Source: Phycicoccus sp. M110.8
Lineage (GTDB): Bacteria > Actinomycetota > Actinomycetes > Actinomycetales > Dermatophilaceae
Assembly (NCBI RefSeq): GCF_032464895.1
Contig: NZ_JAWDIC010000001.1
Location: forward strand, 2,046,001 to 2,110,000
Direction of reading: 5' to 3'
Length of the DNA stretch: 64,000 bases
Shown here: in pieces, positions 1-64,000 of the stretch
Position numbering within the stretch: position 1 is the first letter of the stretch
Layout: each line of letters starts with the position of its first letter
Program-made: the position numbers and the translations under genes
Notes under the pieces: model-generated
What the model saw: the letters and a program-made list of their open reading frames with translations, nothing else
The model's database searches: none
What the model was told of the DNA's origin: nothing

Positions 1-145
1 ACCGCCCGCTCCGGGCGCCCGGTGCCGGGCCGGTCGGGGCTGAGCACCCCACGCCACGAGATCTGTCGAGCCATTCGCTGCCGGTCCCTTCGCCGTACCT
101 GACGGCATCCTCCCTGCCGTTCGCCGACCAGCCAAGCCCGACCCC
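1..145. other. Intergenic lead-in without recognisable gene
   Basis: No reading frame here has protein features I recognise. The stretch may hold the 3' untranslated end of a gene lying before the window. Nothing else can be supported. Confidence 0.5.
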
Positions 146-174
146 TTGAACCGGAGGGCCTGTGTAGGTAAGTT
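146..174 (+). promoter_or_regulatory. Promoter of nagZ operon
   Basis: TTGAAC (146-151) and TAAGTT (169-174) are separated by exactly 17 bp, a good housekeeping-sigma promoter. Transcription would begin near 181, about 45 nt before the nagZ start. Confidence 0.6.
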
Positions 175-194
175 CCGCAAACAGGACCAATCGC

Positions 195-207
195 GTGAAT
201 CGTTCAC
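195..207. promoter_or_regulatory. Possible operator in nagZ leader
   Basis: The 13-bp sequence GTGAATCGTTCAC is an inverted repeat (GTGAA/TTCAC around TCG). It lies just downstream of the predicted start of transcription, a usual place for a repressor site. MurR, encoded in this locus, is the obvious candidate, but this is inference. Confidence 0.35.
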
Positions 208-225
208 ATCCGCTCTGGAGGAGCC

Positions 226-2049
226 ATGTCCACGTCCAGCGTCTCCCGTCGCACGGTGGTGGCCGCAGCCGCCGCAGCAGCAGTCCTGGCCGCGGGAACG
301 GCCCCGGCGCTCGCGAGCGTGCGCTCGGGCCCACCGCCGACCAACCCCGATGCCCGTGAGGGCTGGGTCGCCTCGACGATCGCGCGGATGACCCTGCCCG
401 AGAAGGTCGGCCAGCTGTTCATCCAGAACGTCTACGGCAAGGACGCGACGACCCCGGACTCGCGCAACATCCCGCTGTACGGCGTCGCGACTCCGGCCGA
501 GGTCGTGCAGAAGTACCACCTCGGCGGTGTCATCTACTTCGCCTGGACCGACAGCGTGCAGAACCCGCCGCAGATCGCGGGCCTGTCCAACGGCCTGCAG
601 AAGGCCGCCCTGTCGCAGCAGTCGAAGGTCGACGTCCCCCTGCAGATCGCGACCGACCAGGAGCAGGGTGTCGTCACCCGCATCGGGCCACCGGCGACGC
701 AGTTCCCCGGCTCGATGGCGCTCGGCGCCGGGCGGTCCACCGCCGATGCCCGGACGGCTGCCGCCATCACCGGCGAGGAGCTGCGGGCAATGGGGGTCAA
801 CACCGACTTCGCGCCCGACGCGGACGTCAACGTCAACCCGCTCAACCCGGTCATCGGCACGCGCTCGTTCTCCTCGCGCCCCGACCTCGCCGCGCAGATG
901 GTCGGCGCCCAGGTCGACGGCTACCAGAAGGACGGCAACGTCTCCGCGACGGCCAAGCACTTCCCCGGCCACGGTGACACCGCGACCGACAGCCACGTGG
1001 CGTTCCCGATCATCACCCACACCCGCGAGCAGTGGGAGCAGATCGACGCGCCGCCGTTCAAGGCGGCGATCGCCAGGGGCATCGACATGATCATGACCGC
1101 CCACCTCAACGTGCCGGCGCTCGACGACTCCGGCGACCCGGCGACGCTGAGCAAGCCGATCCTCACCGGGGTGCTCCGGAACGAGCTCGGCTTCAAGGGC
1201 GTCATCGTCACCGACTCGCTGGGCATGCAGGGCGTGCGGGACAAGTACGGCGACTCCGAGGTCGCGGTGCGGGCACTCTCGGCAGGTGTCGACCAGCTGC
1301 TCATGAGCCCGTCGATGGACGAGGCGTACGGCGCCGTCATCGGCGCGGTGGAGAGCGGCCGCATCCCCATGGCCGACCTCGACGCCAAGGTGCGCCGCGT
1401 GCTCGAGCTCAAGTGGGACCGTGGCATCGTGGCCAAGCCCTACGTGGACCCGGCCGCCCTCGACTCGGTGGTCGGCACACCGGAGCACCTGGCCACGGCT
1501 GACGCCATCACCGACCGCACCACCACCCTGGTGAAGAACGACGACAAGACCCTGCCCCTCGCGGTGAGCGGGAAGAAGGTCCTCGTCACCGGCTACGGCG
1601 TGACGACGACCCAGACGCTCGGTGACGCGCTCAAGGCCCAGGGTGCCGCGACCACGGTCAAGCAGACCGGCTCGTCCCCGACGGACGCCCAGGTGGCTGC
1701 AGCCGTCGCCGCCGCGCAGGGCCAGGACGCCATCGTGGTCACGACGATGAAGGCCTGGGACACCTCCGTCACCGACCCGCGGGGCGGGCAGCAGAAGCTG
1801 GTCCAGCAGCTGCAGGCGACGGGCAAGCCGGTCGTCGTGGTGGCGACGCGCGACCCGTACGACATCGCCTACCTCCCGGGCACGAGCACGTACCTCGCCA
1901 CCTACTCCTACAGCCCGGTCGCGATCGAGTCCGTCGCCCGGGTCATCACCGGGGCGGTGAACCCGAGCGGCAAGCTGCCGGTCGACATCCCGGTGAAGGG
2001 CGACCCGGGGACGGTCCTGTACCCGTTCGGCCACGGCCTGTCCTACTGA
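226..2049 (+). CDS. nagZ: Exported beta-N-acetylglucosaminidase, GH3
   Basis: A 607-residue glycoside hydrolase family 3 enzyme, expected to remove terminal GlcNAc from peptidoglycan fragments outside the membrane. The N-terminus has twin arginines (SRRTVVAAAA) and an Ala-rich stretch ending near ALA-S, so Tat export is likely. The NagZ signature KHFPGHGDTATDSH spans residues 244-257; by comparison with Bacillus NagZ, Asp255 and His257 form the acid/base dyad. Asp330 in VTDSLGM is the expected nucleophile. A C-terminal GH3 domain follows from about residue 420. GGAGGA at 216-221 supports the ATG. It is the first gene of a murein-salvage run ending with murQ. Confidence 0.9.
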   Translation: MSTSSVSRRTVVAAAAAAAVLAAGTAPALASVRSGPPPTNPDAREGWVASTIARMTLPEKVGQLFIQNVYGKDATTPDSRNIPLYGVATPAEVVQKYHLGGVIYFAWTDSVQNPPQIAGLSNGLQKAALSQQSKVDVPLQIATDQEQGVVTRIGPPATQFPGSMALGAGRSTADARTAAAITGEELRAMGVNTDFAPDADVNVNPLNPVIGTRSFSSRPDLAAQMVGAQVDGYQKDGNVSATAKHFPGHGDTATDSHVAFPIITHTREQWEQIDAPPFKAAIARGIDMIMTAHLNVPALDDSGDPATLSKPILTGVLRNELGFKGVIVTDSLGMQGVRDKYGDSEVAVRALSAGVDQLLMSPSMDEAYGAVIGAVESGRIPMADLDAKVRRVLELKWDRGIVAKPYVDPAALDSVVGTPEHLATADAITDRTTTLVKNDDKTLPLAVSGKKVLVTGYGVTTTQTLGDALKAQGAATTVKQTGSSPTDAQVAAAVAAAQGQDAIVVTTMKAWDTSVTDPRGGQQKLVQQLQATGKPVVVVATRDPYDIAYLPGTSTYLATYSYSPVAIESVARVITGAVNPSGKLPVDIPVKGDPGTVLYPFGHGLSY

Positions 2050-2060
2050 GGTCGCCGGAG

Positions 2061-2957
2061 ATGCGCTGGACCGGGCTCGTCGCGTCCACGCTGGTCGCCG
2101 CGGTGGCCGCGGGTGTCTCAGGGGCACCCACGGCCACCGCGGCGGCACCGCCGCCGGGGTCCGAACCCCCGCCGGTGGTGGCCCGGTTCGCCACGTACAA
2201 CATCCACGCGGGCGCGGGGTCGGACAACGTCTACGACCTCGACCGCACGGCGGCCACCATCCGCGCGCTCGACGCCGACGTGGTCGGGATCGAGGAGGCC
2301 GACGTCCACTGGGGTGACCGCTCGCGCTTCGAGGACACCGTGGCCGAGCTCGGCGGCCGGCTCGGGATGCAGACCGGCTTCGCCCCGATCTACAGCCTCG
2401 ACCCGCTCCACGCCGGGGACCCCCGCCGCGAGTACGGCGTCGCCGTCCTGTCGCGGTACCCGCTCGTCGCCCTGGAGAACCACGACATCACCCGGCTCTC
2501 GACCCAGGACCCGAACCCGGTCCCTGCTCCGGCGCCCGGCTTCCTCGAGGCCACCGTGCAGGTCAGGGGCGCCCGGACGCACGTCTACGTCACCCACCTC
2601 GACTACCGCGGCGACCCGTCCGTGCGGACCGCCCAGGTCGCCGACACGCGGCGGATCATGGCGCAGGACCCGCCCGGCGCGAACCAGGTGCTCCTCGGCG
2701 ACTTCAACGCCGACGCCTCCGCGCCCGAGCTGGCACCCCTGTGGCAGGAGCTCGACGACGCCTGGGCGGTGGCGCGGACCCGCGTCGGCGAACCCGGCCT
2801 GACCTTCCCGGCCCTGCGCCCGGTGAAGCGGATCGACTTCGTCACCGTCCGGAAGGGCACGCCGGTGACCACGGCCGAGGTGCCCTCCGACCCCGCCCTG
2901 CTCGCCGCCAGCGACCACCGCCCGCTCGTCGCCACCATCGAGCTCCCCGTCCCCTGA
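2061..2957 (+). CDS. Secreted endonuclease/exonuclease/phosphatase family protein
   Basis: A 298-residue DNase I-fold protein with a hydrophobic signal peptide (residues 1 to about 28). Family metal and catalytic motifs are visible: TYNIHAG near the N-terminus, GIEEADVHW, LLGDFNAD (Asp214, Asn216) and the terminal SDHRP (Asp285-His286). The family cuts phosphodiester or phosphomonoester bonds in nucleic acids, lipids or sugar phosphates, and the substrate cannot be read from sequence. It starts 11 nt after nagZ and precedes namZ, so it is probably co-transcribed with murein-salvage enzymes. I know of no EEP protein in the Bacillus version of this locus. Confidence 0.8.
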   Translation: MRWTGLVASTLVAAVAAGVSGAPTATAAAPPPGSEPPPVVARFATYNIHAGAGSDNVYDLDRTAATIRALDADVVGIEEADVHWGDRSRFEDTVAELGGRLGMQTGFAPIYSLDPLHAGDPRREYGVAVLSRYPLVALENHDITRLSTQDPNPVPAPAPGFLEATVQVRGARTHVYVTHLDYRGDPSVRTAQVADTRRIMAQDPPGANQVLLGDFNADASAPELAPLWQELDDAWAVARTRVGEPGLTFPALRPVKRIDFVTVRKGTPVTTAEVPSDPALLAASDHRPLVATIELPVP

Positions 2958-3054
2958 CGACCCGGCCCCCGCCGACCGCCCCTGACCGACCGCACCGCCC
3001 CGCTCTGCCCGACCGCCCCACCTCGACGCCGCACCCTCGACGAAAGGCCTTCCG

Positions 3055-4371
3055 ATGACCCGCCTGAACCGCCGCCAGCTCCTCACCGCCGCGGGTGCGA
3101 GCGCCCTCGCCCTCCCCGTCGGCGCCTCGCTCGCCCAGGCAGCTCCGCCGCGCTCGAGCGCGCCGAACTACCCCGCCCGCCCGGTCACCCCCGGCGCGGA
3201 CCGTGAGGCGGCGAACGGCTGGCGCACCCTCGCCGGCCAGAAGGTCGGGGTCATCACCAACCCGACGGGCATCCTCACCAACCTGCGGACCATCGTCGAC
3301 GAGATGCACGAGGCTGGCACGGTCGACATCGTCGGCGTCTTCGGACCCGAGCACGGGTTCCGCGGCACGGCCCAGGCGGGCAGCTCGGAGGGCACCTCGA
3401 CCGACCCGCGCACGGGCCTCACCGTCTACGACGCCTACGGCGCCAACGCCTCGAAGATGGAGCAGCTGTTCCGCACGGCCGGCGTCGAGACCGTCGTCTT
3501 CGACATCCAGGACGCCGGCGCGCGGTTCTACACCTACATCTGGACCATGTACACGGCCATGCGCGCCGCCGTCGCGACCGGATCCCGGTTCGTCGTCCTC
3601 GACCGGCCCAACCCCACGGGCGGCACCGCGCGCGGCCCGATGATGACGACGGCATACACCTCGGGCGTGGGGGCCAAGGAGATCGTCCAGGCGCACGGCA
3701 TGACGGTGGGTGAGCTCGCGCGCTTCTTCGACGCGGAGTTCCTCCCCGCGGACGCCGGCGGCCGGCTCGCGCAGCTCGACGTGGTCGAGGTCAGCGGCTG
3801 GCGCCGCGACATGCCGTATGCCGCGACCGGCCTGCCGTGGGTGATGCCCAGCCCCAACATGCCGACGCCCGACACCGCGCTGGTCTACCCGGGCACGGGG
3901 ATGTTCGAGGGCACCAACATGTCCGAGGGCCGTGGCACGACGCGGCCGTTCGAGCTCATCGGCGCCCCCTACGTCGACTACAGGTGGGCCGAGCGGCTGG
4001 AGGCACGCGGCATACCGGGCGTCGCGTTCCGCGAGGCGTACTTCACCCCCACCTTCAGCAAGAACGCGAACAAGGTCTGCGGCGGGGTCCAGGTGCACAT
4101 CACCGACCCGTCGGCGATGGACCCCGTGCGGGTCGCGGTCGAGATGCTGGTGGCCGCCAAGGCCCTCTACGCCGACTTCGCCTGGCGCTACGACAGCTAC
4201 GACCCGGCGCGCCCGTACTGGATCGACAAGCTGAGCGGGTCGACGCGCCTGCGCGACCAGGTGACCGCGGGGGCGTCCGCGGACGAGGTGGTCGGCGCCT
4301 GGAAGGCCGAGCTCGCCGAGTTCGACCGGCGCCGCCAGCAGTACCTCATCTACCGCGGCCCGAACGCCTGA
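3055..4371 (+). CDS. namZ: Exo-beta-N-acetylmuramidase NamZ (DUF1343)
   Basis: A 438-residue protein of the DUF1343/GH171 family, whose Bacillus member NamZ removes terminal MurNAc from glycan chains. Twin arginines in NRRQLLTAAG and a cut site near AQA-A (about residue 29) suggest Tat export. Family motifs include GVITNPTGI, FGPEHGFRG (residues 96-104), DIQDAGARFYTYIWTM, LDRPNPTGG and PSPNMPTPDTALVYPGTGMF. With NagZ it would strip GlcNAc and MurNAc alternately from glycan ends. The ATG follows GAAAGG. A 98-nt gap separates it from the preceding gene and 19 nt from the next. Confidence 0.9.
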   Translation: MTRLNRRQLLTAAGASALALPVGASLAQAAPPRSSAPNYPARPVTPGADREAANGWRTLAGQKVGVITNPTGILTNLRTIVDEMHEAGTVDIVGVFGPEHGFRGTAQAGSSEGTSTDPRTGLTVYDAYGANASKMEQLFRTAGVETVVFDIQDAGARFYTYIWTMYTAMRAAVATGSRFVVLDRPNPTGGTARGPMMTTAYTSGVGAKEIVQAHGMTVGELARFFDAEFLPADAGGRLAQLDVVEVSGWRRDMPYAATGLPWVMPSPNMPTPDTALVYPGTGMFEGTNMSEGRGTTRPFELIGAPYVDYRWAERLEARGIPGVAFREAYFTPTFSKNANKVCGGVQVHITDPSAMDPVRVAVEMLVAAKALYADFAWRYDSYDPARPYWIDKLSGSTRLRDQVTAGASADEVVGAWKAELAEFDRRRQQYLIYRGPNA

Positions 4372-4390
4372 GCCGGCCGGGGGACCAGGG

Positions 4391-6124
4391 ATGCGCAACC
4401 GCCGACCCGTCCGCCGACAGGCGCTGGCGCTCGCCGCAGCCACCGCCGTGCTGGGAGGGCTGCTGACGACCACGCCTGCTGTTGCCGACGACTTCAGCAA
4501 GCCCTTTCGTGGGTACATGCCACCCAACACCGTGCTGAGCGACGCCTCGCCGCAGTCCGTGGGACTCGACCCGGCGCCGATCGCCACGGCGGTCCAGGAG
4601 ATCCGCGGGCACGAGGAGGCGCCGCCCGGCGGCCACCCCATGTATGCCGGGGCCGTGGGCCTCATGGGCCACGACGGGAAGGTCGTCGAGCGCGACGCCA
4701 GCGGCTGGGCGCTGCGGTGGAAGACCGACACCGAGGAGCTCCCGCGCGACCAGTGGGTGCCCATGGGCGAGGACACCGTCTTCGACCTGGCATCGGTGTC
4801 CAAGCTCTTCACCTCGATCGCCGTCGTCCAGCTCATAGACGAGGGGAAGGTCGACCTCGAGGCGCCCGTCGCGACGTACCTGCCCGAGTTCGCGGCGAAC
4901 GGCAAGGAGGCCGTGACCGTCAAGCAGCTGCTGACGCACACGTCCGGCTTCACGTCGTGGCTGCCGCTGTACAGCAGGTACCCGGACAAGGCGTCGCGGA
5001 TCAGGGCGGTCATGGACCAGCCGCTGACCAACCCGCCGGGCAGCACGTACCTCTACAGCGACCTCAACATGATCACCCTCGGCGTCATGGTCGAGCGGCT
5101 GCGGGGCGAGTCGCTCGACAAGGTCGTCGCCGAGCGGATCACAGGTCCGCTGGGCATGGCGGACACGGGCTACAACCCGACCGACCGGACGCGCACCGCG
5201 GCGACGGAGTACCAGCGCGTCCCGGCCCGCGGCATGGTCTGGGGCGAGGTGCACGACGAGAACGCCTGGTCGCTGGGCGGCGTCGCCGGTCATGCCGGCG
5301 TGTTCTCGACGGTCGACGACTTGGCCGTGCTGTCCCAGGCGCTGCTCAACGGAGGCAGCTACCGCGGCCACCGCATCCTGACCCGCAAGGGCGTCGACGC
5401 CCTGACGACCAACGTGAACCAGGCCTTCCCGGGTGATGCGCACGGCCTCGGTTTCGAGCTGGACCAGCGCTGGTACATGGACTCGCTGTCCGGGCCGCGC
5501 ACGGCCGGGCACACCGGGTACACCGGCACCTCGATCGTCATCGACTTCGCGTCGCACTCCTTCGCGATCCTGCTGACCAACCGCGTGCACCCGTCCCGCA
5601 GCTGGGGCAGCAACAACGTCGCCCGCCGCGAGTGGGCGGGCGGCCTCGGCCAGGCCATGGCCGTCCGGCCGAAGCACGGTGACACGGCGTGGTTCTCGGG
5701 GGCGAAGGACGCCACGACGACGACCCTCGCGACGCCCGCGCTCGACGTCCCCACGTCCGGTGCGCGGCTGTCGTTCGACCTTTTCCTCGACACCGAGGAG
5801 ACCGACCGGCTGGTGCTGGAGAAGTCGGTCGACGGCGGGCAGACGTGGACGCGGCAGCCCTTCACCGTCCGCGACCGCGGCGACACGACGTCCAGCGACG
5901 GCACGGTGTCGGGAGCCGGGGAGCGCCACTGGGCGCAGGCCCGTGCGGACCTCGCGGCCGGGACGCAGGTGCTGCGGTGGCGGTACACGACCGACGGCTC
6001 GTACCTGGGCCGGGGCGCGTACGTCGACGACGTCCTCGTGCAGGCCGACGGCGGCGCGCTCCTCGACGGGGAGAAGACCCCGGGCGCCTTCGTCGCCGAC
6101 GGGTGGACCCTGCAGTCACGGTGA
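4391..6124 (+). CDS. AmiE-like serine hydrolase with C-terminal beta-sandwich domain
   Basis: A 577-residue class C beta-lactamase-fold enzyme with a signal peptide (residues 1 to about 32). The catalytic set is intact: SVSK (Ser135, Lys138), YSD (Tyr222) and HTG (His374). In Bacillus the equivalent gene of the murQ-murR-amiE-nagZ-namZ locus is AmiE, an N-acetylmuramoyl-L-alanine amidase, and that role is inferred here. Residues from about 430 form an added domain (SARLSFDLFLDTEETDRL, VDGGQTWTRQPF) resembling the beta-sandwich of immune-inhibitor-A-type anchors. It could also be a D-Ala-D-Ala peptidase or an esterase. Confidence 0.78.
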   Translation: MRNRRPVRRQALALAAATAVLGGLLTTTPAVADDFSKPFRGYMPPNTVLSDASPQSVGLDPAPIATAVQEIRGHEEAPPGGHPMYAGAVGLMGHDGKVVERDASGWALRWKTDTEELPRDQWVPMGEDTVFDLASVSKLFTSIAVVQLIDEGKVDLEAPVATYLPEFAANGKEAVTVKQLLTHTSGFTSWLPLYSRYPDKASRIRAVMDQPLTNPPGSTYLYSDLNMITLGVMVERLRGESLDKVVAERITGPLGMADTGYNPTDRTRTAATEYQRVPARGMVWGEVHDENAWSLGGVAGHAGVFSTVDDLAVLSQALLNGGSYRGHRILTRKGVDALTTNVNQAFPGDAHGLGFELDQRWYMDSLSGPRTAGHTGYTGTSIVIDFASHSFAILLTNRVHPSRSWGSNNVARREWAGGLGQAMAVRPKHGDTAWFSGAKDATTTTLATPALDVPTSGARLSFDLFLDTEETDRLVLEKSVDGGQTWTRQPFTVRDRGDTTSSDGTVSGAGERHWAQARADLAAGTQVLRWRYTTDGSYLGRGAYVDDVLVQADGGALLDGEKTPGAFVADGWTLQSR

Positions 6125-6140
6125 GGCAGCCCGGCGCGCT

Positions 6141-6158
6141 CCGGGACGGACGTCCCGG
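6141..6158. promoter_or_regulatory. Perfect 8-bp inverted repeat before murR
   Basis: CCGGGACG and CGTCCCGG are separated by 2 bp. The repeat overlaps the expected -35 region of murR and follows the amiE-like stop codon by 17 nt. It could be an autoregulatory operator or part of a terminator; the 2-nt loop argues against a terminator. Confidence 0.4.
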
Positions 6159-6178
6159 TGGGCCGCGCCCGCACGTCG

Positions 6179-6184
6179 TAGCGT
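6179..6184 (+). promoter_or_regulatory. -10 element for leaderless murR
   Basis: TAGCGT ends 6 nt before the murR ATG, so the transcript would begin at or next to the start codon. No Shine-Dalgarno sequence is present. Confidence 0.5.
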
Positions 6185-6190
6185 GGGGCC

Positions 6191-7090
6191 ATGGCCGCGA
6201 CCGAGACCTCCCGAGACCAGGCGGCCGGCGCGCCCGGTGCCTCCCTGCTGGTGCGGCTGCGCGGCATACGGCCCTCGCTGTCCCCGGCGGAGGACCGCGT
6301 CGCCGAGAAGGTGCTGGCCGACCCCAGGGCCGCGGCGGCGCTGACCATCAGCGAGCTGGCGTCCGCGGCGTCGACCTCCGAGACGACGGTGCTGCGGTTC
6401 TGCCGTCGGCTGGGCCTGCCCGGCTACCCCCAGCTGCGGCTGCGGCTGGCGGAGGAGAGTGCCCAGCCTCGGACCAGCACGACGCAGGACACCGACATCA
6501 GCGCCAAGGACACGATCGCCGACATCATCGCCAAGGTGGCGTTCGTCGACGCGAGCGCGGTCGAGGAGACCGCGCAGCAGCTCGACCACGAGAGCCTCGC
6601 CGAGACCGCCCGGGCCATCGCGGCCGCCAAGCGGGTCGACATCTACGGCGCCGGGGCCAGTGCGATCGTCGGGACCGACCTGCAGCAGAAGCTCCACCGC
6701 ATCGGCGTCGTCGCCTTCGCCTGGAACGACCCCCACATCGCGCTCACGAGCGCGACGCTGCTGGACCGGGGTGACGTGGCCATCGCGATCTCGCACTCGG
6801 GCACCACGTCGGAGACGATCGAGGCGCTCGAGGCGGCCCGGTCACGCGGCGCGACGACCGTGGCGGTGACGAACTTCCCGCTCTCCCGTCTGGCCGAGCG
6901 CGCCGACCACGTCCTGACCACCGCGGCACGGGAGACGAGCCTGCGCTCCGGCGCGACGGCCAGCCGCATCGCCGCCCTCACGGTCGTCGACTGCCTCTAC
7001 ATCGCGGTGGCGCAGCGGCACCTGACGCGCGCACGCAAGGCCGTCAAGGAGACCCGCCAGGCCGTCGCCGGCCACCACGTCGGCTCCTGA
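6191..7090 (+). CDS. murR: MurR/RpiR family transcriptional regulator
   Basis: A 299-residue regulator. The N-terminal RpiR helix-turn-helix domain contains LTISELASAASTSETTVLRF at about residues 52-71, and a sugar-isomerase (SIS) domain begins near DIYGAGASAIVGTD. MurR proteins sense MurNAc-6-phosphate with the SIS domain and repress murein-salvage genes. Its position between the exported hydrolases and murQ supports that role, though the ligand is not proven. Operator candidates lie at 195-207, 6141-6158 and 7130-7174. Confidence 0.85.
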   Translation: MAATETSRDQAAGAPGASLLVRLRGIRPSLSPAEDRVAEKVLADPRAAAALTISELASAASTSETTVLRFCRRLGLPGYPQLRLRLAEESAQPRTSTTQDTDISAKDTIADIIAKVAFVDASAVEETAQQLDHESLAETARAIAAAKRVDIYGAGASAIVGTDLQQKLHRIGVVAFAWNDPHIALTSATLLDRGDVAIAISHSGTTSETIEALEAARSRGATTVAVTNFPLSRLAERADHVLTTAARETSLRSGATASRIAALTVVDCLYIAVAQRHLTRARKAVKETRQAVAGHHVGS

Positions 7091-7129
7091 ACCGGCCGCG
7101 ACCGGAGGCAACCGGACCCAAACGCTCGC

Positions 7130-7175
7130 GGTACTTTGTCACGTCGTTGAATCTCCGGTTGTGGAAAAGTAACCT
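7130..7175 (+). promoter_or_regulatory. murQ promoter within a spaced inverted repeat
   Basis: TTGAAT (7147-7152) and TAACCT (7170-7175) are 17 bp apart, and TAACCT ends 7 nt before the ATG at 7183. GGTACTTTGTCAC (7130-7142) and GTGGAAAAGTAAC (7161-7173) form an imperfect inverted repeat whose right arm covers the -10. This is a plausible MurR operator. Confidence 0.55.
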
Positions 7176-7182
7176 GCGACGC

Positions 7183-8133
7183 ATGCCCCGCGACGTGAGC
7201 CGAGTGACGGCGCCGACCGAGCAGCGCCACCCCGGCACCGTGGCCATCGACAGCGAGCCGACGCTGCAGGTCCTGCAGCGGATCAACGCGGACGACGCCC
7301 TGGTCGCCCCTGCCGTCGAGCGCACCCTGCCCGAGCTGGCGCGGCTCGTCGACCGGGCCGTCGACGCCATCCGGGGCGGCGGCACGGTCCACTACTTCGG
7401 GGCCGGCACCTCCGGGCGGCTCGCGGTGCTCGACGCCGCCGAGCTGCTGCCGACGTTCAACGTGCCGGAGGGGCTCGTGGTCGCCCACCACGCCGGCGGC
7501 CCCGCGGCCCTGCTGCGCGCGGTCGAGGACGTGGAGGACGACGCCGAGCAGGGCGCTGCGGACGCGCGGGAGGTCCGGGGCGGCGACGTCGTCATCGGCC
7601 TGGCGGCGTCGGGCCGCACGCCGTACGTCGCCGGGGCGCTGCGGCGCGCCCGCGAGGTCGGCGCGGTGACGGCGCTCGTGACGGCCAACCCCCGGGCCGA
7701 GCTGGCCCCGCTCGCCGACCACCTCATCGCCCCCGACACCGGTCCGGAGGTGCTCACCGGCTCGACCCGGCTCAAGGCCGGGACCGCCCAGAAGATGGTC
7801 CTCAACGCGTTCTCGACCGCGGTGATGATCCGGCTCGGGCGGACCTGGTCCAACCTCATGGTCGACCTCGTCGCGACCAACGCCAAGCTGCGCGGGCGCG
7901 TCCTGCGCATCCTGCAGGAGGCGACCGACGCCGACGAGGAGGCGGCGCAGGCTGCGCTCGAGGCTGCCGGCGGCGAGCTGAAGCCGGCGCTGCTGTCGAT
8001 GCTCGCGGGCTGCCCCGCCGACGAGGCCCGCGCGGCCCTGGACGCCCACCAGGGGTCCGTCGCCGCGGCGCTCGCCGACCTGTCGGGCGGTGGCTCGTCC
8101 CCCACCGCGGCAACAGGCGGCCGGCCCTCCTGA
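7183..8133 (+). CDS. murQ: N-acetylmuramic acid 6-phosphate etherase
   Basis: A 316-residue MurQ that cleaves the D-lactyl ether of MurNAc-6-phosphate, giving GlcNAc-6-phosphate and D-lactate in the cytosol. The SIS-domain phosphate site GAGTSGRLAVLDAAELLPTF and the later GSTRLKAGTAQKMVLNAFST are typical, and the C-terminus has the usual small helical domain. The ATG at 7183 was chosen because it lies 7 nt after a -10 box; a TTG at 7147 would start within the -35, and a GTG at 7195 is possible. No MurNAc PTS transporter or MurNAc kinase is visible nearby. Confidence 0.93.
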   Translation: MPRDVSRVTAPTEQRHPGTVAIDSEPTLQVLQRINADDALVAPAVERTLPELARLVDRAVDAIRGGGTVHYFGAGTSGRLAVLDAAELLPTFNVPEGLVVAHHAGGPAALLRAVEDVEDDAEQGAADAREVRGGDVVIGLAASGRTPYVAGALRRAREVGAVTALVTANPRAELAPLADHLIAPDTGPEVLTGSTRLKAGTAQKMVLNAFSTAVMIRLGRTWSNLMVDLVATNAKLRGRVLRILQEATDADEEAAQAALEAAGGELKPALLSMLAGCPADEARAALDAHQGSVAAALADLSGGGSSPTAATGGRPS

Positions 8134-8274
8134 GCCGGCCCGGGCCGTCTGGCCAGCCGGCCAGTCTCGCCCGAAGACCCGGTCTGATGTAGGCGCTCGA
8201 GTTCCCTGGAGGATGGGGGAACCGTCGCTCGCTCGTTCCTCGCGAGCTCCTCCCAAATCCGGTAGGCCTCAGAT

Positions 8275-8323
8275 ACACGACGAAGGACCCCGCGATAAAG
8301 CGCTGCGGGGTCCTTCGTCGTGT
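8275..8323 (-). terminator. Strong hairpin terminator after tRNA-Ser
   Basis: Perfect 19-bp arms (8275-8293 and 8305-8323) surround an 11-nt loop. The structure begins at the tRNA 3' CCA and lies 141 bp after murQ on the other strand, so it can act in both directions. No long T-tract follows. Confidence 0.8.
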
Positions 8324-8410
8324 GGCGGAGGATGGGGGATTTGAACCCCCGAGGGTTTTATCCCAACACGATTTCCAATCGTGCGCACTAGGCCACTATG
8401 CGAATCCTCC
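8323..8410 (-). tRNA. tRNA-Ser (anticodon GGA)
   Basis: The minus strand folds as an 88-nt tRNA with encoded CCA. The acceptor pairs GGAGGAT with ATCCTCC and has discriminator G. The anticodon stem CACGATT/AATCGTG surrounds GGA. A long variable arm (about TTGGGATAAAACCC) and the T-arm GGGGGTTCAAATCCCCC are present, as expected for serine tRNA. Confidence 0.96.
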
Positions 8411-8498
8411 GCGGAGGAGGCTACCCGAGGACCGGCCTCTGCCAGAAATCGCCCTCGAAGCCGCCTCGGCGACCCCGGTCCGGTGCCAGACTGCGTCC

Positions 8499-9323
8499 AT
8501 GACCGAGGGGGAGGTCGCGGGGAGCCGGGTCGTCGAGCACGCGCCCGACGCGGTCCCGAGGGCACTGGGGGTGAGCCGTCCCAACGGCCTGCGCGTCCTG
8601 GGCCTGGCCGTCCTGGCCCTGTGGGCGACCTGGGCGGTCCTCACGTGGCTGTCGTCACCCCGGTTCGTCACCGACGAGCAGCTCCACGCCGACCTGCAGG
8701 CGGGCCGCATCCAGACCTGGCGGCTGGCGACCGACCTGCACCCGGAACGGGACTGGCCGCCGGCCGGCGCCGGATCCTGGAGCTTCGGGACCCTGGCGCA
8801 GCGCGAGACCGACGGCCTCCCCGCCGAGTGGGACCGCCGGACGGTCGACGCGGTCGTCTACTGGGTCGACGGCGACGTCGCCCCAGTGCGCTTCGCCGGT
8901 GCACTGCCGGGGGGCGATCCGCTCACCCTGATGTCCGAGCTCCGGCAGGCCGGTGCTCCCCAGTCGGCCCCGGCCACCTTCCGCCCACCGGACCAGGACC
9001 GCGGTGCCCCGTGGGGCCTGGCTGCCTTCGCCCTCGGCCTGCTCGTCGTCGTCGGCAACACCACCCCCACCCGCGGCACCCGCTGGTTCTGGTTTTGGCT
9101 CCAGTGGGCCCCGCTGGGCCTCGGCACGGTGGCGTATGCCGTGGTCGAGCTGGCGCTGCCGGGCCGCCCCTGGCGAGTCCTGGGTGTGACGGGCGACGTG
9201 CGGCAACGCCGCCTGCGCGGCTGGGAGGCCTTCCTCGTGCTGGCCCTCCTCACCGTCGTGGTGGTGCTCGCCACGTCCGGCCTCCGGCACGCCGCCGGGC
9301 CGCTGGTCGTGCCGGGTCGCTGA
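8499..9323 (+). CDS. Hypothetical membrane protein
   Basis: A 274-residue protein of no family I recognise. Hydrophobic segments lie at about residues 27-48, 172-190, 205-225 and 245-263. A soluble stretch of about 115 residues between the first two contains WRLATDLHPERDW and AVVYWVDGDVAPV. The ATG at 8499 follows CAGACT (8487-8492) by 6 nt, consistent with a leaderless transcript; earlier in-frame starts would overlap the tRNA. It stands alone between tRNA-Ser and the SRP RNA. Confidence 0.65.
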   Translation: MTEGEVAGSRVVEHAPDAVPRALGVSRPNGLRVLGLAVLALWATWAVLTWLSSPRFVTDEQLHADLQAGRIQTWRLATDLHPERDWPPAGAGSWSFGTLAQRETDGLPAEWDRRTVDAVVYWVDGDVAPVRFAGALPGGDPLTLMSELRQAGAPQSAPATFRPPDQDRGAPWGLAAFALGLLVVVGNTTPTRGTRWFWFWLQWAPLGLGTVAYAVVELALPGRPWRVLGVTGDVRQRRLRGWEAFLVLALLTVVVVLATSGLRHAAGPLVVPGR

Positions 9324-9355
9324 GAGGGGATTCGTCGTCGCGCTGGCCCGCCCTC

Positions 9356-9361
9356 TACACT
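9356..9361 (+). promoter_or_regulatory. -10 box of SRP RNA gene
   Basis: TACACT lies about 6 nt before the predicted 5' end of the SRP RNA, matching the TANNNT consensus seen elsewhere in the window. Confidence 0.5.
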
Positions 9362-9366
9362 GACGA

Positions 9367-9458
9367 CCGGCACCCCGCGTGGTGGTACCTCCCCGAACTC
9401 CCCCAGGGCAGGAATGCAGCAAGGGTAGGAGAGCTCTTCCAGGTACGCGGGGTGTCCC
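9367..9458 (+). ncRNA. ffs: Signal recognition particle RNA, small bacterial type
   Basis: The stretch folds as one long hairpin. CACCCCGCGT (9371-9380) pairs with ACGCGGGGTG (9445-9454). The apical part has CCCAGGGCA-GGAA-TGCAGCAAGGG, with the GGAA tetraloop at 9411-9414 and the asymmetric internal loop (AGCAA) that binds Ffh. The ends are approximate. SRP RNA upstream of dnaX is a recurring actinobacterial arrangement. Confidence 0.9.
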
Positions 9459-9569
9459 TGTGTCCGCGTCCGGGTGGGCGCACCGTCCGGTGCTCCCCGG
9501 CACGCGCGTTGCGGAGCCCGCGGTCCCTCCCCCCCCGCCCGCACCTCCCGGCCCGCACGGCGCAGCTCG

Positions 9570-10982
9570 TCAGACGCGGTGGGCCTCGTCGAGCAGGCGG
9601 ACGCGGCGACGGCCGAAGAGCACCGCGGCATACGCACCCAGGAAGAGCAGCGGCACGGCGTTGCCGGCGCCCGCCCGGGTGAGCACGGCGGTGGCTCCCA
9701 CGCCCGTGACGAGGGCGAGCAGCAGCGGGCGCGAGTACCAGAAGGCCACGGCGAACACCGCGGACCCCGGCGAGAACAGGGTGACTGGCGGCAGCCCGCG
9801 GAACGCCGCCAGCAGCTGGCACCCGGCCAGCAGCGGCACCATCGCCAGCGGCCACCAGGCGGCCGTGGCACCCGCGTCGGAGGTGGCCGTGACGGCGCCG
9901 CCCGCGGCGAGGGCGACCACCGCGTACAGGGCCGACGGGGTGACGAGGTGCGCGAGCGCCTCGACCCGGGCCGGCAGTCCGAGCAGCGCGGGCGTGCCCG
10001 CGTTGTCGCCCTGGAGGCGCAGCCCCTCGCACCAGGCGCCGTACCCGAGGTAGCAGCCGAGCACCCCCGCGAAGGCGACGATGCTCGGCACCCCGGGAGC
10101 GGTCGCGTGCGCGAGGGCCCACGAGCCTGCCCCCGCGAGCACCAGCCCGGTCAACGCGACGCCGGGCGACCGGCGCAGGCCGAGCAGGTCGCGTGCGGCC
10201 ATGACGGCCACGGGTCCACGCCCTTTCAGGCGGGTCCGGCGCAGGCGGGTGCCGGGTGCCGCGACGTCCAGTCGCGCGGCGCGCAGGTCGCCGGCCAGCA
10301 CGGCGCCGCCCATCGTCACCGCCCGGGCGGACTGGGTCCGCAGCGCGACGTGGTGCAGGACTCGCAGCGACGTGCGCTCGCGCAGCACGGTCGACGGGCC
10401 GCGCGGTCCCGTCGGCCACGACCGCACCTGCCCCCACAGCCACGCCCCGGCCACGGCGAGCCCCACGAGGAGCCCGGCCACGCTGGTCGGGAGGAGGACC
10501 ATCGGCGACGCGACCGCGGCCACGAGCATGCCCGTGCCCGTGACAGCCCCCGCGAGGAGCCCGCCGAAGAGACAACCGAGCAGGCTGAGCCGCCACCAGC
10601 GGCGCAGCACCAGCGCCCGGTCGAGCGGGCTGGTCGCGACGTGGTCGAGGTAGGGCAGGTCGGGCACCACCGGTCCGCGCAGCGAGCCGAGCCGGTGGGC
10701 CAGCAGCACGAGCGCCACCACGGCACCGCCGACGACCAGGACGCCCTGGACCCCGGTGAGGTGGCGCGACAGCCACGCAGGGTCGACGAAGAGGAAGAAG
10801 GCGCGCGCGGCCGGGACGCCGTAGGTGAGCGAGGCGATGACGGCGACGTACGCGGCATACACGACGTTGCCGCTGCCCTCGGCGGGGCGCTCGCCGCGGA
10901 CCACGCCCCGCGCCTGCTCCAGCCGCTCGGCGTCGGTGCCCACGCGGTCCTCCGGCACGGCGCCGGTCACCGGCTCACCCAC
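9570..10982 (-). CDS. ABC transporter permease-like membrane protein
   Basis: About 470 residues with roughly ten hydrophobic segments in three groups, for example VVYAAYVAVIASLTYG, GVLVVGGAVVALVLL and VAGLLVGLAVAGAWLWG. No strong family motif is seen. It overlaps the end of the upstream ATPase gene by 8 nt and is inferred to be its membrane partner, giving an exporter of unknown substrate. The GTG at 10982 fits the overlap; a GTG at 11000 in the same frame is also possible. Confidence 0.7.
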   Translation of the reverse strand: MGEPVTGAVPEDRVGTDAERLEQARGVVRGERPAEGSGNVVYAAYVAVIASLTYGVPAARAFFLFVDPAWLSRHLTGVQGVLVVGGAVVALVLLAHRLGSLRGPVVPDLPYLDHVATSPLDRALVLRRWWRLSLLGCLFGGLLAGAVTGTGMLVAAVASPMVLLPTSVAGLLVGLAVAGAWLWGQVRSWPTGPRGPSTVLRERTSLRVLHHVALRTQSARAVTMGGAVLAGDLRAARLDVAAPGTRLRRTRLKGRGPVAVMAARDLLGLRRSPGVALTGLVLAGAGSWALAHATAPGVPSIVAFAGVLGCYLGYGAWCEGLRLQGDNAGTPALLGLPARVEALAHLVTPSALYAVVALAAGGAVTATSDAGATAAWWPLAMVPLLAGCQLLAAFRGLPPVTLFSPGSAVFAVAFWYSRPLLLALVTGVGATAVLTRAGAGNAVPLLFLGAYAAVLFGRRRVRLLDEAHRV

Positions 10983-11661
10983 CGGAGACGTCGACGACAC
11001 GGTCGGCGAGGGCCTCGGTCATGACGGGGTCGTGGCAGGCCACGACGAGGGCCGCGCCGGCGGCCTTGCGCTCGAGCAGGATCGTGGTGAGAAGCCCGCG
11101 CTTGTGGGTGTCGAGGCGCTGCTCGGGCTCGTCGAGCAGCAGCACGGACGCCGGCCGGAAGAGCACGAGCGCGAGGTGGAACAGCTGCTGCTGCCCCGAC
11201 GACAGCTCGCGCGGGAACCGCTCGGACAGGTGGTCGATCTCCAGGGTGGTCAGCAGCTCGTCCGCGCGCTCGTCGGCGGTGTCGATCCGGCCGCCCCAGG
11301 TGGAGTCCACGAGGACGAGGTGGTCGACGACCGTGAGGTCGCGGTATGCCGTGGGGGAGCCGAGCAGCGCTCCCACCCGCGCACGGGTGCCCGGGTCGCG
11401 CTCGTCGACCGGGGCGCCGTCGAGCAGGGCCGCGCCGGTCGAGGGCTCCAGCGAACCGGCCAGCACCCGCAGCAGCGTCGTCTTGCCGCTGCCGTTGGCG
11501 CCGCGCAGCACGACGCACTCGCCCGAGCGCACCGAGAGGCTGGTGGGGGCCAGCAGCACCGCGCCGTCGATGTCCTTGCCGACCTCGGTGGCCTCGAGCT
11601 GGACCGGGCCGGCAGGGCTCGACGGTGCCTCGCTCGCCACCCGGCTGCGTCGTCCGAACAT
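10975..11661 (-). CDS. ABC transporter ATP-binding protein
   Basis: A 228-residue single nucleotide-binding domain. Walker A is GANGSGKTT, the signature is LSSGQQQLF (Gln replaces the usual Gly-Gly-Gln pattern), Walker B is VLLLDEP, and the switch His is in VVACHDP. The ATG at 11661 has GGGAGG 4 nt upstream; a longer form would begin at 11682. It is coupled to the permease-like gene that follows. The export role is inferred from the ATPase-permease pairing. Confidence 0.85.
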   Translation of the reverse strand: MFGRRSRVASEAPSSPAGPVQLEATEVGKDIDGAVLLAPTSLSVRSGECVVLRGANGSGKTTLLRVLAGSLEPSTGAALLDGAPVDERDPGTRARVGALLGSPTAYRDLTVVDHLVLVDSTWGGRIDTADERADELLTTLEIDHLSERFPRELSSGQQQLFHLALVLFRPASVLLLDEPEQRLDTHKRGLLTTILLERKAAGAALVVACHDPVMTEALADRVVDVSGG

Positions 11662-11687
11662 GGGCCTCCCTCGTCGCGGCACAGTGT

Positions 11688-11766
11688 GTCACCGGTGCCT
11701 GCGGCCGGGTGCCGTGGGCGCCTGCGTCGGGGGTCACCCGTGCCGGCGACCGGGTGCCCGTGGGCG
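11688..11766. repeat. Imperfect 33-bp direct repeat before dnaX
   Basis: Copies at 11688-11720 and 11733-11766 share most bases (core CCGGGTGCC and GTGGGCG), offset by about 45 bp. The repeat fills most of the gap between the ABC ATPase and dnaX. Confidence 0.6.
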
Positions 11767-11801
11767 GAGGAGAGCGCCTGTGCCGTGTCAGGTCGGCCGA
11801 C

Positions 11802-11807
11802 TAGGGT
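11802..11807 (+). promoter_or_regulatory. -10 element for leaderless dnaX
   Basis: TAGGGT ends 7 nt before the dnaX GTG. No Shine-Dalgarno sequence lies between them. Confidence 0.5.
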
Positions 11808-11814
11808 TCCGGGG

Positions 11815-14262
11815 GTGAGCACCGCCCTGTACCGCCGCTACCGGCCCGAGACCTTCGCCGACGTCATCGGGCAGGAGCACGTCACCGAGCCGCTCATGCA
11901 GGCGCTGCGCACGGGCCGCGTCAACCATGCCTACCTGTTCTCCGGCCCCCGCGGCTGCGGCAAGACCACCAGTGCCCGCATCCTCGCCCGCTGCCTCAAC
12001 TGCGAGCAGGGGCCGACCCCCACCCCGTGCGGCACCTGCGACTCGTGCGTGGCCCTCGCCCGCGGCGGCTCCGGCAGCGTCGACGTCATCGAGATCGACG
12101 CCGCCAGCCACGGTGGTGTCGACGACGCGCGTGACCTGCGCGAGCGGGCGTCGTACGGCCCGGCCCAGAGCCGGTTCAAGATCTACATCATCGACGAGGC
12201 GCACATGGTGACGCCGCAGGGCTTCAACGCCCTGCTCAAGATCGTCGAGGAGCCGCCGGAGCACGTGAAGTTCGTCTTCGCGACGACCGAGCCGGAGAAG
12301 GTCATCGGCACGATCCGCTCCCGCACCCACCACTACCCGTTCCGGCTCGTGCCGCCCGGCCAGCTCACCGACTACATGGCGCGGATGTGCGAGCAGGAGG
12401 GCGTCGCCGTCGCGCCCGGGGTGCTGTCGTTCGTCACCCGCGCGGGTGGCGGGTCGGTCCGTGACTCGCTGTCGGTGCTCGACCAGCTCATCGCCGGGTC
12501 GGGCGAGGAGGGGCTCACCTACGAGGGTGCCGCGTCGCTCCTCGGGTTCACCGACAACGAGCTGCTCGACGCGATCGTCGACGCCTTTGCCGCCGGTGAC
12601 GCCGCGGGCGTGTTCCACCAGGTCGACCGGGTCATCGAGACCGGGCTCGACCCGCGCCGTTTCGTCGAGGACCTGCTCGAGCGGCTGCGCGACCTCATCG
12701 TCGTCGCCGCCGTGCCCGACGGTGCGTCGTCGGTGCTGCGCGGCCTGCCCGAGGACCAGCTCGAGCGGATGCGCCAGCAGGCGGCCGCCTTCGGCGGCGG
12801 TGCCCTGTCGCGCGCCGCCGACATCGTCAACGCCGGCCTCACCGAGATGACCGGCGCCACCGCGCCGCGCCTCCAGCTCGAGCTCATCTGCGCGCGCGTC
12901 CTCCTCCCCGCCGCCTCCGGCGAGAGCGGGTATGCCGCGCGCCTCGACCGGCTCGAGCGCCGCCTCGACGTCGAGGGCGTCCCCTCCGTCACGCGGTCGC
13001 CGGGCACGCCCATCGCCACCGTGCCGATGCCGGCGTCCGCCCCCGCGTCTCGTCCGGCCGCGCCGGAGTCTCCCTCGGCCGCGCCGGCGCCCGCCGCGTC
13101 TGCCGCCCCGGCGGCACCCGCGCCCGCGGCATCCGCGCCGGCAGCGGCTCCGTCGTCCCCGGCTGCTGCGGCGCCGGCATCGGACCCGGCCCAGGCAGCC
13201 CCGCCGGCGCCCTCACCTGCTGGCCACGCACCGGCGGCCGAGGCAGCTCCCACGCGGGCCCCGGGCGACGAACGCGGGCGGCCCGGCCCGGGCCAGGGCG
13301 GCCACGCGGCGACGGCCGAGCGCGCCGCCGGTGGCTCCGTGCCCGAGGCCCAGCGGTCCCAGCAGGCTCCTGCCGCGTCCCCGGGACGTTCCGCGTCGAC
13401 GCCGCCTGCCGCCCCGGAGCCGGCTCCCGGTCCGTCCCCGGCACACGGTGGGATCGACACGGCCGCGATCCGGCGGGCCTGGCCCGACATCCTCGGGTGG
13501 ATCTTCAAGCACAAGCGCACGACGTGGACCCTGCTGTCCGAGCACGCGACGGTCCACGACTACGACGGCTCCAAGGTGGTCCTCGCGATCTCCACCGTGG
13601 GCATCGCGCACACCTTCCGCAGCGGTCCGCACGCCGACCTCGTCCGGCAGGCGCTCATCGACGTCCTCGGCGTCGATGCCCGGGTCGAGGGCATCCCCGT
13701 GCCCGACGCGGCGGCGTCCGCCCCCAGTGGTGCCTCGCACCCGATCGTGACGCCGGGGCAGCCCGACGACGACGCAGACCCCGCCGGCGCCCCGGGCCCG
13801 ACCCGGCAGCAGGGCACGGGCCAGTCGGCTGCTCCCGGGCCCGCCAGCCGTCCGTCCGGCGGCGACGCGGGCTCGGCATACGAGCGCTCCGCCGACATGG
13901 GCCTTCCCGCGGCCCCGCCCCCGGAGAGCGGTGGCGGTGGCTGGGCCAGCGCAGCCTCGGCGCCCGACAGCGGTCCGTCGTGGGCGGCGCCCGAGCCGGG
14001 CACCGGCCCGTCGAGCGCGAGCCAGGCGTCGAGCTCCGCCCAGGCGGCGGCTCCGGCGCCGTCGGGCGGCCAGGCCGGCCAGTCCCTCCTCGCCCGGGCC
14101 CAGGCGGCGGTTGCTGCCGAGCAGCCCGTCGACGCCCCACGGCGTGTGGCCGACGACAGCGTCGTCAGCGCCGACGACGAGGACATCGAGGAGCTCGGCG
14201 ACGTGGGTCGCCCGGTGATCGAGCGCATCCTCGGCGGACGGGTCATCGACGAAGGTCGCTGA
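11815..14262 (+). CDS. dnaX: DNA polymerase III subunits gamma and tau
   Basis: An 815-residue clamp-loader ATPase. It begins MSTALYRRYRPETFADVIGQ, typical of DnaX. Walker A is GPRGCGKTT, the zinc module has CLNCEQG...CGTCDSC, and Walker B is YIIDEAHM. The AAA+ core ends near residue 400. A Pro/Ala-rich linker of about 130 residues leads to a tau-like domain (RRAWPDILGWIFKHKRTTW), then a second low-complexity stretch and a conserved acidic tail. Longer upstream frames are rejected because GTG 11815 follows a -10 box by 7 nt. Confidence 0.95.
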   Translation: MSTALYRRYRPETFADVIGQEHVTEPLMQALRTGRVNHAYLFSGPRGCGKTTSARILARCLNCEQGPTPTPCGTCDSCVALARGGSGSVDVIEIDAASHGGVDDARDLRERASYGPAQSRFKIYIIDEAHMVTPQGFNALLKIVEEPPEHVKFVFATTEPEKVIGTIRSRTHHYPFRLVPPGQLTDYMARMCEQEGVAVAPGVLSFVTRAGGGSVRDSLSVLDQLIAGSGEEGLTYEGAASLLGFTDNELLDAIVDAFAAGDAAGVFHQVDRVIETGLDPRRFVEDLLERLRDLIVVAAVPDGASSVLRGLPEDQLERMRQQAAAFGGGALSRAADIVNAGLTEMTGATAPRLQLELICARVLLPAASGESGYAARLDRLERRLDVEGVPSVTRSPGTPIATVPMPASAPASRPAAPESPSAAPAPAASAAPAAPAPAASAPAAAPSSPAAAAPASDPAQAAPPAPSPAGHAPAAEAAPTRAPGDERGRPGPGQGGHAATAERAAGGSVPEAQRSQQAPAASPGRSASTPPAAPEPAPGPSPAHGGIDTAAIRRAWPDILGWIFKHKRTTWTLLSEHATVHDYDGSKVVLAISTVGIAHTFRSGPHADLVRQALIDVLGVDARVEGIPVPDAAASAPSGASHPIVTPGQPDDDADPAGAPGPTRQQGTGQSAAPGPASRPSGGDAGSAYERSADMGLPAAPPPESGGGGWASAASAPDSGPSWAAPEPGTGPSSASQASSSAQAAAPAPSGGQAGQSLLARAQAAVAAEQPVDAPRRVADDSVVSADDEDIEELGDVGRPVIERILGGRVIDEGR

Positions 14263-14266
14263 TCCC

Positions 14267-14947
14267 ATGGGCGCGCGGCTCGACGAGGCGCTCGTGCGGG
14301 CCAGCCCCAGCGAGCGCGCCGCGCCCCTGCCGGGCGACGAGCTCGTGCCCGATGCCGTGGTCGTGATGGACCGCGCGTTCACGCTGCCCGCTCCACCCGC
14401 GGACGTGTGGCCGTGGTTCGTGCAGCTCGGCCGGCGGCGCGGCGGCTGGTACCTGCCCGGCTGGCTCGAGCGTGTCGTGCCGCCGAGGGGCAGGGCCCTG
14501 CGTCACCTCGAGCCGGGACTGCTCGGGCTCGCGGTCGGCGACGTCATCCCCGACTGGGGCGGCCGCGACGCCACGTTCACCGTGGCGCAGCTCGAGCCCG
14601 GCAGCCACCTCGTGCACTCGTCGCGTCGCGGCGCCATCCGGCTGTCCTGGTGCATCGCGCTGCGACCGGCCGGTGGGGTGCCCGAGGGCGGGACGCGGGT
14701 CCACCTCAGGCTCCGGCTCGGCGGCGTCCGGCGGCCGTGGGTCGGCGAGGTGGGCGGTGGGGCCCTCGACCTGCTCACCGTGGCCGGCCTGGCGGCGGGC
14801 CTGCGGGAGCGGCTCGTGGGCGGCAGCCGTTCGCCAGTGACCGGAGGCGGTTCCCCAGTGACCGGCGGCGGTTCCGCAGGCACCGGAGGCGGGTCGACCG
14901 GGACGGGCGGCGGGTCGACCGGGGGCGACGTCGGCGGGAGGGCTTAG
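14267..14947 (+). CDS. SRPBCC-like protein with Gly/Ser repeat tail
   Basis: A 226-residue protein. Residues 30-150 look like a START/SRPBCC ligand-binding fold: FTLPAPPADVWPWFVQLG near its start and IPDWGGRDATFTV, HLVHSSRRGAIRLSW in strands. The C-terminus has four seven-residue repeats of type SPVTGGG. It starts 4 nt after dnaX and ends 9 nt before recR, so it sits exactly where ybaB normally lies, but it has no YbaB features. Ligand and role are unknown. Confidence 0.7.
   Translation: MGARLDEALVRASPSERAAPLPGDELVPDAVVVMDRAFTLPAPPADVWPWFVQLGRRRGGWYLPGWLERVVPPRGRALRHLEPGLLGLAVGDVIPDWGGRDATFTVAQLEPGSHLVHSSRRGAIRLSWCIALRPAGGVPEGGTRVHLRLRLGGVRRPWVGEVGGGALDLLTVAGLAAGLRERLVGGSRSPVTGGGSPVTGGGSAGTGGGSTGTGGGSTGGDVGGRA
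14831..14914 (+). repeat. Four tandem 21-bp units inside coding sequence
   Basis: Units at 14831, 14852, 14873 and 14894 encode SPVTGGG, SPVTGGG, SAGTGGG and STGTGGG; a degenerate fifth follows. The first two are nearly identical in DNA. Confidence 0.85.
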
Positions 14948-14950
14948 GCT
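14945..14950 (+). promoter_or_regulatory. -10 element for leaderless recR
   Basis: TAGGCT overlaps the stop codon of the preceding gene and ends 6 nt before the recR GTG at 14957. Confidence 0.5.
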
Positions 14951-14956
14951 CGACGT

Positions 14957-15556
14957 GTGTACGAAGGCGTGGTCCAGGACCTCATCGACGAGCTCGGGCG
15001 GCTGCCCGGCGTGGGGCCCAAGAGCGCCCAGCGGATCGCGTTCCACCTGCTGCAGGCCGACGCGGTCGACGTCAAGCGGCTGGTCGACGCCCTGACGGAG
15101 GTCAAGGAGAAGGTGCGCTTCTGCGCCACCTGCGGGAACGTCGCCGAGGGCGAGCAGTGCCGCATCTGCGCCGACTCCCGGCGTGACGGCACCTCGATCT
15201 GCGTCGTGGAGGAGCCCAAGGACGTGGTGGCGATCGAGCGCACCCGCGAGTTCCGCGGCCGCTACCACGTGCTCGGCGGGGCGATCAGCCCCATCGAGGG
15301 CGTCGGCCCCGACGACCTGCGCATCCGCGAGCTCATGACCCGCCTCGCCTCCGGCGAGGTCACCGAGATCATCATCGCGACCGACCCCAACCTCGAGGGC
15401 GAGGCCACCGCCAGCTACCTGGCGCGGCTGATGCGGCCCATGGGGCTCAAGGTCACCCGCCTCGCCTCGGGCCTGCCCGTGGGTGGCGACCTGGAGTATG
15501 CCGACGAGGTCACCCTCGGCCGGGCGTTCGAGGGCAGGAGGCTGCTCGATGTCTGA
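14957..15556 (+). CDS. recR: Recombination mediator RecR
   Basis: A 199-residue protein of standard RecR length. The helix-hairpin-helix [17 protein letters not shown] is near the N-terminus. The zinc finger has CATCGN and CRIC (residues 55-72), and the Toprim domain begins ICVVEEPKD with [10 protein letters not shown]. RecR works with RecF and RecO to load RecA at gaps. The downstream DUF5063 gene overlaps its end by 8 nt. Confidence 0.96.
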
Positions 15557-16103
15557 CGACCTGCAGGTGCTCGCCGACGACTGCGCCGCCGAGGCCCGCA
15601 CCTTCCTCACGACGATGACCGAGGTCGCCTCCGGCAGCGAGCCGGCCGCCGCCCTGCCCATGACCCTGCTCGCGGTGTCGCAGGTCCTGCTCATGGGCTC
15701 GCGGCTCGGCGCCGTGCAGGACGTCGTCCCGGTGGAGCGCTTCGAGTCCGACCCGGGCCCGGACGTCGACGTCGACCCCCTGCGGACGGCGCTGGGCAAC
15801 CTGTTCGAGGGCATCGACGACTACGCCCACGTGGTCGACCCGCTGCTCGACGTCGACATAGCGCGCAGCTCGGTCTCCGACGACGTCGCCGAGATCGCCC
15901 TGGCCCTCTCCCACGGCCTGCGGCACTACGACGCGGGGCGACCGGTCGAGGCGCTGTGGTGGTGGCAGTTCAGCTACCTGTCGACCTGGGGTGACTCGGG
16001 TGCCCGCGCGCTGCGGGCGGTCCTGTGCCTGCTCGGGCACGTCCGGCTCGACGCCGACGACGACGCGGCCGCCGAGGCCGAGTTCGACGCGCTGCACCCC
16101 TGA
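15549..16103 (+). CDS. DUF5063 family protein
   Basis: A 184-residue, acidic, mostly helical protein that matches the DUF5063 proteins placed directly after recR in many Micrococcales. Recognisable stretches are [34 protein letters not shown] and [22 protein letters not shown]. It overlaps recR by 8 nt, so translational coupling is likely. The function is not known; a link to recombination is suggested only by position. Confidence 0.8.
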
Positions 16104-16132
16104 CCCGGCGGGCGGGTCGGCGCCTCGGGAGG

Positions 16133-17278
16133 TCAGGCGATCCGCGTCCCGTTGGGCAGCCGGCGCACCGGTGTGCGCAGACGGCGGGCGGCCACGGTCG
16201 TCGCCCCGGCCCCGAGCACGAGCAGGAAGCCCAGGCCGTACGGCCACACCGGCCCGGTCTCGAACGCCTTGTCGAACGGGTCCTGGTAGGCCTGAGCCGT
16301 CGCGTCCCCGGTCGCGAACCGGCACTCGTCGACCACGGCGTCGGGACCCTTGCGGGCCGTCCGCGCTCCGCCCGCGATCCAGCGCATGGGCGTGAACCCG
16401 CCGACGTACGCGTCGTCCGCACCGGCGTGGTTCGGCGCCCGGGACGGCGCCGCGTCCGCGACGACGACGAACGGGTTGAGCGGGAGCATCCACCAGATGC
16501 GCTCGGTGTGCGACACCGACTGGGTGCGGGTGTAGGTCACGCAGTCGGCGGCAGTGGGCTGGCCCGCCTGCTCGAGCTGCTTGAGCTGCTCGGGGGTCAG
16601 GTTGGGGTCCGACGGGTCGATCGCCGGGGGCTGGTGCGCCTCGTACCAGTTCGCGGGGATGCCGTGGACCCGCTGTGGCTCCTTGTCCGTCACCAGGAAG
16701 ACCGACAGGCCGAAACCGATGGCCGTCCCGAAGACCAGTGCCCCCATGGCGAGGTACGTGAGGACCGCGGACGCGACCGGCCGCGCGGTCAACGTCGAGA
16801 ACATGAGCCCCACGGCGCAGACCACCGCCAGGACGAGCACCAGGACCAGCAGCGAGAGGAGGATCCCGACGGCCGCCACCCCGCCGACGGCCCACGCCCA
16901 CACGAGGAAGGGCAGCGACGCGGCGAGGAAGGCCATCGCCACGAGCCAGGCGGCGAGCAGCTTGCCCACCACGAGGTCCCAGTGGGTGAGTAGGGTGGTC
17001 TGCAGCGTGGCCAGCACCCCGTGCTCGCGGTCGCCGTTGACCGAGGTCGCGGTGAGCGAGGGGACGATCAGCATCGCCAGGCCCAGGACGAAGAACACGA
17101 CGACGTCGTACATCGCCCGCCCCGACCGCAGGTCGGGGTCGCGCGTGGCGTAGTACGCCAGGAACGCCACGAGGGCGATGACGACGAACCAGATGCCGAG
17201 GACGACCGGCCACCGGGACGTCCGGGCGCGCTGGCGCAGCTCGAGGGCCGCGACCGTGCGGATGCCGTGCCAGCTCAT
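16133..17278 (-). CDS. ABC transporter permease (ABC-2 type)
   Basis: A 381-residue membrane protein with an N-terminal segment (VVLGIWFVVIALVAFLAYY), then four to five helices between residues 60 and 190. A long extracytoplasmic loop (about 200-330) and a last helix (GLGFLLVLGAGATTVAARRL) follow. The layout and TATSVNGDREHGVLATLQTT, a motif found in ABC-2 permeases, support the call. It overlaps the ATPase gene by ATGA, so the two form an exporter of unknown substrate. Confidence 0.82.
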   Translation of the reverse strand: MSWHGIRTVAALELRQRARTSRWPVVLGIWFVVIALVAFLAYYATRDPDLRSGRAMYDVVVFFVLGLAMLIVPSLTATSVNGDREHGVLATLQTTLLTHWDLVVGKLLAAWLVAMAFLAASLPFLVWAWAVGGVAAVGILLSLLVLVLVLAVVCAVGLMFSTLTARPVASAVLTYLAMGALVFGTAIGFGLSVFLVTDKEPQRVHGIPANWYEAHQPPAIDPSDPNLTPEQLKQLEQAGQPTAADCVTYTRTQSVSHTERIWWMLPLNPFVVVADAAPSRAPNHAGADDAYVGGFTPMRWIAGGARTARKGPDAVVDECRFATGDATAQAYQDPFDKAFETGPVWPYGLGFLLVLGAGATTVAARRLRTPVRRLPNGTRIA

Positions 17279-18189
17279 CGTCGGTCCTCCGTCGCGGCGA
17301 GGTAGGCGGTCTCGAGCGCCCCCTGGCTGGGGGTGAACGCGGTGACCCGGACGCCGTCGCGCACGAGGTCGGCCAGCAGCCGGGCGGCGTTCTCCTCGCC
17401 CAGGACGTGCACCTCCGTGAGGCCGCCCCCGACCCGGGTGGCGGGCACGTGGTGGTCGGCGAGCCAGGCCCCGAGCCGCTCGGGGTCCAGCGAGGAGATG
17501 CGGTATGCCGCGGGCGTGGTCGCGGCGACGTGGCCGCCGACCTCCTGCGTCTCCAGGCTGCGGCCGCGGGCGACGATGACCGCCCGGTCCGCCACCTCCT
17601 GCAGCTCGGTGAGGATGTGGCTGGAGACGAGGACGGTGCGGCCCTGAGCCGCGAGCCCGCGCAGGACGTCGCGCAGCTCGATCCGGCTGCGGGGGTCCAG
17701 GCCGGACGCGGGCTCGTCGAGCAGCAGCACCGAGGGGTCGTTGACGAGCGCCCGGGCCAGGCCCAGCCGCTGCTTCTGCCCCCGGGACAGCACCCGCGCC
17801 CGCCGGTCCGCGAGGTCGGACAGGTGCACGGTGGCCAGCAGCTCCTCGGTGCGGGCGCGCGCCACGTCGGGCGCGATCCGGTAGGCCGCGGCCACGGTGT
17901 GCAGGACCTCGCGCACCGTGAGCGCGTCCCAGGTGCCGAAGCCGTCGGGCATCCATCCGATCCGCGCGCGCACCTGCGCCGGCTCGGTCACCGGGTCGAG
18001 CCCGTCGACCCGGATCGTCCCCCGGTCCGGCACGAGCAGCGTCGCCAGCATCAGCAGCAGCGTCGTCTTGCCCGAGCCGTTGGGCCCGATGAGTGCTGTG
18101 ACCTCCCCCGGACGTGCGGTGAGGCTGATGCTGTCGACCGCGAGGACGTCGCCGAACGCGCGACGCACCCCCTCCACCTCGAGAGTCAT
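17275..18189 (-). CDS. ABC transporter ATP-binding protein
   Basis: A 304-residue ATPase with Walker [10 protein letters not shown], signature LSRGQKQRL, Walker [14 protein letters not shown] and switch His in LVSSHIL. The C-terminal 80 residues form the extra domain usual for CcmA-type drug or lipid exporters. It is coupled to the downstream permease gene. The start ATG gives [15 protein letters not shown], a standard beginning. Confidence 0.9.
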
Positions 18190-18363
18190 GCGCGAAGGCT
18201 AGTGGCGGCGTGCGCTCCAGCCCTGCGCTTTCCTACTCATCCCCGGCTCCCGGCGGCCGGCCCACGCCGGCTCACACCGGCCGGGGCGCCGCTCCCGGCG
18301 ACCCGCGCGGCGGCGCAGGCCGTCCGGCATACGGCACCCGCGTCTCGCCTGCCGAGCCACCGT

Positions 18364-18369
18364 TAGACT
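18364..18369 (+). promoter_or_regulatory. -10 element of ask
   Basis: TAGACT lies 41 nt before the ask GTG. Unlike most genes here, ask would then have a short leader, with GGGGAG at 18399-18404 as a ribosome-binding site. Confidence 0.45.
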
Positions 18370-18410
18370 GTCCGCGCCGCAGCCACCGCACCACACTGGG
18401 GAGTCCCACC

Positions 18411-19678
<1,268 letters not shown>

Positions 19679-19682
<4 letters not shown>

Positions 19683-20770
19683 CCTCCCCCGCCTCCCGGT
19701 CCCCCCGGCCGACGCTCGCCCTCGTGGGCGCCACCGGTGCGGTCGGGCAGGTGACCCGGCAGGTGCTCGCCATGCGGGCCGACATCTGGGGCGAGCTGCG
19801 GGCCGCGGCGGCGGTCGAGGACGCCGGTGCCGTCATCGACGTCATCGGCCGCGACGTCGTCGTGCAGGAGCTGACGCCCGAGTTCTTCGACGGCGTCGAC
19901 ATCGCGCTGGTCGACCTGCCGGCACCCGTCGCGGCTCAGTGGGCACCGGTCGCGGCCGAGCGCGGCGCCGTGGTCATCGACAACAGCTCGGCCCTGCGCG
20001 GCGACCCCGACATCCCGCTCGTCGTGCCCGAGGTCAACCCGGCGCAGGTGCGCCACCGGCCCAAGGGCATCATCGCCAACCCCGGGGCGACCACCCTGAC
20101 CATGGTCGGGGCGCTCAGCGCCCTGCACTCGGAGTGGGAGCTCACCGAGCTGGTCGTGGCCTCCTACCAGGCGGCGTCCGGCGCGGGCCGGGTCGGCATG
20201 GCCCGGCTCTACGACGAGCTCGAGGTCGTAGCCGGCCACCGCGAGCTGGGCCACCAGCCGGGTGACGTCCGCCGCCTCATCGAGCACGAGCTCGGGTCCG
20301 ACTCGCCCTTCCCGGCGCCGCTGGCCCTCAACGTCGTCCCGTGGATCGGGCGCGCGGCTGAGGACGGCTGGACGACCGAGGAGCTCAAGATCCGCAACGA
20401 GACCCGCAAGGTCCTCGGGCTGCCCGACCTGCGGGTCGCCGCCACCTGCGTCCGGGTGCCGGTCGTCACGACGCACTCGGTGGCCGTGCACGCGACGTTC
20501 GCGCGCCGGGTCGACGTCGACCGGGCGCGTCAGGCGCTCGTCGAGGCGCCGGCGGTCGTGGTGCTCGACGACCCGGAGGCGATGGAGTTCCCCACCCCGT
20601 CCGACACCGTGGGGTCGGACCCGCGGTTCGCGGGTCGGCTGCGACAGGCACGGGACTTCCCGCACACCCTCGACTTCTTCATCTGCGGCGACAACCTGCG
20701 CAAGGGTGCCGCCCTCAACATGGTGCAGGTCGCCGAGCTGGTCGCGAAGGACCTGGCCCTGGTGGGCTGA
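19679..20770 (+). CDS. Aspartate-semialdehyde dehydrogenase homologue lacking catalytic Cys
   Basis: A 363-residue protein aligning end to end with Asd: GATGAVGQV at the NADP site, [40 protein letters not shown] and [12 protein letters not shown]. However, the catalytic motif NPNCTT reads NPGATT: Gly136 and Ala137 replace Asn and the nucleophilic Cys. The glycine-rich SAGG phosphate-binding turn is also replaced (VDLPAP), and FTGH reads VTTH. As read, it should not perform the normal reaction. It overlaps ask by GTGA, the usual asd position. A regulatory role or another activity is possible; a true asd would be needed elsewhere. Confidence 0.85.
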
Positions 20771-20774
20771 GCCG

Positions 20775-21266
20775 TCAGCGGCGCACGGACGCCGTGACCC
20801 CGGCGTCGCCCGTGCCCACGGTGAGGGTGCCCTCGGCCGGGAGGTCGACGGCCGCGCAGCCGTCCAGCACGTCGACCTGGCCGGCCGAGTAGAGCAGGCA
20901 CAGGACCCGGCGACCGGTGGTGCGCAGCGCAAACCGGCCCGTGTCGTCGACGGTGACCAGCGTCCCCCCGGCCTGGCTGACGGCCTCGTGCAGCACCCGC
21001 CCGGAGACGTAGCCCAGCTGGTCGTCCGGCGGGGTGTCCAGGCCCGACCGGGAGAGGTAGTCGCGCAGCTGGTCGTCGGTGAGGACCGCCACCCACCCGC
21101 CCGGGACGGCCGCACCGGTGCGGCCCTTCGCGACGCTGACGACCCGACCCTGCAGGCCGTCGGGACCACCGCAGGCGGCAACGGCCGCGGCAGCCGTGAA
21201 CGCCAGGACGGCCGCGAGGCCGGCGCGGGCTGGGGTCACGGGTCGTGGACGGGACCGGGCGGGCAT
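20775..21266 (-). CDS. Putative lipoprotein, unknown function
   Basis: A 163-residue protein with a lipoprotein signal: basic residues, LAAVLAFTAAAAVAAC, then Gly-Gly, with Cys at about residue 31. The mature part has short beta-rich segments (GTLVTVDDTGRFALRT, RVLCLLYSAGQVDVLDGC). The latter resemble carboxypeptidase-regulatory-like beta folds, but I cannot name a family. The ATG at 21266 places the signal correctly; an in-frame start at 21323 would add an unlikely Arg/Pro-rich extension. Confidence 0.65.
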   Translation of the reverse strand: MPARSRPRPVTPARAGLAAVLAFTAAAAVAACGGPDGLQGRVVSVAKGRTGAAVPGGWVAVLTDDQLRDYLSRSGLDTPPDDQLGYVSGRVLHEAVSQAGGTLVTVDDTGRFALRTTGRRVLCLLYSAGQVDVLDGCAAVDLPAEGTLTVGTGDAGVTASVRR

Positions 21267-21315
21267 GGGCCGACAGCATGGCAGCCGTGGTGACCGGGTC
21301 GCGGAAGGCGGGCCC

Positions 21316-21337
21316 TTCGTCACGGGTCGGTGACGAA
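21316..21337. promoter_or_regulatory. Perfect 8-bp inverted repeat in divergent promoter region
   Basis: TTCGTCAC and GTGACGAA flank a 6-bp spacer between the lipoprotein gene and the LytR_C gene. It may be a shared operator. Confidence 0.4.
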
Positions 21338-21357
21338 AAGAAGGCCTAGCGTGTCGC

Positions 21358-21396
21358 TTGACACGGTACTGATGTGACAGGTGTGACGATTGTGAC
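21358..21396 (+). promoter_or_regulatory. Promoter region with three TGTGAC repeats
   Basis: TTGACA (21358-21363) is followed by three TGTGAC copies starting at 21373, 21382 and 21391, exactly 9 bp apart. TGTGA is the half-site of CRP/GlxR-type regulators, but they are direct rather than inverted repeats here. Confidence 0.45.
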
Positions 21397-21448
21397 TCGA
21401 GACGGAGAGACTGGCGGAAGCCCCGCCGCAGCAGAGCCAGGGGGAGAC

Positions 21449-22330
21449 ATGACGGACGAGGACCGCACCGCCTCAGACGACGACCGCACCGCGACGGAGG
21501 TCTGGCGCAAGCACCGGCTGCGCCAGATCCTGCTGTTCGTGACCGTGCCCGGCGTGCTCCTGGGCACCGCGAGCATCACCGCGGCATACTCCGCCGGCCT
21601 CATGACGCCCCCGAAGCCCAAGCCCGCCTGCACCCCCCAGGTCGTGCCGGCGCCCGCCCGCGGGTCGTTCACCGTCAACGTCATGAACGCGACCGGGCGC
21701 TCCGGCGTCGCCGCCGAGGTGGCAGCCGGCTACGGCAAGCGCCAGTTCAAGGTCGGCGGGATCAGCAACGCCCCCGACTCCTGGTACGTCACCCAGCCCG
21801 CCGTCGTGCACTACGGGCCGGCAGGCCTGGACCAGGCACTGCTCGCTGCCCAGCAGATCCCCGGCGCCAAGCTCTTCGAGGACGTCCGCGCCGGCACGTC
21901 GGTCGACGTCGTCGTCGGGCTCGGGTTCAAGGGCCTGGTCCCGCTGCCCCCGCGGCTCAAGCCGATCCCCTCCGAGGTCGCGGTCAACGTCTACAACACG
22001 ACCTACAAGACCGGTCTGGCCAAGGTCGTCGCGACCGAGCTCAAGGGCCGCGGCTTCAAGGTCAAGGACGTCTCGAACGACCCGCTGCGCACGATGCAGC
22101 TCGGCACCGCCGTCATCCGCTACGGCGAGCTCGGCGACCTCAACGCGGCGCTGCTCGCCGAGCACGTGCCCGGCGCCGAGCTCGTCAAGGACACCCGGCC
22201 GGACGCGTCCGTCGACCTCGTCATCGGCAACAAGTACACCGCGCTCGTCCCGGCCGCCGAGGTCCCCCCGCTGCCGCCGCGACCCAGGACCGTGACCCCG
22301 ACGGTGGCCCGCCCCTGCAGCGACGGCTGA
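21449..22330 (+). CDS. Membrane-anchored protein with two LytR_C domains
   Basis: A 293-residue protein. A cytosolic acidic tail of about 20 residues is followed by a membrane helix (QILLFVTVPGVLLGTASITA, near residues 28-47). Two extracytoplasmic LytR C-terminal domains follow, at about 75-160 (FTVNVMNATGRSGVAAEVA) and 175-260 (VAVNVYNTTYKTGLAKVVA). The LytR-CpsA-Psr catalytic domain is absent, so it probably assists in cell-wall polymer attachment or binding rather than ligation. The ATG at 21449 follows GGGGGAG. Confidence 0.82.
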   Translation: MTDEDRTASDDDRTATEVWRKHRLRQILLFVTVPGVLLGTASITAAYSAGLMTPPKPKPACTPQVVPAPARGSFTVNVMNATGRSGVAAEVAAGYGKRQFKVGGISNAPDSWYVTQPAVVHYGPAGLDQALLAAQQIPGAKLFEDVRAGTSVDVVVGLGFKGLVPLPPRLKPIPSEVAVNVYNTTYKTGLAKVVATELKGRGFKVKDVSNDPLRTMQLGTAVIRYGELGDLNAALLAEHVPGAELVKDTRPDASVDLVIGNKYTALVPAAEVPPLPPRPRTVTPTVARPCSDG

Positions 22331-22335
22331 GTCCG

Positions 22336-22367
22336 CCCCCGCCGGACCCGGCTTGGCCGGGCGGGGG
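22336..22367 (+). terminator. Hairpin after LytR_C gene
   Basis: CCCCCGCCGG pairs with CCGGGCGGGGG, with one bulge, six nt after the stop codon. It is GC-rich without a T-run, as usual in this genome. Confidence 0.6.
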
Positions 22368-22391
22368 TGCCCGGGGCACAGTGGTGTCCCG

Positions 22392-23315
22392 ATGCAGTCC
22401 CGACGCCGGTATGCCGTAGCCCCCGCCTGCCTCGCCGTGGCCCTCGTGGCCGGGTGCGGCGGGTCTCCCGACCGCTCCGCCGCCGCTGCGACGCCGTCGG
22501 TGGCTGCCACGTCCTCGGCGGCGACGAGCACCTCCTCGACCACCCCGCCGAGGACGTCCACCACCCGGGCGGCCACCACGACGACGCGGACGTCGACCCC
22601 GCCACGCCCGTCCACGACCAGCCGGGCGCCGGCTGCCTCCGCGGGGGCCCTGCTGCCCGTGCCGCGGGCCGGCGCCGAGCCGTCCGTCCGGTTCCCGCGC
22701 AACGAGCCGGCGGTCGGCGCCGGCGCGAACGCGACCGTCGGCCCGGTCCCTGACTCCGTGTGGGCCCGGATGGTGGGGTACTCGTGGACGCCCGGGTGCC
22801 CCGTCGGGCGCTCGCAGCTGCGCTACGTGCGGGTCAACTTCTGGGGTTTCGACGGCAAGCGGTCACGTGGCGCCGTGGTCGTCAACGCGAGCATCGCGGA
22901 CGCCGCGGCGGCCGGCTTCACCCGGCTCTACGACCTGCGGTTCCGGATCCGGCAGATGCGGCCCATGGACTCGAGCTGGGGCCGGAACCCCAAGGGGCCG
23001 GGGGCCGACGACTACGCGGCCATGCGGGCCGACAACACCTCCGCCTTCAACTGCCGCTACGTCGGCGGCGAGGAGGCGTCCAAGGTGTACAGCAAGCACG
23101 CCTACGGCACGGCGATCGACGTCAACGACTTCGAGAACCCCTATGTCGACAGCGACGGCACGGTCTACCCCGGGCCGTACTGGCTGCACCGCCGCGACCC
23201 CGCGCCGGGAGTCTTCTCCTCCAGTGGCAGCGCCGCCGTGCGCGCGTTCACGAGCCAGGGCCTGCGCTGGGGCGGCCTGTGGTCCCAGCCCGACTACCAG
23301 CACTTCGACCGGTGA
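22392..23315 (+). CDS. Lipoprotein M15-type peptidase (D-Ala-D-Ala carboxypeptidase-like)
   Basis: A 307-residue protein with a lipobox (ALVAGC, Cys about residue 22), an 80-residue Thr/Ser/Pro-rich spacer and a C-terminal zinc peptidase domain. The zinc ligands of family M15 are visible: His236 and Asp243 in SKHAYGTAIDVND, and His304 in YQHFDR at the very end. It should cut peptide stems of peptidoglycan from the outer face of the membrane. The next gene overlaps it by GTGA and encodes another anchored wall enzyme. Confidence 0.85.
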   Translation: MQSRRRYAVAPACLAVALVAGCGGSPDRSAAAATPSVAATSSAATSTSSTTPPRTSTTRAATTTTRTSTPPRPSTTSRAPAASAGALLPVPRAGAEPSVRFPRNEPAVGAGANATVGPVPDSVWARMVGYSWTPGCPVGRSQLRYVRVNFWGFDGKRSRGAVVVNASIADAAAAGFTRLYDLRFRIRQMRPMDSSWGRNPKGPGADDYAAMRADNTSAFNCRYVGGEEASKVYSKHAYGTAIDVNDFENPYVDSDGTVYPGPYWLHRRDPAPGVFSSSGSAAVRAFTSQGLRWGGLWSQPDYQHFDR

Positions 23316-24175
23316 GCCGCCGTCCCCGGCCGTCCCGGCCCGCCCAGTCCCGGTTCGCGCTCGTCGCCGTCGGCGCCGCCGCGGCCCTGGTGGTGCTCAC
23401 CGGCTGCGGTGGCGGCGGCCCCTCGGTCTCTCCGACAGCGGCACCCAGCAGCGCCGCCTCGACGACGACACCCCCGACCACGACCTCCACCACGACGGCG
23501 CCGACGACGACCACCACCCGGCCACCGGCCCCGAAGCCGACCCGGAGCACCCCCATGAAGCGCCCGACGCCGACGGCCACCCCCTCGCGCAGGGCCTCCG
23601 CGACGACGTCGTCCCGCCCGCGCTGCAGCGTGCCCTCCGGCGTCACCGCCACCCAGGTCGTGCTGGTCAAGGGGTCCGGCTCGTCGGCGACCGTACGCGC
23701 CTGCCGCCGGGTCTCGGGCACCTACCGGCTCGAGCTGGGTCCGTACTACGGCCACGTGGGGCTGAACGGCGTCACCTGGTCGAAGCGGGAGGGAGACCTG
23801 CGGACGCCGGCCGGCACCTTCCCGCTGCGTGGCGGCTTCGGCGTCTACGGCAACCCGGGCCTCGCGCAGGGCTGGTTCCGCGTCGACGCGAACGACGTGT
23901 GGGTCGACGACCCGGCCTCGAGCCTCTACAACACCCACCAGCGCAAACCCGCGAACGGGCGCTGGTCCTCCGCCGAGCCGCTCCTGCAGGTGCCGGCGTA
24001 CGACTACGCGCAGGTGGTGGGCTACAACGAGTCCCGCACCCCGGGCAGGGGGTCGGCGATCTTCTTCCACGTCGACAAGGGCCGCGGCACCGCCGGCTGC
24101 ATCTCGCTGCCGACGGCGTCCCTGCTGGCGGTGTTCCGCTGGGAACGCCCCGGCGCCGTCATGTCGATCAGCTGA
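23312..24175 (+). CDS. Lipoprotein L,D-transpeptidase-like (YkuD) protein
   Basis: A 287-residue protein. The lipobox LVVLTGC is near residue 33, a Thr-rich spacer runs to about residue 100, and the YkuD domain follows. The active-site motif shows His253 (FFHVDKGRG) and Cys263 (TAGCISLP); Thr replaces the more usual Ser-His before Gly-Cys. YkuD enzymes cross-link peptidoglycan stems between L- and D-centres or attach proteins to them. It is translationally coupled to the M15 peptidase gene, so the two probably act on the same substrate. Confidence 0.83.
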   Translation: MSRRPRPSRPAQSRFALVAVGAAAALVVLTGCGGGGPSVSPTAAPSSAASTTTPPTTTSTTTAPTTTTTRPPAPKPTRSTPMKRPTPTATPSRRASATTSSRPRCSVPSGVTATQVVLVKGSGSSATVRACRRVSGTYRLELGPYYGHVGLNGVTWSKREGDLRTPAGTFPLRGGFGVYGNPGLAQGWFRVDANDVWVDDPASSLYNTHQRKPANGRWSSAEPLLQVPAYDYAQVVGYNESRTPGRGSAIFFHVDKGRGTAGCISLPTASLLAVFRWERPGAVMSIS

Positions 24176-24192
24176 CCGCCGCCGCCCCCGCC

Positions 24193-24254
24193 GGTCGCGA
24201 CGCACCCCGGACGGTGGCGACGCGCGCCGGGCGGTCGCGACGCACCCCGGACGG
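24193..24254. repeat. Three tandem 20-bp intergenic repeats
   Basis: Units begin at 24193, 24213 and 24233 with consensus GGTCGCGACGCACCCCGGAC. Each of the first and third contains the palindrome GTCGCGAC. They lie between the YkuD gene and the phosphofructokinase gene. Confidence 0.8.
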
Positions 24255-24280
24255 CTCTGGTCGTCGGGACGGCGAGTTGG

Positions 24281-24286
24281 CAGAGT
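24281..24286 (+). promoter_or_regulatory. -10 element for leaderless pfp
   Basis: CAGAGT ends 6 nt before the ATG at 24293, matching the spacing of other leaderless starts here. Confidence 0.4.
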
Positions 24287-24292
24287 GAGGGC

Positions 24293-25495
24293 ATGACCGA
24301 CGTGCGCACTGTCGCCATGCTCACCGCGGGCGGCCTCGCCCCCTGCCTGTCGTCCGCCGTGGGCGGCCTCATCGAGCGCTACACCGAGGTGGCGCCGGAC
24401 GTGCGGATCATCGCCTACCGCAACGGGTATGCCGGCCTGCTCACCGGCGACTCGGTCGAGGTCACCGACGAGGTGCGCAGGGCCGCCCACCGGCTGCACG
24501 CGTTCGGCGGCAGCCCGATCGGCAACAGCCGGGTCAAGCTCACCAACGTGCAGGACTGCGTCCGGCGCGGTCTCGTCCAGGAGGGGCAGGACCCGCTCCA
24601 GGTCGCGGCCGAGCAGCTCACGGCCGACGGCGTCGACGTCCTGCACACCATCGGCGGCGACGACACCAACGGCACCGCGGCCGACCTCGCGGCATACCTG
24701 CGCGAGCACGGGCACACCCTCACCGTGGTGGGCCTGCCGAAGACGATCGACAACGACGTCGTCCCGATCCGGCAGTCCCTCGGCGCGTGGACCGCAGCCG
24801 AGCAGGGCGCGCTCTTCGCGCGCAACATCGTCGCCGAGCACTCCTCGAGCCCCCGGATGCTCGTCGTGCACGAGGTCATGGGCCGCAACTGCGGCTGGCT
24901 CACCGCGGCCACCGCGCTGGAGCACCACCGCTGGGTGCAGGGCGCGGAGTTCGCCGGCTGGCTGGAGAACTCGCCCGAGCGCTGGGACGTCCACGGGGTC
25001 TACGTGCCGGAGCGGCCGTTCGACATCGCCGAGGAGGCCAGCCGGCTGCGCGGGCTCATGGACTCCGCCGACGGCGTCAACCTGTTCGTCTCCGAGGGCG
25101 CGGGTGTCGCCGAGATCGTCGCGTCGATGGAGCAGGCGGGGGAGGACGTCCCGCGGGACCCGTTCGGGCACGTGCGGCTCGACGACATCAACCCGGGGCA
25201 GTGGTTCGCCAAGCAGTTCGCCGAGCAGCTCGGCGCCGACAAGGTCCTCGTGCAGAAGAGCGGCTACTTCGCCCGCTCGGCCGCCCCCAACGCCGCCGAC
25301 CTCGAGCTCATCCGCCGGTGCACGACGTATGCCGTGGACGCGGCCCTGCGGGGCGAGTCCGGCGTCGTGGGGCAGGACGAGGAGCGGGGCGACGAGTTGC
25401 GCGCGATCGAGTTCGAGCGGATCAAGGGCGGCAAGGCCTTCGACCCCTCGGTCGACTGGTTCGCCGGCCTGCTGCGGGACATCGGCCAGGCCTAG
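24293..25495 (+). CDS. pfp: Pyrophosphate-dependent 6-phosphofructokinase
   Basis: A 400-residue phosphofructokinase. GGDDT (residues 121-125) has Asp124 where ATP enzymes have Gly, and PKTIDND (149-155) has the Lys typical of PPi users; together these point to pyrophosphate as phosphoryl donor. EVMGRNCGWLT is the sugar-binding motif. The reaction converts fructose 6-phosphate to the 1,6-bisphosphate reversibly. It stands alone. A hairpin follows the gene. Confidence 0.9.
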   Translation: MTDVRTVAMLTAGGLAPCLSSAVGGLIERYTEVAPDVRIIAYRNGYAGLLTGDSVEVTDEVRRAAHRLHAFGGSPIGNSRVKLTNVQDCVRRGLVQEGQDPLQVAAEQLTADGVDVLHTIGGDDTNGTAADLAAYLREHGHTLTVVGLPKTIDNDVVPIRQSLGAWTAAEQGALFARNIVAEHSSSPRMLVVHEVMGRNCGWLTAATALEHHRWVQGAEFAGWLENSPERWDVHGVYVPERPFDIAEEASRLRGLMDSADGVNLFVSEGAGVAEIVASMEQAGEDVPRDPFGHVRLDDINPGQWFAKQFAEQLGADKVLVQKSGYFARSAAPNAADLELIRRCTTYAVDAALRGESGVVGQDEERGDELRAIEFERIKGGKAFDPSVDWFAGLLRDIGQA

Positions 25496-25506
25496 CCGCC
25501 GCGCCG

Positions 25507-25558
25507 CCGGCCCTCGGCACCGCTGGGGCGTCGGTGCGTTGGCGCGCCCGCGGGCCGG
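25507..25558. terminator. Nested hairpin between convergent genes
   Basis: CCGGCCC (25507-25513) pairs with GGGCCGG (25552-25558). Inside it, GCACCG (25517-25522) pairs with CGGTGC (25532-25537). It can serve both the phosphofructokinase and hydrolase genes. Confidence 0.55.
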
Positions 25559-25571
25559 GCGCATTCCGGCG

Positions 25572-26141
25572 CTAGGCGCGGCCCGCCAGTGCCGCCAGGA
25601 CCTCCGAGGTCGTGGTCGTCTCGCCGAGCCGGGGGAAGATCGAGGCGACGGAGTGGTCGTGCGACTCCTGGCTGCGGTCGGTCATCGCGTCGGTGACGAG
25701 CACGACGTTGAAGCCGAGCTCGTGGGCGAACCGTGCCGTCGACTCGACGCCGACGCTCGTGGAGATCCCGGTCAGCACGACCTGGGTGACGCCGCGCTCG
25801 CGCAGGTACTGCTCCAGCGAGGTCCCGGTGAAGGCGCCGAACGTCTGCTTGGTGACCAGGTGGTCCTCCGGCTGCACGCCCAGCTCGTCCACGAGCTCGG
25901 CCCAGTCCGCGGCCGGCTCGGGACGGGCGCCACCGGTCTGCTGCTGGTCCGTGCGCCCCGGGGCGCCGCCGGTGACGTTGACGAGGACCACCGGCTGCCC
26001 GGCGGCCCGGAACGCCTCCGCGAGGGCCGCGCTGCGCTGGACGACCGTGTCGGCGTCGTGGGCGGTGGGCAGCGAGACGATGCCCTTCTGCAGGTCGACG
26101 ACGACCAGGGCGGTGTGCGGGTCGAGGGTCGTGAGCGGCAT
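25572..26141 (-). CDS. Isochorismatase-like hydrolase
   Basis: A 189-residue alpha/beta hydrolase of the isochorismatase superfamily. Asp16 (VVVDLQKG) and Lys98 (VTKQTFGAF) of the catalytic set are present. The third residue, usually Cys in nicotinamidase-like members, is Gly131 (GISTSVGVESTAR). True isochorismatases also lack this Cys, so an ether or similar bond is a more likely target than an amide. It follows the MFS gene by 43 bp with AAGGAG upstream and is probably in the same operon. Confidence 0.8.
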   Translation of the reverse strand: MPLTTLDPHTALVVVDLQKGIVSLPTAHDADTVVQRSAALAEAFRAAGQPVVLVNVTGGAPGRTDQQQTGGARPEPAADWAELVDELGVQPEDHLVTKQTFGAFTGTSLEQYLRERGVTQVVLTGISTSVGVESTARFAHELGFNVVLVTDAMTDRSQESHDHSVASIFPRLGETTTTSEVLAALAGRA

Positions 26142-26184
26142 GGCCGGTGCTCCTTGTCGGTCGGTCGGAGTTCGGTGGGGGTGG

Positions 26185-27597
26185 TCAGGTCCCGGTCCGG
26201 GCGAGCGAGCGGTCCGCGAGGGTCACGACCAGCATGGCAACGGCCACGCCGGAGGCGAAGAGGGCGATGTCGTGCAGTCCGGCGGTGTCGGCGGAGGCGC
26301 CGAGGAACAGGCCGCTCGCGGACGAGGCCACGATGGCGCCGAAGTACATGAAGGTGCGCAGCAGCCCGGCGGACGAGGCGATCCGGTCGGCCTGGGCCTG
26401 GTGGTAGACCGCGTTCTGGTTCGCCAGGCTGAGCAGGCCCTGCGGGACGCCGAGCAGGAGCACGATCCCGACGAGGACCACGACGCTGCTGTGCGCACCC
26501 AGGCGCAGCATGAGGACCGTGGCGAGGACCTGCACCGCCCCGCCCGCGAGCAGCTTGCCGCGGATCTCGGGGTGCCGCCCGGTGGTGGTCGACACGACGA
26601 TGGCGGTGGCGAACATGGGGAGCAGGACCAGGCCCGCGACGGAGGGCTGCAGTCCACGGCCGTCCTCGAGCCACTGGGTGAAGCCGTAGAGGACCACGTA
26701 GCTGACGGTCGCCGACAGCATCATCCGCACGTAGGTCAGTGCCAGGGGCAGGTTGCCGCGCAGGACCCGGAGGTCGACGAAGGGGGCGGCGCTGCGCAGC
26801 TCGACGACGACGAAGCCCGCGCCCAGCACTGCGGCCGCCGCGAGTAGCCACGGCGTCGCCGTCCGCAGCTGCATGAGCCACAGCAGCAGGGTGACGAGCG
26901 CCCCGGCGAACAGGGCGATCCCGGGCAGGTCGAGGGTGCCCGCGAGGGACCGGGACCGTGCCGAGGCCGGACTCGTGGTGCGCGGGAGGCGTAGCCAGCC
27001 CAGGACCAGGCAGGCCAGCGAGAGGGGGATGTTGACGGCGAACGTCGAGCGCCATCCCCACACCCCGATGAGGGCGCCGCCCAGGGGTGGCCCGATGACG
27101 GCGACGGTCTGGTTCGCCACGGCGAGGGTGGTGAGGATGCCGGCCGGTGACGACTGCCCGGTGCGGTCGGCCTCGCGGCGGATCAGGTCCATCGAGCTGG
27201 GGTACCCGGCGCAGGTGCCGAGGCCGAGCACGACGCGGGCGACCACGAGCCAGCCGAGGCTCGGCGCGAGGAGGCCGAGCACCCCGGCGAGGCCGACCAG
27301 TGCCGTGCCGGTGAGGTAGACGGCTCGCGGCCCGACGAGGTCGACGAGCCGTCCGACGACCGGCTGCCCCACGGCCGTGGCGAGGTACAGCGCCGAGATG
27401 AGCCAGACGGTCTGCGCCGGGGCCGCACCGAGGTCGCGGCCGATGGGCACGAGCGACACGGCGATGATCGAGCTGTTGACCGGGTTGAGCACCGACCCCA
27501 GGACCATCGGCGCGACGAGCCGCCGGTCGAAGCGGTCCGCAGCGGGCGCCGGGCGCGTCGCCGCGGTCGCAGGAGAGTCCTTAGGATTACTAAGCAT
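26185..27597 (-). CDS. MFS drug efflux-type transporter (DHA2-like)
   Basis: A 470-residue transporter with about 12-14 hydrophobic helices. It carries LVPIGRDLGAAPAQTVWLIS and GQPVVGRLVDLVGPRAVYL (the loop 2-3 motif of the major facilitator superfamily) and PLGGALIGVWGWRSTFAVNIP, typical of DHA2 multidrug exporters. The ATG at 27597 opens MLSNPKDSP and overlaps a palindrome, the likely operator for the divergent MarR regulator. The paired isochorismatase-like hydrolase suggests resistance to or processing of an aromatic compound. Confidence 0.87.
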   Translation of the reverse strand: MLSNPKDSPATAATRPAPAADRFDRRLVAPMVLGSVLNPVNSSIIAVSLVPIGRDLGAAPAQTVWLISALYLATAVGQPVVGRLVDLVGPRAVYLTGTALVGLAGVLGLLAPSLGWLVVARVVLGLGTCAGYPSSMDLIRREADRTGQSSPAGILTTLAVANQTVAVIGPPLGGALIGVWGWRSTFAVNIPLSLACLVLGWLRLPRTTSPASARSRSLAGTLDLPGIALFAGALVTLLLWLMQLRTATPWLLAAAAVLGAGFVVVELRSAAPFVDLRVLRGNLPLALTYVRMMLSATVSYVVLYGFTQWLEDGRGLQPSVAGLVLLPMFATAIVVSTTTGRHPEIRGKLLAGGAVQVLATVLMLRLGAHSSVVVLVGIVLLLGVPQGLLSLANQNAVYHQAQADRIASSAGLLRTFMYFGAIVASSASGLFLGASADTAGLHDIALFASGVAVAMLVVTLADRSLARTGT

Positions 27598-27614
27598 TAC
27601 GTTAGGTATATTAA
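27580..27614. promoter_or_regulatory. MarR operator pair in AT-rich island
   Basis: CTTAGGATTACTAAG (27580-27594) is an inverted repeat covering the first codons of the transporter gene. A second, weaker repeat, TTAGGTATATTAA (27602-27614), lies just before the marR GTG. The tract is one of the most AT-rich in the window and sits between divergent genes. Confidence 0.65.
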
Positions 27615-27619
27615 GCGCT

Positions 27620-28105
27620 GTGGAGACCCGTGCCAAGTCCGGCGGCCGCAAGGGCGAGCGGCCCGCGCCCCCGGCCGCCCCGGGGCAGGACGAGGACGAG
27701 CTCGTCTTCGCCGTCAAGCACGCCGTGAGCCGGGTCTACAGCCGGTTCCGCTCCGAACGGGTCGAGGGCGACCTCGGCGAGGTGGCCCTGTCGGTGCTCG
27801 CCCGCATCGAGAAGTACGGCCCCCACACGCTCACCGCCCTGAGCCAGTACCACCGCGTGACCCCGCCCTCGATGAGCCAGGCGGTCAACCGGCTCACCGG
27901 GGCCGGGCTGGCGCAGCGGGTCCCCGACCCCGACGACGGCCGACGCGTCCTCATCGCGGCGACAGCCGAGGGTGCCCGGGTGTCCCGCGAGGCCCGCGCA
28001 CGTCGCAACGCGTGGCTCCAGGCATGCCTCGACGACCTGCCCGAGTCGGACCGGAGGGTCCTGGCCCGGGCCGCCGAGCTGCTCACCCGCATGGCCGACT
28101 CCTAG
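27620..28105 (+). CDS. MarR family transcriptional regulator
   Basis: A 161-residue winged-helix repressor. The recognition region contains HTLTALSQYHRVTPPSMSQA and the wing DPDDGRRVLIAAT, both typical of MarR. The GTG at 27620 was chosen because it starts directly after the operator and gives the normal family length. It most likely represses the divergent MFS and hydrolase genes and itself, and is released by a ligand carried by that pump. Its stop codon overlaps that of recQ, which converges on it. Confidence 0.87.
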   Translation: METRAKSGGRKGERPAPPAAPGQDEDELVFAVKHAVSRVYSRFRSERVEGDLGEVALSVLARIEKYGPHTLTALSQYHRVTPPSMSQAVNRLTGAGLAQRVPDPDDGRRVLIAATAEGARVSREARARRNAWLQACLDDLPESDRRVLARAAELLTRMADS

Positions 28106-29754
28106 GGCTGGACGTCCAGCACCCTCTCCTCGAGCACGGTCTCGACGTCCAGGGTGCGGTAGCCGGCCTGTTCGAAGAGCACGGTCACCCGGCCGCCCTC
28201 CTCGTGCATCACGGTCCCCGGACCGAACTCGTCGTGGACCACTCGTTGCGAGGGGTCGAACTCCCGGTTCGCGAGCTCGCCGCCGCTGGTGGACAGCCCC
28301 TCGTCGCAGGCGTCGCAGTTGCCGCACGGCCCGAGCCGGTCTTCTCCGAAGTAGCCGAGCAGGAACCGCCGGCGGCAGTCCCGCGCCTCGGCGTAGCCGC
28401 GCATCATCTCAAGCCGCGACCGCGCCATCGCCTGCCGCTCCTCGGCGACATCGCGGGCGGCGGCGACGACGTCCTGTTCGGAGCCGGGACGGCCTGTGGC
28501 CCGCACATTCCGGCCCTCGTCCACCATGAGGCCTCCGCAGTCCTCGAGCAGGCCCACCACAGCGGTGGCCCGCCGGCGGCTGAGACCCGTGGCCTCGGAC
28601 AGGGCCTTGATCGTGCTCCCGTCCGGGGGCAGGGCGCCAAGCACGGCCCGCACGGCCTCCTCGTCGAACGGCACGCTGCCGAGGTAGCGGCGCAGCCCGA
28701 GGTCCTCCGTTCGGTAGAACAGCCGCACCCGGGCGGGGTCGCCTCCGCGGCCGGCACGCCCAATCTCCTGGTAGTACTCGTCGACCGACTCGGGCAGGTG
28801 GGCGTGCGCCACCGTCCTGACCTCGACGTTGTCGATGCCCATGCCGAACGCCGAGGTCGCGACGACCACGTCCAGCTCGCCCTCGCGGAACGCCTGGTGC
28901 ACCTCTTCGCGGTCCGCGCGCCGGCGGCCCGCGTGGTAGGCGGCCGCGCGCAGGCCCCGCTCGGCCAGCTGCTCGGCATACCACTCGGTCTCGCTGCGGG
29001 TCCCGGTGTAGACGAGGGCAGCGCCGGGCTCGCCGGACACCCACTCCAGCACCGCGTCGCGTCGAGCCGCCTCCTCGAGGACGTGCTGGGCAGCCAGGTG
29101 CAGGTTGGGCCGGTCGAAGCCGGCCACCACCTCGTGGGGACTGCGCAGCCCCAGGCGCTCGCGGATCTCGGCCCGCACGGGTGGAGCGGCCGTCGCGGTG
29201 AGCGCGACGAGTACCGGCTCGCCGAGGCGGGCGCGGACGTCGGCGAGGCGCAGGTAGTCCGGACGGAAGTCGTGGCCCCACGAGGAGACGCAGTGCGCCT
29301 CGTCCACGGCGAGCAGTGCGGGGCGCAGCCGTGCCACGCGCTCGACGGTCGCGTCGTCGGCGAGCTGCTCGGGGGTGAGGAAGAGGAAGTGCGCGCGGCC
29401 CTCTCCGACCGCCCGCCAGGCGTCCTCCACCTGGCCACCGGTGCGCAGGGAGTTGACCGCCACTGCGGCCTCGTCCCCGAGCCGCTCCACCAGTCCCGCG
29501 ACCTGGTCGTCCTGGAGGGCCACCAGGGGCGACACGACGAACGTCGGGCCTGTCAGCAGCAGGCCCGCGAGCTGGTAGACCGCCGACTTGCCCGCGCCGC
29601 TGGGGAGCACGGCCAGGGTGTCGTGGCCGCCCAGGACCGAGGTGACGGCCTCGAGCTGGCCGGGGCGCAGCCGGGGCCAGTCGAACCGTTCGCGGGCGAG
29701 GGTGACGACGGCGTCCCGCTGGTCGGGATGGCGGGTGGCGGGCTTCGGCGGCAC
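28102..29754 (-). CDS. recQ: RecQ-family DNA helicase with C-terminal Tudor/KOW-like domain
   Basis: A 550-residue ATP-dependent 3'-5' helicase. Walker A PSGAGKSA is at residues 51-58. DEAH with the aromatic loop (VDEAHCVSSWGHDFRPDY) and motif VI (QEIGRAGRGG) are intact. The zinc site is CRRRFLL...CGNCDAC. An HRDC domain is missing; instead the last 55 residues (VVHDEFGPGTVMHEEGGRVTV) resemble the small beta barrel at the end of UvrD/PcrA-type helicases. The GTG at 29754 was chosen by homology. Confidence 0.9.
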   Translation of the reverse strand: MPPKPATRHPDQRDAVVTLARERFDWPRLRPGQLEAVTSVLGGHDTLAVLPSGAGKSAVYQLAGLLLTGPTFVVSPLVALQDDQVAGLVERLGDEAAVAVNSLRTGGQVEDAWRAVGEGRAHFLFLTPEQLADDATVERVARLRPALLAVDEAHCVSSWGHDFRPDYLRLADVRARLGEPVLVALTATAAPPVRAEIRERLGLRSPHEVVAGFDRPNLHLAAQHVLEEAARRDAVLEWVSGEPGAALVYTGTRSETEWYAEQLAERGLRAAAYHAGRRRADREEVHQAFREGELDVVVATSAFGMGIDNVEVRTVAHAHLPESVDEYYQEIGRAGRGGDPARVRLFYRTEDLGLRRYLGSVPFDEEAVRAVLGALPPDGSTIKALSEATGLSRRRATAVVGLLEDCGGLMVDEGRNVRATGRPGSEQDVVAAARDVAEERQAMARSRLEMMRGYAEARDCRRRFLLGYFGEDRLGPCGNCDACDEGLSTSGGELANREFDPSQRVVHDEFGPGTVMHEEGGRVTVLFEQAGYRTLDVETVLEERVLDVQP

Positions 29755-29841
29755 GGCATCGGCATACCCAGCCCGCGCGATCCCACACACGTCGCGGCCG
29801 GATGGTTGCGCGACCCATCCTCGCGGGGGCAGGGTCGGGCC

Positions 29842-31548
29842 ATGGCACCCTCGACCGCCACGGCGGCATACCGCGCAGCCCGCGACCAGCTCGTCTCCCT
29901 CTCCGGCCGGCACGACGACGCGATGCGCGAGTTCCGCTGGCCCGATGTGGGGGACCGGTTCAACTGGGCGGTCGACTGGTTCGACGCCATCGCCCGCGGC
30001 AACGGCGCCACCGCCCTGTGGATCGTCGAGGAGGACGGCAGCGAGCAGCGGCTCACCTTCGATGAGCTCGCCTCGCGGTCCGACCAGGTGGCCGTGTGGC
30101 TCGCAGATCTCGGTGTGGCACAAGGCGACCGGGTGCTGCTCATGCTCGGCAACCAGGTCGAGCTCTGGGAGACCATGCTGGCCGTCTTCAAGCTCGGGGC
30201 GGTCGTCATGCCGACCACGGCCGCCCTCGGCCCGAACGACCTGCGCGACCGCGTCGAGCGCGGCGGCGCGAAGGTGGTCGTCGCCAACGCCGCCGACGCG
30301 CCGAAGTTCGCCGAGGTGCCCGGGGACTACCTGCGCGTGGTCGTGGGCGAGGCGCAGGGGTGGCACTCCTACGCCGATGCGTATGCCGTGCAGGGCCACC
30401 CGTTCGAGACCACCACAGCCCCCTCGGACCCGCTGCTGCTCTACTTCACGTCGGGGACGACCAGCAAGCCCAAGCTGGTCGAGCACACCCAGGTGTCCTA
30501 CCCCGTCGGGCACCTGTCGACGATGTACTGGATCGGCGTCCGGCCCGGCGACGTGCACCTGGCCATCAGCTCGCCCGGGTGGGCCAAGCACGCCTGGTCC
30601 TGCTTCTTCGCCCCGTGGATCGCCGAGGCCACGATCTTCGTCTTCAACTACGCCCGGTTCGACGCCGCGGCACTGCTCGGGCAGATCCGACGCGCGGGCG
30701 TGACGACGTTCTGCGCACCACCGACGGTGTGGCGCATGCTGATCCAGGCCGACCTCGGCGGCGCCGAGGGCAGGGGATCGCTGCGGGAGCTGCTGGCCGC
30801 CGGGGAGCCGCTCAACCCGGAGGTCATCACCCAGGTCGAGAAGGCGTGGGGGCTCACCATCCGTGACGGCTACGGCCAGACCGAGACCACGCTCCAGGTC
30901 GGCAACATCGCCGGCGACCGGGTCAAGCCGGGGTCGATGGGCCGCCCCATGCCCGGTGTCCCGGTGGAGCTCGTGGACCCCCTGACCGGTAAGCGATCGG
31001 ACGAGGGCGAGATCGTCCTCGACCTGTCGCAGCACCCGGTCAACCTGATGACCGGCTACCTCGGCGACGAGGAGCGGCAGGCCGAGGCGATGGCGGGCGG
31101 TTTCTACCACACCGGCGACGTCGCCCAGCGCGACCAGGACGGCTACATCACCTACATCGGGCGCACCGACGACGTGTTCAAGGCGAGCGACTACAAGGTG
31201 TCGCCCTTCGAGCTGGAGTCGGTCCTCATCGAGCACCCGGCCGTGGCCGAGGCTGCCGTCGTCCCGGCGCCGGACCCCACCCGCCTGGCCGTGCCCAAGG
31301 CATACATCGCGCTCGCGGCGGGGCACGCACCCGACGCGGAGACCGCGAAGTCGATCCTGGCCCACGCCCGCGCCAACCTCGCGCCGTACCTGCGCGTGCG
31401 CCGGGTCGAGTTCTACGAGCTGCCCAAGACCATCTCGGGCAAGATCCGCCGGGTCGAGCTGCGCGACCGGGAGCAGCGGGCGTACGACGGCGGGACGTCA
31501 CTGTCGGAGGAGTTCCGCGACGACCAGTTCCCCGAGCTGTTCCGCTGA
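29842..31548 (+). CDS. AMP-forming acyl-CoA synthetase
   Basis: A 568-residue adenylate-forming enzyme. The P-loop is LYFTSGTTSKPK, motif II is DGYGQTETT, motif III is YHTGDVAQRDQDGYITYIGR, and the catalytic Lys is in PKTISGKIRR near the C-terminus. Overall similarity is to medium-chain and acetyl-CoA synthetase (ACSM/Acs) types, so a short or medium fatty acid is a likely substrate. It diverges from recQ. It lies 212 bp upstream of the uncharacterised five-gene module on the same strand, with its own likely promoter; co-function is not shown. Confidence 0.88.
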   Translation: MAPSTATAAYRAARDQLVSLSGRHDDAMREFRWPDVGDRFNWAVDWFDAIARGNGATALWIVEEDGSEQRLTFDELASRSDQVAVWLADLGVAQGDRVLLMLGNQVELWETMLAVFKLGAVVMPTTAALGPNDLRDRVERGGAKVVVANAADAPKFAEVPGDYLRVVVGEAQGWHSYADAYAVQGHPFETTTAPSDPLLLYFTSGTTSKPKLVEHTQVSYPVGHLSTMYWIGVRPGDVHLAISSPGWAKHAWSCFFAPWIAEATIFVFNYARFDAAALLGQIRRAGVTTFCAPPTVWRMLIQADLGGAEGRGSLRELLAAGEPLNPEVITQVEKAWGLTIRDGYGQTETTLQVGNIAGDRVKPGSMGRPMPGVPVELVDPLTGKRSDEGEIVLDLSQHPVNLMTGYLGDEERQAEAMAGGFYHTGDVAQRDQDGYITYIGRTDDVFKASDYKVSPFELESVLIEHPAVAEAAVVPAPDPTRLAVPKAYIALAAGHAPDAETAKSILAHARANLAPYLRVRRVEFYELPKTISGKIRRVELRDREQRAYDGGTSLSEEFRDDQFPELFR

Positions 31549-31706
31549 GCCTGTGACTCGTGGGCGACGCAATCCGTTGCGGCGCAATGGTCTTGGGGGA
31601 AATGCGCAGATAGCGGGCAAAAAGGCCTGACGAGCGCGCGGTTGACCGGAGTCGGGCGTCGTTGACCCCTGTCGGGCCGGTTCGGTCGCGAGTAGCGTGA
31701 AGTGCG
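31549..31706 (+). promoter_or_regulatory. Promoter region of the unknown module
   Basis: This 158-bp gap is relatively AT-rich, with ACGCAATCCGTTGCG (small hairpin) near 31565-31580. TAGCGT (31693-31698) is a -10 box 8 nt before a GTG at 31707, so transcription into the next five genes probably starts here. Confidence 0.45.
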
Positions 31707-31760
31707 GTGGTTCCGCCAGGGCCGCCGACCGCACGACCGGGGCAAGCGGGCCGGGGGCAC

Positions 31761-32999
31761 ATGCGCACCTACCCATATGCGTTCCACGTCGCCCTCGACG
31801 GCAACGGGCTGAACGGGCTCGAGGGCCGAGCCGGCGTGTGCCTGTTCCACTACGACCCCGTGACCGGCGACCACGCGTACAAGGTCACCTACTTCGACGG
31901 CGCCTCCGGGGGCCACGCGCCGAGCGTCGACCCCAGCCGCCGGATCGGGTTCCTGGGCAACACCGGCCAGCACCTGCTCTTCTACGACCTCGCCACGCTC
32001 GAGGAGGCAGACCGGGTCTCCACCCTGCGGTTCGAGGTGCCGGACACGACGATCAAGGGCAGCACCCACCTCGTCTGGCTCGACGACACGCAGTTCGTCA
32101 CCTCGATCGGCGAGCACCTGTGGACGTTCGACGTCAACCGGCTCACCAAGGCCGAGCAGGTCGCGCCACACCAGCTCAAGATCCCGCACGCCATGAAGCG
32201 CACGGCCTCCGGCCGCTACGTCGTCTACGGCGGGATGGACCACCCGACCCGCGGTGAGGCCAAGGAGGTCGGGATCCTGGACACCGTCACCGGCGAGGTC
32301 CGGCGCGTGCCGCTGCCGACCACCTGCTGGCACGTCATGTGCCACCCGGTGCTCGACGTCTTCTACGCGATCTCGTTCCGGGTGCACCCCGCCGACCGCA
32401 GCGACTACGAGCACTGGGGGATGGCGTGGCTGCGGCAGTACGCCTTCGAGATCGACGCCGAGGACGGCCGCGTCGTGCGACACTGGGCCGCCGACCGCGA
32501 CCTGCCGGCCCACGTCAACTCCGACGTCACCATCTCCGACTCCGAGCTGATCTTCTGCACCGGCGGCAGCCACACCGTCGTCCTCGTCGACCTGCTCACG
32601 CTGAGCCACCACCGCCTCATCGACGAGCACCCGGGCGCGCTGGAGAGCCTGGCGCTGACGCGCCAGAGCGCGTCGACGGTCGCCGAGGCGTTCATGCGCG
32701 GCAACGTCTTCGGCAACAGCCACCTGTATGCCGAGTCGCTGCGGGTGAGCCGTGGCGCGTTCGTCGACGGCATCTACGCGTGCCAGCTGTCGGCCGACCA
32801 GACGCTGCTGTTCACCGCCAACCGCGGGCAGAACCACATCACCGTCTACGACTACCCCTCGCTGGAGCTGCGCGACCGCGTCGTCATGCCGGAGCTGCAG
32901 GACCTCGACCCGAGGGTGGGCGCGTTCGGCGACCCGCGCCTCGGGTTCCACCACTCCTACCTCGTCAGCCCACCCGCGCCCACCGCAGGAGAGCCCTGA
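31761..32999 (+). CDS. Beta-propeller-like protein, unknown function
   Basis: A 412-residue protein that I cannot assign. Repeated beta-strand blocks with an aromatic/Asp pattern (HLLFYDLATLEEADRV, EHLWTFDVNRLTKAEQV, EVGILDTVTGEVRRV, HTVVLVDLLTLSHHRLI, HITVYDYPSLELRDRV) suggest a six- or seven-bladed propeller. His residues are frequent, including PHAM, CWHVMCH and FHHSY, so a metal site is possible. No signal peptide is present. A leaderless start at GTG 31707 would add 18 residues. The next gene overlaps its stop as ATGA-type (TGATG). Confidence 0.7.
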   Translation: MRTYPYAFHVALDGNGLNGLEGRAGVCLFHYDPVTGDHAYKVTYFDGASGGHAPSVDPSRRIGFLGNTGQHLLFYDLATLEEADRVSTLRFEVPDTTIKGSTHLVWLDDTQFVTSIGEHLWTFDVNRLTKAEQVAPHQLKIPHAMKRTASGRYVVYGGMDHPTRGEAKEVGILDTVTGEVRRVPLPTTCWHVMCHPVLDVFYAISFRVHPADRSDYEHWGMAWLRQYAFEIDAEDGRVVRHWAADRDLPAHVNSDVTISDSELIFCTGGSHTVVLVDLLTLSHHRLIDEHPGALESLALTRQSASTVAEAFMRGNVFGNSHLYAESLRVSRGAFVDGIYACQLSADQTLLFTANRGQNHITVYDYPSLELRDRVVMPELQDLDPRVGAFGDPRLGFHHSYLVSPPAPTAGEP

Positions 33000-33457
33000 T
33001 GGCCAACTACAGCATCGACACCACCGTGTACGGGGGCAGCACCGTCAGCTCCGACGTGAACGCCGACGTGACCTCCACCCTCACCGGGCTCGACGACATG
33101 AAGCTCACCCTGGCCGGCGGGACGACCAACACCAACAACGGCACCAACACGGTGCACTCCGACGCGACGATCACCCTCGAGCCGGTGACGACCACCTCGA
33201 CGGTGAACACCACCTCGAACCTCGAGAGCCGGTCGAGCGTGGACACGACGTCGTCGGTGGACCTCAAGCCGGTGGCCGTCGACACGTGCGTCCGCCTGGA
33301 GCTGGGGCCGCCGCCCGCCACCGAGGTGTGCACACCGTACGAGCAGACGTGGGGCTGGTCGGTCCTGGGCCTGGAGCTGTTCTCGCTGACCGTCCGGGGG
33401 CGTGCCACCGCGCACATCCGCCCCGAGCACCACGGCCCCGTCGTGATCGACCTGTGA
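32999..33457 (+). CDS. Thr/Ser/Asn-rich protein, unknown function
   Basis: A 152-residue protein without a signal peptide. Residues 5-95 are very rich in Thr, Ser, Asn and Val with alternating polar and non-polar positions (STVNTTSNLESRSSVDTTSS), which favours extended beta structure. The last 55 residues are more ordinary (CVRLELGPPPATEVCTPYEQ), with two Cys that could pair. Its start overlaps the preceding stop codon (TGATG). No family is recognised; a structural or coat-like subunit would fit, as inference only. Confidence 0.65.
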   Translation: MANYSIDTTVYGGSTVSSDVNADVTSTLTGLDDMKLTLAGGTTNTNNGTNTVHSDATITLEPVTTTSTVNTTSNLESRSSVDTTSSVDLKPVAVDTCVRLELGPPPATEVCTPYEQTWGWSVLGLELFSLTVRGRATAHIRPEHHGPVVIDL

Positions 33458-33464
33458 GCGCGCG

Positions 33465-34154
33465 ATGCCGACCAGCCGCCGCAAGCCCACCCCTCGCAAG
33501 GACGCCCCGCGCGCCGACCGCGCCAGGACGGCATCGGTCGCCGACGAGATCGTCCTCACCGGCCCACCCGGCCGGCTGCACGCCACGGTCTCGGTCGAGA
33601 ACGCCGTCTCCGAGCGGGTGTCGGTGCGCGGAGCAGTCCTCCACCGGTCCGGGCAGGAGCCGGTGCCCGGCCTGGCGACGGCCCTGATCTCGCCGGGGAC
33701 GACCGCCTCGGTGCCCGTGTCGGTCAGCCTCTCCCGGACGACGCCGCCCGGTGAGCTCGAGGCCGAGCTGGAGGTCGGCGGAACCCGCCGGCCGGTGCGC
33801 GTCCTGGTCGAGCCGGAGCTGGACCTCCACCTGAGCCCCTCCCGCGTGCTGGCCGTCCCGGGACGCCAGCGCGTCCCCCTCACCCTCGTCAACCACGGCA
33901 ACGTCGACATCCCCCTGGCCGCCCTGACCCGGGCGCGGACCGACGACGGCGGCCCCGACCCGGGACCCGACGTCTCGCTCACGGTGCTCGACCCGACCAC
34001 CGTCGAGCCCGGCGCCATCGTGAGCGTCGCGGCGGAGCTCACCGTGCCCGACGAGCTCGACCCCACCCGGCGACACGTCGCCCGCATCCCCGTCGGGACC
34101 GCCGACCTCGAGGTCGTCGTCCTGCCCCGCACCACATCGGAGGAGCTGACATGA
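33465..34154 (+). CDS. Ig-like beta-sandwich protein, unknown function
   Basis: A 229-residue protein. After a basic N-terminus (residues 1-25), two beta-sandwich units are likely. One starts at RLHATVSVENAVSERVSV and ends in RPVRVLVEP. The other starts at RQRVPLTLVNHGNVDIPL and ends in ADLEVVVLP. The pattern resembles NEW3 or CARDB-type domains common in exported proteins, but no signal peptide exists. It lies 7 nt after the preceding gene and overlaps the next by ATGA. Confidence 0.68.
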   Translation: MPTSRRKPTPRKDAPRADRARTASVADEIVLTGPPGRLHATVSVENAVSERVSVRGAVLHRSGQEPVPGLATALISPGTTASVPVSVSLSRTTPPGELEAELEVGGTRRPVRVLVEPELDLHLSPSRVLAVPGRQRVPLTLVNHGNVDIPLAALTRARTDDGGPDPGPDVSLTVLDPTTVEPGAIVSVAAELTVPDELDPTRRHVARIPVGTADLEVVVLPRTTSEELT

Positions 34155-35188
34155 GCACCACGGCACCGGAGTACCTCACGACGCTGCGCACCGGCCTCGC
34201 CGAGGCCGTGCAGCAGTGGGCGGACCAGTCGACCACCGCCTGGGAGCAGTGGGCGCGGGCGTGGCAGCCGGTCGCGGACGCGGGCGCCGACGCCCTCGGT
34301 ATGCCGCGGGTGCAGCCCGGCTCGCCGCCCCGCGTCGTGGGACGGGGGGACACCGCGGGGCGCGATTACCGGCCCGGCAGCCACCCTGGCCACGAGCCCC
34401 ACCACCACGGCTGGGAGGAGCGCGCCGGGCACCACCACGAGGGCTGCGCGTGCGGGGAGTGCCGCGGCCACGAGCACGCACGCCACCACGAGGGCTGCGG
34501 GTGCGGCGACGGCCGCGGCCACGAGCACCACGGCCACGAGCACCACGGGCACGAGCGCCCGGACGACCATCAGCTCGGCTGCGGGTGCGGGGACCACGGC
34601 CATGGCCACGGGTGCGCCTGCGGGGGACGCGAGCACGTCCACGGCTGCTGTGCCGGGCCCTGCGACTGCTGCGTCCCGGAGGCGGACGTGGTCGTGCGGG
34701 CGCGCGCGGGCGAGGTCCGCGTCGTGCCGTTCCGCCTGCACAACCCGTGGCGCCGGGAGCGCGAGGTCACCCTCGAGGTCGGGCCGTGGCACGCCTGCGG
34801 AGGCGACCAGCTCGAGGTCCGTGCGCGCCTCGAGGACACGAGCCTCACGCTCGCCCCGTGCGAGGACCGCGTCGTGCGGCTGCTCGTCACCGCGACGGGT
34901 TCGAAGCAGGCCGGCGACACCGCGACCGAGCAAGCGGGGAAGCCGGGACAGGCTGCTCCAGCCGAGGACGAGCGGGCGCGCACCACCGCCGACGTGGCGG
35001 AGGAGGCGGTGCGGCAGGTGTCCGTCCTGCGGGGCGTGGACGTGGACTCGTGCTCCACGGCGTACGCCGACGTGCGGTTCGAGGGCTGCGGCCGTCCCCA
35101 GCGGGTGGCGCTCGTGGTGCTGCCGGCCGGGTGCGACCCGGTCGACGTGGGGTGCGGCTGCGGGTGCTGCGACGGGGGGCACCGGTGA
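34151..35188 (+). CDS. Helical protein with His/Cys-rich centre and Ig-like C-terminus
   Basis: A 345-residue protein. Residues 5-50 form an amphipathic helix rich in Trp and Gln (TGLAEAVQQWADQSTTAWEQ), resembling phasin-type helices. Residues 75-175 are dominated by His, Cys and Gly, with repeats such as HHEGCACGECRGHEH and HHEGCGCGDGRGHEH, strongly suggesting metal binding. A beta-sandwich follows (VRVVPFRLHNPWRREREVTL), then a CGCGCC tail. It overlaps both neighbours as ATGA/GTGA. No known family was recognised; metallochaperone, metal store and scaffold roles are all possible. Confidence 0.68.
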   Translation: MSTTAPEYLTTLRTGLAEAVQQWADQSTTAWEQWARAWQPVADAGADALGMPRVQPGSPPRVVGRGDTAGRDYRPGSHPGHEPHHHGWEERAGHHHEGCACGECRGHEHARHHEGCGCGDGRGHEHHGHEHHGHERPDDHQLGCGCGDHGHGHGCACGGREHVHGCCAGPCDCCVPEADVVVRARAGEVRVVPFRLHNPWRREREVTLEVGPWHACGGDQLEVRARLEDTSLTLAPCEDRVVRLLVTATGSKQAGDTATEQAGKPGQAAPAEDERARTTADVAEEAVRQVSVLRGVDVDSCSTAYADVRFEGCGRPQRVALVVLPAGCDPVDVGCGCGCCDGGHR

Positions 35189-35883
35189 GCGAGCGCACGA
35201 CCGGCACCGACGAGACGCTCTCGCGGATCACTGAGCTCGCCAGGCAGGCGCTGCAGGCGCAGGCGACGCTGGCGAAGCAGTCGCTGGAGCTCGGCCGGGC
35301 CACCCTGAGCGGCGACGTCGACCGGTCGAGCGCGGGCCGCGCGTACCTGGACGCCGTCAGCCGCGAGGGTGCGCGCTACTGGCGCGAGGTCGGGGCGCTC
35401 GGGCTCGACTACGCCAGCGAGCTGCTCGCCCTCGGCACGCGCAGCGCGGCGCGCGTGGTGAGCGAGGCCTCGGCAGCCGGCTCGCGAGGCAGGGACCACA
35501 GGGCGACCAGGGGATCGTCCGCGGGCGGTCCGCCTCCGGCCGAGGGTGCGCCTGACGGCACCCGCCGCTCGGCGGTGGTCCTGCGCGGAGTGCTCGGCCA
35601 GACCGCACAGGCCACCGTGACCGTCGTCAACCGGCACACCCGCGCCCGCCGGGTGGAGCTCACCCCGAGCGACCTGCGTGACACCGGGGGCGCCCTCGTG
35701 GCAGCCCGGCTCCGGGTCGACCCCGAGCACGTCACGGTGCCCCCCGGTGGGGACCACCCGGTGCGACTCGAGGTCGACCTCGATGCGGCCGACGCGGCGG
35801 TCGGCGACCGCTACGAGGGGACGGTCGAGGTCAGCGGGGGCGACGAGGCCACGCTGGAGGTGACCGTCGAGGTCGTGGCCTGA
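35185..35883 (+). CDS. Helical plus Ig-like protein, unknown function
   Basis: A 232-residue protein with the same plan as the preceding gene product but without the His/Cys centre. Residues 10-95 are amphipathic helices (ARQALQAQATLAKQSLELGR, REVGALGLDYASELLALG), phasin-like in character. A Gly/Pro linker and a beta-sandwich (TAQATVTVVNRHTRARRVEL to the end) follow. It starts by GTGA overlap. Its last 53 bp overlap the 3' end of the convergent epimerase gene. Confidence 0.66.
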   Translation: MSERTTGTDETLSRITELARQALQAQATLAKQSLELGRATLSGDVDRSSAGRAYLDAVSREGARYWREVGALGLDYASELLALGTRSAARVVSEASAAGSRGRDHRATRGSSAGGPPPAEGAPDGTRRSAVVLRGVLGQTAQATVTVVNRHTRARRVELTPSDLRDTGGALVAARLRVDPEHVTVPPGGDHPVRLEVDLDAADAAVGDRYEGTVEVSGGDEATLEVTVEVVA

Positions 35884-37027
35884 CCGAACCGGCGGCACCC
35901 GGTGCCGGACCCCTCGCGGCCGACCCGGCGGCGCCGGGCTCCGGGGCGTCCGCCCCCTCCGGGGCGTCGCCGAGGGGCGCGGGCACCAGCGCCCGGGCGG
36001 ACCGCACGTCCGGGTGCAGCCGCAGTCCCTCGCGCGCCCAGCGCGGCAGGTCGCGGCTCACGGCCAGCCAGGCCAGCGAGGCGGCGACGGCCTCGCGCGC
36101 CGGCCGCGCGGCATACCCGAGCTCGTGCGCCTTGGCGCTGGAGTACCAGTAGTGGCGCCCCACGGTGCTCGCCTCGTCGCGGGTCGACAGCGGCTGCTGC
36201 TCGGTGAGGCTGGCCCACCACTCGGTGACGGCGGCGATGCCCCACGCGCTCGCGGCGGGGAGCTCGGCGAAGGGCCCGGGCAGCCCGGCCAGCTCGGAGA
36301 CGAGGGTGTGCAGCGTCCGCCAGGTGACGTCCTCACCGCCGAGCAGGTAGCGCTCGCCGGGCTCGCCCCGCTCGAGCAGGACGACGTGGCCGGCGCCCAC
36401 GTCGCGGGCGTCGACGACGTTGCAGCCGCCGGGGAAGGTGCTGCGGGTCGGGTCGAGCAGGTAGCGCAGGACGATGGCGTTGCTGGGGGCCAGGCGGGTG
36501 AACGGGCCGCCGAGGACGACGGTGGGCAGGGCGAGGACGACCGGTATGCCGTGCACCCGTCCGGCCGCGAGGGCCGCCTCCTCCTGCGCCACCTTGCTCG
36601 CGTAGTAGGCGGGAGCCGGCTCGTCCCCGAGCCGGTCGTCCTCGGTGCGGGCGACGGGGAGCAGGCTCGAGCCGCGCGTCACGCTCGAGCTCGTCACCAC
36701 CACCCGGTCCAGCCCCGCGTCTGCAGCGGCGTGCACCACGGAGGTGGTGCCCTCGACGTTGACCCGTCCCACCTCCTGCGCCCGCGCTGCCCCGAACGCG
36801 TAGACGGCGGCGCAGTGCACCACGGCGTCACAGCCGGCGAACGCCCGGCGCAGGGCGTCGGGATCCGTGAGCGGGGCGACGCGTCGCGCGACCGTGGCAC
36901 CGCCGGTCACGGGCACCGGGGGTCCCGGGTCGCGTGTCACGGCCACGACCTCGTGCCCGTGCGCGATCGCTGCCGCCGCCATCTGCGTGCCGACCATCCC
37001 GGTGGCCCCGGTGACCGCCACCCTCAT
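35831..37027 (-). CDS. NAD-dependent epimerase/dehydratase family protein
   Basis: A 398-residue short-chain dehydrogenase of the extended type. The Rossmann motif is VTGATGMVG at residues 4-12, and the catalytic Tyr-x-x-x-Lys is YYASK near residue 142. It resembles dihydroflavonol-reductase/3-beta-HSD-like members, so a sterol, terpenoid or sugar ketone could be the substrate. The last 60 residues are a Pro/Ala/Arg-rich tail, probably read-through coding without function. It overlaps the upstream DUF362-like gene by ATGA and converges on the unknown module. Confidence 0.82.
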   Translation of the reverse strand: MRVAVTGATGMVGTQMAAAAIAHGHEVVAVTRDPGPPVPVTGGATVARRVAPLTDPDALRRAFAGCDAVVHCAAVYAFGAARAQEVGRVNVEGTTSVVHAAADAGLDRVVVTSSSVTRGSSLLPVARTEDDRLGDEPAPAYYASKVAQEEAALAAGRVHGIPVVLALPTVVLGGPFTRLAPSNAIVLRYLLDPTRSTFPGGCNVVDARDVGAGHVVLLERGEPGERYLLGGEDVTWRTLHTLVSELAGLPGPFAELPAASAWGIAAVTEWWASLTEQQPLSTRDEASTVGRHYWYSSAKAHELGYAARPAREAVAASLAWLAVSRDLPRWAREGLRLHPDVRSARALVPAPLGDAPEGADAPEPGAAGSAARGPAPGAAGSVRPRPRRSPPAWPRRPR

Positions 37028-38994
37028 CGCGGTCCCCGGACGTGGGTGAAGCCGTGGTCGTCGACGACCGGCCCCTGTGCCGGGTCGCCGGCGGTCGGCT
37101 CGCGGGAGCCGGTGCGGTCGGCGACCCACTCCCGCGCGGCGGAGAGGAGCAGCTCCACCGACCGGGTGAGCAGGGGCTCGCCCGGGTCGGGTGGCGGTCG
37201 GCCGATGCGGAACTCCCGCCCCTCGAAGCAGGCCTCGAGGTTGTCGAAGGTCGTGGTGAAGAACCGGCGGTAGGCCTCCTCCAGCAGGGGGGTGCGCACC
37301 TCGGGCCACAGGTCGAGGTCCACCCCGGCCCACGCCGGTGGCAGGGAGAAGAGCTGGCGACCGCGGACGGTGACCCGGGTCCCGCGGCCGCTGCGCCGGA
37401 AGCTGAGCAGCCCGTCGTCGTAGGTGGCAGACCCGTTGGGGCTCAACACGGTCCGCCAGGTCAGGCGGTGCTCGTCCGCGCGCCGCTCCACGAGCTCGAT
37501 CTTGCCGACGTCGATCGCGCGGCCGCCCCAGGCCGCCACCCAGTTCGGCTGGGGGAGGTAGAGGTTGCGCTCGGCCTGCCGCGTCGCGCCGGGGTCGGGG
37601 CTGCCCGGCACGGCGACCCGTCGTCCGCCCAGGTAGTCGGCCATCAGGCTGATCCCGGCCGCCACGTCGACCCGCGCGACCCACGCGTCGAAGTCCGCCG
37701 GCACCTCGCGGGACACCTCGAAGACCGTCGCGCCGTCGACGAGCCGCCACCGCATCCCGTCGGCGTTGGGCCCGGTGCCGTCGAGCAGCGCCTCGAACGG
37801 TGCGAGGAACGCCGGCAACCCGTCGTACGCCTCGCCCGGCCAGTCCGCGGGGTCGAACCCGAGCGGGACCTCGCGCCGGTCGACCGCCTCCTTGTCCGCG
37901 GAGACCGCCCAGGCCCGGGCCGAGCCCGCGACGCCGTGGGCGAGGGTGAGGAGCGACTCCAGGGCCAGCTGCCCGGCGGGGTCGTCCGCCGCCTCGACCA
38001 GTGGGGTGACCAGGCTGCGCAGGGCCGACAGCACCGGGTCGGCCGGCTCGCCGCCCTCGTCGTGGCCGCCGACGGCCGCCCTGAGCACCCGCTCGAGCCT
38101 CGGTTCGGCGGCGAGCGCCGCAGCGGCCGCCCGCAGGCGCGGGTGCGGACCCAGGGGCCGCGACGGGGCGGGCACCCGGCCCTCCAGCCGACCGGGTGAG
38201 GCCCCGAGCCGCTCCACGGCGCGGCCCACGAGGCGCGAGGCGCCGCGGTCCTGACCGAGGAGCGCGGCGACGCAGGTGTCCGCCAGGACCGCGTCCGTGG
38301 CGACCACGAGGACGCCGCCGGCGGCCCCGGAGTCCGCGGGTGCAGGCAACCGGGCCCCGTCGACGCCGCCCGCCGGCGCCAGCGCGTCGACGACCACCAG
38401 CGTGGGCGGCAGGCGGGCCAGAAGGTCGACGGCGACGTCCGCCGGCTCGGCCCCGGCCACCTCGGGGGCCGCTCCCAGCAGGGTCTCCAGCGACCCGGCG
38501 AACCCGTCGACGAGGTCGGTGACGGCACGGCCGACCACCACCCGCGTGCGGGCTGCTGCCCACACGGCGCTGCACAGCTGCCCGGAGAGCACGGCCGTGT
38601 CGGGCACCGGCGCCGTCACGAGGTCGTCGGCCAGGTCGACGACGGCATACGACCGTCCCTCGTCGGTGCGCCCGGTGAGGCCGGCGTCCACCGCGAGCAG
38701 GGTGGCGGAGCGGTGTCCCCGGTCGTGGTCGCCGACGGTGAGCCGTACACCGACGGACACGTCGTCGCAACCGCGCTGGTGGAGCAGGTCGACGACGGTG
38801 TGGACGACCGCGGCGCTCGCGGGGGTGGGCGGGCTGACACGGGTGAGGACGACGGCGGGGCCGGCGGGCTCGACCCCGAGGCGGTCGCACGCGGCGGCCA
38901 GGCCCGCGACGCCTCCACCGCTGACCACGGTGCAGGCAGGCGGTTCCCGGCTCACGACACCGTCCGGTGCCACGCGTCCATGAAAGCAGCGCAT
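37024..38994 (-). CDS. DUF362-like domain fused to SRPBCC-like domain
   Basis: A 656-residue protein. Residues 20-240 resemble DUF362 (VVLTRVSPPTPASAAVVHTV, TRVVVGRAVTDLVDGFAGSL, PPTLVVVDALAPAGGVDGAR), although the usual ferredoxin-like Cys cluster is not visible. A helical middle region follows. Residues 420-580 look like a START/SRPBCC fold (VFEVSREVPADFDAWVARV, EHRLTWRTVLSPNGSATYDD). The combination suggests binding or reduction of a hydrophobic ligand, but this is inference. It is coupled to the epimerase gene by ATGA and diverges from the DUF2630 gene. Confidence 0.66.
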   Translation of the reverse strand: MRCFHGRVAPDGVVSREPPACTVVSGGGVAGLAAACDRLGVEPAGPAVVLTRVSPPTPASAAVVHTVVDLLHQRGCDDVSVGVRLTVGDHDRGHRSATLLAVDAGLTGRTDEGRSYAVVDLADDLVTAPVPDTAVLSGQLCSAVWAAARTRVVVGRAVTDLVDGFAGSLETLLGAAPEVAGAEPADVAVDLLARLPPTLVVVDALAPAGGVDGARLPAPADSGAAGGVLVVATDAVLADTCVAALLGQDRGASRLVGRAVERLGASPGRLEGRVPAPSRPLGPHPRLRAAAAALAAEPRLERVLRAAVGGHDEGGEPADPVLSALRSLVTPLVEAADDPAGQLALESLLTLAHGVAGSARAWAVSADKEAVDRREVPLGFDPADWPGEAYDGLPAFLAPFEALLDGTGPNADGMRWRLVDGATVFEVSREVPADFDAWVARVDVAAGISLMADYLGGRRVAVPGSPDPGATRQAERNLYLPQPNWVAAWGGRAIDVGKIELVERRADEHRLTWRTVLSPNGSATYDDGLLSFRRSGRGTRVTVRGRQLFSLPPAWAGVDLDLWPEVRTPLLEEAYRRFFTTTFDNLEACFEGREFRIGRPPPDPGEPLLTRSVELLLSAAREWVADRTGSREPTAGDPAQGPVVDDHGFTHVRGPR

Positions 38995-39032
38995 CCCTCG
39001 CCCGCGGAAGGCCTCGGTGCCATAGTGGGCGC

Positions 39033-39281
39033 GTGGCCGAGGACATCGACATCCAGCAGCGCATCAAGGGACTCATCGACGAGGAGCACTCGCTGCGGGC
39101 GCAGCTCGGCGACGGCGACATCACCGTCGAGGAGGAGAACTCGCGGCTGCGGGCCCTCGAGGTCGAGCTCGACCAGTGCTGGGACCTGCTGCGCCAGCGC
39201 CGCGCCCGCCGGGAGTTCGGCGAGGACCCGGGTGGTGCGCAGGTGCGTGACGCGGCGACGGTGGAGAACTACCGGGGCTGA
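39033..39281 (+). CDS. DUF2630 family protein
   Basis: An 82-residue acidic coiled-coil protein matching DUF2630: IQQRIKGLIDEEHSLRAQL at the start, then LEVELDQCWDLLRQRRARRE. These small proteins are widespread in actinobacteria and have no assigned function. The GTG at 39033 is 6 nt after CATAGT, consistent with a leaderless message. Confidence 0.85.
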   Translation: MAEDIDIQQRIKGLIDEEHSLRAQLGDGDITVEEENSRLRALEVELDQCWDLLRQRRARREFGEDPGGAQVRDAATVENYRG

Positions 39282-39341
39282 GCGCCGACTGCGGCGGGCC
39301 CCGCCACGGCGTGGCGGCTCGTGACCTTCGACCGTCCCGTC

Positions 39342-39367
39342 CTACCGTCGAACTGGCTACCGTCGAA
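39342..39367. repeat. Direct repeat CTACCGTCGAA
   Basis: CTACCGTCGAA occurs at 39342-39352 and 39357-39367, 15 bp apart, upstream of a small membrane-protein gene. Each copy contains TACCGT, which could act as a -10 box. Confidence 0.5.
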
Positions 39368-39399
39368 GGTGGCCGGTACCCGACACGAGGGGGTGCGGA

Positions 39400-39546
39400 A
39401 TGCGCACAGCACTCGACCACCTGCACCTGCCACACCACCAGCCCCGGTGGTGGGTGGGACACACCATGGCCGCCGTGGCCGGCGTCGTCGCGGTCCTGTA
39501 TGCCGCGGCCGTGCTGCTGACGGTGCTGCTCCGCGCGGGCATCTGA
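39400..39546 (+). CDS. Small single-pass membrane protein
   Basis: A 48-residue reading frame from ATG 39400 to TGA 39546. A His-rich head (HLHLPHHQPRWWVGH) is followed by one helix (MAAVAGVVAVLYAAAVLLTV) and a short basic end. Third codon positions are GC-rich as in neighbouring genes, which supports it being real. No ribosome-binding site is clear and no family is recognised. Confidence 0.5.
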   Translation: MRTALDHLHLPHHQPRWWVGHTMAAVAGVVAVLYAAAVLLTVLLRAGI

Positions 39547-39601
39547 GCGCGAGCGGCCGCACGCCCTTCCGCCGCACGGCGCGGGGGAGGACCATGGCGC
39601 C

Positions 39602-39946
39602 GTGAGCGAACAGACCACGCCCTCGACGCAGGGCGTCACCGTCGAGCTCCTGGCCGCCGTGGACCTCGGCCCGGAGATCGAGGGCATGCAGGGCCGCCAG
39701 CTGCGGATGCGCCTGGTGACCATGGCGCCGGGCGCCACCTTCGGCCCCGAGCACGACCACAAGGGCAGGCCCGGCACGGTCTACGTGCTGCAGGGCACCA
39801 TCACCGACCACCGCGACGGGGTGGCGACGGAGTACGGCCCGGGCCTGGGGTGGCCGGAGGACCGGAACACGCTGCACTGGCTCGAGAACCGCGGCACCGA
39901 GACGGCCGTCGAGGTGTCGGTCGACATCGTGTCGGCTCCGACCTGA
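39602..39946 (+). CDS. Cupin-domain protein
   Basis: A 114-residue single cupin. Motif 1 is visible as GPEHDHKGRPGTVYVLQG (His, His and Gly pattern, with Gly-Thr where Glu often stands) and motif 2 as WPEDRNTLHWLENRG. The fold is a small beta barrel that usually holds a metal; substrate is unknown. The GTG at 39602 begins MSEQTTPST. It is a single gene. Confidence 0.78.
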   Translation: MSEQTTPSTQGVTVELLAAVDLGPEIEGMQGRQLRMRLVTMAPGATFGPEHDHKGRPGTVYVLQGTITDHRDGVATEYGPGLGWPEDRNTLHWLENRGTETAVEVSVDIVSAPT

Positions 39947-39955
39947 CGAGACGAC

Positions 39956-40327
39956 TCAGTCGCGGATCGTCGCGCCGTTGAGCTTGAGGGAGTCCCACGA
40001 GCGAGCGTTGAAGACGAACCGGGGCAGGCCGTCCATGGTCACCGTGAGCGCCCCGCTGGCGTCGATGGAGTACCCCACCGTGCGCTCCTCCTCCGGCAAC
40101 GTGCAGAAGAACTCCACCGTGCCCTGCGCGCCGACGGTCGTGAGGATGACCTCGAGGTAGGTCCGCAGCCCGAGCTCGGGCACCCGGGTCGAGGCCGACG
40201 CGTCCCTGGCCGCCCGGAGCGTCCCCTGCCACACCTCGCTCTCGAGCGTGCCGTCGTGGTCGAGGTAGTTCCACCGGACCAGCACGGTCGGCTCCTGCGC
40301 CTCGATCTCCCACAGCTCCTGCGCCAT
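39956..40327 (-). CDS. Hypothetical protein
   Basis: A 123-residue protein of unknown family. It reads as alternating beta strands (VLVRWNYLDHDGTLESEVWQ, GTVEFFCTLPEEERTVGYSI, GLPRFVFNARSWDSLKLNG) with one helix (TLRAARDAS). There is no signal or membrane segment. It converges on the cupin gene. Confidence 0.6.
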   Translation of the reverse strand: MAQELWEIEAQEPTVLVRWNYLDHDGTLESEVWQGTLRAARDASASTRVPELGLRTYLEVILTTVGAQGTVEFFCTLPEEERTVGYSIDASGALTVTMDGLPRFVFNARSWDSLKLNGATIRD

Positions 40328-40424
40328 CCAGCACGTCCTCTCCCGGGTCCGCCCACCGACCGGCAGGCGCGCATGGCCGAGGGCACCGCCCTCGGCGCCT
40401 GCTCCTACCCACCCGGGCGGCCGT

Positions 40425-40895
40425 CTACACCGGATCCGGGCCGAGGTGGCGCGCGATGGCGGCGCGGAGGTCGTCGTGCCGAGGCCCGAGCGCCGTCGCC
40501 GGGTCGGACCAGTGGCTGGGCGGGTAGAGCCAGACGGGCTTGCGCACGAGCTCCGGCGGTTCCCAGCCGTAGCGGGGCCACACGTGGGCGTGCAGGTACG
40601 GGTCGGTGTTCCCCAGGATCTCCAGGTTGACCCGGCGGAACTCGGGGTCGCGCTCGGCGCAGGCGCGCTCGACTGCCTCGCCGAGGCGGGCCATCGAGTC
40701 GAGGAACTGCATCCGCCGGTCGGTCGGCAGGTCGGACAGCCTCTGGACCTGCGGGTCGTCGGTCAGCAGGACGCAGTACCCGGGGAGCCACTGGACGTCG
40801 CCCACGACGGCGAAGCCGCCCGGCACACGTCGCAGCACGGTCGGGTTCTCTCCCCGGAGGGCCGCTCCGATGCGGTCCGCGCGCCAGTCGTCCAT
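40425..40895 (-). CDS. HIT-like nucleotide-binding protein
   Basis: A 156-residue protein. The histidine-triad-like motif HAHVWPRY follows NLEILGNTDPYL, and LPGYCVLLTDDPQVQRLSDL is the usual first strand-helix block. The third His of a strict HIT motif is replaced by Trp-Pro, so it is a variant whose activity on nucleotide conjugates is uncertain. The ATG at 40895 gives a normal length; the gene diverges from the DUF1990 gene. Confidence 0.75.
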   Translation of the reverse strand: MDDWRADRIGAALRGENPTVLRRVPGGFAVVGDVQWLPGYCVLLTDDPQVQRLSDLPTDRRMQFLDSMARLGEAVERACAERDPEFRRVNLEILGNTDPYLHAHVWPRYGWEPPELVRKPVWLYPPSHWSDPATALGPRHDDLRAAIARHLGPDPV

Positions 40896-40969
40896 GCGGC
40901 GCACGCTCTCACATCTGCGGCCGGCGGTGGCGCGTGACCCCGCCGGTGCGGCGCACCCGAGAATGGGCC

Positions 40970-41524
40970 ATGGCCACCAGCCCGATCCCACCTCGCCGCC
41001 TCGAGCGGTTGCGGTCCGCACCCCTGACGTATGCCGCCGTGGGCGCCAGCGGGACGGCGTCGGCCCCGGCGGGCTACCGGACCGTGCACGAGGAACGAGT
41101 GCTGCAGCGCCTGGACCTCGACGGGGCGGCCGAGGACCTGCTCACCTGGCGGGTGCACCAGAGGGCGGGGCTGCGGGTCGCCGCGTCGACGCCGCGGGCG
41201 GCCCCGGGTGCGGTCGTCGACATGCGCCTGGGGCCCGGGCCGCTGTCGGTCCGGATCCCCTGCCGTGTCGTCTGCGTCGTCGAGGAAGCGGACCGTCGCG
41301 GGTTCGCATACGGGACACTGCCCGGGCACCCCGAGTCGGGCGAGGAGCTGTTCCTGCTGCGCCGCGGTGCCGACGGGCGGATCACCTTCACCATCACCGC
41401 CTTCTCGCGACCGGCGACCGCGCTCGCGCGCGTCGGTGGCCCGGTCGGCACCGTCGTGCAGGACGCGATGACGCGTCGCTACCTCGCCGCCCTCGACCGC
41501 TTGGTGGGCCGACCGCCCTCGTGA
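40970..41524 (+). CDS. DUF1990 family protein
   Basis: A 184-residue protein matching DUF1990: LTYAAVGASG at the start, GYRTVHEERVLQRLDLDGAA, then PCRVVCVVEEADRRGFAYGT and LPGHPESGEELFLLRRGADG. The fold is probably SRPBCC-like; function is unknown. A -10-like GAGAAT lies a few nt before the ATG. The stop codon falls inside a 17-bp tandem repeat array. Confidence 0.85.
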   Translation: MATSPIPPRRLERLRSAPLTYAAVGASGTASAPAGYRTVHEERVLQRLDLDGAAEDLLTWRVHQRAGLRVAASTPRAAPGAVVDMRLGPGPLSVRIPCRVVCVVEEADRRGFAYGTLPGHPESGEELFLLRRGADGRITFTITAFSRPATALARVGGPVGTVVQDAMTRRYLAALDRLVGRPPS

Positions 41525-41587
41525 GCCGACCGCCCTCGTGGGCCGACCGCCCTCGTGGGCCGACCGTCCTGGTGGGCCGCCGTTCTC
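41504..41587. repeat. Five tandem 17-bp repeats across a stop codon
   Basis: Units of consensus GTGGGCCGACCGCCCTC start at 41504, 41521, 41538, 41555 and 41572. The first lies in the DUF1990 gene. The second reads GTGAGCC, and that G-to-A change creates the TGA stop. Confidence 0.85.
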
Positions 41588-41687
41588 GTGGGGTGACCGA
41601 TGACTTCTGGCGGGTCGACCGGTCAGAATGACCACCGCGTGGCCCGACCGCAGGGGCGGCGCACCGTCGAGCTGGAGGGGAGTCGTC

Positions 41688-42368
41688 GTGAAGCTGCTGC
41701 TGACGTCCGGGGGTGTCACCAACCCGAGCATCCGGGAGCGGTTGGTCAGCCTCCTCGGGAAGCCCGTCGAGGAGTCCGCCGCGCTCTGCATCCCGAGCGC
41801 CGAGTGGGGCCACCCGTGGTGCACGCCGCAGTCGGCCTGGCGCTTCGTGTCGGGGCTGGCCCCGGGCGGCGAGCCGTCGTCCCCCATGGTGGACCTGGGC
41901 TGGAAGTCGGTGGGGCTGCTCGAGCTCACCGCGCTTCCGAGCATCGGCCGGGAGCGCTGGGAACCCTGGGTGCGGGCTGCGGACGTGCTGCTCGTCGACG
42001 GTGGCGACGCGACGTACCTGTGCCACTGGCTGCGCGAGTCCGGGCTCGCCGAGCTGCTCCCCTCGCTGGACGACACGGTCTGGGTCGGCGTGAGTGCCGG
42101 CAGCATGGTCATGACGCCACGGATCGGCGAGGACTTCGTCTCCTGGAGCGGGACGACGGACGGCGACCGGACCCTCGGGGTCGTCGACTTCTCGATCTTC
42201 CCGCACCTGAACCACCCCGACATGGCCTGGAACGTCATGGCGAATGCCGAGAAGTGGGCCGCCGAGGTGGGCGGCCCGGCATACGCCATCGACGAGCAGA
42301 CGGCGATCGCGGTCGTCGACGGGACCGCCGAGGTGGTCTCCGAGGGCACGTGGAAGGCGTTCTCCTGA
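41688..42368 (+). CDS. Peptidase E-like (S51) protein
   Basis: A 226-residue protein. It begins KLLLTSGGVTNPSIRERLVS and has ADVLLVDGGDATYLCHWLR and the nucleophile elbow WVGVSAGSMVM (Ser in Gly-x-Ser-Ala-Gly), all typical of family S51. FPHLNHPDM holds the candidate His. Family members cut Asp-X dipeptides or cyanophycin, but specificity is not readable here. The GTG at 41688 has GGAGGGG 7 nt upstream, one of the few clear ribosome-binding sites in the region. Confidence 0.8.
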   Translation: MKLLLTSGGVTNPSIRERLVSLLGKPVEESAALCIPSAEWGHPWCTPQSAWRFVSGLAPGGEPSSPMVDLGWKSVGLLELTALPSIGRERWEPWVRAADVLLVDGGDATYLCHWLRESGLAELLPSLDDTVWVGVSAGSMVMTPRIGEDFVSWSGTTDGDRTLGVVDFSIFPHLNHPDMAWNVMANAEKWAAEVGGPAYAIDEQTAIAVVDGTAEVVSEGTWKAFS

Positions 42369-42421
42369 CCCGTGGGACCGTGCTGTCAGGGCACGACCAG
42401 CAGGGCGGGAGAGGATGAGCC

Positions 42422-42991
42422 GTGCCGAAGGACCTTGCTGACGTCGCGTGGCCCGTGACGACCGACCGCCTCTCGCTGCGACAGGCCCGTGCGGAGGACG
42501 CCGACGCCGTGCTGTCCTACCGACGGCAGCCCGAGGTCGCTGCCTGGATCGGCGTGCCTCCGGAGGACTTCGCCGAGCGGTTCGCCGCACCCGAGCGGCT
42601 CGACCTCCTGCTCCTCGTCGAGCGCGACGGTGAGGTGGTCGGTGACCTCATGGTCAAGGTGGAGGACGCGTGGGCTCCGGCGCGGCTGGCCGACAAGGCC
42701 CGCGGGGTGCAGGCGGAGCTCGGCTGGTCGCTGAGGCGGGAGGTGACCGGGCGCGGCTACGCGACGGAAGCCGTCGAGGCCGTGCTCCGCATCTGCTTCG
42801 AGGACCTGGAGCTGCGCCGGGTGACCGCGGGCTGCTTCGCCGGCAACGTCCGGTCCTGGCGTCTCATGGAACGCGTTGGCATGCGCCGCGAGGCCACCAG
42901 GGTCGCGGACGCGCTGCACCCCTCGGGTGAGTGGCAGGACGGCTACACCTACGCCCTGCTCGCCGAGGAGTGGCGCGGCCGACACCGCTGA
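42422..42991 (+). CDS. GNAT N-acetyltransferase (RimJ/RimL-like)
   Basis: A 189-residue acetyltransferase. It begins TDRLSLRQARAEDADAVLSY, carries the acetyl-CoA loop GWSLRREVTGRGYATEAVEA (R/Q-x-x-G-x-G/A), and has AGNVRSWRLMERVGMRREA, the usual RimJ/RimL ending. The acceptor could be a protein N-terminus, an antibiotic or a small amine. Confidence 0.87.
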   Translation: MPKDLADVAWPVTTDRLSLRQARAEDADAVLSYRRQPEVAAWIGVPPEDFAERFAAPERLDLLLLVERDGEVVGDLMVKVEDAWAPARLADKARGVQAELGWSLRREVTGRGYATEAVEAVLRICFEDLELRRVTAGCFAGNVRSWRLMERVGMRREATRVADALHPSGEWQDGYTYALLAEEWRGRHR

Positions 42992-42995
42992 CCGC

Positions 42996-43394
42996 TCAGG
43001 ACGTCGGCTCGGCGTCCTGGACGAGTTGGACGAGGTGGCCGTCCGGGTCCGCGACCCAGGCGATGAGCAGGCGCCCCAGCCAGGGCGCCGGCGCCTTGAC
43101 CGGGGTCGCGCCGAGCTCCTGCAGGTGCGTGTATGCCGCGGGGGTGTCGTCCGTCCACAGGATCACGGCGGCGCGCTGTCCCTCGACGACGGGGTCCAGG
43201 CCGTGGTCGTCCCTCGTGGAGGCCTCGCTCGCCAGGCCGATGCGGTAGCCGTCGAGGACCAGGTCCACGTGGATCGGGTCCCCCTCACGAGGCGTCCTGA
43301 AGATCTCCTCGAAGCCCAGCCGCGTGTAGAACTCGACCGCGCGGGGGAGGTCTGCGCTGAACAGGACGATCTGGGGGCTGGTGAAGGTCGGCAC
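42996..43394 (-). CDS. VOC-fold (glyoxalase/bleomycin resistance) protein
   Basis: A 132-residue protein with the paired beta-alpha-beta-beta-beta modules of the vicinal oxygen chelate superfamily. PQIVLFSADLPRAVEFYTRL opens module one and AWVADPDGHLVQLVQ closes module two. Metal-ligand positions can be guessed at His51-Asp53 (PIHVDLVLDG) and Asp in the final strand. Function may be binding or isomerisation. A GTG nine codons upstream (43421) is an alternative start. Confidence 0.82.
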   Translation of the reverse strand: MPTFTSPQIVLFSADLPRAVEFYTRLGFEEIFRTPREGDPIHVDLVLDGYRIGLASEASTRDDHGLDPVVEGQRAAVILWTDDTPAAYTHLQELGATPVKAPAPWLGRLLIAWVADPDGHLVQLVQDAEPTS

Positions 43395-43467
43395 GCGCGC
43401 CAGCGTGCCAGACGAGCGCACGCCACCACGGGAACCGGGACGGCCGAGCGGTCAGCCTCCGCGGCGT

Positions 43468-43689
43468 TCAGTCGGCGCGGCGCGCCACGAGGTACAGCGG
43501 GAGGAAGAGAACCACCACCAGCAGGCACAGGGCCGCCCACACCTCGGGTCGGTCGACCGTCAGGCCACCGAACGTGGCGACGACCGGCCGCCCGAGCCTG
43601 GCGCGTGACCGGGCGTCCTGCAGCACCCAGAGGCTGGCGGTGGCGACGACCACCGCCGCGAGAAGGCCACCCAGCACGGCAGCACCCAT
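43468..43689 (-). CDS. Small two-helix membrane protein
   Basis: A 73-residue protein with helices at about residues 4-24 (VLGGLLAAVVVATASLWVL) and 49-68 (VWAALCLLVVVLFLPLYLVA). A basic loop (QDARSRARLGRP) probably faces the cytosol. No family is recognised. Confidence 0.6.
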   Translation of the reverse strand: MGAAVLGGLLAAVVVATASLWVLQDARSRARLGRPVVATFGGLTVDRPEVWAALCLLVVVLFLPLYLVARRAD

Positions 43690-43732
43690 GTCCCCAGTAT
43701 CCGCGCCGGTCGCCGGTGCGCGTCCATGACGA

Positions 43733-43764
43733 AGGCCCTCCCCGCCTGGTGCGGTGGAGGGCCT
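43733..43764 (-). terminator. Hairpin terminator after tRNA-Pro
   Basis: AGGCCCTCC and GGAGGGCCT form a 9-bp perfect stem around a 14-nt loop, 19 bp beyond the tRNA 3' end. Confidence 0.7.
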
Positions 43765-43782
43765 GTGACCTGCTGAAACGTG

Positions 43783-43859
<77 letters not shown>

Positions 43860-44006
43860 TGGCAATCGCCACCCCGAACCGCGGTCCGGAAGCAGCGACA
43901 GTGAAGGATAGCCCACCACCCGTTCCGGCTCCCAATCGGTATGCCGTCGTGCCGGCGCGAGCCGAGTTGCCGGGACGACAAGCCCCCGGGTGCATCGTCC
44001 GGTGGG

Positions 44007-44090
44007 GGCCATTCGTGCCCGATCCGGCACGAATCGCCCCGGCGGACGGCGAGCGAGGGCGATTCGTGGCCACAGTGGCGCGAATGGCCC
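44007..44090. repeat. Paired REP/BIME-like palindromes
   Basis: Hairpin 1 pairs GGCCATTCGTGCC (44007-44019) with GGCACGAATCGCC (44026-44038). Hairpin 2 pairs GGGCGATTCGTGGCC (44057-44071) with GGCGCGAATGGCCC (44077-44090). The two hairpins are also near-complementary to each other, so the whole block can fold as one. It lies in a 317-bp gap (43860-44176) with no gene; the rest of the gap holds short GGTGCGAA/GGTGCGGAG direct repeats. Confidence 0.75.
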
Positions 44091-44176
44091 TGGCGCGAAG
44101 GTGCGAAGGTGCCAAGGGGCGGGGTGCGGAGACGCGGAGGTGTGGACGCGGTGCGGAGTCCGGCCGCCGGCTCGCG

Positions 44177-45193
44177 TCAGGTCGAGGCCGTCTGCGGCAC
44201 GAGGGTGAGCAGCGTGGCCTCCGGGCGGCAGGCGAACCGCACGGGCGCGTAGGGCGAGGTGCCCAGCCCGGCCGACACGTGCAGCCACGCCGCGTCCTCC
44301 GGCGCCGCCCACTGGGCTGGATCGCCGCCACGCAGGTGGACCTCGCCCCACCGGTCGAGCTTCTGGTGCCACTGGGCCCCTCCGGCATACGGCGCGCCTG
44401 CACCGGGCCACCAGCGCGACAGGCCCTTCGCCCGGTCGGTGGGCAGGTCGCAGTTCGTGACCAGGGCGCCGTACCCGGGGACGGCCAGCTGGCCGCCGTG
44501 GGTGTGGCCGGCGAGGACCAGCCGGGCACCGTCGGCGACCATCGGGTCGAGCACGCGCTGGTACGGCGCGTGGGTCACGCCGACCGTCAGGTCGGCCGAC
44601 GGCGACGCGGGCCCAGCCACGGCGGCATACCGGTCGGCCCGGATGTGGGCGTCCCCCGTGCCCACGAGCTCGAGCTCCCGCCCGGCCACGGAGACCGTCG
44701 TCCGCGCGTTGTCGAGGTCGAGCCAGCCCCCCGCGACCATGCCCTCGCGCAGGTCCTCGGTGGGCAGCCGCAGGCGGCCCGGGGGAGCCTCCGCGTGCCG
44801 GCGGGTGAGATAGCGCGCCGGGTTCTTGGGCACCGGCGCGAAGTAGTCGTTCGAGCCCATCACGAACGCTCCGGGGAACCGGAACAGCGGCTCCAGGGCC
44901 TCGAGCACGCTGGGCACGGCGTCGAGCGCCGCCAGGTTGTCCCCGGTGTTCACGACCAGGTCAGGGGCGAGCGTCGCCAGCCCGCGCACCCACTCGACCC
45001 GTGCCCGCTGCCGCGGCACGAGGTGCAGGTCCGAGACCTGCAGCACCCGGATCGGCGCGGAGCCCGCGGGCAGCACGGGCACGGTGAAGCGCCGCAGCGC
45101 GAACCAGTTGCGCTCGACCAGCGCCGCGTACGCCACCGCACCCGCTCCGAGTGCGACCGCGCCGCCGACCGTCGTGCCCACCGTTCGCATCAT
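44177..45193 (-). CDS. Membrane-anchored metallophosphoesterase
   Basis: A 338-residue calcineurin-like phosphoesterase with an N-terminal helix (VGTTVGGAVALGAGAVAYAA). Metal-binding motifs are VSDLHLV, NTGDN, GSND (variant of GNHD), VTHAPY and LAGHTHGGQL. The catalytic domain probably faces outside. YkuE/YaeI-type relatives cut lipid or UDP-sugar phosphates. It is the usual neighbour of ponA2 in actinobacteria. The ATG at 45193 was preferred over a TTG at 45211. Confidence 0.87.
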   Translation of the reverse strand: MMRTVGTTVGGAVALGAGAVAYAALVERNWFALRRFTVPVLPAGSAPIRVLQVSDLHLVPRQRARVEWVRGLATLAPDLVVNTGDNLAALDAVPSVLEALEPLFRFPGAFVMGSNDYFAPVPKNPARYLTRRHAEAPPGRLRLPTEDLREGMVAGGWLDLDNARTTVSVAGRELELVGTGDAHIRADRYAAVAGPASPSADLTVGVTHAPYQRVLDPMVADGARLVLAGHTHGGQLAVPGYGALVTNCDLPTDRAKGLSRWWPGAGAPYAGGAQWHQKLDRWGEVHLRGGDPAQWAAPEDAAWLHVSAGLGTSPYAPVRFACRPEATLLTLVPQTAST

Positions 45194-45267
45194 CGCCAGC
45201 CATCCTCGCAAATGTCCCCGCAGGCCGCGCGGATACCCGGTTGCCGCGGCCTGAGAGACTGGCCCTC

Positions 45268-45732
45268 ATGAGCGACAAGAGCCTCAAGGCCACCGTGCAG
45301 GACGACCTCACCAGCGCCATCCGCGGCCGCGACCAGGTCCGCGCCGGCACGCTGCGCCTGGCCCTGACCGCGATCACCAACGAGGAGGTCTCCGGCACCT
45401 CCGCCCGCGAGCTCACCGACGACGAGGTGCTCAAGGTGCTGGCCAAGGAGGCCAAGAAGCGCAAGGAGGCCGCGGCCGCGTACACCGACGCGAACCGGCC
45501 CGAGCTCGCGGCGAAGGAGGAGGCGGAGTACGCCGTCCTCGAGACCTACCTGCCCGCCCAGCTGTCCGACGCCGAGCTCGAGCAGATCGCCGCCGCCGCG
45601 GTGGAGGAGACGGGCGCGACCGGTATGCCGCAGATGGGGCAGGTCATGAAGGCGGCCCAGGCGCGGGTCGCCGGCCGGGCCGACGGCGGCCGGGTGGCCG
45701 CCGTCGTCAAGGCCGCTCTCTCCGGTCGCTGA
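45268..45732 (+). CDS. GatB/YqeY domain protein
   Basis: A 154-residue helical YqeY protein: LKATVQDDLTSAIRGRDQVR at the start, AKEAKKRKEAAAAY in the middle, and a C-terminal helix domain ending RVAAVVKAALSGR. The family shares the tail domain of amidotransferase subunit GatB and may bind tRNA; its role is unclear. GAGACT ends 7 nt before the ATG, suggesting a leaderless transcript. It converges on ponA. Confidence 0.88.
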   Translation: MSDKSLKATVQDDLTSAIRGRDQVRAGTLRLALTAITNEEVSGTSARELTDDEVLKVLAKEAKKRKEAAAAYTDANRPELAAKEEAEYAVLETYLPAQLSDAELEQIAAAAVEETGATGMPQMGQVMKAAQARVAGRADGGRVAAVVKAALSGR

Positions 45733-45780
45733 GGCGCCCGCGAGAGCGCGACTCCGGGGCCGCCCGGCCCCTCAGGATGT

Positions 45781-45817
45781 GAGAGGGGCTCCCCACCGGT
45801 GGTAGGGAGCCCCTCTC
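45781..45817. terminator. Bidirectional hairpin between yqeY-like gene and ponA
   Basis: GAGAGGGGCTCCC (45781-45793) and GGGAGCCCCTCTC (45805-45817) form a perfect 13-bp stem with an 11-nt loop, between two convergent genes. Confidence 0.8.
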
Positions 45818-45832
45818 GTGCCGGCGGGCCGG

Positions 45833-48265
45833 TCAGCCCTTCTTGCCGGGTTTGGTCTTGGTGGGCTTGGGCGTCGGCGTGCTCTTGGTGGTCGGCGGGG
45901 GCTGCTGCTGCGCCTGGCCGCTCGACAGGTAGAGCCCGATCGTCGTGCCCTTGGTCGCCGTCCCGCTGGGGTTGGTGTAGACCACGAGCCCGGGCGAGAG
46001 GCCGCTGCTCGTGCTGCCCGCGACCTGGGCGCTGAACCCGGCGGCCTGCAGCACCGAGGTGGCCTGGGCGACGGACATCCCGCTGACATAGGGGATGGCG
46101 ACCTTGTCACCGTTGAGGATCTTGTTGCTCGTCTCGCCGAAGTCGCGGTCGGGCAGGTCGGTCGAGGCGGCCTGGAGGATGCCCTTCCAGATCGGCGCGG
46201 CGATGTCGCCACCGAAGACGCCCTTGTACCACTGTCCGGCAAGAGTGATGCCGTTCATGCCTCTCTGGGACCACGGCGTGCCCACCCAGACAGCGGCGGC
46301 GCGCTGCGCGGTGTAGCCCACGAACCAGGACTCGATGTGGTTGTCGGTTGTGCCGGTCTTGCCCGCTGCCGGCCGAGAGCCGAGGGAGGCCTTCGTCCCG
46401 GTGCCGCTCTTGATGACGCCCTTGAGGAGCTCGGTTGCACCCTTGGCGACGTCCGGGTCGATGACCTGCTGGCACGGCGTGGTGCCGATCTTGACCGGCT
46501 TCTTGTCGGGGGTGGTGATCGACAGGATCGGGTTCGGTGGGCAGTACTTGCCCTCGTTGGCGAGGATCGCGTAGGAGCTGGCCAAGGTCATCGGGGTGAC
46601 GTCACCCGTGCCCAGGACCGACGAGGGATTGCACCCGATCTTGCTGCCGTCACCCTGCAGGAGGTGCATCTTCGTCATCGTGTCGCGCACCTTGGGCGTG
46701 CCCAGCTTCAGCATCAGCGACGCGAACGCGGTGTTGATCGAGTCCGCGGTTGCCTTGCGGAACGGGATCGGCTTGCCGCCGACGGCGTAGTCGTTGCGGA
46801 CGTTCCAATCCACGAGGGAGCCGCAAGCACCCTGCTCCTTGGGGGAGTAGGACGCCGCTTGGTGCGGGGTGGCGAACTTTGAGGGGATGGTGCCGTTGAC
46901 CGAGATGCCCGTCTGGAGTGCCCGCACGATGGCGTACATCTTGGCCGTGGACCCGAATTGGAAGCCGCTCGTGCCCCCGTACTTGGTGTCGACGTTCCAG
47001 TTGACCTGCGTGTAGCCGTAGGCGGTCTGCTGCTTGGACGTGGTCGGGTAGCTCGAGTTCTGCACCATGGCGATGATGCGCCCGGTGCTGGGCTCGAGCA
47101 GTGTCGCCGCTGCCCCGACCATGCGAGAGATGCCGGCCTTCGTCTTGTCGTACTGCTTGTCCTTCGGCATCGCCTTGTTGCCCTTGGGCACCCGGGCCGT
47201 CAGGTCGGCCAGGGCGGCCTTCTGGACGGTCGGGTCGAGGGTGGTCTGGATCGTCAGACCACCCTGGGTGATGTTCTTGACCCGCTCCGGGACGGTCTTG
47301 CCGAGGGCATCGAGGTTGTGGTTGCTCGTGTCCTTGAGGTACGCCATGACGTAGTTGCAGAAGTACGGTTCGCTCGACGCCGCGCAGTTGCTGAGCGGGT
47401 CCTTCTTCTTGAGCATCTTCGCCAGCGGGATGGCCTTGGCGGCCTTCCAGTCCTTGTCGTTGATGATGCCGAGCTCGTGCATGCGGTCGAGGACGACGTT
47501 GCGGCGGGCCTGGGCACGCTCGGGACCGTTGTTGAACGGGTCGGTGCGGCTCGGGTTCTGCACCAGGCCGGCCAGGGTGGCGGCCTGCGGCAGGTTGAGC
47601 TTGCTCGCGGGGACCGAGAAGTAGTGCTCGGCCGCCGCCTGGATGCCATACGCGAGGTCTCCGTAGTAGGCGAGGTTGAGGTAGCCCGCGAGGATCTGGT
47701 CCTTGGTCATCTCCTTCTCGAGGGTGACCGCGTACTTGATCTCCTGGATCTTGCGGGCCGCGCTGACCCGGACCGCGGCGTCGGCCGCCTCCTTGTCGTT
47801 GTTCCGCAGGGCGTTCTCCTGCAGCGTCAGCTTCACGTACTGCTGCGTCAGCGTGGACGCACCCTGGACGTCGTGGCCCTGGAAGTTCGACACGGCGGCG
47901 CGGGTGATGCCCCGCGGATCGACGCCGCCGTGCTCGTAGAACCGGCTGTCCTCGATCGCGACCTGGGCCTTCCGCATGATCGGCGCGACCTGGTCGAGGC
48001 GGACGATGACCCGGTTCTCCTCCTGCGGCGTCGCCAGCACCCGGCCGCGGGCGTCGACGATGCGTGACTGCTGCGACAGCGGTGACGTGCTGAACTCGCT
48101 CGGCAGGTCGTCGAAGGCCTTCACGCCCGCGGTGGCGACACTGCCGGTCGCGCCGACGGCGGGGATGAGCAGTCCGGCCGCCAGCAGGCCCATGACCAGC
48201 GCCGTGGCGACGAAGGCTCCGAGCAGGCTGACGACGTTCCCGAGGTTGGCGGCGCGTCCAGGCAT
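45833..48265 (-). CDS. ponA2: Bifunctional penicillin-binding protein with PASTA domain (PonA2-like)
   Basis: An 810-residue class A PBP. A membrane helix is at residues 10-35. The GT51 glycosyltransferase starts near AIEDSRFYEHGGVD and has QGASTLTQQYVK. The transpeptidase shows STAK (Ser439, Lys442), SIN and GKTGTT. A PASTA domain (VSGMSVAQATSVLQAAGFSA) and a Lys/Pro-rich tail end the protein. It polymerises and cross-links peptidoglycan. Gene order with whiB and the ArsA pair matches M. tuberculosis ponA2. TACCCT lies 6 nt before the ATG. Confidence 0.93.
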   Translation of the reverse strand: MPGRAANLGNVVSLLGAFVATALVMGLLAAGLLIPAVGATGSVATAGVKAFDDLPSEFSTSPLSQQSRIVDARGRVLATPQEENRVIVRLDQVAPIMRKAQVAIEDSRFYEHGGVDPRGITRAAVSNFQGHDVQGASTLTQQYVKLTLQENALRNNDKEAADAAVRVSAARKIQEIKYAVTLEKEMTKDQILAGYLNLAYYGDLAYGIQAAAEHYFSVPASKLNLPQAATLAGLVQNPSRTDPFNNGPERAQARRNVVLDRMHELGIINDKDWKAAKAIPLAKMLKKKDPLSNCAASSEPYFCNYVMAYLKDTSNHNLDALGKTVPERVKNITQGGLTIQTTLDPTVQKAALADLTARVPKGNKAMPKDKQYDKTKAGISRMVGAAATLLEPSTGRIIAMVQNSSYPTTSKQQTAYGYTQVNWNVDTKYGGTSGFQFGSTAKMYAIVRALQTGISVNGTIPSKFATPHQAASYSPKEQGACGSLVDWNVRNDYAVGGKPIPFRKATADSINTAFASLMLKLGTPKVRDTMTKMHLLQGDGSKIGCNPSSVLGTGDVTPMTLASSYAILANEGKYCPPNPILSITTPDKKPVKIGTTPCQQVIDPDVAKGATELLKGVIKSGTGTKASLGSRPAAGKTGTTDNHIESWFVGYTAQRAAAVWVGTPWSQRGMNGITLAGQWYKGVFGGDIAAPIWKGILQAASTDLPDRDFGETSNKILNGDKVAIPYVSGMSVAQATSVLQAAGFSAQVAGSTSSGLSPGLVVYTNPSGTATKGTTIGLYLSSGQAQQQPPPTTKSTPTPKPTKTKPGKKG

Positions 48266-48271
48266 GTGCCA

Positions 48272-48277
48272 AGGGTA
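48272..48277 (-). promoter_or_regulatory. -10 element for leaderless ponA2
   Basis: On the minus strand TACCCT ends 6 nt before the ATG at 48265. Confidence 0.45.
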
Positions 48278-48391
48278 ACTGCCGATTCGTCCCGGTCCCG
48301 GGTGGCGGGACGCCGGGGTCCCGGGCAGGGCGGCGGCGGGGTTCGCGCAACGTGCCACGACAGGGCTGGTCAGGACCACGAAACGGTGTGG

Positions 48392-48425
48392 TTCGCAATG
48401 ACTAGTCCCTTCGGTCATCGCAGAA
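48392..48425. promoter_or_regulatory. Imperfect inverted repeat between ponA2 and whiB
   Basis: TTCGCAATGAC (48392-48402) and GTCATCGCAGAA (48414-48425) are near-inverted with an 11-bp gap, in the 273-bp divergent region. TATCGT at 48465-48470 is a possible -10 box for whiB. Confidence 0.4.
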
Positions 48426-48538
48426 CTACACGAATGGACCATGTCCCGGAACCGCCCGAATTCCTATCGTTTTCGAACGTCGACAACGACGTCAGACGCA
48501 CGGAAACGCGTCTGGAGCACAGCTGGAGGGGCACCAGG

Positions 48539-48868
48539 ATGACGATCGCACCGGAGCAGGACATGCGGCAGCGTCCCCACGGGTCCGCGTGGGTCGACGA
48601 CTGGGCGCCGCTGGGTGCGTGCTCCACGTCGGACCCGGACGCACTCTTCGTCCAGGGCGCGGCCCAGCAGACCGCCAAGGTCGTCTGCCAGCGCTGCCCG
48701 GTGATCGCCGAGTGCCTGGCCGACGCGCTGGACAACCGCACCGAGTTCGGCGTCTGGGGTGGCATGACCGAGCGCGAGCGCCGGGCCCTGCTCAAGCGCC
48801 GGCCCAACATCACCTCGTGGGCGGCCCTGTTCGCCCAGCACCGCTCGGCCCAGATCGAGACCGCCTGA
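48539..48868 (+). CDS. WhiB-family iron-sulfur regulator (WhiB4-like)
   Basis: A 109-residue WhiB protein. Four Cys (28, 50, 53 and 59; CxxC with PVIAEC) should hold a 4Fe-4S cluster. The family turn is FGVWGGMTERERR, followed by a basic DNA-binding tail. Neighbours ponA2 and the ArsA pair indicate orthology to M. tuberculosis WhiB4, a redox-responsive regulator. GGAGGGG at 48524-48530 supports ATG 48539. It diverges from ponA2. Confidence 0.9.
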   Translation: MTIAPEQDMRQRPHGSAWVDDWAPLGACSTSDPDALFVQGAAQQTAKVVCQRCPVIAECLADALDNRTEFGVWGGMTERERRALLKRRPNITSWAALFAQHRSAQIETA

Positions 48869-48909
48869 CCCTCGCGCCACCCGGCGCCGGCGCCGCCGGA
48901 GCTCGCCAG

Positions 48910-48969
48910 CGCTGACCGCGCGACCGCTCCGGCGTCGCGACCGCTCCGGTCGGCCCGGTGCGCTCAGCG
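48910..48969. repeat. Two-copy 17-bp-period repeat between convergent genes
   Basis: CGCGACCGCTCCGG occurs at 48919-48932 and 48936-48949. CGCTGA (48910-48915) and TCAGCG (48964-48969) flank the repeats as inverted arms and could close a terminator stem. Confidence 0.5.
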
Positions 48970-50136
48970 TGCGGTGAGGGCCGAGCCCATCGTCCGCAGG
49001 CCGTCCAGGTCGTGGATGTCGCCACCGCTGGCCGGCACCTCGACCACCGGTATGCCGGGGTGCCCCGCGGTGAAGCGCCGCACCAGCCGCTCCTGCCGCT
49101 CGGCCGTCTCGGCCAGGTCCGCGTGCAGCCGCAGCAGGTCCTGCGTCACCTCCGCGCTCGCCGACCGGGGCTCCAGCGTGGTGAGCTGGTCGAGGGCGGC
49201 CCGCGCCTGCGGCGCGGAGATGGCCGCCGCCACGCGCTGGATCCGGTTCACGACGAGGCCGGCGAGCGGCATACCCTCCTCGTCCAGCCGGCCGGCGAAG
49301 AACGAGGCCTCGCGCAGCGCGTCCCGCTCGGGCGCCGCCACCACGAGGAACGCGGTCTCGGGCCGCTTGAGCAGCGCGTAGGTCTGGTCGGCCCGCTCGC
49401 GGAAGCCGCCGAACATGGTGTCCAGCGCGGCCACGAACGTCTGCACGTCCTGCAGGAGCTGGCCGCCGAGCAGCTTCGACATCGTGCTCGTGACCATGCC
49501 GACGCCCATGCTGAACACCTTGAGCCCGGCGCGCCCGCTGGCCTTGGCCGGCGTCGAGATGAGCCGGATGAAGCGGCCGTCGAGGAACGAGCCGAGCCGC
49601 TTGGGCGCGTCGAGGAAGTCCAGCGCCGAGCGGGACGGCGGGGTGTCGACGATGACGAGGTCCCAGCGGCCGTCGCGGTCGGCCTGCGCCCGCAGCTGGC
49701 CCAGCTTCTCCATGGCCATGTACTCCTGCGTTCCGGCGAAGGAGCTGGAGACGGCCTGGTAGAAGGGGTTGGCGAGGATCTGCGCGGCCTTCTCGGGGGT
49801 GGCGTGCTGCTCGACCACCTCGTCGAAGGTGCGCTTCATGTCGAGCATCATCGCGTCGAGTGACCCGCCCATCGAGGTGTCGACGCCGGACACCGGTCGG
49901 GGCGTGTTGTCGAGCTCGGTGAGCCCGAGCGACTGGGCGAGCCGGCGGGCCGGGTCGATCGTGAGGACGACGACCTTGCGCCCCTGCTCGGCCGCCCACA
50001 GGCCGAGCGCCGCCGCGGTGGTGGTCTTGCCGACGCCGCCGGCGCCGCAGCAGACCACGATCCGGGTCGCGGGGTCGCGCACGAGGGAGGCGACGTCGAA
50101 GCCGTTCGCGGCGCCGCGGGCGCCCGTGCCGGCCAC
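48964..50136 (-). CDS. ArsA/Get3-family ATPase, second of a pair
   Basis: A 390-residue deviant Walker ATPase: GAGGVGKTTTAAALG, then LTIDPARRLAQSLGL, VIVDTPPSRSALDFLDAP (switch II) and a C-terminal helical region. It matches M. tuberculosis Rv3680, described as an anion-transporter-like ATPase. The GTG at 50136 starts one nt after the stop of the first ATPase gene; the two proteins probably act as a heterodimer. No membrane partner is adjacent. Confidence 0.9.
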   Translation of the reverse strand: MAGTGARGAANGFDVASLVRDPATRIVVCCGAGGVGKTTTAAALGLWAAEQGRKVVVLTIDPARRLAQSLGLTELDNTPRPVSGVDTSMGGSLDAMMLDMKRTFDEVVEQHATPEKAAQILANPFYQAVSSSFAGTQEYMAMEKLGQLRAQADRDGRWDLVIVDTPPSRSALDFLDAPKRLGSFLDGRFIRLISTPAKASGRAGLKVFSMGVGMVTSTMSKLLGGQLLQDVQTFVAALDTMFGGFRERADQTYALLKRPETAFLVVAAPERDALREASFFAGRLDEEGMPLAGLVVNRIQRVAAAISAPQARAALDQLTTLEPRSASAEVTQDLLRLHADLAETAERQERLVRRFTAGHPGIPVVEVPASGGDIHDLDGLRTMGSALTAR

Positions 50137-50137
50137 G

Positions 50138-51148
50138 TCAGACCAGCCCCTGCTCGGCGGCGGCGCCGGCCAGCAGCGCGATGCCACCGGACTCGACGCC
50201 CTCGGGCAAGTACGGCAGGCGGGCCACGAGACGGCCCTGCTCCCGGACGACCTCGGCCAGCCGCTCCTCGAGGTCGAGCCGGTCGCGGTACTCGCGCGCC
50301 TCGGTGACCAGCGCTGCAGCCATCCCGTTGGTGACGGCCACCCCTGCGGCCTTGAGGTCGGACGCCACGCCGGTCGTGGGGCGCGAGCGCCCGATGGCGC
50401 GCAGGGTGGGCTCGGACAGCAGCGGCTCGCGGACCTGGTTGACGACGATCGCCCCCAGGGGCAGCTGGGCCGACCGCAGCTCGGCGAGGGCGTCGACGGT
50501 CTCCTGCACCGGCATCTCCTCGAGCAGGGTGACGACGTGCACGGCCGTGGTGTGGCTGCGCACCATGCGGGTGATCGAGTCGGCCTGGCTGCGGATCGGG
50601 CCGACCCGGGCCACGTCGGCCACCTCGGCGTTGACGTTGAGGAAGCGCACGACCCGGCCCGTGGGCGGGGCGTCCAGCACGACGGCGTCGTAGGCGAGCT
50701 CGCCGTGCGGCCGGCCCGAGCGCGTGTCGCGGCCGCCCGCCCGACGGCCCGCCGCCTCGTAGACCTTGCCGATGAGCAGCACGTCGCGGACGCCGGGAGC
50801 GATGGTCGTGGCGAAGTCGATGGCGCCGAACTTCTCCAGCACCGACCCGGCGCGGCCCGCCTTGTAGAACTTCTGGAGGTACTCCAGCAGCGACTCCTTC
50901 GGGTCCACCGACAGGCCCCACACCTCACCGCCGCTGCGGTCGTGCAGGATCCGGGTCTCGGTGTGCCCGAGCGGCGGCACGTCGAACGTCTGCGAGATCC
51001 CCTGCCGTCCCTCGACCTCGGCGATGAGGACCCGGCGTCCCTGACGGGCCAGCGCGACGGCGACGGCCGACGCGACGGTGGTCTTGCCGGTGCCGCCCTT
51101 GCCCGTGACGACGTGCAGCCGCACGTGGGACAGGTCGGGGTGGGCCAT
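50138..51148 (-). CDS. ArsA/Get3-family ATPase, first of a pair
   Basis: A 336-residue ATPase with GKGGTGKTTVASAVA at residues 16-30, LIAEVEGRQGISQTFDVPPL, and switch II VLDAPPTGRVVRFLNV. It corresponds to M. tuberculosis Rv3679, whose complex with Rv3680 has been linked to tolerance of metabolic and nitrosative stress. The start ATG gives MAHPDLSHVRLHVVTGKGGT. It leads the two-gene operon. Confidence 0.9.
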   Translation of the reverse strand: MAHPDLSHVRLHVVTGKGGTGKTTVASAVAVALARQGRRVLIAEVEGRQGISQTFDVPPLGHTETRILHDRSGGEVWGLSVDPKESLLEYLQKFYKAGRAGSVLEKFGAIDFATTIAPGVRDVLLIGKVYEAAGRRAGGRDTRSGRPHGELAYDAVVLDAPPTGRVVRFLNVNAEVADVARVGPIRSQADSITRMVRSHTTAVHVVTLLEEMPVQETVDALAELRSAQLPLGAIVVNQVREPLLSEPTLRAIGRSRPTTGVASDLKAAGVAVTNGMAAALVTEAREYRDRLDLEERLAEVVREQGRLVARLPYLPEGVESGGIALLAGAAAEQGLV

Positions 51149-51157
51149 GCGGCAAGC

Positions 51158-51922
51158 CTAGGAGGCGAGCAGGTCGACCGCTGCGAGCACCTGCCCGAAG
51201 GCGGGGTGCTCGGGGTCGATGAGCCCGTAGTGACCCCCGTCCGCCACCGGGCGCAGGCGCACCGAAGGCCCGTGGTGCGCCGCGGCATACCGCTCGCTGA
51301 GCTCGAACGGCACGACGTCGTCGTCGCGGGCGTGGACGACGAGGGCGGGCACGTTCGGGCCGAGCCGCACGGGGTCGGCCGCGGCGTAGGCCTCGGGGAC
51401 CTGCTCCGGGGTGCCGCCGAGGAAGGCCTGGATGGCGTCCCCGCCGACGTCGGTGGCCTGACCGTGCGCCAGGTCGAGGACGCCGGCGAGGCTGACCACG
51501 CCGCGCAGCCCGTGCGCCCACGGCTGGGCCGCCGCCCAGGCGACGAGCTGGCCGCCTGCCGAGTGCCCGACCATCACGATCGGGGAGCGGCCCACCTGCG
51601 GGTCGCTGCGGATCGCGGCCAGGGCGTCGCGGACGTCCTCGGCGGTGCCCGGCCAGCCCCCGCCGGGGACGCCCGGGCGGCGGTACTCGACGACCGCGAC
51701 GGGGTAGCCCGCGTCGGCGAAGGCCTGCGCCTGCCGGCTCGCGTGCGCCCGGTCGTACTCCGCGCGCCAGAAGCCGCCGTGCACGACGACGACCGTGAGG
51801 CCGCGGGTCGCGTGGGCCGGCAGCCGCACGTCGTACACCTGGTCGGGGTGCTCGCCGTATGCCGTGGTGCGGGCCGGCGGCGCGGCCCGTTCGTCGAGCA
51901 CCTCGATGGGGTCACGGGCCAT
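51158..51922 (-). CDS. Alpha/beta hydrolase
   Basis: A 254-residue hydrolase. HGGFWRAEYD is the oxyanion loop of the hormone-sensitive-lipase-like branch. The nucleophile is Ser in MVGHSAGGQLVAW, the acid is in VVHARDDDVVP, and the His in GGHYGLIDPEHPAF. It resembles kynurenine formamidase-like and acetyl-esterase-like enzymes. It is 9 bp upstream of the ATPase pair's first gene on the reverse strand layout, and is not part of the mycobacterial block as I know it. Confidence 0.85.
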   Translation of the reverse strand: MARDPIEVLDERAAPPARTTAYGEHPDQVYDVRLPAHATRGLTVVVVHGGFWRAEYDRAHASRQAQAFADAGYPVAVVEYRRPGVPGGGWPGTAEDVRDALAAIRSDPQVGRSPIVMVGHSAGGQLVAWAAAQPWAHGLRGVVSLAGVLDLAHGQATDVGGDAIQAFLGGTPEQVPEAYAAADPVRLGPNVPALVVHARDDDVVPFELSERYAAAHHGPSVRLRPVADGGHYGLIDPEHPAFGQVLAAVDLLAS

Positions 51923-51946
51923 GGCGACCATCCTCTCAGCGGTGGC

Positions 51947-51952
51947 TAGGCT
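51947..51952 (+). promoter_or_regulatory. -10 element for leaderless DUF4177 gene
   Basis: TAGGCT ends 7 nt before the ATG at 51960. Confidence 0.5.
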
Positions 51953-51959
51953 GCGACAC

Positions 51960-52112
51960 ATGAAGAAGTTCGAGTACGCCACGGTGCCGCTCATCGTGCA
52001 CGCGACCAAGCAGATCCTCGACCAGTGGGGCGAGGACGGCTGGGAGCTCGTGCAGGTCCTGTCCGGCGACGGTGGCAACCTCGTCGCCTACCTGAAGCGG
52101 GAGAAGGCCTGA
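51960..52112 (+). CDS. DUF4177-like small protein
   Basis: A 50-residue protein with the DUF4177 pattern KKFEYATVPLIVHATKQILD and QWGEDGWELVQVL. It corresponds to the small gene Rv3678A of M. tuberculosis. Function is unknown. It ends 1 nt before the RidA-like gene, with which it must be co-transcribed. Confidence 0.82.
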   Translation: MKKFEYATVPLIVHATKQILDQWGEDGWELVQVLSGDGGNLVAYLKREKA

Positions 52113-52113
52113 C

Positions 52114-52590
52114 ATGAGTGCTGTCGAAGACCGCCTGGCCGAGCTCGGCCTGTCCGTCCCCGAGGTCGTGCCGCCGGTCGCGGCGTACGTCCCCGCGGTG
52201 CAGGACGGCCGGCGCATCTACACCTCGGGCCAGCTCCCGATGCAGTCCGGCGCCCTCGTCCAGACCGGCAAGGTCGGCGACGGCCACGGGCTCGTCCCGG
52301 CCGAGGACGCGAAGAAGCTCGCCGAGCTGTGCGCCCTCAACGCGATCGCCGCCGTCAAGGCGGTCGTGGGTGACCTCGACAAGGTCGCCCAGGTGGTCAA
52401 GGTCGTCGGCTTCGTGGCCTCCGACCCGTCGTTCACCGGCCAGCCCGGCGTCATCAACGGCGCCAGCGAGCTGCTCGGGAAGGCGTTCGGGGACAAGGGC
52501 GTCCACGCCCGGTCGGCCGTCGGCGTGGCCGTGCTGCCGCTCGACGCCCCGGTCGAGGTCGAGATCGTCGTCGCGCTCGAGGACGACTGA
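52114..52590 (+). CDS. RidA/YjgF-family protein
   Basis: A 158-residue trimeric-type RidA homologue: YTSGQLPMQSGALVQTGKVG, NAIAAVKAVVGDLDKVAQVV and the end PVEVEIVVALEDD. The Arg of true enamine/imine deaminases in the RxAV region is at ARSAVGVAVLPLDAPVE. Many members remove reactive imines. It matches Rv3678c by position. Confidence 0.88.
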   Translation: MSAVEDRLAELGLSVPEVVPPVAAYVPAVQDGRRIYTSGQLPMQSGALVQTGKVGDGHGLVPAEDAKKLAELCALNAIAAVKAVVGDLDKVAQVVKVVGFVASDPSFTGQPGVINGASELLGKAFGDKGVHARSAVGVAVLPLDAPVEVEIVVALEDD

Positions 52591-52600
52591 CCTGTCCGAC

Positions 52601-53440
52601 ATGGTGACCCGGGAGTTCCCGGTCGCCGAGTCGCCGACGCTGCGCGAGCGCGCGGAACGGTGGCTGGCGGCCGGGGACCCGGTGACGCCCGTCGAGCCCC
52701 GCAGCGCCGCGACCGTCATGGTCGTGCGGGACGGGTCGACCTCCGTCGAGGTCTTCATGCTGCGCCGGGTCGCGACGATGGCGTTCGCGCCGCGGATGAT
52801 GGTCTTCCCCGGCGGCGGAGTCGACCCCCGTGATGCCGCCCCCGACCTGCCGTGGGCCGGCCCGTCGCCCGCGGAATGGGCGGCGCTGATGCAGGTCGAG
52901 GAGGGCACCGCCCGCGAGCTGGTCGCGGCGGCGGTGCGCGAGGTCTTCGAGGAGTGCGGCGTCCTGCTGGCCGGCCCGTCGCCCGAGGTCGTCATCGACG
53001 ACGTGAGTGGCGAGCACTGGCACGCCCAGCGCCAGCGGCTGCTGTCCCGGGAGGCCTCGCTGTCGGAGGTCCTGCGCGAGCACGACCTCGTGCTGCGCTC
53101 GGACCTGCTGGGCTACCGCGCCCACTGGGTGACCCCCGAGTTCGAGGCGCGGCGCTACGACACCCGGTTCTTCTCCGCCCTCCTGCCGCAGGGGCAGCGG
53201 GCCGACGACCTCACCTCCGAGGCCGACGTCGCCGACTGGGTGCAGCCGGGCGAGCTGGTCGCCGCCTGGCGCGACGGCGCCGCGCTCATGCTGCCGCCCA
53301 CCGTGGTCGCGGTCGAGGAGGTCGCCGCCGCCGGGTCGGCCGCGGCGTTCGTCGCCGAGCGGCCGCGCATCGCGCGCGTCCAGCCCGAGCTGGTCGACAC
53401 CGGCGACGGCCTGGTCCTGCGCGCGGAGCTGCCGCGGTGA
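52601..53440 (+). CDS. Nudix hydrolase, NUDT19-like
   Basis: A 279-residue Nudix protein. The Nudix box is split: FPGGGVDPRD, about 27 residues, then RELVAAAVREVFEECGVLLA. Such an insertion is characteristic of the NUDT19/RP2p branch that cuts CoA derivatives. The ATG at 52601 is 10 nt after ridA; a GTG at 52604 is alternative. The next gene overlaps its end by GTGA. Confidence 0.86.
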   Translation: MVTREFPVAESPTLRERAERWLAAGDPVTPVEPRSAATVMVVRDGSTSVEVFMLRRVATMAFAPRMMVFPGGGVDPRDAAPDLPWAGPSPAEWAALMQVEEGTARELVAAAVREVFEECGVLLAGPSPEVVIDDVSGEHWHAQRQRLLSREASLSEVLREHDLVLRSDLLGYRAHWVTPEFEARRYDTRFFSALLPQGQRADDLTSEADVADWVQPGELVAAWRDGAALMLPPTVVAVEEVAAAGSAAAFVAERPRIARVQPELVDTGDGLVLRAELPR

Positions 53441-54264
53441 GCCCGACCCCGCCACCGGCCCCGTCGGCCGCCGTGGGGGACTGGCACGGCGGACGGGTCA
53501 CCGAGCGGGCGCTCTGCGTGCTCGCGCCCAACCCCAGCCCGATGACCCTCGACGGCACGAACACGTGGGTCCTGCTCGAGCCGGGCGCGACCGAGGCGGT
53601 CGTCATCGACCCCGGGCCGCTGCACGAGGAGCACCTGCGCCGAGTCGTCGCCGAGGTCGAGGCGCTCGGCGCCCGGGTGGGCGCGACGATACTGACGCAC
53701 GGGCACGCCGACCACGCCGAGGGGGCGGAGCGGTTCGCGGAGCTGACGGGGGCGCCCACGCGGGCCGTCGGGCGCGGCCACGACGACCTCGCCGACGGCG
53801 ACGCGGTCCGGGTCGGTGGCCTCGAGCTGCGGGTGGTGGCCACCCCGGGCCACACGTCCGACTCCCTGTCCTTCGCCCTGCCCGCCGACTCCGCCCTGCT
53901 CACCGGCGACACGGTCCTCGGGCGCGGCACCACGGTGGTGGCGCACCCGGACGGCGAGCTCGCGGCATACCTCGACTCGCTCGAGCGCATCGCCGCGCTC
54001 ACCGGCGGCGGCGCGGTGACCTCGATCCTGCCCGGGCACGGCCCGGTCGTGCCGGACGCGTCGGCGATGGTCGCGTTCTACCGCGTCCACCGGGCCGAGC
54101 GGCTCGAGCAGGTGCGCCAGGCGCTCGCCGACGGCGCGGCGCAGGCGCCGGACGTCGTGCAGGCGGTCGTGGAGCGCGTGTATGCCGACGTGCCCCGCGA
54201 GGTCTGGCCGGCGGCCGCGCAGAGCGTGGCGGCCCAGCTGGAGTACCTGCGCGCCCGGGCCTGA
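53437..54264 (+). CDS. MBL-fold metallo-hydrolase
   Basis: A 275-residue metallo-beta-lactamase-fold protein. The metal site has TILTHGHADHAEGAE, later ATPGHTSDSLSF, LLTGDTVLG and ILPGHGPVV. It corresponds to Rv3677c of M. tuberculosis and to human LACTB2-type enzymes, which cut RNA or thioesters. Its start overlaps the Nudix gene by GTGA. Confidence 0.9.
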   Translation: MSPTPPPAPSAAVGDWHGGRVTERALCVLAPNPSPMTLDGTNTWVLLEPGATEAVVIDPGPLHEEHLRRVVAEVEALGARVGATILTHGHADHAEGAERFAELTGAPTRAVGRGHDDLADGDAVRVGGLELRVVATPGHTSDSLSFALPADSALLTGDTVLGRGTTVVAHPDGELAAYLDSLERIAALTGGGAVTSILPGHGPVVPDASAMVAFYRVHRAERLEQVRQALADGAAQAPDVVQAVVERVYADVPREVWPAAAQSVAAQLEYLRARA

Positions 54265-54277
54265 GCCCGGCGTCGGG

Positions 54278-54955
54278 TCAGCGGGCGCGGCGCCTGAGCC
54301 GCTCGACGTCCATGAGGAGGACGGCGCGGGCCTCGAGCCGCAGCCAGCCGCGGGTGGCGAAGTCGGCCAGCGCCTTGTTGACCGTCTCGCGGGAGGCGCC
54401 GACGAGCTGGGCCAGCTCCTCCTGGGTGAGGTCGTGCGCCACGAGGACGCCCTCCTCGACCGGCCGGCCGAAGCGGGCGGACAGGTCGAGCAGCGCCTTG
54501 GCGACGCGACCCGGAACGTCGGTGAAGACGAGGTCGGCGAGGTTCTCGTTGGTGCGCCGCAGCCGCTGGGCCAGCGCGGCCAGCAGGACCTTGGCCACGC
54601 CGGGGCGACCCTCGAGCAGGCCGTTGAGGTCCTCGTTGCCGAGACCGAGCAGCTGCGTCTCAGCCACCGCCGTGGCGGTCATGGTGCGCGGGCCCGGGTC
54701 GAAGAGCGAGAGCTCGCCGAACATCTCGCCGGGGCCCAGGATCGCGACGAGGTTCTCGCGGCCGTCGGCCGAGCGGCGGCCGAGCTTGATCTTTCCCTCG
54801 CGGATCACGTAGAGCCGGTCGCCCTGGTCGCCCTCGTGGAACAGCACGTCGCCGCGCTCGAGCCGCGTCTGCGACATCGACCGCATCAGGGTCGACGAGG
54901 CCTCGTCGTCGAGGGCTGCGAACAGCGGGGCCTTCTTCACCACGTCGTGATCCAC
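54278..54955 (-). CDS. crp: Crp/Fnr-family transcriptional regulator (Crp/GlxR-like)
   Basis: A 225-residue regulator. The cyclic-nucleotide domain has FHEGDQGDRLYVIREGKIKL and GEMFGELSLFDPGPRTMTA (the cAMP phosphate cassette GELSLFD-xxRTMTA). The DNA-binding helix-turn-helix is LTQEELAQLVGASRETVNKA. It should bind TGTGA-N6-TCACA sites and be cAMP-controlled. The GTG at 54955 follows CACACT by 7 nt. It diverges from nth, as in mycobacteria. Confidence 0.93.
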   Translation of the reverse strand: MDHDVVKKAPLFAALDDEASSTLMRSMSQTRLERGDVLFHEGDQGDRLYVIREGKIKLGRRSADGRENLVAILGPGEMFGELSLFDPGPRTMTATAVAETQLLGLGNEDLNGLLEGRPGVAKVLLAALAQRLRRTNENLADLVFTDVPGRVAKALLDLSARFGRPVEEGVLVAHDLTQEELAQLVGASRETVNKALADFATRGWLRLEARAVLLMDVERLRRRAR

Positions 54956-55093
54956 GGGCGACAGTGTGCCACGAGAGGGACTGCGCGCCACGAGAAGCGC
55001 GCTGTGGTGGGAACGTTCGCGTCCTCGGGCGTGGCGAGCCGGCCGCTGGACGCGCGCGGTGGGCGTCGTCAGGTGCCTGTCAGGCTTCGCCCG

Positions 55094-55099
55094 TAGGCT
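55094..55099 (+). promoter_or_regulatory. -10 element for leaderless nth
   Basis: TAGGCT ends 6 nt before the nth GTG at 55106. Confidence 0.5.
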
Positions 55100-55105
55100 G
55101 TCCCG

Positions 55106-55954
55106 GTGCCAGGACCCCGTGCCCGCGACGTCGCGCAGGAGACCCCGCTCGCCCGGACCCGCCGCGCCCGGCGGATGTACAAGCTGCTCCACGAGCGGTA
55201 CCCGTACGCCCACTGCGAGCTCGACTTCGAGAACCCGCTCCAGCTCCTCGTCGCCACCGTGCTCTCGGCGCAGACGACCGACGTCATGGTCAACAAGGTG
55301 ACGCCGACCCTCTTCGCCCGCTACCCCGACGCGGCCGCGCTCGCCGCTGCCGACCGCGAGGAGCTCGAGACGCTGCTCAAGCCGACCGGCTTCTTCCGGG
55401 CCAAGACGAACTCCGTGATGCGGCTCGCCGCCGACCTCGTCGAGCGCTTCGACGGCGAGGTCCCGCCGCGGATGAAGGACCTCGTCACCCTCCCCGGCGT
55501 CGGGCGCAAGACCGCGAACGTCGTGCTGGGCAACGCGTTCGGCATCCCGGGCATCACCGTCGACACCCACTTCGGCCGGCTCGTCCGCCGCTTCGGCTGG
55601 ACCGCCGAGGAGGACCCGGTCAAGGTCGAGCAGGTCGTCGGCGAGCTCATCCCCCGCAAGGAGTGGACGATGCTCAGCCACGTCCTGATCTTCCACGGCC
55701 GCCGCACCTGCCACGCCAAGAAGCCCGCCTGCGGCGCGTGTCCCATCGCCTCCCTCTGCCCGTCGTACGGCATCGGAGAGGTCGACCCGGTCAAGGCGGA
55801 GAAGCTGCTCAAGTTCGAGCTCGCGCCGGGGGCCGCCAACCCGTATGCCGCCGACCTGCCGGGGGTGCCGTCACCCGACGCCCCTGTGGGTGCCGCGGCG
55901 GGCGGCGCCGTCGACGGCATACCGGGCGTCGTCCCGGACGTTGTGCAGGCATGA
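55106..55954 (+). CDS. nth: Endonuclease III
   Basis: A 282-residue base-excision-repair glycosylase/lyase for oxidised pyrimidines. The helix-hairpin-helix [13 protein letters not shown] contains the catalytic Lys, and the catalytic Asp is in TVDTHFGRL. The iron-sulfur loop has Cys-x6-Cys-x2-Cys-x5-Cys from [18 protein letters not shown] 45-residue tail after the cluster is Pro/Ala-rich. The next gene overlaps by ATGA. Confidence 0.94.
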
Positions 55955-56637
55955 CCCGACCCGCCTGGATCGACCGCGCGCGTGACGCCATCGCCACGGC
56001 GGACTCCGGCTACTTCGAACGCTTCTCGCCACCCGAGGAGGGCGGCCGGCAGTCGAGCGTGCTCATCCTCTTCGGCCCGCACGACGGCGGCGGCGAGGAC
56101 GTCGTCCTCACCCAGCGCGCCCACACGCTGCGCAGCCAGCCGGGCGACGTCTCCTTCCCCGGCGGCAAGCGCGAGCCCTCCGACGCGACTCCGGCGGATG
56201 CCGCCCTGCGCGAGACGCACGAGGAGGTCGGCATCGACCCGGGCACGGTCGACGTGGTGGCCGAGCTGCCCGACATCTACCTGTCGCCGCGGCAGTTCGT
56301 CGTGACCCCGGTGCTCGGCTGGTGGCGCGAACCAGGACCGGTCGACGCCGTCGACCCCCGCGAGGTGCACCGGGCCGTGCGGGCGCCGTTGGCGCACCTG
56401 CTCGACCCGGCCGCCCGGTTCACGGTGACGCACCCCAGCGGCTACCGGGGCCCGGGGTTCGAGTTCGACGGCCTGTTCATCTGGGGGTTCACGGCCGGGT
56501 TGCTCTCCGCCGTGCTCGATTTCGGTGGGCTGACCGTTCCGTGGGACCGTGACGTTGAGCGACCGCTGCCTGACAGCTACCGTCCGGGGGGTCGACGAGA
56601 CGCCCTGACCCAGACTGCGACGGAAGGCCGGAGCTAG
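55951..56637 (+). CDS. Nudix hydrolase, CoA pyrophosphatase-like
   Basis: A 228-residue enzyme. The CoA motif [16 protein letters not shown] overlaps the Nudix box (GGKREPSD...[12 protein letters not shown]), as in NudL/YeaB-type CoA pyrophosphatases. It corresponds to Rv3672c. It overlaps nth by ATGA, and marP begins directly after its stop codon, so nth, nudix and marP form one operon. Confidence 0.9.
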
Positions 56638-57849
56638 ATGTTCCTCGGACTGACCGTCCTGGACTACGTCCTGATCCTGCTGTTCGCCAGCTACGCCGTC
56701 ACCGGGTACCGCCAGGGCCTCGTCGTCAGCGTGCTGTCCCTGGCGGGGTTCCTCGCCGGGGGTGCGCTGGCCATGTGGCTGCTGCCGCTCGCGGTCAACC
56801 AGTGGGCGGCGCTCGATGCCTCGCCCCTGCTGCGGTCGGTCGTGCTCATCGCCGGGGTGTTCATCCTCGCGTCCGTGGGCCAGGCCGCCTTCGTGGCGGT
56901 CGGCGGCCGGCTGCGCCGCGCAGTGCGCATCCGCCCCGCGCGCGCGGTCGACTCCGGCTTGGGCGCCGTCGTGGTCGTGCTCTCCGCCGCGGTGCTGGTG
57001 TGGTTCATCGCGGGCGCGCTGCGCGGGGGTGCCCCGGCGCCGATCGCCAAGGCCATCGGTGAGTCCCGGGTGCTGGCCACGATCGACCGCGTCGTGCCAC
57101 CGCAGACCTCACGGCTGTTCGCCGGGTTCCGCGAGGTGCTCGACCGCGAGGGCTTCCCGCGGGTGTTCGACGGGCTGCAGAGCGAGCGGATCACGCCCGT
57201 GGCGCCGCCCGACCCGTCGGTCGCGCAGACCGCCGGGGTGCGCGAGGCCTCGGCTTCGATCATCAAGATCACCGGCGTCGCCGAGTCGTGCAACCGCGGC
57301 CAGGAGGGCAGCGGCTGGGTCGTCGCGCCGGAGCGTGTGGTCACCAACGCCCACGTGGTGGCCGGCATGACCCGGGCGACGCTGCGCATCCACGGCACCG
57401 GGCGGTCCTACACCGGCCGAGTCGTGCTCTTCGACGCCCGCCGCGACCTCGCGGTCCTCGCCGTCCCCGGCCTGCCGGCCCAGCCGCTGCGCCAGGGCCC
57501 GGACCTGCGCCGGGGGCAGGGCGGCGTGGTCGCCGGGTTCCCGCTCGACGGCCCGTACCGCCTCGACGCCGCGCGCGTGCGCGAGGTCGTCCAGGCGCGC
57601 GGCTCGGACATCTACGGCCGCCCCGGCACCAACCGCGAGGTCTACTCGCTCTACGCGCAGGTGCGCCCCGGCAACTCCGGCGGCCCGCTGCTGAGCGCCG
57701 ACGGCCGCGTCGTCGGTGTCGTCTTCGCCAAGTCGCTCGACGACGCCAGCACCGGCTACGCGCTCACCATGGACGAGGCCCGGCCCGTCCTCGACGCGGC
57801 CGCGTCGGCGAGCACCCCGGTCGGCACCGGCCCCTGCGTCGCCGGCTGA
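56638..57849 (+). CDS. marP: Membrane serine protease MarP
   Basis: A 403-residue protein with an N-terminal CvpA-type four-helix region (residues 1 to about 125) and an extracytoplasmic trypsin-fold protease. The triad is His239 (NAHVVAG), Asp270 (ARRDLAVLAV) and Ser347 (PGNSGGPLL), close to 235/264/343 in M. tuberculosis. Cys218 and Cys400 match the Cys pair that forms a redox-sensitive disulfide there. The Mycobacterium enzyme protects against acid stress by processing wall hydrolases. Confidence 0.94.
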   Translation: MFLGLTVLDYVLILLFASYAVTGYRQGLVVSVLSLAGFLAGGALAMWLLPLAVNQWAALDASPLLRSVVLIAGVFILASVGQAAFVAVGGRLRRAVRIRPARAVDSGLGAVVVVLSAAVLVWFIAGALRGGAPAPIAKAIGESRVLATIDRVVPPQTSRLFAGFREVLDREGFPRVFDGLQSERITPVAPPDPSVAQTAGVREASASIIKITGVAESCNRGQEGSGWVVAPERVVTNAHVVAGMTRATLRIHGTGRSYTGRVVLFDARRDLAVLAVPGLPAQPLRQGPDLRRGQGGVVAGFPLDGPYRLDAARVREVVQARGSDIYGRPGTNREVYSLYAQVRPGNSGGPLLSADGRVVGVVFAKSLDDASTGYALTMDEARPVLDAAASASTPVGTGPCVAG

Positions 57850-57890
57850 CCGGCCGCTTGCTCGGAGGTGCACGTGGCCGCGGGTCCGGC

Positions 57891-57961
57891 GCAATACGGC
57901 AGTTGCTGACGTGGAACGGCAGTTCTGAAGCCCCGTTTCGTGCCAGCAACTGCCGTTTTGC
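57891..57961. repeat. 29-bp imperfect inverted repeat between convergent genes
   Basis: Arms 57891-57919 and 57933-57961 match at 24 of 29 positions around a 13-nt loop; the longest perfect block is ACGGCAGTTGCTG. It lies between marP and the EphE-like gene. It may be a terminator or a mobile palindromic repeat. Confidence 0.75.
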
Positions 57962-58010
57962 CGAGGCGGGGCCGGCGGGCTGCAACCTGCCGAGGGCCCA
58001 GGCCCCTGCC

Positions 58011-58922
58011 TCAGCCGAGGTCGCCGAGCCAGCGGACCAGGTGGCGGTTGACCCGTTCGGGCGCCTCCTCGGGCAGGAAGTGCCCGACCCCGGGCAGCAG
58101 GTGCCGCTCGAACCGGCCCTCGCAGTACGCCTCGGACCCACCGGCCGACGACGGCAGCACCGCCCGGTCGTGCTCGCCGTGCAGCTGCAGCACGGGCACC
58201 CGGATCGGCGTGCGCATGCGGGCGGCGAACCGCCAGCCGTCGGGCCGCAGCTGGCTGCGAACCACCCAGCGGTAGTACTCCGCCGCGGAGTGCGCCACGA
58301 ACGGCAGCGCCATCGCGTCGGAGTACAGCTTCGCCTCCTCGGGTGAGGGCCAGATGCCCTCGGGGCTGGCCCACTCCCGCAGCAGCCGCTGGACGTAGCC
58401 GCCGTGCACCGTCATCTGCCGCTCCGGCACGAACGGCCGCTGCAGCCCGCCGAGGTAGGCGTTGGCGCGCAGCTGACCGGCGTGGCTGAACGAGGCCTTG
58501 CGGAAGACCAGCGGGTGCGGCATCGACAGCGACGCCACGGCCCGGGTCACGGTCGGCTGCAGCGTCGGCATGCTCCACGCGATCCAGCCGCCCCAGCCGT
58601 GGCCGACGACCGCGGCGGAGGAGGCGCCGAGCGAGCGCAGCACGCTCGCCACGTCGGTGGCCGAGGTGTAGGTGTCGTACCCGCGGGGCGGCTTGTCGGA
58701 GGCGCCGTAGCCGCGCAGGTCCAGGGCGCAGGCGCGGTAGCCGGCCTCGGCCAGCGCGACCATCTGGTGCCGCCAGGCCCACCAGAACTGCGGGAACCCG
58801 TGCAGCAGCAGCACCGTCGGGCCCTCACCCAGCTCGGCGACGTGGAAGCGCGCACCGTTGGCCGCGACGAAGCGGTGCTCCCACGGGCCCTCGACCAGGG
58901 CCAGGGACGCGTCGAGGCTCAT
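58011..58922 (-). CDS. EphE-like alpha/beta hydrolase with altered nucleophile
   Basis: A 303-residue protein of the epoxide hydrolase branch: LLLHGFPQFWWAW, LDLRGYGASDKPP, acid in LHGEHDRAVL, and His in PGVGHFLPEEAPERV. The nucleophile elbow reads VVGHGWGGW, so Gly109 stands where epoxide hydrolases have Asp (GHDWGG). A single GAC to GGC change would explain it. As read, epoxide hydrolysis by the usual route should fail. Position matches Rv3670 (ephE). Confidence 0.85.
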   Translation of the reverse strand: MSLDASLALVEGPWEHRFVAANGARFHVAELGEGPTVLLLHGFPQFWWAWRHQMVALAEAGYRACALDLRGYGASDKPPRGYDTYTSATDVASVLRSLGASSAAVVGHGWGGWIAWSMPTLQPTVTRAVASLSMPHPLVFRKASFSHAGQLRANAYLGGLQRPFVPERQMTVHGGYVQRLLREWASPEGIWPSPEEAKLYSDAMALPFVAHSAAEYYRWVVRSQLRPDGWRFAARMRTPIRVPVLQLHGEHDRAVLPSSAGGSEAYCEGRFERHLLPGVGHFLPEEAPERVNRHLVRWLGDLG

Positions 58923-58953
58923 CGCGTGCGGGTCGGGTCCGGTGCGGTGGGGC

Positions 58954-59349
58954 TCAGGACGCGCCCTTGATCGCGTCGATGGTCTGCTCGGCGTTCTTGA
59001 TGGTCCGCTCCGGCTTGCCCTTCATCCGCTTGAGCTGCGAGCGCCCCACCATGGCGAGGATCCCCGCGATGGCGAAGAGCAGCGCGGTGGTGATGAGGTA
59101 GGCGGCCCACTCGGGAAGCCAGATGTCGAGGACCGCGACGACCGTGTGGAAGAGGAAGATCAGCCCGAGCAGCCCGACGAAGGCGGCCCCGGCGAACATC
59201 CCGGCCCCGGTCCCGGCCTTCTTCACGTCGGCGGTGATCTCGGCCTTCGCCAGCGCGATCTCGCTGCGGACGATGGTCGAGACGTCGTGGGTGGCGTCGG
59301 CGACGAGCTGTCCGATGGTGCGTTCGGGCGTGTCCTGCGGGGAGGTCAT
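58954..59349 (-). CDS. Phage_holin_3_6 (DUF1469)-type membrane protein
   Basis: A 131-residue protein. An amphipathic N-terminus (IGQLVADATHDVSTIVRSEI) is followed by two membrane helices (MFAGAAFVGLLGLIFLFHTV and AAYLITTALLFAIAGILAMV) and a basic helical tail. The name is historical; these are chromosomal housekeeping-neighbour proteins and do not indicate a prophage. Position is like Rv3669. Confidence 0.83.
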   Translation of the reverse strand: MTSPQDTPERTIGQLVADATHDVSTIVRSEIALAKAEITADVKKAGTGAGMFAGAAFVGLLGLIFLFHTVVAVLDIWLPEWAAYLITTALLFAIAGILAMVGRSQLKRMKGKPERTIKNAEQTIDAIKGAS

Positions 59350-59395
59350 GCGCCTTCACCTGCGCTTTCGTCCGGTCGGGTGGGCCACGACCACC

Positions 59396-60739
59396 CTAGC
59401 CGCGTGAGGTCGGCTCCACATCCGGCGCGGCCTGGTAGCAGTCCGGTATGCCGTCGCCGTCCTCGTCGCGCGTCTCCAGCTCGGCGAGCCTGCGGTACAC
59501 CCGGTTGCGCGCCCGCAGGACGACCGTCGCGAGGCACGCGGAGACGAGCGACCCGGTGAGGACGGCGAGCTTGACGTGCTCGTCACGCGGGCTGCCGGCC
59601 CCGAACGCGAGCTCGCCCACGAGCAGCGAGACGGTGAAACCGATCCCGGCGAGCAGCGACAGGCCGACGACGTCCCACCAGGCGAGGTCCTCGTCGAGCT
59701 CGGCCCGCGTGAACCGGGCGAAGGCCCAAGTGCCGCCGAGCACCCCGACCAGCTTGCCGACGACGAGGCCGAGCACCACGCCGATCGCCGCGGCGTCGGT
59801 CACCGTCGCGCCGGCGCCGCCACCCACGACGCGCACCCCGGCGGCGAAGAAGGCGAAGACCGGCACCGCCACCCCCGCGGACAGCGGCCGCAGCCGGTGC
59901 TCGAACCGCTCGGCCACGTCGAGGTCGCGGGGCAGCGTGCTCAGCCGCTCGGGCACGCGCGCCCGGGGCCGCACCGGCACGACCAGCCCGAGGAGCACGC
60001 CCGCCACGGTGGCGTGGATCCCGGAGGCGTGGACCAGCGCCCACGTCGCCACCGCCAGCGGCACGAGCAGCCACCACCGGGCGACCCGCCGCTGCACCAG
60101 CCAGGCGAAGGCGGCCAGCGGGACGAGCGCCAGGCCGAGGGCGGGCAGGTCGAGGGAGTCGGTGTAGAAGACGGCGATGATCGTGATGGCCACGAGGTCG
60201 TCGACCACGGCCAGGGTGAGCAGGAACGAGCGCAGCGCCGAGGGCAGGTGGGTGCCGATCACCGCGAGCACCGCGAGGGCGAAGGCGATGTCGGTCGCGG
60301 TCGGCACGGCCCACCCGCGCAGGGCGTCGCCCCCGGCACCCACGACGGTGACGCTCCCGGCATACACGAGGGCGGGCACGGCCACCCCGCACAGGGCGGC
60401 GGCGACGGGGAGGGCGGCGCGCGCGGGGTCGCGCAGCTCGCCCACGAGGAACTCGCGCTTGAGCTCGAGCCCGGCCACGAAGAAGAAGAGCGCGAGCAGC
60501 CCGTCGGCTGCCCACTGCCCGACCGTGAGGTCGAGGTGCAGCGCGTGCGGCCCGAACGTGGTGTCCCGCAGCCCCGCGTATGCCGTGTGCCACGGCGAGT
60601 TGGCCCAGACCAGTGCCGCGACGGCCGCGACGAGCAGGAGGGCGCCACCGACGGTCTCGGTGCGCAGGGCCTCCGCGACGCGTTGGGCCTCGGCCCAGCT
60701 GGACCGGGCGAACAGGCGGGGCTTGGTGGTCAGGCTCAC
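59396..60739 (-). CDS. nhaA: Na+/H+ antiporter NhaA with C-terminal Ca-binding-like motif
   Basis: A 447-residue antiporter with about 11-12 helices. TATDIAFAL and AVVDDLVAI contain the conserved Asp pair of the ion site, and [20 protein letters not shown] is the NhaA signature. It exports sodium in exchange for protons. The cytosolic tail carries DEDGDGIPD (residues 425-433), a thrombospondin-type-3-like calcium loop not normally part of NhaA. Confidence 0.93.
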
Positions 60740-60808
60740 GAGGGGCCTTTCAGGGGAGGCAGCACGAAGGACGTGTCGACCAGACTTCCCGACGCACCGT
60801 GGTCCAGC

Positions 60809-61357
60809 CTACCGGTCGAGGGGAGCCCGGGCCGCAGCCAGCAGCCCGTCGAACATCGTTGCCAGCGCGGCCTCCTCCTCGGGCCCGGCGCCGACGACAC
60901 CGTCGAGCGTGAGGGTGTCGTCGAAGGACAGGCCGGGCCCGTCGACGACGACCATCTTGACGCGCTCGAGGGTCTGCCGCAGCGCCGACTTCGCGTACGA
61001 CGCGCCGTGCCAGCCGTAGCCGACGCACGCCACGGGCAGGCCCTCCCACTCGGCGTAGAGGTAGTCGACCGCGTTCTTCAGGGCCGCGTTGTAGCCGCGG
61101 TTGTACTCGGGCATGACGAGGACGAGCGCGTCGGTCGCGAGCATGGCCGCCGACCAGCGACGGGTGTGCTCGTGGGCGTAGTTGCCGTCGGCCGGCTGCC
61201 CCGGCTCGTCGAGGAACGGCAGGTCGAGCTCGCGTAGGTCGTGGACGGTGACGTCGAGGTCGTCGGGCACCCGGGCGAGGACCCAGTCGGCGACGTGGTG
61301 GCCGATGCGGGTCGGCCGGGTGCTGGCGATGACGACGGACAGGCGGGGACGACCCAT
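60809..61357 (-). CDS. NADPH-dependent FMN reductase family protein
   Basis: A 182-residue flavodoxin-fold protein: VVIASTRPTRIGHHVADWV (FMN phosphate loop) and LVMPEYNRGYNAALKNAVDY (isoalloxazine-binding PEYN motif). It may reduce FMN or quinones. Downstream on the same strand the next gene is nhaA, 69 bp away. Confidence 0.9.
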   Translation of the reverse strand: MGRPRLSVVIASTRPTRIGHHVADWVLARVPDDLDVTVHDLRELDLPFLDEPGQPADGNYAHEHTRRWSAAMLATDALVLVMPEYNRGYNAALKNAVDYLYAEWEGLPVACVGYGWHGASYAKSALRQTLERVKMVVVDGPGLSFDDTLTLDGVVGAGPEEEAALATMFDGLLAAARAPLDR

Positions 61358-61379
61358 GCCGGCAGCCTAGGTGGAGGCC

Positions 61380-61802
61380 TCAGCCGGAGGTGAGCCGCTC
61401 CACCCACTCGGGCGGCCACGGCGCGCTCTGCGGACGGCCGGGGCCGCTGCGGTCGAGGTGCACCGTGACGTACCGGCCCCTGGCGGCCCGCACCCGCGGC
61501 GTCCCCTCGAACTCCTCGCCCCAGACCTCGAAGGAGAACATCATCGACGACGTGCCCAGCTCGGTCACGGTGACGGTGGTGGTCACCTCCTGGCCGAAGA
61601 ACAGCGGCGCCTCGAAGTCCGCCTCGAACCGGACCCGCGGCGCGACGGGGAAGTACCCGTCGAGGCCGCGCTCGCGGGCCAGCGACGCCTCTGCCGACTC
61701 GACCAGCCGGGTGACGGTGCTGTTGTGGTAGATCCCGGCGGCGTCGGTGTCGATCCACTCGATCCGGGAGCGCAGCGTCGCGCTGGCGTTCGGCGTCCTC
61801 AC
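61380..61802 (-). CDS. Hotdog-fold acyl-CoA thioesterase
   Basis: A 140-residue 4HBT-type thioesterase: IEWIDTDAAGIYHNSTVTRL contains the catalytic Asp region (WxDTDxxGIxHN), and GQEVTTTVTVTELGTSSMMF the central strand. Its GTG overlaps the stop of the upstream fused oxygenase gene (GTGA), so it probably hydrolyses the CoA ester made in that pathway, for example a hydroxylated aryl-CoA. Confidence 0.88.
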   Translation of the reverse strand: MRTPNASATLRSRIEWIDTDAAGIYHNSTVTRLVESAEASLARERGLDGYFPVAPRVRFEADFEAPLFFGQEVTTTVTVTELGTSSMMFSFEVWGEEFEGTPRVRAARGRYVTVHLDRSGPGRPQSAPWPPEWVERLTSG

Positions 61803-64000
61803 ACCGACACGGTCTCAGGCGCCGGCGCGGTGGGCGTCCCCGCCCCTGCCGCCTCGGGGGCTCCTGTCGCCTTGGCACCGGGGCGCCAGCGCAGGTGGAC
61901 CTGGCCCTGCTCGCCCTCGCGCAGCAGCGCGAGCCGCGGCGGCACCCGGTCGGTGCGCGAGGTCGGCGGACGGCGACGCCCCGCCTTCCAGGGGTCGGGC
62001 CACTCGGCGGCCGGCCCGGCATACCCCTGCTCGGCGGCGGCGTGGAGGGTCCACTGCGGGTCGTAGAGGTGGGTGCGCCCGAGGGCGCACAGGTCGGCGC
62101 GACCGGCGAGCAGGATCGAGTTGACGTCGTCGTACGAGGAGATGGCGCCGACCGCGATGACGGCGACACCAGCGGGCCGCGCGACCTCGTGGCGGATGCG
62201 GTCGGCGAACGGTGTCTGGTACGACCGGCCGAACGCCGGCTTCTCGTCCTGGGTGACCTGGCCGGACGAGACGTCGATGGCCGCGGCGCCGTGCTCGATG
62301 AAGGCGCGCGCGATCTCGACGGCGTCGTGCTCGGTGTTGCCGTCGGGGACCCAGTCGGTCGCCGAGATCCGCACGGTGACCGGCACCGGCTCGGGCACGA
62401 CCTCGCGCACCGCGTCGAAGACCTCGAGCGGGAAGCGCAGCCTGTTCTCCAGCGACCCGCCGTACTCGTCGGTGCGCACGTTCGAGATCGGCGACAGGAA
62501 GGACGACAGCAGGTAGCCGTGGGCCGCGTGCACCTCGACGAGGTCGAAGCCGGCCTCGACGCCACGTCGGGCGGCGTCCCGGAAGTCGGCGACGACCTTG
62601 TCCATGTCGGCCCGGGTCATCTCGCGCGGCACGTGGGTGGCCTCGCCGTAGGGCAGCGCCGACGGGCCGACGACCTCCCAGTTGCCGTCGGGCAGCGGCT
62701 CGTCCATGCCCTCCCACATGAGCTTCGTCGAGCCCTTGCGGCCGGAGTGGCCCAGCTGGAGCCCGATCTTGGCGGTGCTGCGCTCGTGCACGAACCGGGT
62801 GATCCGCGCCCACGCGTCGCGCTGCTCGTCGTCCCACAGGCCGGGGCAGCCGAGGGTGATGCGGCCCTCGGGAGAGACGCAGGTCATCTCCGACATGACC
62901 AGGCCGGCGCCGCCGAGGGCCTTGGAGCCCAGGTGCACGAGGTGGAACTCGCCCGGCACGCCGTCGACCGCGACGTACATGTCCATGGGGGAGAGCACGA
63001 CGCGGTTCTTCAGCTCCAGCGCGCCGATCCGCACCGGCTGGAACATCGCCGGCGCCTCCTCGTCCGGTGACGACGGGGCGGCGCTGCCGGCAGCCGCCGG
63101 CGCCGCGGCGAGGTCACCGGCGACCTGCCGTGCGTAGGCCGCCCGGATGCGGGCGGCGAACTCCGCGTCGCGCTCCTCGAGGTTGGCGTAGGTGATCCGG
63201 CGCGAGCGGGTGAGCAGGTTGAAGACGAACGAGTCGTGGTCCTGGTCGGCGGCGTACATCCCGATGTTCTCGAACCACTCCAGGCTGGCCTGGGCCGCGC
63301 GCTGGGTCGACTCCACGACCGGCTTGCGCTCCTCCTGGTATGCCGTGAGCGCCGCCTCGACGGTCGGGTGCTCGTGCAGGCAGGCGGCCAGGGCGAGGGC
63401 GTCCTCCATGGCCAGCTTGGTGCCGGAGCCGATGGAGAAGTGGGCGGTGTGGGCGGCGTCGCCGAGCAGCACGACGTTGCCGTGGTGCCAGGACTCGTTG
63501 CGGACCGTGGTGAAGCTGATCCACTTCGAGTTGTTCGTCAGGATGCGGTGGCCGTGCAGGTCGTCGGCGAAGATCTCGGCGACCCGCTGCACGGCGTACT
63601 CGTCGGAGACCCCGGGCGGGAAGACCTCGTGCTCGGTGCGGTCGAAACCCGCTGCGCGCCAGACGTCCTCGTGCATCTCGACGATGAAGGTCGAGCCCTG
63701 GTCGGAGTACGGGTACCCGTGGATCTGCATGGTCCCGAACTCGGTGTTGCGGACGATGAACTGGAACGCCTCGAAGACGAGGTCGGTGCCGAACCAGATG
63801 TACTTGTTGTGCCGGCGGTCGAGGCTGGGGCCGAAGGCGTCGGCATACCTCGTGCGCACCTGCGAGTTGAGGCCGTCGGCGGCCACGACGAGGTCGTGCG
63901 TCGCGCGCAGCTCCTCGGTGTCGGGCGCCTCGGTGCGGTAGTGGACGACCACGCCGAGCTCGGCGGCGCGGGCCTGGAGCAGCCGCAGCAGCTCCTTGCG
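61799..64000 (-). CDS. Fused FAD monooxygenase and Old-Yellow-Enzyme reductase, partial
   Basis: The C-terminal 733 residues of a two-domain flavoprotein; the N-terminus lies beyond 64000. The monooxygenase part has DLVVAADGLNSQVRTRYADA and VVLLGDAAHTAHFSIGSG (FAD ribityl motif of the PHBH group). The second half, from MFQPVRIGALELKNRVVLSP, is an Old Yellow Enzyme with HAAHGYLLSSFLSP and VGAISSYDDVNSIL. This fusion is known from salicylyl-CoA 5-hydroxylase and 2-aminobenzoyl-CoA monooxygenase/reductase. Benzoate- or anthranilate-type CoA breakdown is inferred. The thioesterase gene overlaps its end. Confidence 0.9.
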   Translation of the reverse strand, partial: RKELLRLLQARAAELGVVVHYRTEAPDTEELRATHDLVVAADGLNSQVRTRYADAFGPSLDRRHNKYIWFGTDLVFEAFQFIVRNTEFGTMQIHGYPYSDQGSTFIVEMHEDVWRAAGFDRTEHEVFPPGVSDEYAVQRVAEIFADDLHGHRILTNNSKWISFTTVRNESWHHGNVVLLGDAAHTAHFSIGSGTKLAMEDALALAACLHEHPTVEAALTAYQEERKPVVESTQRAAQASLEWFENIGMYAADQDHDSFVFNLLTRSRRITYANLEERDAEFAARIRAAYARQVAGDLAAAPAAAGSAAPSSPDEEAPAMFQPVRIGALELKNRVVLSPMDMYVAVDGVPGEFHLVHLGSKALGGAGLVMSEMTCVSPEGRITLGCPGLWDDEQRDAWARITRFVHERSTAKIGLQLGHSGRKGSTKLMWEGMDEPLPDGNWEVVGPSALPYGEATHVPREMTRADMDKVVADFRDAARRGVEAGFDLVEVHAAHGYLLSSFLSPISNVRTDEYGGSLENRLRFPLEVFDAVREVVPEPVPVTVRISATDWVPDGNTEHDAVEIARAFIEHGAAAIDVSSGQVTQDEKPAFGRSYQTPFADRIRHEVARPAGVAVIAVGAISSYDDVNSILLAGRADLCALGRTHLYDPQWTLHAAAEQGYAGPAAEWPDPWKAGRRRPPTSRTDRVPPRLALLREGEQGQVHLRWRPGAKATGAPEAAGAGTPTAPAPETVSV

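Follow-up and report, generated by a model that had tools for sequence, protein, structure and literature searches.

Gene organization of the locus

The window analysed here is a 64,000-nt stretch of the Phycicoccus sp. M110.8 genome, in which five plus-strand genes face a minus-strand pair. The features referred to below are as follows, with positions in the window and the basis of each call in brackets:

31549-39032, no strand: block present or absent as a whole, from the end of an acyl-CoA synthetase-like gene (31548) to the start of a small gene (39033) (empty sites)
31693-31698, plus: -10-like element TAGCGT, 68 nt 5′ of the gene 1 ATG (motif in 10 of 12 upstream regions)
31761-32999, plus: gene 1, predicted seven-bladed beta-propeller, 412 aa (predicted model and alignment)
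32999-33457, plus: gene 2, rich in Thr/Ser, containing short repeats and conserved in its C-terminal part, 152 aa (homologue alignment)
33465-34154, plus: gene 3, Ig-like (NEW3-type) protein, 229 aa (NPCBM_assoc in homologues; HHalign to gene 5)
34151-35188, plus: gene 4, short helical N-terminus, His/Cys-rich middle and Cys-framed Ig-like domain, 345 aa (alignment)
34373-34672, plus: His/Cys-rich middle of gene 4, varying in length between species and holding a 51-nt tandem repeat
35185-35883, plus: gene 5, GTG start, phasin-like helical domain (about aa 1-95) and Ig-like domain (aa 129-232) (profiles, HHalign)
35831-37027, minus: gene 6, extended short-chain dehydrogenase of the epimerase/3beta-HSD type, 398 aa (Pfam/NCBIfam, tblastn)
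37024-38994, minus: gene 7, START-type domain joined to a LarA-like/DUF362 domain in one protein of 656 aa (predicted model, Pfam)
38074-38922, minus: LarA-like (DUF362) domain of gene 7, aa 25-307
37213-37848, minus: START/SRPBCC lipid-binding type domain of gene 7, aa 383-594

Because homologues were found for all seven genes, the frames are genes and not chance openings. In the window, genes 1 and 2 meet at TGATG, with the ATG of gene 2 at 32999, genes 2 and 3 are 7 nt apart, genes 3 and 4 share ATGA at 34151, genes 4 and 5 share GTGA at 35185, and genes 7 and 6 share ATGA at 37024-37027 on the minus strand, while the 3′ part of gene 6 overlaps the end of gene 5 by 53 nt. Among the 11 full modules, the 4-nt overlap of genes 6 and 7 is found in all, the 4-nt overlap of genes 3 and 4 and the 1-nt overlap of genes 1 and 2 in 10 each, and the 4-nt overlap of genes 4 and 5 in the window only. 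The gene order, strands and couplings given in the initial annotation, which was made from the sequence alone, were borne out, and the seven genes form one unit. Its statement that the products lack signal peptides agrees with the low hydrophobicity of the N-termini of products 1-5, where the best 15-residue Kyte-Doolittle mean is 0.56.

The start of gene 1 is most likely the ATG at 31761 and not the GTG at 31707, since sequence conservation sets in at MRxYPYAFH and does not extend to the part that begins with the GTG. A promoter had been proposed at 31693, and the -10-like element is indeed present there, recurring as TA(G/C)(C/T)(G/C)TG 58-70 nt upstream of gene 1 in 10 of 12 upstream regions, compared with a frequency of 3.4% in shuffled 120-nt regions, but no well spaced -35 element was seen with it. 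The motif is missing upstream of gene 1 in Kribbella (locus L027) and Mycobacterium (L029).

Distribution of the module

In regard to distribution, all seven genes were found in the same order in 11 of 23 loci and in a rearranged order in two, both in distant actinobacterial genomes, while four loci hold a core of genes 1, 5, 6 and 7. Gene 1 is carried by 15 of the 149 genomes of the family, by 3 of 395 other genomes of the phylum, and by 2 of 66 genomes of the distant carriers' class, these being the same two already known. Gene 7 accompanies gene 1 in 15/15 carriers and occurs in 1/134 of the other family genomes, and genes 5 and 6 are likewise found in all 15 carriers, so that the co-occurrence of these genes in related genomes, raised in the initial annotation as a check, proved to be strong.

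The seven-gene block occurs in certain soil actinobacteria, and close relatives either have it entire or lack it altogether. All three module-free genomes of the same genus have an empty site, with the flank matches 86, 47 and 14 nt apart. The minimal modules, in Kribbella and Mycobacterium, consist of the propeller, the phasin-like protein, the dehydrogenase and the DUF362-START protein, and because these modules keep them, the four proteins can be regarded as the core. Two individual loci have particular surroundings: at L020, the sequence continues into a TnpB-like frame, and at L041, other genes lie downstream of gene 5. Besides alignment A1 of gene 1, alignment A2 used 11 of 17 rows, A3 14 of 18, A4 12 of 16 with L035 added, A5 14 of 18 with L027 and L036 added, and A6 12 of 16, with L030, L041, L022 and L026 left out; L035, L027 and L036 were placed by position.

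The propeller encoded by gene 1

In the predicted model, the propeller spans residues 1-406 of 412, and identity to the window protein is 56-92% across the aligned loci (alignment A1, 17 of the 23 gene 1 loci). No significant sequence match was obtained in Pfam (best 0.011, to PepSY, in 2 of 17 sequences), NCBIfam (best 0.22) or PDB chains (best 0.54), and the structural matches are generic propellers, which therefore do not allow assignment to a family. An invariant His opens the inner strand in each of blades 1 to 5 (H52, H103, H143, H191 and H251), and blade 7 has an invariant HH pair (H397, H398), whereas blade 6 has Tyr339 instead. Combining the sequences with the predicted secondary structure, seven invariant His thus occupy equivalent strand positions on six blades, although the over-representation of His among the invariant positions is not significant (12/24, hypergeometric p 0.064).

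Such an arrangement resembles that of nitrous oxide reductase, in which the CuZ site of the propeller is formed by seven His from six blades, one of them an HH blade (PMC11573801). Both proteins have seven blades, one of them without a His, but this blade lies two after the HH blade in nitrous oxide reductase and six after it (that is, one before) in gene 1. Gene 1 also differs in that it lacks both a second domain and a hydrophobic stretch at its N-terminus, and identity is 9%; the C-terminal cupredoxin domain with CuA was not found in it, the propeller occupying residues 1-406. The conserved positions suggest a metal role for the His of gene 1.

Repeat and Ig-like proteins of genes 2-4

For gene 2, the best PDB sequence match, to AbpX, reached only E 0.16 and was taken as chance, and a relationship to that protein was rejected. 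Gene 3 is matched by NPCBM_assoc in 5 of 13 members, with the best value of 2.3e-8, the window's own protein not being among them. Matches of gene 3 to urease beta and methane monooxygenase B, both at 0.017, reflect at most a shared Ig-type fold.

The gene 4 protein contains 23 Cys and 28 His. Twelve of the Cys are invariant across 12 aligned sequences, and this suggests a metal role for the protein. The only family match was to DUF5719, in 1 of 12 members (0.0057). Profile comparison with HHalign relates the Ig-like domain of gene 5 both to that of gene 4 (probability 85%, E 6e-6) and to that of gene 3 (87%, E 4e-6), while direct comparison of genes 3 and 4 gave no match; the Ig-like domains previously ascribed to products 3, 4 and 5 are therefore related through gene 5, but not directly between 3 and 4.

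An alternative reading of the module is a metal-handling particle, in which gene 4 would store or deliver a soft metal, the His ring of gene 1 would use it, and genes 6 and 7 would be accessory. We consider such a particle unlikely.

The phasin-like protein of gene 5

Phasin_2 (PF09361) matches 3 of 16 gene 5 members at E up to 0.1, and the window's own protein is not among the matches listed. The best values, for the proteins of L029 (E 0.0011) and L027 (E 0.0022), cover most of the model (positions 10-95 of 100 in the best case), but their scores of 19.5 and 18.6 bits lie below the curated cut-off of 24.9. These two proteins align to the profile of the gene 5 N-terminus from Intrasporangiaceae-type modules with E of about 1e-18. 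On such weak profile matches the domain is called phasin-like and is not classed as a phasin. Its most amphipathic stretch is indistinct from its own shuffles (p 0.11), while that of the gene 4 N-terminus stands out (p 0.008). A phasin-like N-terminus common to products 4 and 5, as first supposed, was not recovered, as the gene 5 profile gives no match to gene 4.

A coat protein of this type, found in a short form in L027 and L029, recalls the polyhydroxyalkanoate (PHA) granule, or carbonosome, and together with the weak Phasin_2 matches it could indicate a PHA granule system with unusual phasins. On the other hand, with a model that may miss class III synthases, PhaC_N (PF07167) was found neither in the genome of the window nor in 12 of the 15 carriers (3/15 carriers vs 29/134 other genomes, p 1.0), Phasin_2 stays below its cut-off, and the module has further proteins beyond those of a PHA granule, namely the propeller and the Ig-like, Cys-rich and START-type proteins. 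This explanation was set aside on the PhaC_N counts as very improbable.

The triacylglycerol or wax ester lipid bodies of actinobacteria offer another likeness, as all 15 carriers have a WS/DGAT gene and a phasin can bind such bodies: according to a review, the phasin PhaP1 binds triacylglycerol inclusions when expressed in triacylglycerol-accumulating bacteria (PMC6273058). WS/DGAT is, however, found almost throughout the family, in 132 of 149 genomes, so that its association with the module is not significant (p 0.22) and no specific link follows. We know of no triacylglycerol or wax ester body with this gene set.

The enzyme pair of genes 6 and 7

Gene 6 matches Epimerase (PF01370) with E 6.5e-27, and the motifs TGxxGxxG and YxxxK are found in 17/17 sequences; its tail past about aa 352 falls outside the tblastn matches. 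The nearest NCBIfam families are HpnA (hopanoid-associated), SdmB (sterol demethylation) and OleD, all below their cut-offs (206.4 vs 367.65, 101 vs 600 and 75 vs 580 bits, respectively).

In gene 7, DUF362 was matched in 10 of 11 members, and the N-terminal domain of the predicted model has the LarA-like fold of the LarA superfamily/DUF362. It would be conceivable, if scarcely credible, that gene 7 serves a nickel-pincer (LarA-type) pathway as its 2-hydroxy acid racemase. LarA, however, holds its cofactor by Lys and His, while within residues 25-307 of gene 7, neither His nor Lys is invariant or nearly so at any position across 11 sequences; LarC (PF01969) was found in 0/15 carriers vs 28/134 other family genomes (p 0.075), and the fusion to a START-type domain is a further difference from LarA. 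The racemase was set aside on the residues and the absence of LarC in carriers.

The second domain shows the helix-grip fold of START/SRPBCC in the predicted model, with WhiE-ORFVI as the best Foldseek match (E 1.1e-6), and differs from START/SRPBCC lipid-transfer proteins in being joined to a DUF362 domain. Polyketide_cyc2 is matched in 3 of 11 members (best 6.2e-4), and the distant module L035 has an additional SRPBCC-type gene. The START fold, the Polyketide_cyc2 matches and the extra SRPBCC protein point to a hydrophobic ligand, which lends support to the hydrophobic compound already suspected in the initial annotation.

It is also possible, although rather doubtful, that the module is a biosynthetic cluster whose product is a small hydrophobic molecule, made by a soluble multi-enzyme complex on an Ig-like/repeat scaffold, with no inclusion body. 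A dehydrogenase next to an aromatase/cyclase-like START fold, as in the WhiE-ORFVI match, would suit such a cluster, and so would the patchy distribution of the cassette, which is typical of biosynthetic clusters. Against this, the block has no synthase, ligase or transferase gene, four of the seven genes appear structural and not catalytic, and the smallest modules still keep the phasin-like protein.

Comparison with known systems and proposed function

The initial annotation had recognised no described system with this set, and in agreement with it, HMM matches assign the set to no characterised system, placing gene 6 among common dehydrogenase families and gene 7 in DUF362, and literature matches in open-licence PMC text hold no name for the gene set. 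An origin in anti-phage defence was rejected, as PADLOC models match 0/7 proteins at E up to 0.01. A phage origin was rejected as well, as PHROGs match only the common dehydrogenase of gene 6, and no relatives of gene 1 were found in the phages, plasmids and viral contigs searched.

Tentatively, we favour a coated cytoplasmic lipid body other than a PHA granule, with enzymes that may process a hydrophobic substrate, perhaps one of isoprenoid- or sterol-like type. The interpretation in the initial annotation, an intracellular assembly or coated granule for a hydrophobic or metal-bound compound, thus has partial support. In such a self-contained system, a protein coat would organise a small hydrophobic inclusion together with its enzymes. 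In the order of steps that we infer, the phasin-like helices of gene 5 would cover the surface of the lipid, the outer coat would consist of the gene 2 repeat protein and the Ig-like domains from genes 3, 4 and 5, and the Cys/His clusters of gene 4 would bind metal. The propeller could be the central catalyst or receptor, with its His ring holding metal or substrate, while the START-type domain of gene 7 would carry the hydrophobic ligand, and gene 6 would oxidise, reduce or epimerise this ligand at a hydroxyl or keto group.

A more far-reaching and improbable version of the lipid-body reading would be an organelle-like particle of a new kind, encoded by a seven-gene cassette that is mobile as a unit. 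The particle would be a lipid body coated by phasin-like and Ig-like proteins, with a START-domain substrate ferry and, at the centre, a His-ring metalloenzyme belonging to a new propeller family.

If the lipid-body reading is true, actinobacteria would have a dedicated protein-coated non-PHA lipid body equipped with redox and lipid-carrying enzymes of its own, and the propeller, which is strongly conserved and has no significant Pfam, NCBIfam or PDB sequence match, would gain a place to work. Genomes with and without the block within one genus offer natural controls. Counting against the lipid body, the place of genes 6 and 7 is taken by other sequence or by other genes in two carriers, L034 and L041; in the L041 genome, genes 7 and 6 occur together on a separate contig.

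Structure of the module

The initial annotation had described seven genes as one unit, and the comparison with relatives confirmed this more strongly than could be demonstrated from the window alone. The window, with a G+C content of 73.5%, belongs to an actinobacterium of Phycicoccus/Pedococcus type, judged by relatives and kinship, and the reported gene couplings are present in the following layout:

31761-32999, plus strand, gene 1, seven-bladed beta-propeller
32999-33457, plus strand, gene 2, Thr/Ser-rich protein
33465-34154, plus strand, gene 3, Ig-like protein
34151-35188, plus strand, gene 4, Ig-like protein
35185-35883, plus strand, gene 5, Ig-like protein with a phasin-like N-terminus
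35831-37027, minus strand, gene 6, extended short-chain dehydrogenase
37024-38994, minus strand, gene 7, LarA-like/DUF362 domain fused to a START-type domain

The most likely start of gene 1 is 31761 rather than 31707, and a -10-like element lies 58-70 nt upstream of it in 10 of 12 loci. Further upstream in the window (31641-31677), the direct repeat GTTGACC-N3-GTCGGGC occurs in two copies with 20-nt spacing; none was seen by eye in the relatives' upstream regions compared.

Searching the surroundings of gene 1 with the seven proteins (tblastn) and assigning reading frames with a script gave 23 loci. All seven genes occur in the same order in 11 of them (the window, L016, L017, L018, L019, L021, L022, L024, L030, L042 and L044). 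In these full modules, the 4-nt overlap of genes 6 and 7 is universal (11/11), while the 4-nt overlap of genes 3 and 4 and the 1-nt overlap of genes 1 and 2 are each found in 10/11, the exceptions being L030 and L024. Genes 5 and 6 converge, sharing 53 nt in the window (35831-35883) and 50-62 nt in 10/11 full modules, the exception being L030.

Two distant genomes, L035 and L036 (gene 1 identity 58 and 56%), hold all seven genes in another arrangement; the assignment of L035 gene 3 and L036 gene 5 relied on their position and on low sequence similarity (20 and 21% identity; gene 5 profile E 3e-4). Between genes 5 and 7, L036 has an additional 115-aa protein (5069-5416), perhaps a separate phasin-like protein, for which family searches gave no significant match. 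An additional SRPBCC/DUF2505-type gene (DUF2505 match 8e-6) lies between genes 1 and 6 of L035 (9763-10320), and L036 has similar sequence in the corresponding position (about 8671-9213).

Only genes 1, 5, 6 and 7 are present in four of the 23 loci: L023 (gene 7 truncated by the contig end), L038, L027 from Kribbella and L029 from Mycobacterium. Four others (L020, L025, L026, L028) break off early, at a contig end or close to it; of these, L028, whose contig bears the label Acidobacteria MAG, has gene 5 and a gene 1 of 68% identity, perhaps through misbinning or transfer. In L020, genes 1-3 are directly followed by a transposon frame judged TnpB-like by eye and a masked stretch (3166-4821), and genes 4-7 of the same genome lie in order on a separate contig, L082; this split may mean that an element inserted there or that the assembly broke at a repeat. 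The remaining two, L034 and L041, have genes 1-5 without adjoining genes 6 and 7; in L041, VOC-type and transporter-type frames (named by eye) follow gene 5, and genes 7-6 sit on another contig, L081. With contigs L082 and L081 included, genes 1, 5, 6 and 7 are thus present in all 15 family carriers of gene 1, and genes 2-4 too in 13 of the 15.

Distribution and genomic placement

Gene 1 was found in 15 of 149 family genomes and, in a phylum sample, in 4/396 genomes, the window's own counted. The gene 7 profile matches 16/149 family genomes, namely the same 15 and G033 (Fisher p 1e-19 for the association, relatedness ignored). The module of G033 is probably a decayed remnant: its gene 7 is split in two, and gene 6 passes into sequence unrelated to it. 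It occupies 1327-4378 of contig L080 (G033:C66), which has no gene 1 match, and is followed by a frame that resembles a YVTN propeller and whose N-terminus is hydrophobic.

Within the genus, the module is present in 6/9 sampled genomes. In all three module-free ones (G115, G131, G032) the upstream flanking gene, which is acyl-CoA synthetase-like, is directly followed by the downstream one, the matches being 86, 47 and 14 nt apart. The window's flanking genes also neighbour the module in L016, L017, L018, L030 and L044, and a search of 11 further loci found none of them; more distant carriers therefore hold the module at other sites.

Proteins encoded by genes 2-5

Ig-like domains had been proposed as common to genes 3, 4 and 5. 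HHalign linked gene 3 to gene 5 (87%, E 4e-6) and gene 4 to gene 5 (85%, E 6e-6), with no link between 3 and 4. Searched against the genome, the gene 5 profile matches only gene 5 (E 1e-95) and gene 4 (1.3e-3). Ig-like folds were also indicated by Pfam: NPCBM_assoc in 5/13 gene 3 members, with no match in the window's own, and fn3_5 (8/16) and FixG_C (6/16) for gene 5, where the window's own matches (2.7e-4 and 8.4e-4) are both under the cut-offs.

Twelve Cys of gene 4 are invariant across 12 sequences and fall into C-x4-C-x-CC, inner and C-x-C-x-CC clusters. The gene also has a His/Cys-rich middle whose length varies greatly between species; in the window this part contains a 51-nt tandem repeat (34432-34533, 84% alike). 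Gene 4 matches in two frames in L030 (12411-13204) and in three pieces in different frames in L041 (4818-5391); these shifts, in the Cys/His-rich part, may be broken genes or sequencing errors. Ser and Thr make up 28% of gene 2, which contains short repeats and is conserved towards its C-terminus.

The N-terminus of gene 5 is a helical domain, which is all that the Kribbella and Mycobacterium proteins comprise (placed in it by the profile, E about 1e-18). Since Phasin_2 matches these over most of the model (E 0.0022 and 0.0011, respectively) but below the curated cut-off, the domain is classed by sequence as phasin-like without being assigned to the phasin family. The gene 5 proteins of L035 and L036 terminate in a tail with Cys residues that resembles a zinc ribbon by eye.

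Possible function

A coated intracellular assembly handling a hydrophobic or metal-bound compound had been inferred initially, and this is partly supported, namely for a hydrophobic compound and, more weakly, for a phasin-like gene 5. The START-type domain, the dehydrogenase and the extra SRPBCC protein of L035 point to the handling of a small hydrophobic molecule; the substrate class is weakly indicated by analogy with START ligands and with the closest gene 6 relatives. Even the smallest modules retain the phasin-like domain, which suggests the involvement of a surface, most simply one of lipid or polymer. Polyhydroxyalkanoate as the inclusion material was ruled against by the synthase test made (PhaC_N model). 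Taken together, the hydrophobic-ligand parts, the phasin-like domain and the PhaC_N result led us to propose, tentatively and at rather less than an even chance, that the module would form a coated lipid body of another kind together with its enzymes. A soluble complex for biosynthesis and a metal-handling particle are the main rival readings to this lipid body.

The module would work like a phasin-coated inclusion, yet it is not filed as one. Its parts are known folds, and a described system combining these genes was found neither in the literature searched nor in the family libraries used. A categorically new particle is a less likely possibility. Triacylglycerol bodies are possible without being specially supported, because the wax ester/triacylglycerol (WS/DGAT) gene, present in 15/15 carriers, also occurs in 117/134 other family genomes.
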